From positions 1 through 64,000 of the forward strand of contig QWDQ01000033.1 in the NCBI GenBank assembly GCA_003868215.1: DNA of 64,000 bases, written 5' to 3'. Source of the DNA: Pseudophaeomoniella oleicola (taxonomy: Eukaryota > Ascomycota > Eurotiomycetes > Phaeomoniellales > Phaeomoniellaceae). The notes under the pieces are model-generated. The model was not told where the DNA came from, ran no database searches, and saw only the letters and a list, made by a program, of their open reading frames with translations. Positions 1 through 64,000 of the stretch are shown here, in pieces (positions within the stretch are counted from its first letter, which is position 1; each line of letters starts with the position of its first letter). The translations under genes and the position numbers were made by a program.

Positions 1-1875
1 TCTCTCTGCCGTTTCCTAACCCACATGCTTTGCCTTACTTGCCTGCCTGCCCGTCTCCCTACAAGCCAGTCCCGTTCATATAACTACAAGTAATTAGATT
101 TTTACTGGGACTTTAGCAATGACCCCCTTCCCTCCCTCCCAAAACTTCCATACCTACTACACCTACACTAATTACAGTATATACCTCTTCTCCCCTTGCC
201 GAAATTCGCCCGTTTTGATTTGTTTGTAATTACTCTTAAAGAGAGGTTTTTTTTTTTTTTTTTTTTTTTCCCGGCAGGACTTTTGGATAGCTAGGTCCTC
301 CTCTATATCTAATTATACGGGCCGCCAGCCGTTTTTATCCATTCCATCCATTCTCTATCTATCGAGCTATCTATATATCTCTCCATTCCACTATTAAGTT
401 AGTTATTGACATTATTTTGGGGGGGCGTTGTTGGTTGATAAGAGGGTTTCTGCAAATGGGGCTGGCTGTAATCAAGTTCAGAGTGATTATTACGATAGAC
501 GGAGGTAGGCGTAAGGGAAGGGCTGGTAAGAGATAGAGATAGAAGAGGTTGTTGGGTTTATCGTATCTATTAACTTACTGGACATGGGTATGCATGTATC
601 TAGGTAGTGTGGATATATGTACACAAGATATACGAGGATCCGACGACCCGAAGACCCGGATTTATGTACTATGGATCTATTCTATCTAGGTACCTAGGTA
701 GGGAGGGACCTACCTAACTACTAATTACGGTTACAGCGCTGTAATCCTAGATAACTTAGCATCATCATCTCGACCATACGCATTCGTTCTCAAATCATTC
801 TTTCTTCTTTTTTTTATCTCCGTTAATACTTCGTTTGAAAGTCCCTCCAGACGATAGATAATACCTACCTATCAGGCTTGTTGTTATTTATCTGTTTTGC
901 CTGCTTTACTTGCTTTTGCTATGCTTTGCTTTGCCTGCCGCCCCACACATCAACAAACAATTAAAGATCTTTTTTGCCAGCCGGTGAAGAAAACATGGGA
1001 AAGGAAGATGGATCTTCAGATCGGCCCTGCCTGCCTGCCTGTTTATCTGTCTATCTGACTATCTGACAAGGGTTTCATTACGTGGGGGTATGTTGTTGTT
1101 GTCTGTGTTGAGATTGAAAAGACAAGGAGTGTGAGAGTAGGGTAGGTACATATGGGAAGCGCGTGATCTGCTCTAATTAGGTATGTATGTATTTATATTG
1201 GTGGTAGTGATCGTTGACTATAGGAGTTGGCTGGCAGAACGTTCAGGGTTTTAGTAGTTGGTCATGGTTTGACTACTACTGTACAGGTACGAAGGGGAAT
1301 TTAGTGAGAGGAAGATATGTCGGGATTTCTGTCCCCTGCAGTGATGTACGTGAGAGAGGAAAGATGAGGAAATTGACTAGGGAGGCAGGGGACGAGTTTT
1401 GGTTTGTTCTCTTCGATTCGTAACTAGATACTATGTATCTACGCACGCAGGTCATCAACTTGACACTGAGATACAAGCAGATCCTTCCGGTGCTACAGAT
1501 GTAGAGGAATAATGTGTGCGTAATTCATCAGACGTAAAAAGAAATTCAAGACCGAAATATCGTCGCCAATCGGGACTTCGTTGCAGTAAAGAGAAGAAGA
1601 AAGAACAGATTCTTGTACAGAAGATGTCTACATACCTAGGTATCTATGATATGCCCTCGCGCCTCAAAATGCTTATCAAAAAATAAAGTCAACAAATAGC
1701 TCGGAGATGACAGGTGAAGATCAAAAGTGCTGTCGTGTTCGGGTCTCGTCTGAAGACAAATCTATCCAGGCGAGAGGTTCGATAAGGAGAGAGAACGACG
1801 GCGAGACCGAAAACCGGGTCCGAGGGAGCCAAGATCCTTCCCCACTCGTAAGTCAGGGGACGTGCAGGGGACGTT
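1..1875. other. Intergenic, no gene seen
   Basis: Low-complexity AT/CT-rich sequence with no ORF that resembles a protein. It holds a T homopolymer at 247-269 and repeated CCTAGGTA/TAGGTACC-like words around 590-720 and 1630-1650. The right end probably contains the 3' UTR of the minus-strand P450 gene. Confidence 0.6.
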
Positions 1876-3411
1876 TCATATATCAACGCTCCCAATAACG
1901 AGTTGACTTTTCTCCAGACTCCTCGGTTTAAACACGCATTCATAGTGTTCGGGGTGGCTGCTTAGTCCATTACTCAATCCAAGTGTCGGCCTGATTTCCT
2001 CCCCCTTTTCATTCCGGGGGCATTCGAGGTCCAAAGTCGCGAGCACTGTCGCAAGGAAAATGTATACTGTCCCCGACGCGAGGTATCGGCCGGGACAAGC
2101 ACGGCGGCCGAACCCAAAATGGCCCTTGGGGTATGGTTCGCCACGCGCGTATCTGTCCGGATCGAATCTCTCCGGGTTTTGGTAGGCATTTGTGTCGTAG
2201 CACATTGCTCTTGCATTTGCGTATACGATGCTACCCGCGGGGATGGAGTACCCTTTGTAGGTATCATCTTTAATAGATTTATGGGGGACACCAACAGGGC
2301 TCAGAGGTGCTATTCGGAAGGTCTCTTGGATGATGTTGTTCAAGTAAGGGAGGTTCTCTTGGTCGTCAAAATCAGGAAGGCGGGCATGACCAACAACTCG
2401 GTCAATTTCTTCACGCGCCTTCTCTTTCACTGCAGGGTTCAGGAGGAGCTGCAGAATGGTGACCATGATGGTCGACCAGGTGGTGTTTCCGCCGGCGATA
2501 AAGATTGCACCAGCAGCTCCCTGAATGTCTACCGGATAAGGTTCTTGAGGCTGGCCCTTTTTGACGGATTCACGGTACCGTTCGAGATGGGTCTTCATGA
2601 AGGATGGTTCGGCATTCCCGGCTTCAATCTCTTTGATATTGCTGTTCCATGCTTCTGCGTGGATCTTGCGGATTGCCCAACCCCACTCTCTGGAGTGCTT
2701 GAGAGGCGCAGAGCGTGCAAGCCAGTTGGGGAGGTATGTGATGAAGGGAAAGTAGTCGCCGATTGTACTGGCAGGCGTACCACCCTGAGTAGTGGCAAAG
2801 TTGGCATCATCGGCCATCTTGATATACGGATCATCATCCTCATGGAGCCGAACTCCAAACCCAAGGCGCATGACTATTCCAGCAGTGGCTTTCCGGATGA
2901 GGAGCTCCCATTTCTGAGGACGATCTATAATGTCACGGACAGCCCGACGCATCTCCTCTGTTTGAACGCCCCGGTAGTTCTTGCATGCAGTTTGGGCAAA
3001 TGTGCTCTGAATGAGTTTTCGATGCAGCTTGAAGCGTGGACCATTCTGAAGAAAGGTGAGCGTAACACCCCAGCCCATCACTTCGAACATGACAAATCGG
3101 GGACGGTCTTGATAGTTAGCACCTTTCTTGTCCATAAGCTCTTCCGCTGCTTCAACGCTATTGAGAACCACGATCGGTTGGCCGAAAACATTGAAGTAGA
3201 GGATGTCGGAATTGTATTGCTTTCCCCATTCGATATATTTGAACTGCGGGTTTTTATATGGTACTACTCGGAAATGACCAAGAATGGGTTCTCCTGGTGG
3301 TCCTGGAGGCAGTGGCAGTGGTAATCTTCGTGGACCGAAGCGTTTATATAACCTGTACAGCAGGGTAGCCAGGCCCAGAGTAAGCACGACCAGCTGCAAC
3401 GGTGATACCAT
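1876..3411 (-). CDS. Cytochrome P450 monooxygenase (O-methylsterigmatocystin oxidoreductase-like)
   Basis: Intronless P450 of 511 aa. The frame is open to 3489 but only through a TTG; the first ATG is at 3411, giving an N-terminal membrane anchor (about residues 4-18) followed by the Pro-rich hinge LPLPPGPPGEP. Seen in order: I-helix AGGNTT (306-311), ExxR as ETFR (363-366), PERF motif (about 413-416) and haem loop FGFGRRACPG with Cys439 as thiolate ligand. These place it as a microsomal class II monooxygenase needing NADPH-P450 reductase. The overall look resembles the OrdA-like fungal group; the substrate cannot be read from sequence. The I-helix has Asn where most P450s have Asp/Glu before Thr. 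It is divergent from the homogentisate dioxygenase-like gene, with 1.2 kb between starts, so joint regulation is possible but unproven. Confidence 0.93.
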   Translation of the reverse strand: MVSPLQLVVLTLGLATLLYRLYKRFGPRRLPLPLPPGPPGEPILGHFRVVPYKNPQFKYIEWGKQYNSDILYFNVFGQPIVVLNSVEAAEELMDKKGANYQDRPRFVMFEVMGWGVTLTFLQNGPRFKLHRKLIQSTFAQTACKNYRGVQTEEMRRAVRDIIDRPQKWELLIRKATAGIVMRLGFGVRLHEDDDPYIKMADDANFATTQGGTPASTIGDYFPFITYLPNWLARSAPLKHSREWGWAIRKIHAEAWNSNIKEIEAGNAEPSFMKTHLERYRESVKKGQPQEPYPVDIQGAAGAIFIAGGNTTWSTIMVTILQLLLNPAVKEKAREEIDRVVGHARLPDFDDQENLPYLNNIIQETFRIAPLSPVGVPHKSIKDDTYKGYSIPAGSIVYANARAMCYDTNAYQNPERFDPDRYARGEPYPKGHFGFGRRACPGRYLASGTVYIFLATVLATLDLECPRNEKGEEIRPTLGLSNGLSSHPEHYECVFKPRSLEKSQLVIGSVDI

Positions 3412-4631
3412 TTTGACAAGCAGAAGGGTCGGCGCTCGTGCTATGGTTGAGAAAGAAGCGAGACCAGGACCGAAGATGAAGAGTTCCAAAAGGAAAGAGA
3501 GGAAGAACTAGGAGACTAAGGAAAGATTTATAACACCCAATGGCCTTCCATAGCTGCAGCCTCCTGCTGGTGTGCTGGTGCACCTCTTGCACCACAATTG
3601 TGAGTGATTCCCAACATCCAACGACTAGTTGGCTATTGATAAGCCAACGACAGTAAATCCACAGCGGTGGGCATTCGATACACTGGACGGAGTAGACCTC
3701 ACGATTGGGGGACGGAAGATTCTCCGCTCTTGAGCCCGTCACTTTGGTTAAGGTTGGCGAGATTGGCGGTCACTGAAGCCAAGGCGGCAAATCCTTGATC
3801 AGTGCTCTGCCGGCGGCAATGACTCGATTGCCCAGAGGGATCCTTGCGGCATCTCTTCGCATCATCCTTGACGACAGGCAAAAAGAATTGATCAAACAGA
3901 CCAGGACAGTCCATTTCATTCCATTCCATCACCCGTACATACAGTATCAACTATCGGCCTGTCTTGTAGCGGGTACTGTTGCAATGCTTTATCGATACTC
4001 CTACTGTTCCCCCCGGTCAGTTTAGTTCGAGGTGATCTAATCTGTTCATGTCTTTGTCTGCCATATAATTGAGCTAAACTGATCTTCGGATGTCCATTCA
4101 AGGACCGGCCTGTTGCCAGCCCATAACTGGACCGATATCATGGTTCCTGATCAATCAACGAGAAGGGAAAAGGTAAAATATACTGCTAAATGCGTCGACA
4201 GTCCAGATTTCCCGAATGTGCCGAAAATGATAGTTGGGCGGGGGCTGCAGGCAAAGTAGGATCTACATCCTATCTAGGACACAATCGGTAGGTACAGATT
4301 AGATAGAAAGCAACGTAGTATCAGTTACAAACATAATGAATTCGAATACCTTGCCCGTTGAGTCGGTTGCACATGCATCAATTCGCCTTCCTCTAAAGAT
4401 TTTATCAGATGTAACTCAACGTTGGCATCCCCTGGTCATATTCTACTAAGAACCACTCATTTAAACACAGAGCATTGCGCCTTCATCGCCTTTGTAAATT
4501 CGAGTACTACTTACCATCGTCAGCCCTTCGTCGTTGCTCTGCTGGTCCCTCAATTGTAACGCTTTCCCACGCATTGCCCACCCCCCGCTCCAACCTCCGA
4601 TCATCAGCAACTCATCCTGCCTCACCCTCCA
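3412..4631. promoter_or_regulatory. Divergent promoter region, P450 and HGD-like gene
   Basis: A 1.2 kb spacer lies between the divergent starts at 3411 (minus) and 4632 (plus). No convincing coding sequence is present. The part next to 4632 (about 4450-4630) is pyrimidine-rich, as expected for a fungal 5' leader. No specific operator was recognised. Confidence 0.45.
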
Positions 4632-6299
4632 ATGGCAACCGCCGCTCAAGCCTGGACAACTGAGCCCCGGGACAACGACCCATACGCATATCAAACTGGG
4701 TTTGGGAATCGCTTTGCGACAGAGGCCATTCCGGGGACTCTCCCACATGCTCAGAACACTCCTCAGAAATGCAGATATGATCTATACTCGGAGGTAATTC
4801 CTCTTGTTTTGCCCGGAAATCTACAGAGCTGACCCTGTACATAAGCAATTGAATGGTACTTCATTCGTTTCACCGCGAGGCTACCAGCAACATGCATGGT
4901 TCTACCGAATATTACCATCCGTCGCCCACCGACCACTACAGAAAGTACAGCTAAATCACAGGATTGTAGCGAACTTTTCGCTGTCGAATTCAAAAGTCCA
5001 GTTCTCTCCCAAGGAACTAGCATGGGATCCGTTCGAACTCCCTGCCGGACCAGAGTCGGTCGATTTCGTAGAAGGCATAAGAACGATAGGTGGCCATGGC
5101 GACCCCATCGCGAAGGAAGGATTGGCTATCAGCATATACGCAGCCAACGCTTCCATGGAGAGAAAGGCATTCTGCTCCAACGATGGGGACATGCTCATTT
5201 TACCCCAGCAAGGTCGACTGGACATTCAGACCGAAATGGGCAAGCTGATGGTCCGCCCCGGCGAACTGGTTGTTATACAGGCCGGTATTCGTTTTAAGGT
5301 ATCTCTGCCAGATGGTCCAAGCAGGGGGTACATTCAGGAAATATTTGGCGCACACTACGAACTACCAGAACTTGGTGTTGTCGGTTCCAATGGCTGCGCG
5401 TTACCGCGGGACTTTGAATATCCTCTTGCACACTTCGAAGTGGACTCGTCTGCGTGGACGATAGTGTATAAGTTGGGAGGTGAATTGTTCGCTTGTCAGC
5501 AAGATCATACTCCCTTCGATATTGTCGCATGGCACGGGAATTACGCACCCTACAAGTACCAGCTCGAGCGATTCATCAACGTCGCTCATGTGGACAGGGA
5601 TCAAAGTGATCCATCTTGTTATTGCGTCCTCACTGCGAAATCCAAGGTACCAGGCGTGGCTCTGACCGAGTTTCTCATTTTCACACCAAAGTGGATAGCC
5701 ACGCAGCACACATTTCGTCCTCCTTACTACCACCGTAATATGGCCAGCGAGATCATGGGGATGGTGTACGGTGAGTGGAAAGGGACAGGACACGTTCTCG
5801 CCCCAGGAGGCTTGAGCTACGAACCAAGTTTCCTTCCTCATGGTGAAAGCCAGGAACGTTTCCTGGAGGCCACATCATGGGATCTCCAGCCGGAAAGAGT
5901 CTTAGAGAACACGATGGCGTTCATGATGCACGTCAACGGTCACTTGTCCATGACGGACTTCGCGTTGAATGGGTCAGGCAAATTGCATTGTAAGTTTCTC
6001 TCTGGAGGAGAGCTATGAGAGGCCTCACTGACCTTGACACAGTACCTCCAGCTGACATGTGGGACAACGTGCGACCGGGCTTCCTCAACCATCTTGAAGA
6101 GATCAATCAACAATTGACAGCAGCCGGACGGGCACTCTTAGACATTCGTGAGTTGCCCAACAAAAAGGCCAGTCTTTCAGATGCAATGGAACCTGTGGGC
6201 ATACCCAACGATATCAACGGTCATGCCAATGGTCATACCAATGATCATGCTGATATCGATATGAACGGTCACACGAACGGGATTAATGGTCACGCATAA
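4632..6299 (+). CDS. Homogentisate 1,2-dioxygenase-like protein, divergent
   Basis: Three exons (4632-4793, 4846-5989, 6043-6299) give 520 aa; both introns are GT-AG of about 52 nt and keep frame. The family opens the ring of homogentisate to maleylacetoacetate in Phe/Tyr catabolism, using Fe(II). Seen: N-terminal YQTGFGN, then YRILPSV, VAWHGNY.PYKY, TAKS and RPPYYHRN. The iron ligands His350, Glu356 and His386 keep the spacing of human His335/Glu341/His371. The human catalytic His292 position is Gln307 (CAA, 5602-5604), and the usual M[TS]PHGP is FLPHGES. The tail after about residue 480 is rich in Asn-Gly-His. Length exceeds the usual about 445 aa because of this tail. It could be a paralogue with altered substrate or activity rather than the housekeeping HmgA; hence no symbol is given. 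Confidence 0.9.
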
Positions 6300-7588
6300 A
6301 CGATTTGATTCTGATGTCCGGTTGTGATATTACAGTGCAATGCGATGAAAGGCAGTCCCTGCTAGGAATATTGCTTGTATATACCAAAATAATGCCCGAG
6401 CGTCACAAGCAGTGGCGTTGATATCATTGGACTCTCGCAAAATGAGTCAGCCTGGGAGTTTTCAGGGATGGGATTGAGAGCATCGAGTGCACTGCGGTGT
6501 ATTCATTTCGTCTAGGCAGTCTCATTGTTCACAAAGGCATTCACACACAAAGTAGAAGATCTGGCAGGGTATGAGACCTCGTAAAGGAGTATACCTCGCT
6601 TGCTGTATACCCGAGGTTCACCTCGGTTATAGCCGATCATCCTTATCCGTTGGCTGTGATGGTTCCATCTGCTCCTTGATCGAATTATTCCGGTAACTCA
6701 TCATTAATTAGGTATATAATACCACAGTAGACGGTGATCCAGCAAGCTTCAGGTACCTCATATCGATCGACACAGACACCTAAGGTACCTAATTAGGTAT
6801 CTACCAAAGTGCATAGTAGATGCTTACCTTATCAACAATTTTCACCTTACCTTACCTCTGTAGAGGCAACTACTATTGATGGGCAGGTAGATCTATTATA
6901 TCTACAAATCAATTTGACCTATCATCTCCGCATCGCACCGTAAAACGACACTGACTCAGATCGCTAAACTGATAGCGTGAATCGGTCAGCGGTAGGTAAG
7001 GTAGTATGTATGTCCTTGGGCTTGGACTTGGACTCTCTACTCGACTCGACTCGGCAGTGCTAACGATATCATGGTCCTTTTTCTCAAACGTATTTCCCCC
7101 AAGATTCGCTTTCCTCCGAGCCTCTCACTACAACTAAGTTACGTGGTACAACGTTATCAACACAAAGAGTCTCCCAGTCAAGGCCCACCGGCAGTCCTCA
7201 TCCACTTTCTTATCCATTCAATTGCCCGCCCAATTTCACTTTCCAGCTTTACCGGCAAATTTCCCTCTTCTAACCCCATTATCCCATACCTATCTACCTA
7301 CTACCTAGCGATAGGCACCTATCACCAATATTGGAATTCCACACTGGCAAACAATTCGATCCTGTATCAAATAGAAGAGGGTCTCGGAAATATCGAATCC
7401 CAGATCGCTCGCTTACTGTTCAACAACAGTAACGAATAGGATTGGTCGCTTATGCTGCTGATTCATCTGCCTGTCCAGGCAAGCGGCAAAAGACCTGCAA
7501 AAGCACGCTGGACTGCGCATTTGCCGACGGCAGCGCTGGTGCTGGGTCACCATCCGTCATCGCCCACCCAATTCCCATTATATTGCCA
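6300..7588. other. Intergenic and probable 5' leader
   Basis: No recognised gene. Words of the TAGGTACCT/CCTAGGTA type cluster at 6710-6800 and 6960-7000. From about 7040 the sequence becomes pyrimidine-rich, fitting the leader of the regulator that follows. A 122-codon ORF at 7071-7439 has no protein-like character. The regulator's frame is open from 7442 without an ATG until 7589, so a small upstream exon is possible. Confidence 0.5.
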
Positions 7589-9874
7589 ATGCCCGTAACA
7601 CCGGCCATGACGAGCCACCGGCATAACCTGGCTCATCAACCACCCGAGGCACGTTGCTTACCCTTGTCGTCTGTACCTGGCATGGTACAGCCACAACCTC
7701 CGCCTGTTCACCAGCGCAGAACCGGTATCCCAAACGGCCCGGGAATGGTTCCTCAGACAGTGGATCCTCAGATGCCTTCGACCCAGCTGACTCCTCAGTC
7801 GTCTCATTTGGCTCAATTATCTCAGCAGTCAACGCCCCAATCCCAGTCGGGTCAACCCTCGCAACGTCAACAGGAAAGTGACGGCTCACCGAAACCCTTG
7901 ATCAAACATCGCCGCGCCCCTGTTGCATGTCGGCGATGTCGTCGGCTGCGGAGCAAGTGCCAGCACAGCAGTGCGAAACCACCATGCGTCCCTTGTTACG
8001 AAGCAGGGCCACAGGCTGCCGCCGAGTGCTTTTTCCCTGCGCGGGGAGAACCAGACAAAGACAGAGAGTTTCGCAGGCGGCGTTTCAAAGCCTCAGAAAA
8101 GGCCCATGCTGGCGACCTCAATCGAAGTTCTGCCAGTATCATGACCTCGGCCGCCTCTGTCAATGGCAGCTTTGGCTCGAGCCCGGCGGCTTCGATGCCC
8201 GAGGACCGATGGGAGCTCCTCCCGCCTCTGGAAGAGGTGATCGAGGGATGCCGAGTCTTCTTCACATCCTATTTCCAGTTGGGCTTCCTGTCAAAGTCTA
8301 TGTTCATTGAACGATTGCAAAAGGACAAAAGATCTGTCAGGCCATTCTTATTACTCGGTCTACTAGGCATCACGGCGCGGTTCGTGCCCAAGCTCGTGAA
8401 GCATTATGGCGGTCCAGTCCAAGCTACGCAGATAATGATTGAACGAGCACGAAGACTCGTCCCTGAGGAAATGTACGAGCCAACACTGGATCGAGTCCAA
8501 GGATTCTTCCTACTAGGTGTTGCCGAGTGGGGCAACGGCGACAAGGTTCCCAGCTCCATACACATGGGCCTCGCCGTACGGATGGCTGGCATCTTACGAC
8601 TGCATCAAGAAGAAGCTTATGACATACCTAAGGGTGCGACAGCTGATGATATTGTCAACTCCGAGGTTGCACGGAGGACATTCTGGGTCATTATAAGCCA
8701 AGACTCTCTGCATTCAGGTGCAACAACCCCCGCGTCGTTTGCACTCAACGATATCACAGCGCTTTTGCCATGTGATGAAGGTGATTTTGCTTTCGGCATA
8801 GTCCCCAAAGAAAGGGCGGCCTTGAGCGGTACCATGGCTGCCAAATATGATGAGAGACTGGTATGGCTCCCCTCGAGGTCATTATTTGCTACCTTGATAC
8901 AAGCCCACAGTCTATGGGGCCACTGTGCTCGATCGACATTGCGACAAAGGAATCAGGGCCCTCTAACAACACCGTGGCAGCCTTCCAGCCGATTCGCCGA
9001 ATTAGCGTTTGCCCTTCAGCAGTGGGAGGAAAACATGCCGCAAAGACATCGGTGGTCCCTGTGGAATCTTCGCGGTTATCGCAGTGAAGCCCTCGACCTA
9101 GCCTATCTAGCCATCGTCATGGTAATTCGTCTAAGCAATATCGTCATTCGGCGTGTATATCTTGAGGAGATTATGAACGCGAAGACTGGTCAAACAAGTG
9201 ACAATGCACCTCCCGGCTTCTGGGACCGGGTGTCCATAGAGCTATTCACCAATGTACTGGGGCTTCACGAACAAGTTGACGCTTTCTTTTCACTACGATC
9301 CCACGACGAAGGCTTCCCAGCAATGATAGTCTTCTGTGTGTACACCTGCGGTTCTCTAGCCTACTATCTCGCTAAGTGGCCGGCGTTGTGCCCACCGATG
9401 GCCACTCGTGCATCGACTGTCCTCGAACGGTCCATGGAGGTATTAAAGACTCTATCAGGCGCATGGCCACTTGCTATGAGGTGGCAACAGGCTCTGAACA
9501 AAGTCTCCCAGAGGCCTGCCGATAGCGACTCAACAGAAAACCTCAGCTCCCAAGGCCCACCTCCAGAACAATACGGGGAGATGCCTGTTCCAACGAGTAA
9601 GCCGGAAGACAAGAGACCTCCAACTCAAACATTGGCTTCGGCCTCCGCTAATCTCGACCTTCTGGTAAACGCCGCGGTGCAAAACGATAGGCAGGCACAA
9701 ACCCCGACTCTTATGCCTCACCAAACACAACAGCAACAAGGCTACCTAAATTTCGACTACTCGAATTCGCATTTGATGTCACCATCTGCGTTCCCTATTG
9801 ATGATTTCGAGACTGAACTGAACGCATTTATACAGGGAGGTGAAGCTGTGACGTTCTGGAATGGTGTAGGTTGA
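7589..9874 (+). CDS. Zn2Cys6 transcription factor
   Basis: A 761-aa protein without introns from the first in-frame ATG at 7589; a longer N-terminus through an upstream exon is not excluded. After a Gln/Pro/Ser-rich N-terminus, a zinc cluster begins at VACRRCRRLRSKC (Cys114, 117, 124) and continues with Cys133, Cys136 and Cys147, that is C-x2-C-x6-C-x8-C-x2-C-x10-C, followed by a charged RGEPDKDREF stretch. Residues about 200-640 look like the helical fungal-specific factor middle region, with VARRTFWVIISQD typical of it. The C-terminus is again Gln-rich and acidic. It acts in the nucleus on unknown targets. Its position directly downstream of the dioxygenase-like gene makes it a candidate local regulator (compare the HmgR regulator in Aspergillus tyrosine-degradation clusters); that is inference from position only. 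Confidence 0.88.
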   Translation: MPVTPAMTSHRHNLAHQPPEARCLPLSSVPGMVQPQPPPVHQRRTGIPNGPGMVPQTVDPQMPSTQLTPQSSHLAQLSQQSTPQSQSGQPSQRQQESDGSPKPLIKHRRAPVACRRCRRLRSKCQHSSAKPPCVPCYEAGPQAAAECFFPARGEPDKDREFRRRRFKASEKAHAGDLNRSSASIMTSAASVNGSFGSSPAASMPEDRWELLPPLEEVIEGCRVFFTSYFQLGFLSKSMFIERLQKDKRSVRPFLLLGLLGITARFVPKLVKHYGGPVQATQIMIERARRLVPEEMYEPTLDRVQGFFLLGVAEWGNGDKVPSSIHMGLAVRMAGILRLHQEEAYDIPKGATADDIVNSEVARRTFWVIISQDSLHSGATTPASFALNDITALLPCDEGDFAFGIVPKERAALSGTMAAKYDERLVWLPSRSLFATLIQAHSLWGHCARSTLRQRNQGPLTTPWQPSSRFAELAFALQQWEENMPQRHRWSLWNLRGYRSEALDLAYLAIVMVIRLSNIVIRRVYLEEIMNAKTGQTSDNAPPGFWDRVSIELFTNVLGLHEQVDAFFSLRSHDEGFPAMIVFCVYTCGSLAYYLAKWPALCPPMATRASTVLERSMEVLKTLSGAWPLAMRWQQALNKVSQRPADSDSTENLSSQGPPPEQYGEMPVPTSKPEDKRPPTQTLASASANLDLLVNAAVQNDRQAQTPTLMPHQTQQQQGYLNFDYSNSHLMSPSAFPIDDFETELNAFIQGGEAVTFWNGVG

Positions 9875-11255
9875 AATCACGGATGTAGGCGGCCATTGGG
9901 GCCTTACAATGATAGGCGTCAACAGTAAACCCTCGACCCCACGTGCAATCCGTAGGGCAGACACGGACGAGTCAACGGCACTGAATATTTGGCCTTCCTC
10001 TTTCAACCTGGACGAGCCATACCCTCGTGTACATTCGCGATAGTGCCATATATGGCTTAAGCAGTGAGCAGGCACGAGAACGGGCTTCGGGTACCAAAGC
10101 ATCAAACTTGTCTACCGCCACCATCGGCGCATGATCTTACATCTCATCAATGCGAGCCACAAGCGTCGGTTGCGATCGAGACACCATTTAAGCAAAAATG
10201 GACCTTCGTGTTTAAATGGACTACGCCTACACGTGTTCGTCCCGTCAATGACGTTTCCATGCTGGGTCGGACCACATTGTTGAAAGTAAAGAATGAGGGC
10301 AATCGTCGAACGACGTCGAACGATTCGGCCGGCGTGACGAAGTACTTATTGCAATATTGTCTGTGATGTGAACAAGATCTATGAAATTCTTATCGGAATT
10401 GAACAGCAACTGTCTATACTATTTGATTGCAACGAGTGGGAGGCAGTGAGTACATTGAATCCAGCAAATGATGTATGCCTATATCTTTTTTAGATCCGCC
10501 TTCTAGTCGCGGTCGTGTGTTCTCTTTGGATGAAATTTTGAGCAGGAAAAGTTGGCGTGCCGCCATCGTCATTGAGGGGCTCACTTCCCGTCCCGTGCCT
10601 ACTCCGCCGTATCGACAAGTCGATCTGGGAGAAAAGTGCACAGCAGAGCAGACTACAGAAAGATCATCCCCAACCAAGTGGTTTCGCATTCCAAACCATC
10701 TCAATCATGCTTTCCACCATGTCGGTAACCGTCGCCGTATGACCTCTGTTTATTTCACAGGATTCATAATCGTCAAATCAGGTGTGATGATCTAGTTTTG
10801 TACGCAAATGTGATTGTTGAGTGTGGCGTCGATTCTGAAAGCATGTACTACGTCGTATCCTGTTTCCGGCAGCCATATCCTCGAAGCAGCTGTCAAGCCA
10901 GTGAAACAATGGGATTCTCCCATCCTGCTTGATCTACCATCTTCCCGTCGAGCCGTCCTATGGGGTTTTGAATTGACCCATCTTGTACCTTACCAAAGCA
11001 TGCGACTTCGTGTCTCATAAGGCCATGCACTAAACCGACCAATTCAGACGTCATTCAAATTCCGTGGCCCAAGCTCGAGACTCATATGGTAGATTCTTCA
11101 AAGGTCGTCTGTCCTTCTAACTTCCTTGTTATGTACATTTACTATTCTCGCTATATCTTTCTTATCTTTCTTGAAAGGACCGCGTCTTTGGTCTAGCAGA
11201 GTGCTAGCCCTCTCTCTGCTTCCTCCTACTCGTTGTCCATATCTTGCATATCGGT
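9875..11255. other. Intergenic, no gene seen
   Basis: About 1.4 kb without a recognisable gene. A 106-codon ATG ORF (10475-10795) shows no motif and is treated as chance. The right end (about 11100-11250) is CT-rich and is the likely leader of the aquaporin gene. Confidence 0.5.
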
Positions 11256-12285
11256 ATGCCTTCATCCGCAGGTCCACGGCTGCCCTATTCCTCCCGAACG
11301 GAACGACATAGGCGCCCCGCAGATGAAGAAGGAAGATGGCCCGTGTTGCGAGGACATCTCGTAGCCACGAGTGGTGAATTCATGGGGACAATTATGTTTC
11401 TATGGTTTTCATTCGTATGCACACAGATGGCCGCAGCTCTTAGTCCCGAGATGACGATCGCCCGTGCAACGTATGTCAGTCTGGCTTTCGGGTTCTCGTT
11501 GCTGGTCCAGGCTTGGGCCTTTTTCAGAATCAGTGGAGGATTGTTCAATCCTGCCGTAAGTTTCTTGACTCCTCACGGCGCTGCAGCCAGAAAGGATGTT
11601 CTGGAGCAGAAACACTTGTCGCGAGATCCAGCGAATCGATCTTAGTTGCTGACTCCTACTGTCTCTGATTAGGTCGTCCTTGGAATGTGCATCTCAGGGG
11701 CCCTTCCGTGGGTCCGAGGAGCCTTTTTGGTTCCAGCACAACTTCTCGGTGGCATCATTGCAGCCGCTCTTGCCTCCTGCATGATCCCCGGTCCTATTGA
11801 ATCCGTTAATACCACTCTGTCACCTGGGGTGTCCATTGCACAGGGAGTCTTCATCGAGATGTTCCTCACGGCGCAACTTATATTCGTCATCCTTATGTTA
11901 GCAGCGGAGAAACATCATGCTACTTTTATTGCACCGATAGGCATTGGACTGGCTCTCTTTGTGAGCATGATGGCAGGTAAGCAGTCTCCGACAATTCCTC
12001 ATAGACGTTGAAGTCGTCTCTGCTGCCCAACATCCAACATTCGTGCCAATACTAATGTTTGTAGGCGTCAACTATACAGGAGCATCGTTGAACCCAGCGC
12101 GTTCACTTGGTCCCTCTGTCGCCGCAGCCTCATTCCCCGGATATCATTGGATCTACTGGGTTGGACCGGCGCTGGGCGCTCTTATATCAGCGTCATACTA
12201 CCGTTTTGTAAAATGGACAAACTACGAAGAGGCGAATCCCGGCCAAGATGCTACGAGCGAAGCAGAAAAAAGCCGCAGCAGATGA
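11256..12285 (+). CDS. Aquaporin / MIP-family channel
   Basis: Exons 11256-11555, 11673-11976 and 12065-12285 give 274 aa; the introns are GT-AG (117 and 88 nt) and frame is kept. MIP channels carry water or small solutes across the plasma or vacuolar membrane. Both pore half-helix boxes are visible: FNPAV (98-100) and SLNPARS (211-213) with the usual Arg after the second. About six hydrophobic segments flank them, and the basic N-terminus and polar C-terminus fit cytosolic ends. The first exon ends exactly at the first NPA box. The start is the ATG at 11256; the frame extends only to a TTG upstream. Short length and the classic second box suggest an orthodox aquaporin rather than a long fungal aquaglyceroporin, but selectivity cannot be fixed here. 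Confidence 0.92.
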
Positions 12286-12918
12286 GGTGTCGTCGTGCAA
12301 GGGTAATGGTCATGAACACCCTATGTTTATAATTGTGTAAATTTTCAGGGATGAGGGAAGCTGTAGGAGAGGACTCCGTGGGAGTATCAACACGCGCATC
12401 AACAGGAGCCGTCATGTATAACAATTAAAAGTGTGCTGATGTCTATGTCATGATATATGGCCGTTCGCAGTACACTGTACATACCAGTAGATCACCTTCA
12501 AAATCCATATAGTCAAGTCATTGTCGATCGGACAGCACTTCCCATGTGATTATATTCATGCGCTCTTATGACCGATTGATATCCTGTCGAGCCTCTCTGT
12601 TCTACTTGTCTGGTTGAGCACACTTGGTGAATCTGCCTCTAATGTTTATTACTTGTGGAGATTAGGTACTACGTACTACGTAGGCTTTTTAGGTGCTCCC
12701 CGCGCGATTGCAGGCGACCCCGTTAAAGCGCGTCATACTCGTGGCTTCGGTCCCTGGGAGACTGAGAAGTGCATGCGACCTGCATCTGAGACAGCATGTT
12801 TGTTGATCACCACAATCGGTCATAACAAAGCACCATTACTCACTCTCATGAAGATTATATTTCAACTCCGAGTATTGCGCACACTTGGCACGATTCTTAG
12901 TTGTCAGTCAAAGTGACC
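12286..12918. other. Intergenic
   Basis: A 3' region of the aquaporin and the promoter of the SWIM/RING gene. A TACTACGTACTACGTAGG element, related to the dispersed palindrome, lies at 12667-12684. Nothing else was recognised. Confidence 0.5.
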
Positions 12919-14193
12919 ATGCCTCCTCCACGGGGAAGTACTCGTCGCAATGCCTCTAACAGCAAGTCGGCAACGGACACCACGTCCTCGTCGCTTGCCC
13001 CAACTCCATCCATTAGGAAGAGAAAAGTGAACCCGGACCTGAAAGATCGCGCCGAAGCATTTCTCGCAAGTGCCAATCCTCCCTCCAGATCGTCGACGGG
13101 TCCGGCGGCAAAGAGGCGCAAGGTCATGATCGAGAAACCGCCACCCAGGTCGCTGGCCAAGGGTGCTGAATTTGAACCCCCCAAGAACGTACCGGCGAGC
13201 TGGGCGGTATCCGAATCGTCCCAGGGCAGGTCATCTAAAAAAGAGGGCAAACCACCAGAAGAGAAGAGACTCAGGGTATTCAGGAAAGCGCCGCCTCGAA
13301 GCTACCTGCAAAAGCTAGAGCGAGCACAGACACAGCGCATGGTAGTTCTGAGTCGTAAGAGGATAGGCGAGCAAGCATTTCCCAGTGAAGAGATTGAACT
13401 TGTTGGTAGTACGGGTAATGTGTACAAAGGTTTGAGCAGACGTGTCCCTATGATGACAGCTTGAAACTAAGCGCATGCAGTCACCGTTGGCTTAGAGCCA
13501 AAGTGCACATGTCCGGACTATCTGAAGGGGAACCAATGCAAACATATCGTCTACTGCCTTGTCAACGTTCTCAAGGCTCCAGCGAATCTTCAATACCAAC
13601 TTGCTTTTCTCTCCTCTGTATGTGGATCGAGCGCTCTGTCATAATCTATATCTAACTGAATGTAGGAGCTGCGGGAGATATTTGCCAAGGCACCCCCAAT
13701 CCCTACTGAAACTGACTCAGCGGATGATACCTCTGGCAAGCGAAAGCCAGTTGACGGCGAATGTCCAATCTGTTACATGGATTTTGATGAGGCACACAAT
13801 GAGATTGTCTGGTGTCGTGCTGCCTGCGGCAATAACATGCACAAGTAAGTTGTCGTATTACAAACGACAGGAGTGGCTTATGCTAAGATCGTTGCCAGGT
13901 CTTGTTTCGACCAATGGGTAGCCAGCCAACGTGGATCCGTGGTCAAATGTGTCTATTGGTGAGTGGTGCTCAACTAAACCGCTGCTGACGAGCAAGTCCT
14001 AACGGTGGCGCTCAACAGTCGAAGTCCCTGGCAATCGGATAACAACGACCTGAGCCAGGTTGCCCAGAAAGGTATTATAGGGGAGGACGGATATGTCAAC
14101 GTTGCACATCTAACCGGCCAATCGACGGTCCGCGATGTGAGGACATACCATCAGCATTGGGTTCGGAGGAACTACTTCGGAATGGGATATTGA
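12919..14193 (+). CDS. SWIM and RING zinc-finger protein, probable E3 ubiquitin ligase
   Basis: Five exons (12919-13429, 13481-13617, 13666-13844, 13899-13958, 14019-14193) give 353 aa, all GT-AG with frame kept. The N-terminal 150 residues are basic and disordered with nuclear-signal-like RKRK and KRRK runs. A SWIM finger follows with Cys179, Cys181, Cys190, His192 (CTCPDYLKGNQCKH). A RING follows: Cys249, Cys252, Cys266, Cys270, His275, Cys278, Cys293, Cys296. The order C-x3-C-GN-x2-H-x2-C matches the MEKK1/ZSWIM2 type of RING. SWIM plus this RING is the ZSWIM2 arrangement, known for ubiquitin ligase activity in animals. Substrate and pathway are unknown. That the last zinc ligand is built across the final splice supports the exon model. 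Confidence 0.9.
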
Positions 14194-14896
14194 GTCTGTG
14201 ACGCTTTGATAGCACAAGCGGATTCGAGGTCCAGCACTGGTGTCGGCGTTTACTGTGATAAAGGTCCGTGGTTAAGTATGAGTAGGCGCTGTGGGAATGA
14301 TTTCATATGATCGCAGGGTCTGAGCTCTATATACAGCAGGTCTCACCTATGGCTTGGTTTCCTTGTTTCAGCTCGGCGCAAAAGGCAAAAGCGCTTAGAT
14401 CTTCTTGGTTTGGGATATAATGAGGACTCCGAAGCAGATCGCTGTGTTCTTCCTATTTGCTCTGTTCTGATGAACACGGTGAGTGAGCACAGTAAACCTA
14501 GTATATAGCAGAGCTGACGTAGTAGTCAGTATAGTTGAAGTATTAGGCTGAGAATGGCTTGAAAGTGTACCATATTCTAGACTTTCGCGAAGACCGTGCA
14601 ATAATGATACTGTATTACGAGGTCTCCGACTTTAGTAACCTTCCTTGATCTCTTACGCGAGTCAACAACCATGCCCAACATGGGGCGGAAAGAAAGACAA
14701 AAGGCCAGGGTGTATGCCAGTCGTCGTCGTCATGATCTAGAGCCTAACAAAATCAATGGTGCTTTTTCTGGCTCTCTGGCCCTGCTAGGATCTCTCGGTT
14801 CAAGTAATGGTTGTATCGGTTCAACGGGGCGATTTCATCTCACCACTGTGCCACCGTTTTCCTACAAACTGACTAGGTCACACACCATAATGTACA

Positions 14897-14908
14897 TACT
14901 ACGTAGTA
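14897..14908. repeat. Dispersed palindrome TACTACGTAGTA, copy 1
   Basis: Exact 12-base palindrome, one of seven copies in the window; the others are at 15963-15974, 15977-15988, 31017-31028, 31027-31038, 42122-42133 and 61901-61912. All lie between modelled genes. Confidence 0.9.
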
Positions 14909-15962
14909 ACATTGTACAACGTAGTGAGTTTGTACACACACGCGCACACACACACGCGTGCTCTTCGTTGCTGCGCATCTTGCGGCTAACAATTCCTAGT
15001 GATTCTTATAATTGTCCAACTGCAGGTTCTCACATGGTTCCAAAAAATCCAACGTAAATTGTACGTCTACTGACCGACTGACGGCATGGTGGTCACATAA
15101 ACAATGCCTGCAGGCTTTATAGAACTGTGTGCTAATTATTCATTCTGCAAGATGCACATGCTACGAAACGGCCCCTGCAGCACACACACACCTCTTCATC
15201 TTCATTCTTCTCAATGACATTTCCGGACTTCTGATGTCAAATGATGTTTGGTTCGTATACCTTTGATAGGTGGTTATATTATCGCTTGCGAAGCCTGCCG
15301 GTTTGTCCCCTTGTCTTACTATGTACATACATACCTACCTACTATGTAGGTAGTATGCTTGGTTTCCTGGACTAGTGGAAATCATTCTTTGCAGAAAGAA
15401 AGTAAATGGGATCTTTGTCCCAATTGCTCTTGCTAACAGTCTAATATATCTCACAATGCCGCTCTCATCCTGGTCCTAGTATGCATAGGCTACCTATATT
15501 ACAGTACCATAGTATACTCTGTCTTTCCTCAGCTCGTCACGCGGCGGACCTGTTGCCTTTTCCGAACAGGATGCATAGCTCCAACTCGAGAGCACGAGAG
15601 GATTGCCCAACATGCGATCCATACTAGGACAGCCCATCGGGTATCCATTTCTTTGAATACGATACGCTACGTAGCATCTCGTTGCGTACGACCTACATAT
15701 GCACGAACGGTCGATGTCGAATGGGGCCCAACCACCCTTCGCCTGATTGAGACACTGGCACAGCGATCTCAAGCTTTTAGTTTAGGCTCTTTTGCCGGTC
15801 AAGCAGCCGGGTGAGGGCGGGCACGCCGGCTAGCAGTTCCCCCCTCATACTGTGGAAGGTGTGCGAGACATGATATCGAAGCGTGGAGCAATCCATTCGC
15901 CACGAGAGATTTGGTGGCCCTCGGGCCCTCGATAAAGATGGGCCTTGTGGTTACTACCGAGC

Positions 15963-15988
15963 TACTACGTAGTACGTACTACGTAGTA
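15963..15988. repeat. Two tandem copies of TACTACGTAGTA
   Basis: Two exact palindromes separated by two bases (CG), in the 4.3 kb gene-poor region. Confidence 0.9.
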
Positions 15989-18494
15989 CTGCTTAGCATG
16001 GGGGTTTGGCTTTAGATAGCAGCACGGCAGGGTGGAAAAGGTCAGCCAAGCCAGCACCATCTCGCTCCAGAAAGGCGCGGGCCGACAGTAACCCTCTCTT
16101 TCCTTTATTGATGATAAGCGACCCATAGTCGGATCATGCCAATTTCGTTCTTGCACCCTGTGGTCACGGCGAAAAGGGACAAAGCAGGTGAACCATCAGC
16201 CATCTACTTCCCGAAAGCTCTTGGGCTCAGTCAAACGCCATGTTCATGACTCGCGGCGCTTCCATCATCCGAAACTCAGTCAGATTCTCAAATACTACTA
16301 AGTCGTTTAGTATGTCGAGACCTGGTATCCCTATGATTTCGTATGATTGCAGTGTATTATATGCTGTCGCACGAATCGTCAATTATTTTTCCACTACGTG
16401 CCTTAACACGCGAGGCGCCAAAGAACAGGACCAATGTTTTGTGTCATTGCGAGAGAGCGTTTACCTCCTCCGACCAGGGATCTGAGCACGTATAAGGATA
16501 TTGGGCTACGCACATTATTGTGTGGTCACTGCCTACGGTTTAGTCGCCACAAATTGCAGACTTACCGCAGGACCATAATGTTGTAACGAGATAAACCATG
16601 GCAGAGGAGGAGGATAGAAAGTCATGATGATTGGGCATTCTGGATATCAGTTGTATCGACCAATTAGCATAATCACAGCTGTTGTCCAAGCGGCAACCCA
16701 TCCACATTTCGCAAGCTTTTAGCGCCACTTCGCGAGGATAGTCGACCGCGTCTCCAGCAGAGGATCAATGCGCTGGGGCCGTCCGTCGAATAGTCCATGT
16801 CGAAATGCTGTAGGCGAGGAGTAGATCCAATGAAACCTCCACTTGGACAGAGCCAGCGCCTAAAATGCAACACCACCAATTCTCTACGCCGAAGCAACTC
16901 GCAAGTTAGGCGGCAAAAGTGCTGGAGCGCCTGCGCAAAAAGGCCGTGTCTCGCATATCAACGAAAATCGGGGCATCCACTTTGTCCATTTATCATGTCT
17001 CGTTTGTGCAGGCGTCAACAGAAAGCAGGCCGTCCTTCCTTTCGATTGGCCCAAGCGACCACTGTCGTGATCATCGACTTCGGCTGAACTTTGAACATCC
17101 AATAGCACGTCCAGCTTCGGTGTTCATTCCTGAAACGACCTTGATGTGCCCTTTCATGTTCGAAATGGGCTACGCGCTTAATGCATTAACGACCAGGAGG
17201 CGCTAAACGAACCTCCAATCCGAACAAGTTCACCATTTTCCTCCGATTCGCCAGTCATGTTGGTGTTTCTGCTTGAAGGGAAAATTTGCTGGCGGTAAGC
17301 ATGCCGTGGGTGTGTACGAGGATAGAACATGACTCCTGCCACCGTAATCACTATGGTACGATCTGGCCGACGGCATCCAACAGAAGTTTGGACAGTTGAG
17401 TTTGAACACCCATGGAACCCCCGGTTCGCGCCCCACTCTCAATCAGAGCGACGTTTTCCCGCGAAAGGCGCCAGCCGGGACCTTGTTCGTGCAGCAATGC
17501 ATGGCGGGAAGACCGCTAATGGAGCTTGTAGGCGAAGCGATAGAGGACCGGGGTCTACGCAGCAGTCACGGTGGCTACCAATGTCAGCGTGACCTGCCCA
17601 CTCGCACGCCCTCCTCTCCTCACCAGGGCAGGGTTCCGTAACCTACAGTATTGCGCTATTACAGTAGATGTGCTGACCAGGCTGCCACAATTTGGCGACA
17701 GCCTTAGTGCCCCCATATCGATCCTTACCCAAGGCACACACTTGCTGAGCGTTTGATAGCCTCTTCCCTTCCGCAACTGCGGTCCGTCCATGGCTGGGCT
17801 GAGGTAAATGGATGCTTTACATCAACCACCATTCGGCGCGTAGTTGCCGTCTCTTCCCCTCCTTTCGTTCTTTCTGTGCTTGCAAGTGCTTCCCCCAGGT
17901 CGTCGATGTCCCGACTGGGAATCTGTGTGCTTCCTCCCTCTCGTCATTGACGAGTCTTATCCCTCGTTGTAATCTCTTCCTCCTGCATCCTCGTGGCTAT
18001 CCGCCGCCCACGTTTCATATACATGCAGGTTGATCCCTCTGGAATCATCTATTCTTAGATTTCTCGTTGACCATCGTTACCCCTGTGTACCTGGACGTTT
18101 GGCACGCCTATCAGCTCGAAGCTGGACCTGTCCATCACACCTCATCTGGCAGCTCTCGACGATTCGTTTAGCCGCCTGATGTTGCGACAGCCCTAAGGGA
18201 GAAACACTTGGGTAGGCTCTTACAGCAAAGGGCCTCGTCGAGTATCTAGATCATTATCGACGTGATATTGGCGTTGGCAGTAAACCCAGTTAGTACGACA
18301 AGCACAACTACCCTAGTGAGCGTCGCATCTACAAAGTGGAAAGATTGCAGTACCCTCTAAGCTGGGCCTGATCCTAGGAACTTTCAACCCTGTCCTGCCA
18401 GAGGTCTTGCATCATAGGAAAAAGTGACGCTGAGTGCTGGGCGCAACACCAAGCGCTTTCGCTGAGCGGTCTCATCTAAAGACTCCTTTATTTC

Positions 18495-20760
18495 ATGGCA
18501 ACAATTGCTTCGCCGCCAGCCTCAGGCGGTTTCTCCAGTAATCCGCCGAGCATACATCGAGACCAGAGACTTTCGGTCTTCACAGCTATCAACGGTGCCT
18601 ATGAGAGACATCCTGATAATTCAACGCACACGATGGGAGATACGATTACCGTCAAGACGGATAACCAGGTCAATTACCAGCATGGTCATAGGGGGAGCCG
18701 CCCGACACCGCCGCCTTCTAGGCAAGAAAATGCCTACGTAGAGTACAGGAACGGAACATCCATTCAGCAACAGCTTCCCTCCCCGACTGAGACGAGTGTC
18801 AACAGCATGAAGAGGAAGAGGTCGGTCTCAGAAGACCGCCATCTGACCCCGTCGTTATCTCATGCTCAAAGAGTTTCGCCGGGAGCTGTTCAACAGGACC
18901 AATATGATCAGCAAAGTTACCGGCAACATTCTATCCAGCGGATGCGTGAGATGCAATCTGATGGGGAACAGGAAGCCAACGTAGATGAATCTAAACTTCA
19001 GAGTGGGCATACGTCCAGGAATTCGCCTTCTACCGGCCAGCATGATCGATATGGTCCAAGCACACACTCGTTTCGAGAGCCGTCCTCAAGTGATTCCGAG
19101 CGCCCCAGCCATGGCTTCGCACAGCTCGGGGCTGGTCCCCATTGGCCGCGACCAATGTCTTATCCTACCATGTACCATGGGGATACTTCGCAGCGTACTG
19201 CTGAGAGTGCACCGCCTGATTCAGCGCAAGATTCGACTCCATCAGACCAAACCCAAGGTAATTGGAACTTCCCGTCGGGGAACTCAGAGCAAGGTGATGA
19301 CATGGAGGGCAACTATGCGGATACCATACATTCTCAACTTGGTCCTAAACGGAAAAGGAATTTTAGCAACAGGACCAAGACTGGATGCATGACCTGCCGT
19401 AGGAGGAAGAAGAAATGTGACGAAGGTCATCCTTTCTGTAAGTCAAATACTCCTACCATTTGTATCACTTCTGACAGATGTAGGTCAAAATTGCTCCCGA
19501 GGCGGATTCAAATGTGAGGGATATAGCGGTCGTACGCCATGGCCAAAACCTAACAATACCAAGGCTCCGGTGCCTCTACAGTCCAAAGACGGACTTTCGG
19601 AACATCCACAAGATGCACCCTATGCACCAGGAGCTCAGCCACCTCCTATGCAGCAGACTCAGCTTCCCAGTTTGATGCCAAGTGGGGAAGTCCAACAACG
19701 TCCAATGGGCCCGGAAACCCATGAAGCAGTTCGCACCGGATATATCCCCAGCCCTGCAAGTGCCAACTCGAACACTCAGCCCACGTACTCGTGGCCTGCG
19801 AACGGGCATCCACCATATCACGGCGAACGACATGGGAAGGCCGAATATCGTGATCTACCTCCTCTGCATAACCCGAACCGGACGGAACCACCAAGAGACT
19901 ACAGTGGGGTTCCTCCGATCAGCGAGATATCGCGAGCACCCCCGAGTGCCACACACGCTGCGCCTAGTGTACAATGGTCTACACAGAGCCCGTCAGATGC
20001 GCGAACACCGTACTCGGCCGCGCCGTCATCCGCGGCTGCACCACCACAGCTTGACACTCGCATGACCACGCATCCTTCCGTCAACCACGAAGCGCCGCAC
20101 ACGGCACCAACGCCTCTCCCACTCGGGGAAGAATCCGAAAAGGACAAGATGGTCCGTGGGCGTCTGTTCCGCTTCCAAGATCCTCTCCTACAAGACGAGC
20201 GCAGTCGTTGCCGGGAAGCTCTCTGGCGCCTCAACAATGCCGGCAATCCACAGTTTGGCATCAGTGAACGCGAGAAGCTCCGATTACTCCGACAGGTGGT
20301 CCAACCTCCTCCCCCTACCCCTGACATGCATGTGTCCTCACCTGCGCCTCGAATCAAGCCGCAAGGTTCGGTTGGACCCAACGCCCATGTCGAACTACCC
20401 TTTCGCTGCCACTATGGCTACAATATCAGCATCGGCGAGGATGCCTACATTGGTGAAAACTGTTTTATCCTGGATGCCTGCTCGGTGACCATCGGGGCCA
20501 AATCTTGGATCGGCTCCAACGTCACGATTCTGACCGCGATGGCACACACCGATCTCCAGCACCGACAAGGCGCGAACAGTTCATGGCAAGGCAAAGGTGT
20601 GGTGATCGAGGAGGACGTTTACATTGGCGCTGGCGCCATGATATATCCGGGCGTGAGACTGCAACGTGGTGCATTCGTGGAACCAGGCAGTGTGGTCAAG
20701 ACGGACCAAAGTCAATACGGGTACTTGGGATATAAGCCAGTGTACCTCAGTCAGGCATAG
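18495..20760 (+). CDS. Zn2Cys6 DNA-binding domain fused to maltose-type O-acetyltransferase
   Basis: Exons 18495-19437 and 19484-20760 give 739 aa. The 46-nt intron interrupts the zinc cluster and splicing restores it: Cys298, 301, 308, 315, 318, 325 (CMTCRRRKKKC, then CQNCSRGGFKC). Residues 1-290 and 330-530 are disordered, rich in Pro/Ser/Gln. Residues 536-592 match the maltose acetyltransferase N-terminal (Mac) helical domain (MVRGRLFRFQDP..RCREALWRLN), and 610-732 form a left-handed beta-helix of hexapeptide repeats (IGEDAYIGENC, IGAKSWIGSNV, IEEDVYIGAGA). His669 in AMAHTDLQHR falls where the catalytic His of the family lies. So a nuclear DNA-binding module and an acetyl-CoA-dependent enzyme module appear joined in one continuous frame. 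Function of the union is unknown; the enzyme fold may act as a trimerisation or sensor domain. Confidence 0.92.
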
Positions 20761-22104
20761 GCGTGGGGGTGACCAGAATTTATTTTATATTTCCTATCTA
20801 AACCCTGTCTATTTCAATTTTCGAGCGTTGTCGGCGCAAAAAGCAATGAAGATGGTGCGAGCTGTTTGTTTGTCGGTCATGAATCATTGAACCACAAGGA
20901 GCGAGGAAAGGAGAGAACTAGCGAATGGCAACCCCAGGAAACGGAAGAGGGGGGAGAAGAAAATGAAATATGTCCCAGTCATTTCATTTCAAGTAACAGT
21001 GGCCGGACGGGGTGGTATTGGTGTTCTCATCACGCATGCTCGTATTTTCTATTTGTTCTATATTACCATGGCATATGTACCTATTCCTTTTTCCTTTTCT
21101 CGGGGCTATCCATACTCCTCCAGTACCATACGTAACTCAGTTATTACCTAGGTATCTACTCACTGCTGGACCCATTGTGTAAATACTTTGGATTTGAATG
21201 AGTATCCCTGAATGTGGTCTTTTTGTTTTCATCTCTTGTCATTGGGGAACTTCAATATTGCAGTCGGCAGGAAGATGTCAGTATCGAGATGCTTGGACAT
21301 GTTGGGGAATGATTGCGCCATGTGGTTTTCTTGGGTGATTGTGGCTTGTTATTATGGTATCGATTGGAGGGTTGATTATCAGCTCACCCCAGCCACCTCA
21401 CCTCACTCGCCAGTGACCCGGATGAACGGCATAACATAACATCAGAAGACTGGGAACAACTATGTGAATATAGAGCAATGAATACTAGTAGGTATGTAAT
21501 TGAAGGAGGCAGGTAATTGAATTTATTGTACGATAATGTATGGGAGAAAAGAGAGAGGACTGGTAGCTACCGACTGAAGGGCTACTTATGCTTAGTAAAC
21601 ATTGCTTGGTGTTCGGTGATGTACGGTATCTTTCCATCTTTATCGATTGATACGATAATAACTAACTTGCAGGTAAATGAATTGCCATCATCACCATCCC
21701 TCTCTTCTCTCACCCTCAGCCCTTCACCTTACCAAGCACTTCCCTTCTGCTACTCACTCTTCCCTTTTCTTTTTCCTATATTGGATGCAGTAATTCTCTA
21801 TCTTCTCTTGAGGGGGGAAAAGACAGAACCAACTTCTTTGAAACCCTATTTCTACTTTGATTCTGCGACTGGACTTTCGTCGGGGCTCTTTTGTTGCTTT
21901 TCCCACGCCCACTCTCCCGCATGCGGCAACAATTCCACCTTCTGTTTCACAATCTAATTGTTTGATCGGCAACGACCAGCCCGACCGTTTACGTTTTCGA
22001 CGATACGTTCTTTCTACTATCTGGGTATATCGTAGATGATATACTGAGAACTTCTTATATTCGTGGTCAGTTATCTCATTTTGAAGGAAAATACAACAAC
22101 GAAG
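20761..22104. other. Intergenic, 3' region and promoter
   Basis: AT-rich after 20760, then CT-rich from 21680 to 22020, as in a fungal leader. No gene was recognised; short ORFs here lack motifs. Confidence 0.5.
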
Positions 22105-24966
22105 ATGGCTGCGGCAGCGGAGATGGTGATAGATGACCTGGATATGGAGTTGGAGTCGGTAGATGAATCCCAGATCATGGCCCCTCCAGCACATATCGCA
22201 GCGCGCATATACAAGAAGAACGTCGTCGACAGGCAGCGAAAGTCTTCCGCTGCGTCTTCGCGTAGGTCTTCGATTTCTTCACGACATTCTCACCAAGCTC
22301 TTCGGTCGCCGCGCGGCGGATCTCAAAGCAATCTCGTTGCTCAACATCTTCGCCGAGCTTCTATTATCGAGTCTCGAAAAGCGCGTCTCGCAGAGCGGGC
22401 TGCACATGCCGAGCAGGTCCGACTACGAGCGGCGCTTGCCAAGGCATCCCCTCGTGGAACACTTCGCGAGGAGAGAGCTGTAGCTGCGCAGGCTGCGAGA
22501 GAGAAGTTGCTTGCAGAGATTGCGGCAAGGTGTGAAGAGGAAGTCCGCCGCGCAAAACAAATTGCGGAGGAGAATAAGGAGAGGAAGGCTGCTGAACTGG
22601 CGAAGTTGCGTGAGGAGACTGCGCAGAAACACGCGGAAGCTGCAAAGCGCAGACTTGAGTATCAGCTATCATGTCGACGACCGCGGACGTCCAGTCTGCC
22701 ACGTGTGGAGGAAAAGAAAATCGTGAAGGCGGATCTGAAGCAGATGAGCAAAGTTGCCGCTGCCAAAATGATTCAACGGCAGTGGAGAGCATACAACACG
22801 CTTCGCGTCATCAAGGGATATGAGGCGCTCGGACTGTCAGTCGCTAGTATCAAAAGAATGGAATTCGAGGATGTCGGAGGAATGCTCTCGACTGAACAGG
22901 TTCTAGTCGCTACTTCTCGCATCCTTGGCTTGTTCGATTTGCTGACACCGAGCGATGGAGGCATGAGCGACAGAGGCTCTGTCAGGATTTTCCTAAGCGC
23001 CTACCTCATTCACGGCCACCCAGACGGGGCACTTAGCTATGCTGGAACGGACATCCAGGAACAGGAGCTCTTGAGCAAGGCTGAAGAACTGCTGGTTGCT
23101 TTCGAAAAAGCGACCCACGTGACAGCCTCGACCGGAAAATTGTCATCCCACGAACATCTTCCTTTCTTATTCCACACCTTCACCTCCGCCTTTCATTCCT
23201 GGAAATCGCGAGATTCTACTTCTCTCATTGACGTCATGGTCAAGCAATTTGTCGAGCTTGACCTGATCTTGCAAACAGTCAAGGACGACAAGGCCGGTGG
23301 TGCTGCAGAGGAGTACAATGCAGCCATCAAGATGAACCAAATCCAGCTTCTTGCGAAGTTGAAAAGGTTTGCTGGGCATGACAAAGCACTGGACCTTGTC
23401 CGAACAGCCGTAAGAAAAGCTCGAAAACAACATGCTAAGGCAAGGAGGGCTCCTTCGCCGAACGATGTACCCCGAACCGCTGTTGACACTGACGAAAGTT
23501 CGCGCATTGAACACCCAGATCTACCCGTCGTTGATCCTAGGTCTGGGCCCTCGGTTAGTCTCGAGGATCAGAATGCTGTATGGATGCAGCAACTGCGTCA
23601 ATCGATGACTCAGATTCCTTCCAATCGCGAAGTGTCGCATGAAATTTTGATCAACGGGTTTTACGAAGTGCAGCAACAACCATGGACTGAGTCCAGGAAA
23701 GCTTTCACGGACTCCATCAGGGTCGGTATGCGGCAAGTCCTTGAACAGGGTGGGGATCTGGCGGCCACAGGCTGGATTCGCTCCGTGGCGATCCTGATCC
23801 GGGAGAGACTTATGAATCTGATCTCGGAACGCCATCCTCTTCATGAGCGTATCGACAATTTCTTGGATATACGATTGATCGATCAATCCTGCCGGGCGGG
23901 ATTGTTTTCGTACGATTCCTTCTTCGAAAACCTTTCTAAGATGCTAGCACAGCTTTGTTCTCCCGGACGAGATGAGGCGGTCAAGGCATTTGCCGAGAAC
24001 CGCAACGGTGATGACAACATTGGTCGTCTCTTCAATTTGGTGGATATCCTCGATCTCATGAGCTTGGATCATATCAATTACGCTTTTAGAATGGCAGCGC
24101 CTACGGTTTTAGAATACGGATTAGAACACGAGACAGCGAATTTCGAGGCGGATCTATCGGCGGGTCGTCATACCCTGGATAAGGCGAAAGAGACCTGGAG
24201 ACGATCAAGGTCTGCCTTGCTCGAGGACGGTCGATCTCGAGATCCGTCGGCGGCAGTACCGTCTGGGCAAGCAATCTATGTCAGGGGATTGACGGACTTG
24301 GTACTCTCGAACCGATCTTCGATTTCCGAATCCATTCCAGAAACACTACAGCTCGATCACAGTCGTCTGCAGTCACTGCGAGCAGTGTCATACAAGATCG
24401 CGGCCACCGCAGCGATTCTGCTCACAACCAAGATTCGTCTACGGCGCAACAGGGAGGTCACCTGGACTGCGGATGCAGATCGCATCATGTCTCTCGATTT
24501 CGCAGACCCAAAGCTCAACGCTCAGCGTATCATTTCCATCATCGAATCTTCTCACATCATGCCTGATTCCACACGGGAAGGCCTGCTGAGCTTTGTGGAA
24601 CGTGTTTTGCCACCTGTTGCTGCTGCTGCTACATCTGCCGTCGTCGCTTTGGAACATCCTGAGACCACATGTCAAGAGGCTCATTTCACCTCTTCGGCGA
24701 CTGCACTGGCATTTACAGAACCCTTGGCGCTCCATCTTCTCCGCACGCTTTATTCACATGTCTCGTCTCGTTTGTCGGCAACATCGACTGCAGAGAGGGT
24801 ACGTGTGACGACATCTGCGGCGGAGAATCTGGCCAGAGCTGGAATGCCCGAGTTTGTTGCTGAGGTGTCGAAAATCGTCGATACGTTAGAACGTGTCAGG
24901 AGAGTTGATGTGGCGGCTCACGGTAGATGGTATGACGAAATCGCTACGCAGTTCTCGGATGCTTGA
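22105..24966 (+). CDS. IQ-motif and Tcp11-domain protein (Sok1-like)
   Basis: Single-exon gene of 953 aa from the ATG at 22105 (the frame extends 5' only via a GTG). Residues about 85-205 form a long Ala/Glu/Arg-rich coiled coil. An IQ-like calmodulin-binding motif follows at about 218-236 (MIQRQWRAYNTLR). The rest, about 260-950, is helical and includes the T-complex 11 domain, best seen in the regions LMNLISERHPLHERIDNFLDI and LVDILDLMSLDHINYAFR and in the C-terminal half. The yeast relative Sok1 is linked to cAMP/PKA signalling by suppressor genetics; a role here is inferred by family only. No membrane segment or signal peptide is seen. Confidence 0.9.
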   Translation: MAAAAEMVIDDLDMELESVDESQIMAPPAHIAARIYKKNVVDRQRKSSAASSRRSSISSRHSHQALRSPRGGSQSNLVAQHLRRASIIESRKARLAERAAHAEQVRLRAALAKASPRGTLREERAVAAQAAREKLLAEIAARCEEEVRRAKQIAEENKERKAAELAKLREETAQKHAEAAKRRLEYQLSCRRPRTSSLPRVEEKKIVKADLKQMSKVAAAKMIQRQWRAYNTLRVIKGYEALGLSVASIKRMEFEDVGGMLSTEQVLVATSRILGLFDLLTPSDGGMSDRGSVRIFLSAYLIHGHPDGALSYAGTDIQEQELLSKAEELLVAFEKATHVTASTGKLSSHEHLPFLFHTFTSAFHSWKSRDSTSLIDVMVKQFVELDLILQTVKDDKAGGAAEEYNAAIKMNQIQLLAKLKRFAGHDKALDLVRTAVRKARKQHAKARRAPSPNDVPRTAVDTDESSRIEHPDLPVVDPRSGPSVSLEDQNAVWMQQLRQSMTQIPSNREVSHEILINGFYEVQQQPWTESRKAFTDSIRVGMRQVLEQGGDLAATGWIRSVAILIRERLMNLISERHPLHERIDNFLDIRLIDQSCRAGLFSYDSFFENLSKMLAQLCSPGRDEAVKAFAENRNGDDNIGRLFNLVDILDLMSLDHINYAFRMAAPTVLEYGLEHETANFEADLSAGRHTLDKAKETWRRSRSALLEDGRSRDPSAAVPSGQAIYVRGLTDLVLSNRSSISESIPETLQLDHSRLQSLRAVSYKIAATAAILLTTKIRLRRNREVTWTADADRIMSLDFADPKLNAQRIISIIESSHIMPDSTREGLLSFVERVLPPVAAAATSAVVALEHPETTCQEAHFTSSATALAFTEPLALHLLRTLYSHVSSRLSATSTAERVRVTTSAAENLARAGMPEFVAEVSKIVDTLERVRRVDVAAHGRWYDEIATQFSDA

Positions 24967-25520
24967 GGGGTGAGAACTTACAGGAGTATGGACATTGCAT
25001 ATCGGACAGATCTTTCTTCAAGGTTGTATTTACATGGACTTTTACGGCTTTTCTGTTCTTCCTTCTTCGTCTTAGATGATGACATTTTCATTGCATGCAT
25101 TTTTTTCTATCTCTTCATGGCACGAGTATACATACAGAATACACATCTACCTCTGTTGGTCGAGGAGCGTGTTAACCTTAGCCTAGATGAAGCATCGGAA
25201 ATACGACAATATGTCTTTTGTTGATCTTATGATCACATCAACCCCGTGCTGCTGCTGAGGTATATATAACCCACCATTCTCATATCCGTCGTGCCGATCG
25301 CCAGGTACGGTGTAAAGTTAAGTAGATAAAAGTAGTACCCTGCGTCACTGCGCTAACGAAACCCTTTCCTTCTTTAAATAAAAATTCGGATCTGGCTTCC
25401 GCCCCCGCTTGGCCTGCGTTATATATATTTTGCTGGTTCATGTATATGATCAAATCAATCCAATCCAATTCAAGGGGAAAGGGATAATTACGCACGCCAC
25501 CTATCTATATATTTTTGACC

Positions 25521-25558
<38 letters not shown>

Positions 25559-25808
25559 TAAAAAAAAAGGGTGGAGAAAAATTGAGACGGAGTGAGTATA
25601 CTGGATGGTACATACATAGGTACCTTATATACATACATACCGTACTCAGTCAAGAAGGGAGGTCCTTCTTCCCCTGTCGGAGTTGAGATCAGAAAGATCC
25701 CTACCTATACCTCTACCTCTACGGATTATATATAACCAGAACAGACAGACAGCGGTCGGTACCCCTCCCATACCTACCTTACCACCACCACTACCACCAA
25801 AAACCCCC
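24967..25808. other. Intergenic with GA microsatellite
   Basis: Contains a (GA)n tract at 25521-25558 and CT/CA-rich leader sequence (25680-25808). No gene was recognised. Confidence 0.55.
25521..25558. repeat. (GA)n microsatellite
   Basis: Near-perfect GA dinucleotide repeat with one AA interruption near its left end, followed by an A-rich run. It lies about 250 bases upstream of the SET gene start. Confidence 0.95.
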
Positions 25809-26856
25809 ATGTCCTCACCACCCTCTTCCCCCTCATCCTCATCCTCACCCTCACCATCAATTCTCCCCCTCCACCGCCACCCGTCCCTCTACCTCCACCT
25901 CTCGACCCCCAAGGGCCGCGGCGTGTTTTCCAGCACGAAAATCGCAAGGGGCGAAATCGTCGATGTTAGTCCTGTGCTTGTGATTGAGGACGAAGAGGAG
26001 AAAATGATGGTGGTGCAGCGGTCGAGGTTGGGGGGTTATACTTAGTAAGTGTTTTTTTTTTGTGGAACAGAAAGAATTTCCTTCCCTCTGTCTGGCGGGG
26101 GGGCGGGGGGAGGGAGGGGGGGATACTGGATGTGTAGAGGTGAAGAGGGTGGAAAACGGGTGCGGGGGCCGGGGCGTCGTCGGGCACTGGGAGTTCTGGT
26201 GAGTCTGGAGAGGATGATCGAATAGCTGTAGTAGGGTATAAGATGTCTCTCTGCCGGTCTAGGCGGAGGGTCATACATATACTTTCTGTGCAGCATTAGG
26301 AGACCACATACTGCAGTTTCAACTCCCGGTCCCGGTCCCAGTCCAAGTCCTGTCCCTCACCTCTACTCACCCGTACTCACGCTCCTGCCCTCTGCACTCG
26401 TGCACTCCTGCTCAAAGCGATCAACCGCACACCCCCCTTTCTCCTCCTTACCTTTTCTCCTCTCCCCCCTTCCCTGTCGTCTCTAATCACCAACACATCC
26501 GCTAACGCTCCCCTCCTCCTCCTCCTAGCAACTGGCCCCTCCCCACCCACACCTCCTCTTCCACCTCTCCCTCTCCCCATCCACACCCCCCTGCTCCCTC
26601 CCTGCCCCCTCAAGCCCTCCCCCTCGGCCTCGGCTCCCTCTTCAACCACTCCTCCGCGAACCAAAACGTCGTCTGGACCCGCGACATCGCGCGCCAATGC
26701 ATCGTGTACCGAGCCGCGCGCGACATCGAGGCCGGCGAAGAGCTGTGTATCTCCTATGGGGATGTCAATCGGTTGTGGTTCAAGGATGCGGATGGTGAGG
26801 CGGGGAGGAAAGAGGAAGAGGAGGGGGAGCGGTTTTTGGAGAGGTTAGAGATTTGA
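25809..26856 (+). CDS. Small SET-domain protein, putative lysine methyltransferase
   Basis: Two exons (25809-26044, 26529-26856) give 187 aa. Seen: KGRGVFSSTKIARGEIVDVSPV near residues 36-57, the YNWP junction (79-82) created by splicing, GLGSLFNHSSANQNV (112-126) and AGEELCISYGD (147-157). NHS and the final Tyr are the S-adenosylmethionine-binding and active-site elements of SET domains. There are no pre- or post-SET cysteines, as in small Set7-like fungal proteins; the target is unknown. The 484-nt intron is long for this genome, and a Pro/Ser-rich insert (about 84-108) follows it. The sense strand is strongly C-rich. The splice reconstructs a canonical SET sequence, so the model is favoured over a broken gene, though an additional small exon inside the intron cannot be excluded. 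Confidence 0.8.
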
Positions 26857-27714
26857 AGAAGGGGGGCGGGGGGAAGAGTTGAGATGGATCAGCTTACCTA
26901 TCTTTCATTCACTCGCTTACTCAATCACCACCTGACCGCCCCGGGCGCTCTACCGAAACAAAAAGATCTACGACGACGACTATCAATTATCAAAAAAAAA
27001 AAGATTCCAGCACCAGCAAGCACAACACCAACACCAACGACTTATCAACTCCCAAAACCTCGAAAACCCCCAACACTTGGACGATGCACCCGGAGAAGTA
27101 AGTCAGGCCTACTTGGTTGATATAACCAAAGTTATCAGTCAGGATCCGAACCGAAATGATTCAAGGTTAGGACAAGGGGAACCGTCCAATTAAGAAAGAA
27201 AGAGGAGGGGGAGGGAGGATTCTAAAGAAGAAAGACGAAAAAGGCAAAAAAAAGAAAAGGGAGGTTGATGTGATGGCTTTTAGAGTGAAGATGAATGGGA
27301 AAGGAAAAAAGGGGGAAATGCTAGTGGTTGGTGTTGAGTGGACGGGAAAGGGATGGAGTGAAGGAAGTCTTTGGCGTTCCGATTGAATGCGAGGCTATAT
27401 GTATTGACATGTACTTTATTAGATCGTGTAAAATAGGTTGGGTTGTATACGATGTCGCCCATACAGGGATAGGAAAATGTCAAGCGTATGGTATAGAGGT
27501 GTCGAAATGGGGAGATATAGATCTATCGGCATCAATATGTTTCAGCTAGTATATCCAAGTACTATCATTTTGTGATGGGTATAGTTAATAAATGACACAA
27601 GTCCATCTCCGAAAAATGCTGAGAATGGAGCAACACTAAACTGAAGGCTCAGAAATCGTCGTGACGCCCTAATGAAACAAACATGGATCGTGTCTTTGAG
27701 TCAGTCACCATTCT
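26857..27714. other. Intergenic
   Basis: A-rich and purine-rich sequence (A run near 26991-27001, AAG-rich 27195-27320). No gene was recognised. It lies between convergent genes, so it mainly holds 3' UTRs. Confidence 0.5.
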
Positions 27715-28502
27715 CTATAAGGCCAGGACGACACCTGCAACAGCGATCACGGCTGCAATGGCACTTCCCATTTCGGCCACGCGACCTCGGGCAGCTCCTG
27801 ACGAAGGTTGAGAGGAAGCGGATGCGGCGGATGGAGATGACACGCTTGCACTGCTTGTACTGCTGCTGCCGCTAGAGCTGTCACTTCCCGAGCTCGAAGA
27901 TCCTGCCGAAGTCGTAGCGACGAGGCTCGTTGGGGTAGCAGTATTGCGACCGTTAGCACTGGTGACCGCGGTCATCGTGCAAGAGCACGAAGAGTTGTAA
28001 AAAGCCGTAGTGTAGAGGAATGCACCATCAGAGGAAGATGCGCTGGTAGTAGCCGCGGCGGAAGCTGTGTGTGAAGACTTGACAGTGGCCGACGACGACG
28101 AGGTCTTGCTGTGAGAAGCTGAAGAGGAAGAAGATGAGTATGCAGCTGTAAGAAAGGATGTTAGTGATCTGAACGGATTTCGTTGTTTAGGTGCAGTGAA
28201 GCATACCGACTTGCTTCCCAGCCGCCTGGCATGTATCGGAGAACACTTTCTGCGCTGCAGAGTTGAAACTCCCACAGACTGAGGCAATCTTGGATTGAAC
28301 TTTCCGCGAGTTGCCACCACAGATGGTGCTTAAGTCTGATGGATCAGTTTGTGCGCTGATAGAGGTGTTAGCATTGGAAGTAGTCTAGATCATAAACAAG
28401 AACATACTTGACTGCACCTAAAAGACATGCGGGGGTATCTGCGAGAACGCGGGCCGAAAGAGAGAAAAGGGCAAAGAGAATAGTAGATTTGATTGCGACC
28501 AT
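27715..28502 (-). CDS. GPI-anchored Ser/Thr-rich cell-wall protein with short Cys-rich head
   Basis: Exons on the minus strand are 28502-28408, 28355-28207 and 28145-27715, giving 224 aa; both introns are GT-AG of 52 and 61 nt. A signal peptide (MVAIKSTILFALFSLSARVLA) leads to a head with ACLLGAV, TICGG, SVCGSF and DTCQAAG. This resembles the beginning of CFEM-type domains, but only four Cys are present in the head, with two more in NSSCSCT, against eight in true CFEM. Residues 80-200 are Ser/Thr/Ala-rich and likely O-glycosylated. The C-terminus is a Gly/Ala omega region followed by a hydrophobic tail ending GVVLAL, typical of GPI attachment. It is expected at the plasma membrane or wall; no enzymatic role is visible. 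Confidence 0.87.
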
Positions 28503-29330
28503 GTTGTTGATTATAAGACTTGGTGATTACTGAAGAGTTCGATTCCCGAGTAAGACGTATGTGGTATATGCGACGAGTCCGCGAAGTAGTAAATGGGGTA
28601 TCACAAGGTTTGAACGAATGGGAAGCGGCGCGATGCCAATGAATGACTGAAGGTGAGGACGTGGTAGAGAGCGACAGTAACAGGCAAATATTGAAGGGTG
28701 ATGGAAGAAAGAAACAGTTGAGATGAGTGAATGACTTGAGTGTTGTTGACAGGAGAAGAAGAGGCATCTAGAGCATAATCTTACTATTATGATACCGATG
28801 ATTAAAGGGATGGATTAGCGCGAGATGTCCAACGAGATTGTGGGATGAACCAATCGAAACCACAGCGGCCGCCAAGGGCTGGGCCTTCAAATTCCCCGTT
28901 AGATGCCTTTGATGTAATTATTATTTGATTACCTGAAGTAGCCCTGGAAGCCCGCGTACCTGAAACTAAAGTCAACATGGTGGAAACGTCTCCATCTTAG
29001 CGCCCCGAATCCCCAGACAATACCCAAGATGACTACTAATTAACATGCCCGTCAATATTGATATGTACTTCATGCTCAACATGCCTGATTCTTTGGTTCT
29101 AGGAGTACTAATTGACTGTGTTCCGATACCGTACATCAGCCTCGAGTTAGGCATCGATTCCATCGACTTCCATATTGCAGGGATTGCAGGAAGCAGCAAA
29201 GGCGCCTTGCCAAATCGTCATTCTTAGTCTCGTCCATCTCGGTATCCATATCTCCAGACATCTTTTCAGCTTTAGTACCGTCGAGCCGTGTGATTCCTCG
29301 ACATAGTTATAACGGCTGATCGTCTGTATA
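28503..29330. other. Intergenic
   Basis: Promoter and leader of the GPI-anchored protein gene (minus strand) at the left, and the 3' region of the SANT-like gene at the right. No gene was recognised. Confidence 0.5.
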
Positions 29331-30251
29331 TCAAGAGAGGATCTGCTGAAGCTCTATGTCCGTCAATCGTCTTCCAGTCTTATCGAAATATCGGGACTGG
29401 ATCGCAATGATATTCTCCTTGCCAACTTTACTTGCCAGTGCTTTCACCATGGCCTCTGCTCTATCTGTCGTGCCGTTAACTGAGGCTTGGCCATTTGTAG
29501 GGTCAAGCAGAACCATCTGGATCGTTGAACCAGAAGCACCACTGCCGTTCTTTGCTTTTGATTCAGCTTGCCGAGCCAGACCAGCAGTCTTCTTGGCCTC
29601 GTTCACTTGTCTTTGCTCTTCCGTAAGCTCCTTGTCTCCATTACCCTTCTTCCCTCGGCCACCTTCGTTGTGGTTACTACTCTTACTACCATTACTCTTG
29701 TCGTCTTTGATATCATGCCCAGGGTTTCCTGCTGTGACACTCGCTGCTGCCGGTCCATTCTTGATCTCCTTGTAGTAAGCCTTGAGCTCGTCGACATCTC
29801 GAGTCATGATTTCTGCGATCTGCTTCCATGATTTGACTGGCGTTTCCGCTTTGAGTTCTCTGAGCTGTGTTGTTTCTGCCTCAGTGAATGTAGGCTTGTC
29901 CGTCTTTCCTGCACTCTTCTGTTCCGCTGCTTTCACAGCTGCTTTCTCTCCCTCGAGTTTCTCTGGCGCCACTTTTGCTCCGGACGATTTTTTCTAGCAT
30001 CATATTAGCCTATCTCTGCCTAAAGAAGGAATACGGCGATAAGTGTTGCTTTCGGGAAGTGGAGAGCAACCCTCTAGAGATACTGTCTCGAATTGAAAGG
30101 TCGCAATGTTTACGAATATGATAAGATGAGAACGAGAAGATATGTCGTCGCTCACCTTCGGGGTATATGTTCTGAACGCTTCAGTGATAGAGATTGACCG
30201 CTTGACAATTGTACCATCCTTCCGGCGGAATCTTAGAGTGAAAGGCATCAT
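29331..30251 (-). CDS. SANT/Myb-like basic protein of unknown function
   Basis: Exons on the minus strand are 30251-30156 and 29993-29331, giving 252 aa; the intron is GT-AG of 162 nt, phase 0. The start has two adjacent ATGs (30251 and 30248). Residues about 1-32 form a short beta-like block (FTLRFRRKDGTIVKRSIS). Around 60-105 there is a helix-rich SANT-like stretch (FTEAETTQLRELKAE, then SWKQIAEIMTRDVDELKAYY), followed by a Lys/Asn/Gly-rich linker and a conserved-looking C-terminal block (RYFDKTGRRLTDIELQQIL). It suggests a chromatin- or protein-binding adaptor, but no family name can be assigned. The second exon is secure by length and composition; the first is supported only by frame and splice sites. 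Confidence 0.72.
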
Positions 30252-31016
30252 GCTCCAGGGGTGAGCTCAGGAAGTGATACCGAATGGCAGGTCTCCCAAA
30301 GATTATGGTCAGATTGACGGCCGTCGATGGAGATATTACAGGTTATGAAAAGACGATGCATATTCAAGATCACATCTCAAGCAAGGAAACTGAAATCAAA
30401 ATTGTCTACAGGCTGCTTCATGTTATTCAGCTCAAAGTAGGGACAGCCATACACTTCCATTCTGTCCCCTTTCAAGCTGAACTGGCACTTCATTGCTTCA
30501 CTTGCAGGCATCATCAAGATAGACAAGCATATTTAAGTGAAGACTGGGCGAGATTGTGGTGAAGCTTTTTGTGCTGATGCCATGTGTTCCTACATCACGA
30601 TTCGACAGCGGTCGGAGTTCTTGTAATACTGATAATCCACCCACACGTGAGTGAACATGCCGGTGACCATCACGCAGGATTTACCTCCGCACAGTCCGAT
30701 CCGTTGGGGTCAAAATCCTATGTATGATAATAAAGGGTTGATGAAATGGTGTGTAAGATGCCTCGTTCTCTCCGTATCATTTATTTATTGATATATCATG
30801 TATTATTAGACTCAGATTGACCGAGTTCAGCTGCAAGGTACCCGAGAAAAGGGTCCCGGTTGAAGACGATTGGAGGTTGGAGGAGTAGAAGGCGCTGTCC
30901 CTGAACCGTTCAGCACCGTATTCATTTACTTAAATACGGCAGGGTCTGCTGATTGGGGGGTTGGATTGGGGTCTGGCACGTTCGGTCCAGGCGGCGAGGC
31001 GGCTCACCAGACCTAC

Positions 31017-31038
31017 TACTACGTAGTACTACGTAGTA
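31017..31038. repeat. Two overlapping copies of TACTACGTAGTA
   Basis: Copies share two bases (31027-31028) and are followed by TACGGTACGTAGTA. They lie about 600 bases upstream of the Sog2-like gene. Confidence 0.9.
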
Positions 31039-31560
31039 CTACGGTACGTAGTAACTCGCTAGGTGCCTTGGGCGGCTTTTCTGTCACACCCCAAGATGGA
31101 GGAAAACGGTAACTAAAGCAGGAACTGGATTGGCGAACTGCGGTTATGTTACAGTCCTTATCGGAATCACACTAAACGGTAACACCTAACTGTACACACA
31201 CTGACTGAACCTACATAACCCTGAAACGACACCCATCGCCAACAACACTTCGTCAAGCCAATTTGTACCTTCATTCTGACGAAACAAAACCCCTCGTTGT
31301 TCTTCCAAATTATTTATCCTAGAAGAGCTGGAGTCGACTCTCACCATTCGAATGCGCGCGAGAAACTTGGGCGTTGCAATCTGACGGCATTGCGTGCCTA
31401 ACGACATTAGAACCCCCCTGTCACAAACTACCCTGTCTCTGACACCCAACATTTACTGCGAGTCGACAATAGACTTCGATATACGGCATAATTGCGAGAC
31501 ATAAGAGTACCTGCTCATGTATTTTCAATCCGCAAAAGTACACACTGCGCGTCATTGATC

Positions 31561-31611
31561 ATGCTGGTCGCAATTGGATCACAACCATTTCCTCCCGCCT
31601 TCTGCGATTAG
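31561..31611 (+). promoter_or_regulatory. Upstream ORF of 16 codons before the Sog2-like gene
   Basis: ATG at 31561 reads 16 codons to TAG and ends 22 bases before the main ATG at 31634, in a different frame. If the transcript begins upstream it would be scanned first and could dampen translation. The transcript start is not known. Confidence 0.35.
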
Positions 31612-31633
31612 CAATACCAGCACCACTATTGTA

Positions 31634-34600
31634 ATGAGCGAAACCCTCCTTTCGGCAGGGCCGAGAACCATCCTGCGCCCCGAAGACGCTGTTAGATTAC
31701 CCAGACCGAACCGCGCCGACGACAGAGACAAGCCGAGGGCATCTAGCGAGGACACTCGAGGCCTGAGAAATCAAGCCACGACAGCAACTCTTCCTTCCAA
31801 TGCAACGACATCGATAGGTCAGAGCGGGGAGGACATGACCTCATCAATTTCCTCGCTAAAGTCGTCCGTGGAAAGGCCTGATCCAGAACCGTTGTCGGCA
31901 GAGGAAACAATTGAGAAGACCCGCAGAGCCCTTGACGAGGGCCTCAAACTAAACCAGGACGCGCTTGCTGGCACTGAAGGCGTGACGGAAGCCGTACGGC
32001 CAAAGCTCACGATCGATCTTGGACATTCGAGAATTGCGAGGATACCAGAACCTGTCGTCGACCTGATAAGGGACGAAGTGGAGCGGTTGTCGCTGTCTCA
32101 TAATCAGATATGGCATATACCTTACAGGTTCGAAGAGTGCGCACGACTGAAATATCTCAATGTCCGAGCAAACCATTTTCGAGAATTCCCTCGAGCGGTA
32201 TGAGTTCCCCTGATGTGCACTATTTATGATACTGACGGAAGCAGGTTTACAAACTTCCTCTTCTTGAAATCCTCGATATCAGTCGCAACAAGCTGCGAAG
32301 AGTTCCAGAAGAGATCAAACAACTTACATCTCTACGAGTGCTGTCACTCATGAACAACCGAGTCGAGGACCTCCCTTCGACATTATGCGAAATGAACAAG
32401 TTACAGATTCTGAAAGTCAGCGAGAATCCACTTCGATTTCGACTTCAACGGGTTGTCAACCAGAAAGAGAGCGAGGCGAAGGAACAAGGGTTTGGGGAGA
32501 CCGAGAGAGATTCGGCGATAACTCTCGAGATCAAGAGATTTTTGCAAGACGAGCGTAGAGGCCAAGCGTTGGTTACGCCCACACCAAGCGAGGCGGAATC
32601 GGGCGAAGACGCCACCGAAAGTGCTGTCGATACTCCGAAACCTCTCAAGCGCGTGCTGAGTAGTCGATTTCCTGTCATTCCCAGTGCGACCACGACGGGT
32701 CCAGGTGCGGAATCTCCTATCGACCTGTCCATCAAATCTCCCGGGCAGTCCAAGCCACCCCCAATACCTACGAAGTCACACTATCGCATTCAATCTGGTC
32801 AACAAACCAACATTCTGAGGAGACCCGGTGTCTCGCCTCTCTCGATTGGAAGTGAGCGCAACCGGAGCAACAGTGAGAGCGTACTACAAGCGACAGCGGT
32901 ACCCAGGACCAGGCGTATGGCAATATTAAGACAGGAAAAGTCCGACCTTGATCCTGTGGAAGAGGGGCCTAGCAACCGATACAGTCACTTACGCGGATAC
33001 TCCCACGCTTCTGCGTTACGGAACAAAATCGCGGAGTCTCCAGCGGAAAGCACAAGCTCTTCCGGGCCGGAAAGTCCGCACCCTGGTAGCGGTAGACGCA
33101 TGGCCTTCGTCCGCAGGCTGTCAAGTCTACCGGAGCACAAAGACAGTAACGGCGACCAGGGTCCGCTGATTGAAGGAGCGAAGGGCATTCTGTATGCTCT
33201 CTTCCAGGTCCACCCCCGGCTGTCTGCCTTGATCGACGTCGCCAAAGCTGATGAACCTCGACGAAACAGTCTGGACATACTGTTTTACACAGCTAGAATC
33301 CACATTGAGCAGCTCAATGATGTTCTGGAGCATATTGGCACTCTTGACGAAGATGAGGATTATCGTCTTGACGTCGTACACTCGAATGTAAAGGCGGCCT
33401 GTGTCAGGTGTATCAAAAGTTATACCGCTCTTTGTGGTCAGCTCCAGCGATATGTACCCAAAATAATCTCGCGCAGTGATGTGAGGTACGTGCGGACGAC
33501 GATGTTGTTGTTATACGGAAGTATTGTCGAAATCAAGAACGCCTGTATCAGCTTCGGCGTCGAGCTCAATCCGGGAGTCGGTAGAGTCGGGGAAGTCAAA
33601 GACATCGCTTCTGTATCTGCAGAGCAAACTCTTCGAGCCGTGAAACCAATTCAAGACAGATCGCGAAGTAGACCGGGGCTAAGGTACCGCAGTGACACAG
33701 CAATTCAACATCCTACATTGAATACAATGGTCAATGACGCCGCCAATATGCCTCATCAGAATCAGCCATATCTTTTATCGACGGGTATGACGGGAAGTAC
33801 AGTCAATGGAACCGGCTACACCTCATCTACACTTGGCCCAAGTGCGTTCACAGGAACGACTCTAGGTAATAGAAGTCGGTCGAATTCTCGGGTAGCACCA
33901 TCCTCACTCGCGTCTTCTGCAGCAAGCACGCCTCGCTCTGGAGACACCTTTGTCGTTCCCCCACCTGGGGCTTCTATGACCAAAATCAACTCATTGACTG
34001 GAGTATCAGAGGCCGAGGAGGACCGAGTGTTTGAGGAGATCTTCCGGTCTCTCACTCGGGCTTATGACGCTGCTGAACAGTCCCTTCCTGTCGCTATGAG
34101 ACACTTTAAAAGATGCCTGGAGTCGGCAGAAGAGGGCCGTGCATCAAAAGAGGTTCGCGATATGTGGGCCAATCTTGTCTATCGATGTAAAGCTTGTAGG
34201 GAAGTGAGTGAGACCCTGCATTCCTTGCTCATCAATATGAAGGTCAAGGACCCTATCGCTGGCAGGAACCAACGAGAGTTTTGGGCCCTCTGCAAGAGTT
34301 TTATGCAGAGTTTTGTCGATCTAGCAATCGACATGCGAGATGCCAGGGGTTTGCAGATGCTGCCAACCGAAGCAATCATCGTGTTACGGCCTGTCCAGAA
34401 AGCAAGCAGAGAGGTCGGAAAACTGGTTGACGCGAGCCCGTGGGGGTTTCTGGCAGACAACAATGGGAATACGTCAACGCCATCGATGAATCAGTATGCT
34501 GGTGGGAACGTTTTTCTAAGCACAATCAACGGTGCATCCTTTCCACATTCAATGCATCAACCAAGCAATGGCGCGTCTCCCGTGTCAGTACCATTGCCTG

Positions 34601-34770
34601 CAACACCGCTCTCAGCAGCGCTAGGGCCCGCAGTGCAGGCCACTGTACCATCAACACCGGCTTCCGCCTACGGTGATCGGTTCTTTGCCGGCAACGTATT
34701 TGAACGAGCGGATACTTTGCTGAACATGTCTCATGCAGCAGGATTGCCACTGTATCCTCGGCGAGCATGA
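31634..34770 (+). CDS. sog2: Leucine-rich-repeat RAM-network protein, Sog2-like
   Basis: Exons 31634-32197 and 32245-34770 (47-nt intron) give 1029 aa. The frame runs 5' only to a TTG, so the ATG at 31634 is chosen. After a disordered N-terminus, residues about 123-252 contain five to six leucine-rich repeats (VERLSLSHNQIWHIP, LKYLNVRANHFREFP, LEILDISRNKLRRVP, LRVLSLMNNRVEDLP, LQILKVSENPL). A Ser/Pro-rich linker leads to the helical Sog2 region (from about 460; LSALIDVAKADEPRR, then EEIFRSLTRAYDAAEQSL and VRDMWANLVYRCKACREVSETLHSLL). In yeast, Sog2 supports the Cbk1-Mob2 (NDR kinase) RAM network for polarity and cell separation; in filamentous fungi the homologous COT1 pathway controls hyphal tips. 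The LRR plus Sog2 order is diagnostic. Confidence 0.9.
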
Positions 34771-35844
34771 ACGATGGAGTCATGGGAGATTACTGGACTA
34801 TGATAGCGAACACGAAGTGACGTGGTCGCATTTAGGGGTGCCTAGAATTCTGTATAGAAGGAATACCCCCGCATTGGAAACGAATAATTGTTGGGTGGAT
34901 AGGATTGGCGTATCAAGCTGGGTTGCCCTTGAATCTTGTATCTATTATAGCATGTCACGGTGTACATTACCACAGCTACTCGCAAGCAGTGCCTTGCCTG
35001 AATGACGGCTTCGAGTCTTGTAAAATTAACCTAACAGTCAGCTGGAAGAAGGAGGAGGATAGCTGCCACGAAAGAAGTCTATATGTAATGGATATACGAT
35101 CTATCACGTGTAGCAACAAATCCAACAGTGTCTTGTGCGGAAGATATCAGTAGTGCTAGAGCCATGCCGATGTACAAGGCGACGTCCAGTGCAGAGACAA
35201 AACTCGAGGATATCCATAGTATTGAGTGAGGTTATGAGCCAAAGGAGGGCCTTTCGGTCCGGTTGATCTGCTCATTGTAATCCTCTATCGCGACATCAAG
35301 AGGATGATAGGTTTGATTTGATCAAATGTATCATATTGGATATTTTCGGCATGGTGAAGGTCTTCTGGTTGACGAGGGCGCTGTAGAGGTCCCGTTGTTT
35401 GTTCGGGTAGGATAATACAACTCCAACCAACCCACCCGTCAACGTTAATTAATTATTATTATTAACTTACTCCAAGAACCAAACAACTTCTGGAAAGCAA
35501 CTGACCCAACGAGCCAAACCCTTCGACGGGCCCTGAGTTTATTCGATGCTCATTGATCAATAGACATCACCGCCTATCTCCCCGCTTCTTTCTTTCTTTC
35601 CTTCCTCTTGCTAATCTCCCTTTCGACTTCTTCATCTTTATCATCATCGCCTCGATCAAGGCATATATCTGCCAACATCTCCTGAACAATCTGTGGTGTC
35701 CTTGTCGTAGCAGACTTGCTTCACCGCATCGTTGCTTGCGGCAAATATAAACAACTTGGGTACATCTGCTACAGCAACTTGGCTCTGACCCAAATCTTGC
35801 ATGCTTCCCAACCCACCTGGGATATCAGCTGCGAGCTAGACAAC
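34771..35844. other. Intergenic and 5' leader of sts1
   Basis: No gene was recognised. Sequence from 35560 to 35840 is CT-rich and reads open through 35845 only by way of TTG; it is taken as 5' leader of the next gene. Confidence 0.5.
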
Positions 35845-36843
35845 ATGAACAGTTTGTTTGCGACACCGCCGATTCCTCCTCACTTCTACCAACATTCTCG
35901 ACTTTCACCCACACGTTCAAGTGGGTTGCTCTTGGCTCAGAAAAACCACATACCAAAGCTAACCTCTGCTTCTACAGTGTCTTCTACACCCACCCAAAGC
36001 CGGAAAAGAAAGGCTTCTCCTTCAGACGACCAAGATGATTACATGTCTTCATCACCACCAAGGTCCCCATCAATTTCTTCTTCGAACTTGCCACCTCGCT
36101 CTATCAAGAAAGCTCGGCCCAATCTCTCTGGCCGCTCCCTATCCTTACCTCGTTTGCTTGAAACGCTCGATACCGACTCCTTACGCTCGGTCATATCCAC
36201 CATCTGCTCCCGTCATCCAGAACTAGAACGAGAGGTCACTCAGCTTGCTCCTCGCCCATCCGTGGCTTCAACTTTAGAGGTGCTTCATCAATATCAACAT
36301 AGACTGCGATCTTCCTTCCCGTTTGGCGGAAACCCCGGATCAGACTACGCATACAACCGCGTTCGTCCAGCACTGACGGCCTTGTTAGAAGCACTCAACG
36401 ATTTTACACCTCAGTTCCTCCCGCCTGTCCAATCACAAACTTCCCTTTCACTATCCTATCTGGACGGCGTCACCCAGATTATACATGAATTACCAAACTG
36501 GGATCGTGCTAGCAATAACATCGCAAAGGAGAATGCATACGAAGAGATTGCACGAGCATGGGGCCTGGTTCTCAAAGAGGCGGGAAAGAGAGGTGCTGGG
36601 ATTGGAGTGATCAATGATGGATGGGATGCAAAGATCAAAGGTCACAACGAACGCAGTGGAGGCAAGATGGGCGAAGCCGTTGAGGAAATGGGAAGATCTA
36701 TTGGCTGGGCCGAGCGACAAAGCGATACTGATTCGGCTTCCGGTGCAACGAATGCTGCTATGAGCGAAAGAGAACTCGTGAGACAACAACTTTTCAGTGG
36801 TTCTTATGGTGCTCCTAATGGCATTAGGACAGGATTCTGGTGA
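35845..36843 (+). CDS. sts1: Nuclear proteasome tethering factor Sts1/Cut8
   Basis: Single exon of 332 aa starting at MNSLFATPP. The family anchors the 26S proteasome at the nuclear envelope and is needed for mitotic protein turnover. Seen: a Ser/Pro-rich N-terminus with basic RKRK and KKAR signals, and then the core helical bundle starting at [27 protein letters not shown] (split here in description: LPRLLETL, then [15 protein letters not shown]), continuing [20 protein letters not shown] and an [12 protein letters not shown] helix. Length and order fit fungal Sts1 proteins. The acidic/Gly-rich C-terminus ends in a short RTGFW tail. No introns. It sits downstream of the Sog2-like gene in the same direction with its own promoter. 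Confidence 0.92.
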
Positions 36844-38622
36844 AGTTGGAGCAACCAGTTTCCCTTACGGCCTCAAGTGCGAATAGATACCCCGACGCAG
36901 GCATGAGACAACAGCGATTGTCTGGCTACCCAGCGTTTTCTGACCTGCAATTGCAGGAAGCATTGCATCATCACGACCATCTCTTTCTTCTAATGACAAC
37001 AAACACTGCATATTCGACGTTCCGGCCTCACTTGATTTCCAGAACAGAGGTCCAAACCACTGGCAAAGCAGTTTCGGAATATCCTCCTAGGACTTCGAAG
37101 TAGAGGGCTGGAGAAGTCTGAGCCATGGACCTACTTTCTGGTCTCTGCAATCTGATCTTGTCGGTTTGGTCACATCATACCCTCGTTACCAACAACGGAT
37201 GTTGTTCTATTGCCTTTCTTTTCTATGGATATGGGTTTGCTTTTCTGATAGGGGGTCTGGAGGTTCCACAGCGTCCCAATTTCACGGTCTCGGAGTCCAC
37301 ATGTTGCAGGTGTTCGAATTCTTTTCTTTTTATTCCTATTCTGTCCTCTATTTGTAGATATTACACACTAGTCTTACTCTAGATCACGTCCTCCATTGGT
37401 CCAGTACACCTAGTGCTCGATCCTCGAAATGGCTGTCAAATAATCACGTTCTCTCAAGTCCCAATCAGCATCACCAATTCCTTGGTGAATAATTGTATTG
37501 CGACGAATAAGATGAGATCTCAATGTCTCTACAAAATACTGTACTTCGTCGATATCCATCTGATTCTTTCTTTCATCTCTGTCTCCTCTATTTCTTCTTT
37601 TTGCTTCCGGTCGGTGTAGAAGTCGGTCATGTGCGCAGGGTAATGTACCTAATCTGTGAGGACATGAAACAGCATAGACGATATTATATTATATATTATA
37701 TGGAAATATAGTTATCAATCTATCCTAATTAATTACATCATTACATAGGTTAAGTTAGTATGCATCATCATATATATATATATATATATATAGGGGTAAG
37801 TATACTAAGTATGTGAAACAACAGCGGTACCTATATAATAAATACATATGTAGCTTAGGTAGGTAGGGAGGTTTTTGTGTGTCTGATGATACATGGATGA
37901 CTGGAATGGTTTAGTATGTACATTGGTATATTCCAAGATTTGAGGGGGACATGGCCTCTTCTTTCTGGCGTGTCTATCCTGGTCGGTGGGATAGCGACGT
38001 GGGGTAGAGATCTGAGGAAGAAGGATGAGGTATTCGGTTCTTGGTTGGATGTTGGCACTTTTGCTTCAAGGCGTTGGTCCCCGTGGATTGATGGATACAG
38101 GTTTCATTTTGAGGGATCTGCTTCATCCTTCTGGGATTGACAGATGGAGGGGACGGCTGTGTGATAGTGGGGTCTGCTTGTGTCGGCGAGAAGGCGGCTA
38201 GGTCCCTCTCTAAGCCAAGGAGGGAGTTGGTATGATGTGGTGGTTGTAGAGGTAGAACCGAGTTGAGCAATTCATGTGCGTCAGTGAAGTCACTGCTTGT
38301 TGAAGGTAATAGGTAGTTGATTCCCCGACGGCTGCTGGGGTTTCTATTCGATGTCAACCGCCCACATGGAGAAATGCATCTATGGTGCAAGCCTTGAGAG
38401 AATGTCCCATGTGGTCCTAAAGGGTAGCTGCACTCATATTCCTTCTGCACCTTTGTATTGGAATGAGGGATCGCTGTATATGGGCTGCGAACCCACTCAG
38501 GCCATCCTGTCAACGAGGTCTAGGAAGTCAGGCTTGAGCACATAGTTGGCCATGTCACGCAGCTGCTGAGTAGAAGACCTTGAACCGAGACGTGTAGGAG
38601 TTTGGTAGGTCATTCCAACATT
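36844..38622. other. Intergenic, convergent 3' regions
   Basis: AT-rich sequence without a recognisable gene. A (TA)n tract lies at 37771-37792 and CCTAGGT-type words at 37855-37870. It separates the ends of sts1 and the haem lyase gene. Confidence 0.55.
37771..37792. repeat. (TA)n microsatellite
   Basis: Eleven TA units in the convergent 3' gap between sts1 and cyc3. Confidence 0.95.
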
Positions 38623-39648
38623 CTACTCTCCGAGAGCTTTTCGCCACCGCATCCTGAGTCCCTCAACACTGTTCAACTTTGGTCTGACATCAAGATAAAA
38701 GTTGAGGTTCCTGGTTCCATCTCTCCTCGCGCCTGTATCTTTGCCTTGGTAGAAATCAATGACATACTCGATTTGTTCTCCGTCGCAGCGTTCCACAATC
38801 CAATCGTGTCTGTCGAAAGGTGTCTGATACCCTCTGAATGCGTTCCATCTGGCTCGAGGAGTCAACGGTGTTCGGGGATCAAGTAACGAAACGTAAGACA
38901 TTATGACCCCTGACGGTGTTTCGACGTCATACTCTGGCCCTGCTCCTGATCCTTTGAAACTCAGTAACTTGGGTGGGCAAGTTCTAGGGTTTGAGATCTG
39001 ATCGCTCGGTTTAAGTGTTGAGTGTTTGCGTTCCCATTCTCGAATCTGACGCCATGATCGTTCGTTCACTGCATTATGAATCGGGATGATGGAGGACACG
39101 GTTTCTGCTAGATTTTCAGGGTTCGTGTTTGGGGTGTCGTGATTTTTCCGAACAACAGCCTGGAAGAACTGAGCTTCCGAGGGATATATCCAATTCCCCG
39201 AATGAGATGTCTCTGGTGCCCGAGTTTCCGCATTGGCCGAGCCTTCCGCAAGAGCCTTCGGAAAGGCGCGTGGTATCGAGGATATCTCCCTTTCTTGAGA
39301 TAGAGCACCGCCTACGACGGCTGGAGACTTGATAGGTTTCTGCGAGATCGCATCCGAAGAACAGGCGGCTGTTGGCGAAGCAGCAAAAGGCGGAAGTGGT
39401 GGATGACTCTTGGATGATTTGCTTACTTCCGTCTGTGCTCCTTGGTGTTGCTGTAGCCAGACTGAACGTGCATTGTGGTCAACCGGGCAGGCATCTACGT
39501 TAGACTGTTCATGTCGCTGCGTTTGCGCTTGTTGCAACCATGCTGAACGAGCCTTGTGGTCGACAGGACAAGCGTCGGGAGAAGCGGATGATACATCAGG
39601 TTTGGGTTCAGCGCTCTCTGGTGAAGCCCAGAGAGAGAAAATTGGCAT
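38623..39648 (-). CDS. cyc3: Holocytochrome c synthase (cytochrome c haem lyase)
   Basis: Single exon of 341 aa from the ATG at 39648 (the frame continues 5' only to a TTG). The enzyme attaches haem to apocytochrome c (or c1) in the mitochondrial intermembrane space. Seen: two haem-regulatory CPVDH motifs (Cys27 and Cys54), each followed by AR-x-WLQQ; the synthase core from WIYPSEAQFF through IPIHNAVNERSW, whose His191 matches the haem-ligand His154 of human HCCS; and FDRHDWIVERCDGEQIEYVIDFY near the end. The two CPVDH units form a 27-residue tandem repeat. It could serve c, c1 or both; sequence alone does not decide. The start is 339 bases from the divergent erg19 start. Confidence 0.95.
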   Translation of the reverse strand: MPIFSLWASPESAEPKPDVSSASPDACPVDHKARSAWLQQAQTQRHEQSNVDACPVDHNARSVWLQQHQGAQTEVSKSSKSHPPLPPFAASPTAACSSDAISQKPIKSPAVVGGALSQEREISSIPRAFPKALAEGSANAETRAPETSHSGNWIYPSEAQFFQAVVRKNHDTPNTNPENLAETVSSIIPIHNAVNERSWRQIREWERKHSTLKPSDQISNPRTCPPKLLSFKGSGAGPEYDVETPSGVIMSYVSLLDPRTPLTPRARWNAFRGYQTPFDRHDWIVERCDGEQIEYVIDFYQGKDTGARRDGTRNLNFYLDVRPKLNSVEGLRMRWRKALGE

Positions 39649-39987
39649 ATTCGCCAGCAGGTATACTATTTTCAAGTCTCGAGAGAAGTCTGCATTAAAT
39701 TCGTGAGTATTCGAATGCGCAATGAACCGTGCCGAACTTTTTTAGGGGCGCTTTATTGTACTACGCCTCGACGCATGGTCTTTCCTCTTCAGGGTCCTCG
39801 AATCATCGCGCCATTCGGGCACCTTCAACTTTAATGAGAATTTGGTGGGGCGGCAGTTCCTCGACGATCTTAAACGCTTTCACCGCCCACAAACAATGCG
39901 AGATTGCGACGAGCTTGCTCCCTCTCCTTTGCACTCGTTCTCTTCTCTGCGCCCGTCTAGGCTCTCCAATAGGTAATCAGGGACAAC
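39649..39987. promoter_or_regulatory. Shared divergent promoter, cyc3 and erg19
   Basis: The 339-base spacer must serve both genes. A CCAAT box lies at 39966-39970, just 18 bases before the erg19 ATG. Haem and sterol synthesis both depend on oxygen, so joint control is plausible, but no other site was identified. Confidence 0.55.
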
Positions 39988-41287
39988 ATGTCGGGGATAG
40001 GGAGCGAGAATGTCTATCGTGCTAGCACGACGGCACCAGTCAATATTGCAGTGATAAAGTGAGTTAGGTGGGAAAGGTCTTCTCGTCCCCAGATGGAGAT
40101 CCGATTTCACTCGGCATTCTTATTACATGGGCTGCCATTGGACATCCACTGACATGCAGAACAGGTACTGGGGAAAACGGGATCCTAATCTGAATCTCCC
40201 TACGAATTCGTCACTTTCCGTAACTCTATCCCAACGCTCATTGCGAACTCATACAACTGCATCGTGCTCCCCTAAGTACGATGGGCCCGACTCGCTCTTG
40301 CTGAATGGGAAACCAGAAGCCATACAGTCATCGAAGCGCACTCTTGCATGTTTATCTCACTTGCGCCGACTGCGCGCAGAGCTCGAAGCATCGGACTCAT
40401 CGCTTCTGAAGCTCTCAAGCTACACGTTACGTATCGTCTCTGAGAATAATTTCCCAACTGCAGCTGGATTGGCATCTTCGGCTGCGGGCTTCGCGGCCCT
40501 AGTCCGAGCTATTGCGAATCTGTACGAGCTACCTCAAAGTGCCACAGAGTTGTCTTTAATAGCTCGGCAAGGTAGTGGTTCAGCATGCCGGAGTCTCATG
40601 GGCGGTTATGTCGCATGGAGAGCTGGGTCGCAAGATGACGGCAGCGACAGTGTGGCAGACCAGGTAGCGCCTGCGTCGCACTGGCCCGAAATGAGGGCGC
40701 TTGTGCTTGTTGTAAGCGCGGCCAAGAAGGATGTGGCTAGTACCGAGGGCATGCAGACGACTGTCAAAACAAGCCCTTTGTTCCCCACTAGAGCGAAGGA
40801 AGTAGTGCCACTGGCAATGTCAAAGATGGAGAAGGCGATTCACGACCGCGATTTTTCTAGTTTTGCCGAGGTTACCATGAGAGACAGCAATAGCTTCCAC
40901 GCGACGTGTCTTGATTCATGGCCGCCGATCCAGTACATGAATGACATTTCAAGGGCTGCGGTGAAACTGGTTGAGAACATAAATGCAAGAGCTGGCAAAC
41001 TCATCTGTGCCTACACCTTTGATGCCGGCCCGAACGCTGTCATTTATTACCTCGAGGAGTCAACTGAGCTTGTTGCAGGCGTATTCCGCTCCTTGCTCTC
41101 TACGGCGGAGGGCTGGGAAGGAATATACGGGGACGCCATCAAGACCGCAAGCGACGTGCAGGCATTGGATCGAAGGGCCATTGCCCTGCTTAAGGAAGGC
41201 GTGACAAGGGTTATTTGCACCGGGGTTGGGGAAGGACCGGAGCAAATCGACACTCACCTCATCGATGGAGCGGGTAAAACTGCATAA
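39988..41287 (+). CDS. erg19: Diphosphomevalonate decarboxylase
   Basis: Exons 39988-40058 and 40165-41287 (106-nt intron) give 397 aa. It converts mevalonate diphosphate to isopentenyl diphosphate with ATP in the sterol/isoprenoid pathway. The splice joins VNIAVIK to YWGKRDPNLNLPTNSS, the family's N-terminal signature. The GHMP-kinase loop PTAAGLASSAAGF (about 121-133), GSGSACRS, DSNSFHATCLDS and the catalytic Asp310 in AYTFDAGPNAV are all present. Length equals the yeast enzyme (396 aa). A second AG (40158-40159) precedes the chosen acceptor but would break the frame. It is divergent from cyc3. Confidence 0.97.
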
Positions 41288-42121
41288 TCATGTGTTTAAT
41301 ATAGAAAAGAAGGTGACCTGCCACTTGACTACCTATTCTACGAGCTAAAGATACCCATAATCTCACTACCTCACAAGTGCCTTGGATTCTCTAGGACGAA
41401 TATACAAAATGGATCCTTCTGATAAGCAACATTGGATAAAAGACGAGAGAGCATTCGCGCCGTATGGTTCGAAGTGCGTGTTTATTACAGCACAGTAGTT
41501 CGATTTCGACTTGTGGACCTTGCGGCCACACACCTAGCGCGTCCTGACTTCCGGACTCTACAGACACTTCTCCCCGATTACTTGCATATCTGTACGGAAC
41601 AACTACGCGCTTCCATATCTGTGACGTAGAGGGTGGACGTTGTACAAAGCATAATAGGGTAACCTTGATGCTACCTCACTTGGACTGCAGCCTCTCAATC
41701 GTACTGTGCTGGCTTGGTCTCTAAGGTCACGACATCAACATCCTACGCTTGCGCCATAAAACAAGATGGAACCAGTCCTACCGCGTCATGACATAGGCGA
41801 GGTGTCGCGTGCTCTCTTGTTTGAGACAATGAATCAATCGGAATGACATCGACTGAAAGGCGGCATCAGAGGTTGAATGGGCTGCAAATATCTTCTGAGT
41901 TCGTGAAAGACCGTTCGCATATAAACAATAAACATAGCCTGCGCAGTTTGTCACCAATGAAACGCAGCAGGCGTCCCTGATATCATCGGGACCAGCAGCT
42001 CGCAAAGTATTCAGTAGATCTGGCCTTTCGAGCTGACCACGAACGACGGTATCAACGCTGGCCACTATCTGAAATACTATCTGTGGCTTATCATATAGGA
42101 CGGTGTCTGTCTTTCGGTGCT

Positions 42122-42133
42122 TACTACGTAGTA
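42122..42133. repeat. Dispersed palindrome TACTACGTAGTA
   Basis: Single exact copy in the gene-poor stretch downstream of erg19. Confidence 0.9.
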
Positions 42134-42685
42134 AGATTAGGACAATCACCGCAGCATTCAGAATGGTGCCAAGGAGAAATATCGTTCTGGGGACCTAGTG
42201 CACTTGAAAACTTTTGGCGAGCTTGTCGAGATGCAATCAGCATCTGCTTCTCGAAAACTGCTAAGCTGGTTTCCTGTAGAAGCAGCTTTTGCTCCCACCG
42301 TTAGCTGAGCCATGAAGTGACCACTTCTGGTGGTGGCCTACGGTTGCGTCAACATCTCTGCAGCCACTGCCTGATGTCATTATGGTCACCATCGTCGTTG
42401 TCGCCATTGTCATTATGTCCGTTGTGGAACAGGGGCTTATCGACCGCAGATGATGCCGCAGATACCCAAGGAGATTCTTGTGCCATGATTGGGCGCTCAT
42501 GATGCAGCAACAACGTTGAGGCCGTCTGACGGCTCCATCGGGTGATTGGTATTGGCAATGAACGTGGCTTCTAGACATAGATGTCATTATGCCTTACTGC
42601 CCACAGTTAGCACCGTGGAGAGGGAGTGTCCACTAGGGTTGACAGGCATTAGCTTTTCCAACGCACTGGGCCATAATTAGCGATG

Positions 42686-43211
42686 TCATATGATGGCATC
42701 AACCGCTGTAATACAAGAGCAACCATCGTATGCTCGAAGATGGCGGTCAATGCTCTTGGTGGAGAGGCGGGTCCAGATGATCATTAGATCGTCAGCGTCA
42801 TCCATAGCCCGTCGCAGTGTCTCAGACCATATACGGAATGCTATCTGATCAAGGTGTCTTGCTGATTGATTAGTGCAGTCAACATAACGTTCAATACACG
42901 AGATCAACGTCATCTCCTGTAGCTGAAAGGAATAGTCGGACCATTGAAGGCTGAACGCGGCAGCCGTAGGGAGAAAAACTCCCAAATGCAACAATCCGCA
43001 AGGCCTGGACCGTGTGGACTAGTTGGAAGCTACGGCCACGTTTGCGAGGGACCACTAATGATGATGATCTGGATCTTACCTGTTTTTGGTCGTGTTTGCT
43101 ATCGTCCTCCCTTATGATCTGACGGTCCATGACTCGTGGTCGGCGCCGCTGGCGACTTTGGAGCGTCTGGGGAAAATTACAGGCAGCAGAGCGCGGTAAC
43201 CCATATTCCAT
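42686..43211 (-). CDS. Weak candidate gene, unknown protein of 154 aa
   Basis: Minus-strand exons 43211-43080 and 43018-42686 join across a 61-nt GT-AG intron (GTAAGA donor, CTAG acceptor) in phase 0, from a true ATG to TGA. The second exon reads like protein (LHLGVFLPTAAAFSLQW, WSETLRRAMDDADDLMIIW) but shows no known domain, and no clear branch site is visible in the intron. It could be a chance frame or a lineage-specific gene. Confidence 0.25.
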
Positions 43212-44847
43212 GCCTCGACTAGGCTTCCCGCTCCTTGCGACTACGCCAACCCATTAATCAGACATCTGCGAAAAAACTACTTTTCGCATCACGTTGCAAC
43301 AGATATACTACTAAAACATGTGCATCAACAGATTGGAGTTGGGCGGATGGATCATCCGGCAAATGGATATACTCCACATGATGAATGGGCACTCGCTGTG
43401 ATAAAGTAGCCACAGGCTTATCAAAGACACCGAAAACGGTAATTCTCGAACCAGTTGCACATGAATCGAAGATTGTGGGCAACTTTTGAGCACCCATGCA
43501 CGGATGAGATCAAAGAAGAGAAAACACTCGAGGCTTCTCGCTTTGATAAAGAGCAGCAATTTGGAGAGTGCCTCTGGCCATCAAGTGCCTTCTTTGAGAA
43601 GAGCGAGAAGTAGCCGCCAGGACTAACCTAAAAGCAAGGGTTTCTGATAACCTTGCCTGGAGAGTGCGTGGGGCTTAAGGGGTTATTGCGCTTGGATCTG
43701 ATGGATTGTGGTTCCATAACACACAACGCTTTGGAAGCCCACTCAATCCGATGCCCGATCGCATCATGTGCTTCCCGAGATCTATGCAAAGTCTGGACAC
43801 GTACAACGTCTAGGGCTATGGCCTCCGACCTCTTCCCCAACTTTGTTCTTACGTGGACCGAAGAGCCGAATGTTCTTGCGGTGGCCCCGATGCGGACTGT
43901 ACGCCGTGATACTTTTGCGGGGGTTAAAAGTAAGCCATCGCCACTGGCTGAGTACCTTAGCAAGTAAGGGCTAGATCATTCCACACGTCCGATAACATGA
44001 TCTGGACGCTATATGCCGGTTGTGTTACATTGTACAGCGCGCTTAATATGCCCGTCTTTTGGGTGCTGCAAGGATCAGACTTTGGAATGCACACGGTCTG
44101 TGATCCAAGGACTAGAAAATTTTGAACAAAGAGGGCATTGGGCACGTGGAAATCTCGGTACGTGCAGCAATGACTTCCTCGAAGAATTTAGCTGTGACGA
44201 GGTGGCGGCAATAAACATCTCACTCGTGAGAGTTTAGAGCCGACCGTTCTTCCGAAGCTATACCGCAACGTCCTTCGGGAGATGGTCAGAATTATGACAT
44301 GGCCTCCTTCCCTTGGACGCTAATCCTCTATAACTTCCACATGCGGATGCGGACGATCCTTGATCTGGTCCTTCAATCACCCTTGCCAATACTTTCTACC
44401 TCTCTGGTAACATGCTCTTAGCCAATCATCGTCCGTTGAGCCGACTTTTCACGCAAGTGGCTTCAGGCTCAAGCCACATCCATCACGTCTCTTCATCTCC
44501 TCGGTTGATCTGTGAAACCTAGGTAAGCACATCCTTCAGGCTTGTGGAGTGATATCAAGGGAGGCCTTCTCCTGCTGATTTGAGCAACTCGTGGTTACGA
44601 ATACGTAAGCTCTGACCTGGATTTGACCCTGCAGTTTGCCGCTTTCGGTACACAAGAAGCCCTGGGACCTTATCGGTAGAAGTCTGGACAATCTCTGGCG
44701 GCTAAACTCCAGTACGGTTGAACCCCGGTGGGTAAAAGCGATCGTTTGCTAGTGGATCTGAGCGTCGGGCTATACTTCTGACCACGAGCATGACGCTCTG
44801 GACTTTAAGCGTAGTCAGTCCATCATGAGCTCGAGACGAAGCGCGAG

Positions 44848-44859
44848 TATATATATAAT
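44848..44859 (+). promoter_or_regulatory. Probable TATA box of the CAP-protein gene
   Basis: TATATATATAAT lies about 220 bases before the ATG at 45082, and is followed by CA/CT-rich sequence like a fungal 5' leader. TATA elements are common in strongly regulated secreted-protein genes. Confidence 0.4.
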
Positions 44860-45081
44860 GATCTCCTCGTCCACGACAAGGAATTCTTTGCTTCACCAAG
44901 CAGCTCATCTACTACTCTACAAGCAATCGGGTTTTCATTGATTCAATCCAACCGTCTCTTCAGATCGTTCTACTTTGACGAGCGAAGCACACTAAAAAAG
45001 GTTCACCTCGAGCCCGTCCGTCGAAGCGACAGCCTTAAGGAGCACATCTTCCAATCGCTCAACAAGTGACCAAAAGCCACG

Positions 45082-45759
45082 ATGAACGCATTCCGAGCCA
45101 TCTTGCCAATCCTCGCTGCAGCTGTGGTCGTGCAAGGCATGGCCGTTGACCTCGGTGCTCGCTCGCCACAGGAAGATACAGATTCTGCAGCCAGCGCTAC
45201 CACAGTGTCCGGTGCTACCGCGTCTGCAACTGCCGGAACCCCTCTCACCAGGGATGCGACTCCCACCGTAACTGGGGCATATAACGACCCAACATTTATT
45301 TCAACAGTGCTTGCATCACACAACCAGTATCGCGCCCTCCATGGTGGAGCCCCGGTCACCTGGGACGTCAACAAAGCTGTCTATGCACAAACATACGCTG
45401 ACAAATGCACCTTCGCACATTCAGGCGGTCCCTATGGCGAGAATCTTGCCATTGGTGGTTTCTCTGACCCAACCGATTATATTTGGATGTGGTACAATGA
45501 GCGCGGTGATTACGATAGTTACCCCGACCCAGATATGGACGACTTCGAGAATTGGGGTCACTTTACGCAAGTTGTCTGGAATGCAACCGCCAGCATTGGT
45601 TGTGGATTTTCTGAAACCTGCACCAACTTGGGTGACTACGGCCCGTACTTCTTGGTCTGTGAATACAACACCGGTAATGTCCTACCGGCCAGCACTTTCG
45701 CTCTCAACGTCCGCGAACCAAGTGGACCAATTCCAGACTCACCGCCTGATATGAATTAG
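45082..45759 (+). CDS. Secreted CAP/SCP/PR-1 domain protein (Pry-like)
   Basis: Single exon of 225 aa. A signal peptide (about residues 1-20, FRAILPILAAAVVVQGMA) is followed by a short Ser/Thr/Ala-rich propeptide-like region (28-65). The CAP domain spans about 70-205: ASHNQYRALHGG, VYAQTYADKC, GGPYGENLAIGG, the CAP1 signature GHFTQVVWNA and CAP2-like YFLVCEYNTGN, with Cys pairs for the usual disulphides. Fungal members (Pry1 in yeast, RBE1 in Candida) are extracellular and bind sterols or fatty acids. It stands alone between two gene-poor regions with its own TATA-like promoter. Confidence 0.95.
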   Translation: MNAFRAILPILAAAVVVQGMAVDLGARSPQEDTDSAASATTVSGATASATAGTPLTRDATPTVTGAYNDPTFISTVLASHNQYRALHGGAPVTWDVNKAVYAQTYADKCTFAHSGGPYGENLAIGGFSDPTDYIWMWYNERGDYDSYPDPDMDDFENWGHFTQVVWNATASIGCGFSETCTNLGDYGPYFLVCEYNTGNVLPASTFALNVREPSGPIPDSPPDMN

Positions 45760-48440
45760 GCTCCAAGCAGCCGATAGAAGGGGTGGACTTCGACGTACAT
45801 AGCGATTTTTTTCCTTCTCAAACGCCACATTCCTTTACCTGTACATGAGTCAGAAGTTGTCTGTATATAGCTTTGCACATCGTTTAATGAGAGACGGCAG
45901 CTTTAGATCGATAGCATAGTTGAACATTGTGAATTGCAATACATCTTCACGTTTCAACTCCACCCACTACTTCCTCTCACATTCCTCTATCTCAAGGACC
46001 TTCCAGGAAAGAGTGACCTTGGCTTCTGCACGGAGGTGAGGTCAATTTTAGGCGCTAGCTGTCGATCTCGTTTCGATCGGAAAACGCGCTAACTATGTTG
46101 TACCACCAGCGCCAAAAGGGTATGTAGATCGTGACGATTACTTTCTTGCATATTCCAACTTCCCATCTTCTCAGTGGTTGCGGTACCATACAATCCGAAG
46201 GACCCTTTTACGATCCGAATAGTAATCAATACGTGGAGATACTGACGACCTGATTGAACCCATGCGTTTTCCCACGTATTCTGGTCTATCAATCTCCACC
46301 TGCTGGGGTTTTATCCCTCTCAACTTCCATTGGGATCTACTCCAAACCGGCTGTTTCCAATGGATTCATACTCCCACACTTCTAGTCAATTGCTTGCATC
46401 TCTGGAAGCCTGTACTGTCACTGGATTTCCTCTGCTCAGCGTCCTATGCTTCATAAATCCCTGGTTGCCCATGCCAAAGTTGCACATCTATCTGACATAT
46501 TGTGTGCAATCGAACTGAAGCGACGTTTTGTTTGTGTACCTTACATGCAATGCTAAATGTACTTACGGCAATGGGGATCTGGGACCCGATATTCGCGGGG
46601 CGGGTATTCAGGAGTAATTGTGGTTGACTTCCAATGACGCACTCAGGAAGTAGGAACCTGTCGGTACTGGTATTCGACTTGCAGATATGCCGGCAACATC
46701 TCTGTCAGTATGAAGGACACATGGTCAGAGAAGATTCTACTTCCACGCTCAACAACCATGCAGGCAGCACTGTCAAACGTTTGAATAATGAACGAAGTGC
46801 TCTGGCACAAAATGACGCGTCTGCAAAATATTGACGAAGCTACAAGGAGCGGAGAAGAGCTGTTAAAGTCTCTAAGAGCACGCCGAGACGCTCTGCTGCA
46901 ATCCGGCTGCATCGGGCCTCATGGATCTCTACTCGGCCACTTTCTAAGCTCGCATCAATCACGGAATTGATCAGTACGGCCGTACTCCCGAGAACCAGAC
47001 AAGGTTCCTGATATGTACAAGGCTTGGGGAATTTGCCTGGAAAGTATTCTGTCCTCCAACGCCAGGCCGTCTCGGTGTACACCATAACTCTGGGAAACAT
47101 ATGGACGGCTTGGCTTTGGAGGAGCAGTCGAACTTGCCTGATAGCTCTGTGACTGCGGCATGCTTGGCTTTGTCGATGGCTCAGGCGGCAATGTTGGATA
47201 GAAGTATCTTCGATAGAAGTATCATGGCTTGCACAGTAAGGAATCGATTCTCGGTTCACGATGATGGCTACAAATGATCGATTCTGACAGACCTTCCTAG
47301 ATTCCTTCGGAAGTTGCTTCCTAACGGCGAGGACGGAGAGAATCTGTTTCCCAGTGTCTCCATGAAAGAGAAGCTTATTATTTCTGTGAGGCTCTCCGTG
47401 CAAGACTTAACTGGAAACTTCCATTCATTTATCAGGCATTACTATGTAGGTTTCGGTTCCGGCGCGATGCCGCAGACGCCCATTGTCTCAGGAAACTGTG
47501 CCCAGAACCCCTACATTCAGCAACCTGAAACAAGGAATAGCCAAGGAAGAGGCGCTGACCCTCTCAAATGTCTTGCTCGGGGAGTGCAGCACAAGGTGGA
47601 CTCTTATTAAGATTTTTGATAGATTGGCCACCGGATTCTCCATTGGGACACGAAGAGGTTAAGCAAGGATAGGAAGAGTGATCCTTACACAAGCATTCCA
47701 TATACCTTCACACTAAACCATCGAAGGAATGATTAGAACGGAGGTAGTTTCAGATCCAGCACAATTGGACTAAAGAGGGCAGGATACGAAGACGAATTAG
47801 CTTTTGGGATCAAATGAAACCATCATAGACATGATATTCTATGGTTCAATTGCCGACCACGGGTCGCCATAATGGTCGATGTTGTGAAGATCAAATCGCA
47901 AATTCAAATTCCAAGGCGCAGCTTGACGAGACTTATGGCGATACAGGTATGACAGCCTACTTGTACTTTGAGGGATCAAGAGACGAGAGAGATCAAGGAG
48001 TATTGAGTAGTAACTTATCAAGATTAGGGATCAATAGAAAATGTTGGATCATTTGCGGAGAGGTTCGTTTATATAATTACTACCTACGTAACTTCGTAGA
48101 TCTCGAATAAGCATATCTCCAATCGAGGAACAGATCTCTAGTGAATGACTTCCTTTGTGACTATCGTTCTCATTGTTTTCATCTGATCATCAGTGTCTAT
48201 GTAATTATCGCTACTAGAATCATAGACTCGTCCAGAAAGAATTGGTATATAATACGTGCACTCCACAGGAAGGGTGACGTTTCTTAGAGAGAATCTGGTA
48301 AGGTACCCGTTCGATCCGATCCGAACTGCGCCAGAGCGTTGGCAACTACAAAGCACTTTCGCCACACGATTCCAATGTATCCTTTTTCATCACTCCCACA
48401 CGTCGTGTAATCTTCCTCTATCTCCAATCAACCCTCAGCT
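45760..48440. other. Gene-poor region of 2.7 kb
   Basis: No gene was recognised. Several overlapping ORFs at 46630-47610 lack ATG starts or motifs. Sequence near 48370-48440 is CT-rich and is the likely leader of ypi1. Confidence 0.5.
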
Positions 48441-49168
48441 ATGGATCTCAATTCTGCAGCACTGATTCCACCCCTCTCCCATCCGCTTCGCTCCATCTCA
48501 CCATCCAATCCCTCCCGCTTCCCCCCTTCCGGCTCTCGAACTGCGTCCCCAATGCAGCGCGGTCCTACGACAGGCTCCGCAACCCAGACGATCACACCTG
48601 GTCTTGGTGACAACGCGGAGGCAACAGTACCTGTAAGATTGCATCTAAGGGGGCAGGAGGTCGAGCTTGGTGGAGAACAGGACACAAGATCACGGAGACG
48701 CATCAGATGGGACGAGAATGTGATTGATAATGAAGGCATGGGCAAAAAGAGCTCAAAAGGTAGGACTGGCCCACCATCTTCCAGGAGCCTACAATACTTC
48801 GTTCCCGGCATGCGCCCATGGTCCTAGACCCGGAGACTAACGATCATCTAGTATGTTGCATCTACCACCCGCCCACTGCACCCGGCGAATCCTCTTCCGA
48901 ATCCTCTGACTCCTCATCCTCCGACTCCGACTCATCCGACGTTGATGACGGCTCAGCTCGAATGGCTGGTGGAGGGCGGAGGCCCCCAAAACGCGGAGGT
49001 CGACGCCATAACCACGACCATGACCATGACCACGACCATGACCATGACCATGACCATGATCATGACCATGAACACGACGACGACCATGGCAGTGATAAAG
49101 GCAAGGGCAAGGCGAGATCTCCAAGTCCAAATGCCTACGAAAGACAACCCAGGATCAAAAAGCGGTAA
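48441..49168 (+). CDS. ypi1: Type 1 protein phosphatase regulator Ypi1 (PPP1R11/inhibitor-3 family)
   Basis: Exons 48441-48759 and 48852-49168 (92-nt intron) give 211 aa. The splice rebuilds the family signature: RRRIRWDENVIDNEGMGKKS followed by SKVCCIYH (residues 85-112). RIRW (87-90) is the RVxF-like dock for the phosphatase 1 catalytic subunit, and the Cys pair precedes the CIY box. Ypi1 controls nuclear PP1 (Glc7) in mitosis in yeast. The N-terminus is Pro/Ser-rich; the region after the core is acidic Ser/Asp-rich. An unusual run of alternating His and Asp (about residues 159-185) is coded by a GACCAT repeat. Confidence 0.94.
49007..49089 (+). repeat. (GACCAT)n coding minisatellite in ypi1
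   Basis: About 13 six-base units, slightly varied (CAC/CAT, GAC/GAT, one GAA), code alternating Asp-His in frame. Its six-base unit allows length change without frameshift. Confidence 0.9.
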
Positions 49169-49983
49169 ATGGACGAAACAAGCAATATCACGAATTCATG
49201 CGATCTGGCGTGAGAAAAGAACAGAAAGCAACGAACTTCTCGACGAAAGAATTTATACCCTCGTTGTATCTATTTCTTAGCTATTATCTTTTCAGAAAAG
49301 TTCAGAGCTTGATTTCAGAGACTGGCATCATTCACAGTCGAGGGATTTCTGGAAGATAGTAGCAACGGACGAATGCATATATGAATGAAATCAATGGAAT
49401 GGGATCAAAAATGGAATGAAGGATCAGATGAGGTCGTACGCATGTATGTACATTCTAGGGACATGACTGACAACGGCGTTTGAGCGGCGGGCGCATTACA
49501 AGCATCATCAAGGAATCTGGACTCGGCGTTTTTGCGCACGCATCTGTATATATGGACTCGGAGAGAAAAATACACATCAGATAAAACTACTTATGTAGGT
49601 CGGTACTAGGTAGGTAGCTACCCAACCTACTTTCCGGAAGGTACGCTTCCCAATCAATCCAATTTCAACTCGACTACCTACACCAGGGCTATCGTACCCA
49701 AACACCAACAAGACAGGAACACCCAGTTCTTCCACACCGCTTGAAAAAAGAACGAACGACAGAAAAAGAAAGAAAAAGAAACAAGGGCGTGTGTGTGTGG
49801 GTATTAATCAATCAATCATCAGAAACAAAAACAAGAAAAAAGGACAAAGATTCTAAAATTCCATTTCGCAAGGAAAGAAAAGTGTCATTATTATCCAAGT
49901 TAAACCCCCTTTCCCCTCCCCTTATAAAAAGAAAAAACAGAAAAGGTGGGGGCAGTCGTCGTCGTCGTCATCGTCGTCGTTGG
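49169..49983. other. Intergenic, convergent 3' regions
   Basis: Lies between the ends of ypi1 and the shugoshin gene. It is A-rich with AAAG runs (49740-49950), CCTACC/AGGTAGG words at 49595-49625, and a TCG-repeat at 49957-49980. No gene was recognised. Confidence 0.55.
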
Positions 49984-52342
49984 TCATACCATCATGCTTC
50001 TTCTCCTAGAACCTGATACCGCTGCTGCGGCGCTGCTACTATCTCCTGATGATGAAGAAGTCCTACTACTGCTACCGTTACTCAGTGAGGAGTGGTGATG
50101 GTTGCTGCTTCTTATACCTGGACCGCTGCTGCCATGGCTGGTGGTAGTTGTCGAGGTGGTACTTGAATTGGCTTCATCGAAAGCCCTTTTCCGCGCCGTA
50201 GTTGTTAGACCTCCAGCTCTAGAGCTGCTGCTGGCGGCGGCGGAGGATGCTCTCGGTTCTCTGGTCGTTCTGGTCGAGGAGGCTGCGGATGGTGGACGGG
50301 AAGAAGAGGGGTTGGATGAGGTGAATATTGCCGTAGAGTGGCGGCGGGAGGGTTTGCGGGATATAGGTGCGGATTCGGATGTTGTTGGTTGGGTCGATGA
50401 AGAGGAGGTGGAGGCGGTGTGGATCATATCCGGCCCGTCTTCTGTGGCTGTTGAGCTGGGATGAGGGGATGAAGATGGTCCGTCGAACATGGATAGTTTC
50501 GCCATTGCGGATGCAGTCTCGGAGATGCTGTCGTGCTGGTCGGATGGAGTGTCATTGCTTGATGCAACGCGTCCAACCTTCATGCGGTTCGATTTCCCTG
50601 TAAGAGGGCTTCCTGGCTCTTGCGCTAACTCTGCCGATGCTGCTACCTCTTCCTCCGAAGCTGTTGGCAGGTTTTTCCAGTTCGAGGACGGATGGTCTGG
50701 CTTTTCCTTTTTGATAGTCACAGTCCTCAACGGCGGCATAGATCCCTCTTCCTGAAGCTCGACCGAGCTTTCACGTTTCGAGATTGACGACCTTGACTTG
50801 TCCGTTATGACAGCATCGACGAGCTCCTTTGTCGGTCTTCTCATTTTGTCTCTGAGGTTGGGCTCGGCGTAACTAACTTGAGCCCGAGCACGACGCGCGG
50901 TTCTCCCGGAGGCGTTGCTGACTATCTCTTCCAGAGACGCTGTTGTAAATGCCATTTCCGGCGTCGGTGGGACGGATGGTCTACCCGTTGAAGGGGCTTC
51001 GTTGGACATTGGTGAGAAGAGATCCATGGGAGCTGGAGCCGGGGTCTTCGGCTGACGAGAGTTCGACTGAGGCTGCATCTCCGGTTGCACTACTACCTTT
51101 TGCTCTAAGTCGTCACCCGTGTTGAGATCTAATGATAAATTTGGGACAGCCGTAGGTAGTAATTTTCGGTCTCGATTTCTGTCTTTGCTTTGCGTCGTCT
51201 TGTCGACTTCGTCCTTCAAAACAGATATCTTATCAGTCATAGCTGGTCTGCGTGGCTTGCTAGGGGAGTTCGCGCTCTCTGTTGCACATATTAGCATCAT
51301 TTTCAGTCGTGAAACAAATGAAGATATAACGTACTTGCTCCCAATGGCCTGCGTGGAACCTCTTCGATTATATTGATGGGCCCATCAGCTTCCTTATTCG
51401 ACTTCATTTTCGACTCCAACAACCGATTTTCTTGGCCAGTGCGAGATGATAGACGTTTGGTGACAGCTGACCTCCGCCTCGAATTGAATTCTGCTTCGGA
51501 GTTACTAGTGTCTGTCTCTCCCAGATCCGCATTCTCTGTAAGCTCTTCTTTTGATCGCTCCTCAAGTGCCATGTCCTCTAGCAGCGCGCTGGCTCTTCTC
51601 TTCCTCCTCCTCTCGAGATTGGAAGATAAGTCAACCATAACCATAGCATCACTGTCATCTCTTTCTTCAACGTGCGTTCGTGGTGGCGATTTGTCAAACT
51701 TGATAGGATCTGGTACGTCGAAATGTGCGACTGGTGGAGGGCCAAGGTCTGGCGAATCCGAGAGAGCTGTGTTCATTCCAATAACAGTGTTCAGACCATC
51801 ACCGCTCAGCGTCCGCCTGGGAAATGCTTTATGTTCCATTATAGTGGGCAGTCGACCTTCCTGCGCTGCCAGAACCTGAGCTAAACTTTGTGTGTTTCTC
51901 CATTCTCGCTGCTCAGGTGATCGAGCTGCTTCACCGAGCAATGACTTTCTTGACTGAGACTTTTTGGGGGGTTTTGCCACGTCGCTGAGCCTTGAGACAA
52001 GGGAATTGACCTCCGAGAGCTTGTCTTCCAGCTCCGATTTCAGCTGTAGAACATCGTCCGATACCTTCGCGTTGGCGTCTTGTTTCTCCAGCTCATGCTT
52101 GAGGTTTATTGCTTGCTCTCGTAAAGCCATGTTTTCCGCCAATAGCCTTGTTATTTCGGACTCCAGGTTCCGTATCCGGAGCGACTGAGTCGAATTGCAT
52201 CGTGCGATTTCTCTGTTCTGGCGTATAAATCGGCGTTTGACTTCGTGACTGTCAGCATGCTTAGGGGGGTTACAGGCGGTCAACAACACATACGAGCATC
52301 GAGTGACTCTGTTGGAGCTGGTGGCTCGTTGAGCCGTGCCAT
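49984..52342 (-). CDS. sgo1: Shugoshin
   Basis: Minus-strand exons 52342-52294, 52240-51335 and 51278-49984 give 749 aa. The 53-nt first intron joins MARLNEPPAPTESLDA to LKRRFIRQNREIAR, the classic shugoshin start; the second is 56 nt. The N-terminal coiled coil (about 16-110, QNREIARCNSTQSLRIRNLE and following) binds PP2A-B56 in the family. The C-terminal basic SGO motif, ARRARAQVSYAEPNLRDKMR (about 446-465), binds phosphorylated H2A at centromeres. Between them lies a long disordered region. The last 200 residues are Ser-rich. Shugoshin protects centromeric cohesin and helps biorientation. It starts 323 bases from the divergent dad2 start. The second donor is GTACGT, acceptable though not the consensus. 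Confidence 0.94.
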
Positions 52343-52665
52343 AGATACTTGCTAAAGCAATATACGTGGAAGATTCAGTTGCTGGCTTGTTCATCTGCCA
52401 AAGTGTTCTCGCATGCGATAGGGATATTGATTTCAGGTATGACAGAATTTCATAACAATGTTTTTTTTGCGAATAACAACAGTGTACTATTTCGGGTTTA
52501 GCCTCAAAAGATAAGCTGATTGGCGATGAACCCTTTTCCTCATCATCAACGCGGGTCATCCACATCCACCGTGTTAAATTACGTGTTTTTACTCTGGTCA
52601 AGTCACAGAACATCTGAATATAATCAAATTATATTGGAACCAATCCAAATTACACGATCGCAATC
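52343..52665. promoter_or_regulatory. Shared divergent promoter, sgo1 and dad2
   Basis: A 323-base spacer separates two chromosome-segregation genes transcribed apart from each other. No particular factor site was identified. Confidence 0.55.
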
Positions 52666-53232
52666 ATGTCATACGCGCCTCGACCGACTGCGGTCTTCCC
52701 TTCAGCCGCAGGCACTGCCTCTGGGTTTCGCCAGCCAAGTGTCGGCTCTCAACAGTCACAGCAGTCAGCTGCGCTACAAGCCCGTATCGCGTCGAAGAAA
52801 GCCGAGCTTGAGAATCTTAGACAGTTGAGAGACCTCAGCGGTACATTGGCTGGGCAGATGTCGCAACTAGAAGAAAAGCTAGGGACACTGAGGGATGGTA
52901 CAGAGGGTGAGCCTGCTATGTGAAAAGGTATGGAACCTATATTGACGACTATAGCTGTCGCAACGGTTATGGCGAATTGGGACCATGTGTTGAAAGCCAT
53001 CAGTCTGGCATCTGGTGCGTGAACTCTGAAGATTGTCGCATTTGTGTTGACCAGCTGTCCAGTCAAAGCAGCGAAGATAGTCGATCCGACTGGCAATGAT
53101 GAAAACGGGGAGACCACACAAGAACCAGAATTGCCCGCCACGCTCATCCGCGTGCCTGTGCAAGATGCCGAGAATGCAGCGCGGGCAACTCAGTCGCAAA
53201 ATGAACCAAATCCAACTGATAATGGGGATTGA
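52666..53232 (+). CDS. dad2: DASH/Dam1 complex subunit Dad2
   Basis: Exons 52666-52906, 52955-53014 and 53063-53232 give 156 aa; the introns are 48 nt each and all frames agree. Dad2 is part of the DASH ring that couples kinetochores to spindle microtubules. Diagnostic text: IASKKAELENLRQLRDLS (about residues 42-59), the coiled-coil following it, TEAVATVMANWDHVLKAISLAS across the first splice (read as EAVATVMANW then DHVLKAISLAS) and the C-terminal LPATLIRVPV. An upstream acceptor AG at 53053-53054 would give a premature stop, so the second AG is used. Slightly longer than the yeast protein (133 aa), as usual in filamentous fungi. Confidence 0.95.
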
Positions 53233-54234
53233 GAGACCGGCGATGCACTTGCGAATGACAATTCTCAAGACGAATCAAAGATAAGCAGCTAGTAGTTCAC
53301 TACCATTGCATTGACAGGCCCTTTCTGAAATGCGCATCATGGGTCTGGCTGGAAGACCAACAATGTGCAAAGTTAAGGCGAAATTCGAACGTGCTCTCGA
53401 GCTGCCGAGTTTGCTTCGCTGCGGCAAAGAACCCGGTCTTCATACCACCACCGGCTGCATTGGAGAATCCAGCGATGGTGATTTCTGAATCATCTTCAAG
53501 CGACAATACTTATCGAGCACCCAATTCAAATGCCAATGAGCATACGACCACAAACACGTCGTAAGGGGCGATAGCTGGGCCTGTACTGTGGTCGAAGCTT
53601 GCTGTCTGTTGACGGTGGTGGATGCTGCTGTGCATCATAATAAGGCCGGTGGTGCAGAAAGCTCTATGCGGATTACACGAGCATCAATGCGATGCAAGGA
53701 GGGTGGTGCGTTACCGCGATATCAGAGAATAGAGCACACACCTGTGCCTAGCCTCAGTTTGGTAGAAGTAGTTCTCTTTTCTTCTTATAGATGACCTCTC
53801 GTTTCAACATTACGTGACCCATCAACTTGATAATAAAGAGAAACAATAGAAACAATTATCTGAAGCGTTGCAGGTACAGTGTAGACCTAGAGCCATCAGA
53901 TGTCCGTAATACAGATCCGCCTAGGACGCCGTTAGTTGCCCCTGACAACGATCGCGACTAAGTAAAGTTCCGTCTGGGGAAAGGGTTCGGGAGTCTCATC
54001 ATATCGTTAAATCATAGAATATCAACCCTTGCGTTTACCGTCTCAGAGTTCTAGGTCAATATCGCTTGTTTGCAGCATGACTACGACCTGTATCACACTT
54101 CACGACTCCGCAATTCTCCTACAATAAGATTGGGATTCGACTTGAGCTGCATCTTGGAGCTGCAGTCCTATTTCCTATTCTCCTTACACCATAAACACGC
54201 TCACTCACAACAATAACAATCCGTTGTCACCACG
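53233..54234. other. Intergenic
   Basis: 1 kb without a recognised gene. Short ORFs have no motif. The last about 100 bases (CACAA/CAATAA-rich) resemble a 5' leader. Confidence 0.5.
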
Positions 54235-56166
54235 ATGCCACCACGTATGACGCGCGCCGCTCTACGGGCGCAACAATTTCAAATTACGCAGGATGAAGGA
54301 CATCAGACAAATAGCATCGCAGCAACCCTCCAAGACACTGAAGACACTCAGGACCTCGCTCATGACGATGCTATTCTAAGTGAGACATCCGGCAATAGCA
54401 TCATCGGCTCACCAGTAGGAGACAAGATGCCGACGATATCAAGGTCCAAAGGTCAAAAATTGAAGAAGGTGTTGAAGGGTTTGTTCAACAACGAGGAGCA
54501 AAATGAGAAGACCGTTCAGCATCCTATCAACATGGCTATTGATGTACAAAGCTCACAAGGAAACACCTCGGCAAACGATTCAGAGACTCAGCATAGCACA
54601 AGCCTAGACATCACCTCTCCCACCGCGTCCAGCGAGACAGAGGCATCTGTCCTGCAAGAGGTGCCACCCTTGACGCATAGTCAGCATGACGTTGCAATTT
54701 CAGAGGCGCAGGAAACACTTCATGGACAGGTCGAGCCGTCTGAACATCTTGCGAGCTCGCTGCAAGACCCCAAGACATCCAAGTTTGATCCAGAACTCTA
54801 CCGAAATCAGACAACCTCAGATCGTACCACGCTTGAAAGTCAAGACGATTCATTTGTCGGTTCTATCAAGACTCGTTCTCCGAGCAAGCATGATAGCTTC
54901 TCACCAGAACCAGAACGATCTCAATCGAATACGGATGGAGATTCTTTTGTAGACGAGATCCAAAGCAGATCTCCTGCCAAACCTGTATCTCGCATTGAAG
55001 ATTCGGTTGAGGCAATGGACGCTCTCGAAGAAGCTTTGGAACTTGTCACGAAGGAGCTCCCAGATATCTCTGATGACGCGCTCGAGTCACCGACGTATCT
55101 CAAACGAGGCCCCCCAAAGCCTCAACCAAAGCCGGCTGCTCCAGGATCAGGTACTGTTGCTCAGAAGAGAAAGATTAGACCAAGTCCAGCGTCAGCCCAG
55201 CAGCAGGCAGCACCGTCCAAACCCCCAGTCCAAAAGAAGAACGCACAACAGAACAATCCGCCATCACTGTCGTTTTCGACGTCTCCGGCTAAGACAACCG
55301 CTCCTAAGCCAAAACTTCGGCCGGTCGATAAGTCGACACTCTCAACCAACAAGCCTGGGTTTGTTCCCGCCAAATCGACCAAAGCCCCTACCAAGTCTGG
55401 CTTTTCCCTTCCCGGAGAAGCTATAGCAGCTAAACTCAAAGCCCAACGAGAGGAACGTCAAAAGCGTGAAGAAGAAGCTGAGAAGCAAAAGAAGGTATTC
55501 AAGGCCCGACCTGCTCCTCGTTTCAGTACAGTTCAGACACTTCCAGTTCGTGGCACGACCACCAGCAAAGCTCGGCAAAGCATCATGATCAATGGCGGTG
55601 CCACCAAAGAGAATGAGGTACCAGTCCGTAAATCTTCCAGACCCAGCACGGCGGATCCGTCCATCAAGAAACGGCAATCGACCTTGACCGGAGCTCCTAC
55701 TACTACCAAGTTTGCGACCCTCCGACCAACAGCAAATTCTTCCCGTCCGCGTTCCACCATCCTGCCTTCCTCTACATCTCCTACCTTCTTAACCCCCAAC
55801 CTCTTTCCCAAACGCACTCTCTCCACAACAGCAGTTTCAGGCGCAGCTCCTCCCGCCGCCGCCGCGGGTAACTCCTCGATCACAGCATCAGATCTGGCAA
55901 CTCAACGCGCCAAAGCACGTCAAGCTTACAGCAGAACCAAAGCGTTGAAGGAGCAAACGGAGAAGGAGAAGAGGGAGAAGGAAGATGCGGCGAAGAAAGC
56001 GAGGGTCGCAGCGGCGGAGAGGGGGAGACAGGCGAGCAGGGAATGGGCGGAGAAGATGAAGAGGAAGCAACAACAACAGCAGCAACAGCCGCAGCAGGGT
56101 GTCGTCGCAAATGACAGTGGGGATATTGCTCCCGGTACAGGTGCTGCTACGTCCATCGCAACGTAG
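54235..56166 (+). CDS. Basic disordered protein with TPX2-like motif, unknown function
   Basis: Single exon of 643 aa. Mostly disordered and Ser/Pro/Lys-rich. A short internal repeat is visible: DSFVGSIKTRSPSK (206-219) and DSFVDEIQSRSPAK (236-249), with SP sites for proline-directed kinases. A charged helix at about 400-430 ends in VFKARPAPRF; a charged helix then FKARP.P is reminiscent of TPX2-type microtubule-associated proteins. Residues about 555-620 form a Lys/Glu/Arg coiled coil that ends in poly-Gln (RKQQQQQQQP). No catalytic domain. The neighbourhood (sgo1, dad2, ypi1) makes a spindle or chromosome role attractive, but this is inference. Confidence 0.82.
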   Translation: MPPRMTRAALRAQQFQITQDEGHQTNSIAATLQDTEDTQDLAHDDAILSETSGNSIIGSPVGDKMPTISRSKGQKLKKVLKGLFNNEEQNEKTVQHPINMAIDVQSSQGNTSANDSETQHSTSLDITSPTASSETEASVLQEVPPLTHSQHDVAISEAQETLHGQVEPSEHLASSLQDPKTSKFDPELYRNQTTSDRTTLESQDDSFVGSIKTRSPSKHDSFSPEPERSQSNTDGDSFVDEIQSRSPAKPVSRIEDSVEAMDALEEALELVTKELPDISDDALESPTYLKRGPPKPQPKPAAPGSGTVAQKRKIRPSPASAQQQAAPSKPPVQKKNAQQNNPPSLSFSTSPAKTTAPKPKLRPVDKSTLSTNKPGFVPAKSTKAPTKSGFSLPGEAIAAKLKAQREERQKREEEAEKQKKVFKARPAPRFSTVQTLPVRGTTTSKARQSIMINGGATKENEVPVRKSSRPSTADPSIKKRQSTLTGAPTTTKFATLRPTANSSRPRSTILPSSTSPTFLTPNLFPKRTLSTTAVSGAAPPAAAAGNSSITASDLATQRAKARQAYSRTKALKEQTEKEKREKEDAAKKARVAAAERGRQASREWAEKMKRKQQQQQQQPQQGVVANDSGDIAPGTGAATSIAT

Positions 56167-56645
56167 ATAGTATAGGTAGTTACAGCTACATGGCTACTTT
56201 TCTCTCACATTCGCCAAAGGGTAGCAAATAAACTCGATGGACCGATCTTTAGCTGTTTAGGTAACTTACACAATTTAGTTAGTTGACCAAAGGGTAGTAG
56301 ACTGACCGACCGAACCAACCAACCAATGATCATGCTAATTATCAACCATTAATTTCTGGGGTGGTGTTTTTCTTCTTCCCATTTCCACCCAGCTTCTCTT
56401 TCTCCTCTTCCTCTTCCTCGATCGAATAATCCGATTTTTTTACCAAGTTATTATAACTTACCTACCTGTCTGTCTGTCAGTTTGTGTAATATTATGTATG
56501 TATGGTCTTCCCGTCTTCCCAATTCTCGATTCTCGATTTTGAATCTGTTCTTGTCTATCTTACCTACGTAGGTAAGGTAGGTAGGTAGCTTACTTATGTA
56601 GTAATTACTTGTGACTTAATGAATCGCTGTGAAATTCTGTAATTA

Positions 56646-56676
56646 GTTGTTGTTGTTGTTGTTGTTGTTGTTGTTG
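56646..56676. repeat. (TTG)n microsatellite
   Basis: About ten TTG units in non-coding sequence between two convergent genes. Confidence 0.95.
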
Positions 56677-56734
56677 CTTTTTGGTATCGAAATAGATTAG
56701 ACTAGGCCGGATCAGATCGGATCGGATATCCAGT

Positions 56735-56760
56735 GAGAGAGAGAGAGAGAGAGAGAGAGA
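56735..56760. repeat. (GA)n microsatellite
   Basis: Thirteen GA units in the same non-coding gap. Confidence 0.95.
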
Positions 56761-57601
56761 TGTATGTTGCATTTGGTAGGCAAGTTAAAAGTATTTTGGT
56801 AACTACCCATTGGTAAGGTAGGTAGACTAGGTAGGTAGTTAAGGACCTATGTATGTACTTTTAGGTAGATAGTTATATACATATATACAAAGTGCATATA
56901 ACCTGGGGGGTATGAGCTGTGGCTGGTTGACTTATTATATCTCAAGATCAAGATATTCGTTCAAGAATTCGTATGGAAGAGATGATGGATGATAGGGTTA
57001 GTAGGGATGGAGGGGCAGGAGACCTCATCAGGTGGCCGAAATTGTTGCAGGCGAGATTGATTCATTTCATTCATCCATCGTTGTATCGTAAAAGCGTGTG
57101 TGTCCGTGCTTGTTGTCATACAGGATACGTGAGTTTGCCGGGTTCCGGAACAGGGGGAAAGGATCCGTCCAGGACCAGAGAATGAGAAGTTGACGGTGGC
57201 CTCTCTTTCTTTCAGCATTACGTGAGTGCCTGTTTGCTGGGTGTGAAACGAGTGACGCTGATTGTGGACTTGAAGATAGACGGACAAGTCTCATTGACAT
57301 GTCTGTCAGGAGGGTATCATCTGGAGTTTCATAATTTGTCTCGATTGTCGACACCATGATCATACATCTTGTTGTTACAAATTCAAAGGTAAATTCCTGG
57401 CGTGTCGAAGGTGTGATACGTCGTGACGCTCAAGTTTCAACGTGTATGCGTTCCGTGGCTCCATCAGAGCCTTCCTAGCTTTCTGATCTCAATCCAAGGC
57501 CATCAAATTTCGGTCATACTGAGACTAAGAAATGCTGGCTGCACTCAGATAGTCGTCTCTGAGCAAGTTTTCGTTACCATCGATCTCATACAAGAGTCAT
57601 T

Positions 57602-60402
57602 TCAGTCTGAAGGCCGATTTCCTGCATCAGGAGCAACAGCAGGGTTCAAAAAGTAGTCCAGCTCACTCGGGCCGCCTTGGCTTTGTTCATTCTGAGCGAG
57701 TTCTTCCAACAATTTCAGGAAAGGATCACCGTCAGAAGCTGGTGTCAATTGCGCACCGCTCCCAGATTGGCTATTGGTATCGATCGCTGTCATGTCGTGG
57801 TCGAGTGGATCCTCGGGATGATACCGTACTAGTCGGTTAGAACCAGATGGATAGGTGCCACCAGTAAGCGCATTTGCGTTAGCATACGTGGCCATGTCCT
57901 CAAGCGTTACTGGAGAGTAAGGAATGACGAACGGGGAGGCTGCGTCAGGAACCTCATGGGTTGCACCCTTCAGCGGTGTAGGGAATGGAAGAGATGTGGG
58001 GAATGTGAATGGTGATCCGAAGGCTGCCGGGTCAGGTGCGTGATGCTTGGATTGTGAATGTTGGCTCGACATGTTTGTCACTGGTCTTATGGGTGTTTGT
58101 GCCGGTGTTAGCGCTGTAAAATGTTGCTGACCCGAGCCGAACATTGTTTCCACCGGATGCTGCTGTGAAGTTGTCATCTGACTGGGACGACGTTGGCCCA
58201 TCGCAGGTCGAACAGCCTGGTTAGGCACGGTCTCCTGGATGCTGACTTGATGTGAGGACCACATGCTATATTTTCATTAGTTGCGAGGTTAAGGAAGTCC
58301 AGGAACCACGAACATACCTGCTTACTGTGTAATCCTCTTCAATGATATCCTTGAATGATACGTGAGAGCCCTCAAAATTATAGCCTGGGTATCTGTCGAA
58401 GAAATCTTCTAGATAGACGGGTGAGAACTGTACTTGGGACTCTTGAGACTTCACCAATTGTGCATGACAAGCGGTGATGGTCTCCAGTGTTCTCTTCTGG
58501 TGTGCAACTCCAGCCCATATGGAGCTCAACATCGTCAGCTGTTCATACTCTTTCTGTAGGTAATGGCTAGACATGGCGAAGACCTCTCCAGCTTGACCCT
58601 GATAATGATGACCATGGACATGGACAGAAGCTGCTGTACATATACAGTAACCAACAAACGCAGGCCATTCCATGCAAACGTCTCGTCGACCTAATTCGAC
58701 CAATTCTGCGGTCAAATTTGCATGAAGGAAACACTGATTCGTCGCTTCGATCTGCCATGACTGGTGTTGGCCCGTACCTCTGAGCTCATTCAGGTTGACC
58801 GGTAAGAAGTTTCGGTAGGTTAAGATGTGTATTAGATGGTACACGAGCTTGCTGAGGAATAGTGTCGTACTATCAGGATGGCCGAAAAGGCTCTCGACGG
58901 ACGCGAAGCAATTCTGGGTACTCGCTGCCCATATGTTTAGTTCACTCCGGATTTTTGACAAAGTTGAGCTTGTATGCCATGGAAAATGATGATCTCCGGC
59001 GACACCGCCTCCGGCAAGGTAATGGTTTGTCATGCCCAAGATACGTACAACGTCGATGAGCAGAGTAATCGCTCCCTGTTCCTGGCGTGAAGGATCATGA
59101 GTGAACTGCAAGTTGGGGCCATCGTTGAAAGGTTTTCCTTCCATCGATAGAGCAGCAGCATGTGGAGTGTAAGATGGCAGTTTTAGCCGAATTGTGGTGT
59201 CTGAGATAATCGATGGTCGTTTGGAACCGCAATTGTTGAAACGATCCATGATATAACATGACCAGAATAATCGCCTACGCAACTCACGTTCTGATGAGAG
59301 CAGCTTCAGCTGCAGTGGCGCCTCCCTGTGAAGCTCCATTGCGTAGGCCATGCTGACGCTATTGTCTGTGTTACGTCAGATGATGGTTCACAGGAGGAAT
59401 GACTTAGCACTCACACAACGTCGTATATGCCTTCTTCCCTTTCCCAACAGCATAAAAGGCCAGCGAGAGTAATAGTAAGGTCTGGAGTGATTCGATGCTG
59501 GGCTCATCAATATCTACGAGAGCTCTCGCTTGGGACGCGTATTTTTCTGCTATACTTTTGGCAGCCTGTTGGGTAGAGATCCCTCTGGCATATCTTATGC
59601 CTCATCAGCGGCGAGACGACCCCAAAGGACTCTAGGCTCACCTCATGGTCACAGCATAGACAGCAAATACCAGACACGTAGGAAGTTGGTTCGACTGGTT
59701 CATCTGACGGAACGTCGTCTCATCGAGGATATAGTAGGGCTTGCCGTGGATTTTCGCTAGGTACGTCTCTACTATTTCTTCTGGAAGCTGTTGTGGTACC
59801 GAAGCCCTTATGGTGACCGTTAGCTCAAGATCACCACCAAACACTGTGTTAATGAACGTACTCAATTTGTGGTTGCGTCGTGTAGGACGTCCTTCGGTTT
59901 GCTGCAGGACGTTTGGCATCCTCTGGGATTGTTACAGACAGAGGCGGAGCTTCCATTGGCGGCGTCGTTGGCGACGTAGATGACGGGAGACTTTTCTCAT
60001 TCTGCAGCTTCTTCTCTAGGCCATCGAAGCGCTTGAGTAGAGCTTCGAGCATGTTGGCATCCGTCTTGGGGCCCCGTTTCTTCGGGACCGCGTCTAGGAC
60101 CGTCTCAACACCAGACACTATACGATGAGGTTTCTGTGGCTTACCGTAGATGCAGGGGCATTGGAAGATGCTGCATGATTCGCACGTCGGCCGAAGCCTG
60201 TTGCATTTGATCTAGAACTCTCAGCCACTCATGTCCAGCACCACCCATGGTGGTTTTGTTTCTTGGGATCCCGAACCTTTCGCCGTCGGCATGATTTGCA
60301 ATTCATAGATTCACGTTCTCCGTGGGTTGCTTTCTTGATGGGTAACCGGTCAATGCCAACTTGCGGTCGCGACGCCATATCTGCAGTCGCCATGAGAGTC
60401 AT
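57602..60402 (-). CDS. Zn2Cys6 transcription factor with fungal-specific middle domain
   Basis: Seven minus-strand exons: 60402-60277, 60211-60145, 60117-59862, 59806-59642, 59593-59415, 59365-58318, 58265-57602, total 834 aa with every frame consistent. The first splice completes the zinc cluster: Cys35, 38, 45, 52, 55, 62 ([22 protein letters not shown]). The first donor is GTTCGG, weak. A linker with KKRGPK and a short coiled coil ([16 protein letters not shown]) follows, then the middle homology region ([37 protein letters not shown]), typical of the Fungal_trans domain. The C-terminus is Gln/Pro-rich. In-frame ATGs at 60438 and 60393 are other possible starts. Targets unknown; the acetyl-CoA, sugar or lipid regulators share this layout. 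Confidence 0.9.
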
Positions 60403-60984
60403 TCGAGGCTCGACTTGAAGTAGAAACACAGAATCCATGCACCGTATTACGCAGAAAGCATGTTGCTTATGCACGGACAACAAGAAGATTCCACTGCCGT
60501 GAACTAAAAGAGCCGGATACCATGAAGGCGGAGCGACAGGCCAAAGTCGACTGCTTTTGATGGATGATTATGACGGTAGTGGGGATCGAAGGGCCTCGGT
60601 AATTCACCTGCTATTGACCCTCGCTGTCTCAAACAGAAAAACGTGTGTTCAGGTCCGAGATAGTTATGGATGGGTGCAGGTACGCTCGCATTTGTCGGCT
60701 TAGCCAATGGCACGATTGCTGCAGGGTACCGGGACAAGACCGAAGTGCTCGGATGATATGATGATGGAAGAGAGACTTCAAGTGGGCGAGTGCAGTGTGT
60801 GATACGGGAGGAGAGAGCCAGTCACCGTAGTTGCATTCGTCGGATGACTCTAATAGTTGAACTTGGAAAGTTGATCTCAACCCCAGGTTCTGTCGTACAG
60901 CGCAATACGATACTGTATCAGGTGGTTCAAGAAAGTCCTTAGAAGGTATGGAGGGAGGGTAACTATGTAGCTAAGGGTTAGGTA

Positions 60985-61095
60985 AAGTAATTAGGGTAAG
61001 GTAGGTAGGGTAGCGACTTCTAGGTACAGGGTATGTACTGTAGTACCTAGGTACCTAGGTAGGTAGGCAGGGGTACCTGGGTAGGTACCTAAATA
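60985..61095. repeat. Cluster of CCTAGGTA/GGTACCTAGG words
   Basis: Imperfect tandem palindromic words built on TACCTAGGTA and GGTAGGTA. Similar, sparser clusters occur at 6710-6800, 49595-49625, 56555-56600, 56815-56880 and 61480-61565, always between genes. Confidence 0.8.
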
Positions 61096-61900
61096 CTATG
61101 ATAGAAGGTAAATTCCATTGGTCTTAGTGGCATCGCTAGAGACCGAACTTCCCAAGGTCCAGTAGCGAGGAAGCGAGGTAATTAATGATGATTAATAAGG
61201 ATATGTATCTAAATCAAGCAAGCAGGGAGGGACACTACGTACTTGAGCTTTAGGGATCATGCCTGATCAGACCTCAGGTAATAAGTGCTCATTGATTAAA
61301 ATTGATATAATACTTGTACCACTGCCTGATCCTACTTTACGATGTTCTCTCTGGTGGGTGGAGGTGGTGGTGGTGGTGGTGATGGTAGTAGTATTATTAT
61401 TGTTGATACTGGTGGTTACTTGGTAGGTGAGGTAGGTATCTAGTCTGCGACACATGGCATTGGCACAGGCTGCCTAGCTATCAACCATTAGGTACTTTGT
61501 AAGCAAAGGGGGCCTAGATTAGGTACATTAGCTTACCTACCTAGGTAGGTACTTAGGTACTTGGGCCTACTAATGTCCTTTAGCACATGCACCTATGATG
61601 GTGGCATCCTGGCATCTGGGCTGTCGTCTTCAAAGTCCACTTCTCCTTTAGGTCAAGTTGAATGTCTTGCGGCCCTGGAGTCTTCAACGAGGATAAGGCA
61701 CGTCCCGTAGATTAATTTATCGACAATCCTCATATCACAGATTAAATCCAAATTACCCTCCAAGGCAGCCATCGTCAGGTTCGGGAGAGGGGAAGCGAGA
61801 TATAAAAGTCACTTTTACAAGGATCACGGATTGATCCAGACCAGAAAGGAGAAAGAGGAGATGAACCGGCCGAGTAAGTTCCTTCTGACCTCCCTCAAGT

Positions 61901-61912
61901 TACTACGTAGTA
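61901..61912. repeat. Dispersed palindrome TACTACGTAGTA
   Basis: Single exact copy in the gene-poor right arm of the window. Confidence 0.9.
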
Positions 61913-63820
61913 CCTATGATTAATTACTCTTCACGTTACATCCATTATTACATGCTGGGAAGACCTGCTGCTGCCTATAGATACACTATTACAATACCTG
62001 TCTACCACGAGGTACCTTGCCTCCTCTTTTGATGTCTTCTTCTTTCGACTTCCCCCCCTCACTTAGCTTGAGAGAGTAGAGGTATATGATGGATGTGATG
62101 ACCGACCTTCCAACTCTGGAGTCATCTACCGAGATGCCTGCCCTGTCTTTACAACCAGTGCCCCCCTAGATGGTACCGTAGCTACCTACCTTTCCAGGTT
62201 ACCTTAGGGAGAAGACAATGAAAATGCCCAAATGCATCCTTCCGGTCTGTACCGGAAATAACGGAAATACGTGTACACAAGACTACTGTAATTATGATAC
62301 TGTGCTGACATTCATGGAAAATTGTAGCTTTGCCTAACGGGGACATCGACGGAAGATTAATTAATAATGCGGGGTGAACTAAGGCAAGGACTTATCTGAT
62401 CATCCTCATCCTCATCCTGATCATGATCCTGACCCTCTGCTGAAGTCACTAAAAGTACCAGACAGTATACAGTATCAGTACCATGACAAGTCAGCCATCG
62501 ATTGAGACCAACAGTTGGACGTAGTCGGGAACTGCTAAAAGGGTCGGGGACTGTGATTTATGGCACGTACCACAAGGGATCGCCGGTGGAGCAGATGCTT
62601 TACAAGATCCTGCCTGTTCTTGAAGTCTTTCCTAGATAGATTCTAATTGACGAAGAAATTGAAAAATCATGCAAACCAAGCCTCTGAAAAAACTGCTGAC
62701 TGTGACTACCTTAACGTATGGAGACATTCCGTTCCTGGCCTGTACGGCCATCTCATCGCTCCGCTTCTCGCCTGTGGTGGCACTTCCGTAGATATTCAGG
62801 GACGTAGCCTAAGGAGTCGAGAGTGTCGGAGAGACTGCCCTCTCATATGTACGACATCTGCCAAGCTGAGGAGCACAGCCAAGTAGAAGTAGCCATGGTT
62901 CGTTGCCCGCCGGCACGCCATCTCTCCTGCCAGTGAGCCGACCCGGATGGGAACATTGATTTAGTGGCATGGAACTCTGCTTAGCTTGTGACTCTTTCGA
63001 TACCGCTCCTTATCGTAGAACATCAATTCGACCACTGTCTTCAGATATGTCACCTCGCTAAAGAAGAAAAGCGGCAGGCATGGAGATGTTCGGTGTCGAA
63101 TTTTAGTTTGATGCGAGATGCTTCCCGTGCGGCACCCTCGTGGACCTTCTCTGCTGCTTTCTAGTTTCAGATGCGGATATGGCCCAGAGAGACACAGCCC
63201 GCGCACTAGCTATCGTTAATTGCCCGGCGAGCGCTGGACTGTGGTCCATCCCGTCAAGGCCCCAGATCATATACTGGGGAACGTCTACCATAGTCGATGT
63301 CATTGGCTGCTAGCCCTCGACAAAGGTACCTGCACTGAGACCTGCACCGACGAGCCGAGACCTGCATCATCGAAGGATAAAGGGTCTCGACTGATGCAAC
63401 GTATTAATTTAAAGCCCGACGGGTTTGACGGGATGCACACATTCCACGTTTTCTTTACCTTGATCCCTGCAATGCGAGGACCCTTCTGGAACCCCACCCT
63501 CTTAGCGCTTTGTATGCAAGACTTCCGAGTGACGAGACAGCAGCCATTGAAAGGGATCAGCAGGACGGACAGTCAGCGATTCGACATGGACTGGTCTTTT
63601 GTGTCCGCACCGGAAGGGTTACACAAGAATAGGCTTGCTGAGCGAGTCGGTTAAGGCGCAGGCCCCTAAGCGAGAGCGGTGTTGTATGCGTGGCATCCTC
63701 GTTACCGGCCCTACTTTTAGCGTTGGTTCCCTCTATATATTTAACCTTTTGAGGGATGACTGTTTGAGTCAGCAGCTGGCCAGGAGAGAGCAGGATCTCA
63801 ATGGAGGCAGGCCGTCTGAT

Positions 63821-63846
63821 GTGTGTGTGTGTGTGTGTGTGTGTGT
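63821..63846. repeat. (GT)n microsatellite
   Basis: Thirteen GT units in non-coding sequence near the right edge. Confidence 0.95.
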
Positions 63847-64000
63847 TCGTGTAGCGGTACAGGTCAGAGAGATTGGTGATCGTCCTAGAGATATTCTTCG
63901 GACTTATGCAGCAATATCCTTGAAATGTCCAAGATAATTTGAGGCACGGGAAAGGTTGCAGAAGAGGCTAGATGCTACAAGCCGACACCATGTACACTGC

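What the first reader, a model, noticed from the sequence alone, without database searches (positions are those of the whole stretch)
18495..20760. Zn2Cys6 regulator fused to an O-acetyltransferase
One continuous frame after a 46-nt intron carries the second half of the zinc cluster and a full Mac plus hexapeptide-repeat domain with the likely catalytic His669. The intron lies inside the zinc cluster, so the fusion is not a join of two gene models. It could be a regulator that senses acetyl-CoA or a sugar, a DNA-targeted acetyltransferase, or a factor using the trimeric enzyme fold for assembly. I believe similar architectures are annotated in other Pezizomycotina, but their function appears undefined.
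Basis: partly seen in the sequence, partly recalled or inferred. Interest (0 to 1): 0.75.

Follow-up and report, generated by a model that had tools for sequence, protein, structure and literature searches.

The report
Gene switch with a dead enzyme
This fungal gene encodes a DNA-binding regulator joined to a sugar-acetylating enzyme fold; it belongs to a known family of light and development regulators, but the enzyme part appears to have lost its active site and probably serves as a structural or sensing piece.

Summary
The gene model holds: exons 18495-19437 and 19484-20760 (+), a 46-nt intron inside the codon of the fourth zinc-cluster cysteine, 739 aa, with Zn_clus, Mac_assoc, Mac and Hexapep domains. 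The fusion is real and already described. Studied relatives are Neurospora FF-7 (ChIP-seq; partner of SUB1), Botrytis Bcin04g03490 (light response, conidia, sclerotia; intron at the same codon and phase) and A. nidulans AN1402 (nuclear). So "function undefined" is out of date.

The parts
18495..19437 (+). exon 1: N-terminal region, basic stretch and first half of the zinc cluster (residues 1-314 and the first base of codon 315)
19438..19483 (+). 46-nt intron, GTAAGT..TAG, phase 1, inside the codon of the fourth zinc cysteine
   Evidence: same codon and phase as computed from the Bcin04g03490 coordinates in PMC8079791
19484..20760 (+). exon 2: rest of the zinc cluster, linker, Mac, hexapeptide beta-helix, stop
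19380..19542 (+). Zn2Cys6 cluster, residues 296-334 (interrupted by the intron)
   Evidence: PF00172 40.8 bits
19547..20070 (+). Mac_assoc linker, residues 336-510
   Evidence: PF16628 67.2 bits
20146..20301 (+). Mac cap, residues 536-587
   Evidence: PF12464
20356..20748 (+). left-handed beta-helix, about residues 606-736, lacking catalytic His (Ala668) and Asn (Gly638)

Best explanation
The gene is the FF-7 / Bcin04g03490 / AN1402 regulator of its species: a nuclear Zn2Cys6 protein that binds promoters and activates light-dependent and developmental genes together with other factors. Its C-terminal maltose-acetyltransferase fold is a pseudoenzyme: it has the beta-helix and the Mac cap but not the catalytic His or Asn, and it most likely acts by holding three copies of the protein together and offering a surface to partners such as SUB1. 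Shown here: gene model, domains, relatives, loss of active-site residues, conservation of the domain, predicted monomer fold. Shown by others in orthologues: genome binding, SUB1 interaction, transactivation, nuclear localisation, and loss of function from single changes in either domain. Inferred: trimer formation in this protein, absence of enzyme activity, and which partner the fold contacts.
Against: I saw no enzyme assay of any family member, and a missing His does not prove lack of activity: some beta-helix N-acyltransferases are recalled to work without it. Arthrobotrys keeps N, H and W, and Icmadophila keeps H and W, so the family is not uniformly dead. Trp is kept in 58 of 172 rows and a CoA-loop-like G[NVS]P[AQCR] motif in 25 of 136, so some members may still bind CoA. 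No sequence named as Leotiomycetes or Pezizomycetes, and not FF-7 itself, was in hand. No oligomer was modelled.
Confidence: 0.68

Rival explanations
1. The domain is catalytically dead but binds acetyl-CoA, CoA or a sugar, and the bound ligand tells the regulator the metabolic state of the cell.
For: The pocket-forming fold is conserved. Trp is kept in 58 of 172 rows and a CoA-loop-like motif in 25 of 136. ff-7 expression responds to carbon regulators in N. crassa (passage of PMC8495738).
Against: In the window and its close kin the Trp is Tyr and the loop G-N-P-A-R reads G-Y-K-P. No ligand data.
Confidence: 0.15
2. It is still an acetyltransferase brought to DNA, acting on chromatin or partner proteins, as the Botrytis authors propose.
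For: Mac and beta-helix are both kept. Y633D and G722R in the domain abolish function in B. cinerea. Arthrobotrys keeps all three site residues. N-acyltransferases that dispense with the His are recalled.
Against: His column H in 2 of 172 and Asn column N in 1 of 172; the Botrytis changes do not fall on the site columns by spacing and could simply unfold the domain.
Confidence: 0.12
3. The His one residue on (H669) does the catalysis through a shifted loop.
For: H669 is H in 98 of 120 close homologues, and the loop here is two residues longer than in 2ic7 (seen).
Against: It is I, M, S or other in 22 of 120, and P in 42 of 172 at that column; the active-site Asn is gone as well.
Confidence: 0.05

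Closest known systems
Neurospora crassa FF-7 (female fertility 7, NCU04001)
   Same: Gal4-type zinc cluster plus maltose-acetyltransferase-like domain; called orthologous to the Botrytis gene in PMC8079791
   Different: Its sequence was not compared here. Papers call its domain a putative O-acetyltransferase; two Sordariomycetes relatives examined here lack the catalytic His
Botrytis cinerea Bcin04g03490
   Same: Same domain order; intron at the same codon and phase
   Different: Sequence not in hand; its authors speculate that it acetylates substrates such as chromatin proteins
Aspergillus nidulans AN1402
   Same: Homologue over 99% of residues 280-739, same domains, nuclear as a Gfp fusion
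   Different: Ends in SYM, a weak peroxisome-type signal; the window protein does not
Maltose/galactoside O-acetyltransferases (LacA/MAT family; 2ic7, 3srt, 1ocx, 1kqa)
   Different: Catalytic His and Asn replaced, Trp to Tyr, CoA loop altered, fused to a zinc cluster

Membership tests
FF-7 / Bcin04g03490 / AN1402 orthologue group | Zn_clus, Mac_assoc, Mac, Hexapep in this order | tested here: met
FF-7 / Bcin04g03490 / AN1402 orthologue group | similarity across the domains and linker to a named member | tested here: met
   AN1402, 46% over 99% of residues 280-739
FF-7 / Bcin04g03490 / AN1402 orthologue group | intron in the codon of the fourth zinc cysteine, phase 1 | tested here: met
   against coordinates printed in PMC8079791
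FF-7 / Bcin04g03490 / AN1402 orthologue group | control of light response and development | not testable with these tools
   known only for orthologues
Fungal Zn2Cys6 regulators | six cysteines spaced CX2CX6CX6CX2CX6C | tested here: met
   residues 298-325; PF00172 40.8 bits
Fungal Zn2Cys6 regulators | DNA binding | not testable with these tools
   ChIP-seq exists for FF7
LacA/MAT O-acetyltransferases | Mac cap plus left-handed beta-helix | tested here: met
LacA/MAT O-acetyltransferases | catalytic His in the T-A-x-H-P loop | tested here: not met
   Ala668 at that position
LacA/MAT O-acetyltransferases | active-site Asn of A-N-[FY]-D (role recalled) | tested here: not met
   Gly638
LacA/MAT O-acetyltransferases | conserved Trp of acetyl-CoA users | tested here: not met
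   Tyr694; the rule is from a passage of PMC3046976
LacA/MAT O-acetyltransferases | equivalog score of maltose O-acetyltransferase NF007499 | tested here: not met
   91.7 bits, cut-off 314
LacA/MAT O-acetyltransferases | trimer | not tested
   only a monomer was modelled

The most novel reading that the evidence does not exclude
The ancestor of Pezizomycotina fused a working maltose acetyltransferase to a zinc-cluster regulator. Orbiliomycetes may still carry a chromatin-tethered active enzyme, while in leotiomyceta the active site was dismantled and the fold was kept as a trimeric, possibly ligand-sensing, assembly core of a master regulator of light response and development.
Probability: 0.4. 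Interest if true: 0.6.

Novelty: new member of a known kind. Interest (0 to 1): 0.42.

Why it matters
The family controls light response and fruiting and, in two plant pathogens, disease, and its mechanism has been discussed as acetylation of substrates. If the domain is dead, that model should give way to assembly or sensing, and Zn2Cys6 regulators would gain a trimeric form beside the monomers and dimers usually described. The orbiliomycete copy with an intact site offers a natural comparison for how an enzyme became part of a transcription factor.

Tried and rejected
A false join of two gene models was rejected: the splice lies inside a conserved codon, and homologues carry both domains. 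PoxCxrA of Penicillium oxalicum was considered as a relative and dropped: a find for acetyltransferase and Mac in PMC6498484 gave no occurrence. PMC5592922 was searched for NCU04001, ff-7 and acetyltransferase and gave no passage. An alternative acceptor (CAG ending at 19477, 6 nt earlier) keeps the frame but would replace C315 and insert two residues; it was set aside because the 46-nt choice restores the canonical cluster and matches Botrytis. FF7-type motif upstream: one AAGCGC palindrome 44 nt before the ATG and no AACCGC in 1 kb; about what chance gives, so not used. Is the dead-site reading already in print? The searches (open-licence PMC only, capped listings) listed no paper whose title or abstract says so; most subscription journals are not held.

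Papers: PMC8079791 was read as passages plus sections 22 and 24 and part 1 of 2 of section 25; PMC4378982 as abstract, passages and section 12; PMC8495738, PMC6260400, PMC12316961, PMC3197617, PMC3046976 and PMC6498484 as passages only; PMC5592922 as a find without hits. All others were seen only in search listings.

Full report
The observation. The + strand carries one gene of two coding exons, 18495-19437 and 19484-20760, joined over a 46-nt GT..AG intron into a 739-aa protein. The splice falls after the first base of codon 315 and makes the fourth of six zinc cysteines, whose spacing is then exactly CX2CX6CX6CX2CX6C (residues 298-325). Pfam gives Zn_clus, Mac_assoc, Mac and Hexapep in that order, all above their cut-offs. 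Mac_assoc is a Pfam family named for the linker on such proteins, so the architecture is catalogued. The genome held (26.1 Mb, 112 contigs) has three matches to Mac. A regular-expression scan of the 3-kb loci around the other two found no zinc-cluster motif.

Relatives. A search with residues 280-739 gave 671 proteins at E<=1e-3 among 7995 scored candidates, of which the best 120 were listed. The closest is Phaeomoniella chlamydospora at 74% (an eurotiomycete); the other 119 are at 41-52%, and those with names are, by my recall, Eurotiomycetes. Two further searches added lichen fungi, a geoglossomycete, an orbiliomycete, two Sordariomycetes, a dothideomycete and a lichinomycete. Seven names were looked up; the classes of the others are from recall. 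In all 172 proteins were fetched, a number of them without a name.

What is known of the family. In N. crassa, FF7 was found as a weakly bound partner of the GATA factor SUB1. It has 2756 ChIP sites with an AACCGC-type motif; 192 of 519 light-inducible genes have reduced RNA in its deletion; the authors conclude that it is needed for transactivation rather than nucleosome eviction (PMC4378982 section 12). Its deletion changes the clock period by +0.87 h (passage of PMC8495738). In B. cinerea, seven natural isolates with mutations in Bcin04g03490 (two share one allele) and two deletion mutants lose sporulation, sclerotia, light response and infection. Its missense alleles are C330Y in the zinc cluster and Y633D and G722R in the acetyltransferase-like domain (PMC8079791). 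FGSG_10069 of F. graminearum stands in a table of mutants with altered phenotypes (row seen without its column heads). Gfp-AN1402 of A. nidulans, driven by a constitutive promoter, is nuclear under all conditions tried. From the printed coordinates of Bcin04g03490 (start 1253972, intron from 1252942), 1030 coding bases precede its 50-nt intron. That is after the first base of codon 344, the fourth cysteine counting from C330 as the second. This is the place and phase of the window's intron, and it supports intron and orthology together.

The active site. Against 2ic7, 3srt and 1ocx, phmmer lays the window's T665-A-M-A-H-T-D without a gap on T-A-[TY]-H-P-[LI]-D, so the catalytic His position is Ala668. 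MAFFT alignments agree. The Asn of A-N-[FY]-D is Gly638 and the Trp is Tyr694. In 172 homologues (last 260 residues of each, 360 for one) the His column is A 128, Y 28, L 5, V 3, H 2, M 2, T 2, P 1, I 1; the Asn column S 125, G 36, H 5, D 2, K 1, P 1, N 1, gap 1; the Trp column Y 104, W 58, F 6, H 1, gap 3. Three rows (P0122, P0124, P0125) have broken ends and their A is meaningless. In the 136 rows with a zinc motif and all three columns filled (36 dropped), His is in 2 and Asn in 1. The lichens show the change most plainly: their loop reads C-A-T-Y-P-I-D-P, a MAT loop with Tyr for His. The exceptions are Icmadophila (His and Trp, no Asn) and Arthrobotrys (all three). The three solved MATs and both free MATs of this genome, on contigs C18 and C57, keep all three. 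A 2011 paper states that all crystallised members share the His, and acetyl-CoA users the Trp (passage of PMC3046976).

History. In a tree of 38 rows with four site columns (638, 668, 669, 694) left out, Arthrobotrys falls with the four free MATs (99/96), apart from the other 33 fusions or fusion-like rows. Holding all 34 together costs 0.57 log units (p-AU 0.41), so one fusion followed by loss of the site is not rejected; nor is a second fusion. The free MAT rows are long branches, and only one orbiliomycete was in hand. Orbiliomycetes lie outside leotiomyceta in the taxonomy used.

Reading. The weight of evidence is for a zinc-cluster activator with a pseudo-acetyltransferase module used for assembly or partner binding. 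An active enzyme is unlikely in leotiomyceta. A CoA or sugar sensor is possible, less so in the window's lineage, where the CoA loop has changed too. Trimer formation is inferred from the fold alone. The gene is an ordinary member of a known family; the loss of the active site is the part worth telling, and the searches named under Tried and rejected listed no paper that states it.

Noticed in passing
window 22048-24966 (+): The downstream neighbour is a T-complex protein 11 gene (Tcp11, PF05794, 263.8 bits) in one open frame of 972 codons.
   Followed up: partly
window 19470-19483: A second acceptor (CAG ending at 19477) lies 6 nt before the used one; its use would keep the frame but remove the fourth zinc cysteine, a possible off-switch isoform.
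   Followed up: no
window 18579-18596 (residues 29-34): A short N-terminal motif FT[AS][VI]NG is present in 148 of 172 homologues within otherwise poorly conserved sequence; possibly a partner-binding motif.
   Followed up: partly
L001 (contig C18) and L002 (contig C57): Two free maltose-acetyltransferase-like genes, apparently with introns, with active-site Asn, His and Trp intact in the same genome.
   Followed up: yes
P0157, P0164: Icmadophila keeps the catalytic His without the Asn; Arthrobotrys keeps both and the Trp, the only such row among 172.
   Followed up: partly
window 18451-18458: A palindrome AAGCGCTT 44 nt before the ATG resembles the FF7 ChIP motif; one hit is about what chance gives.
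   Followed up: no
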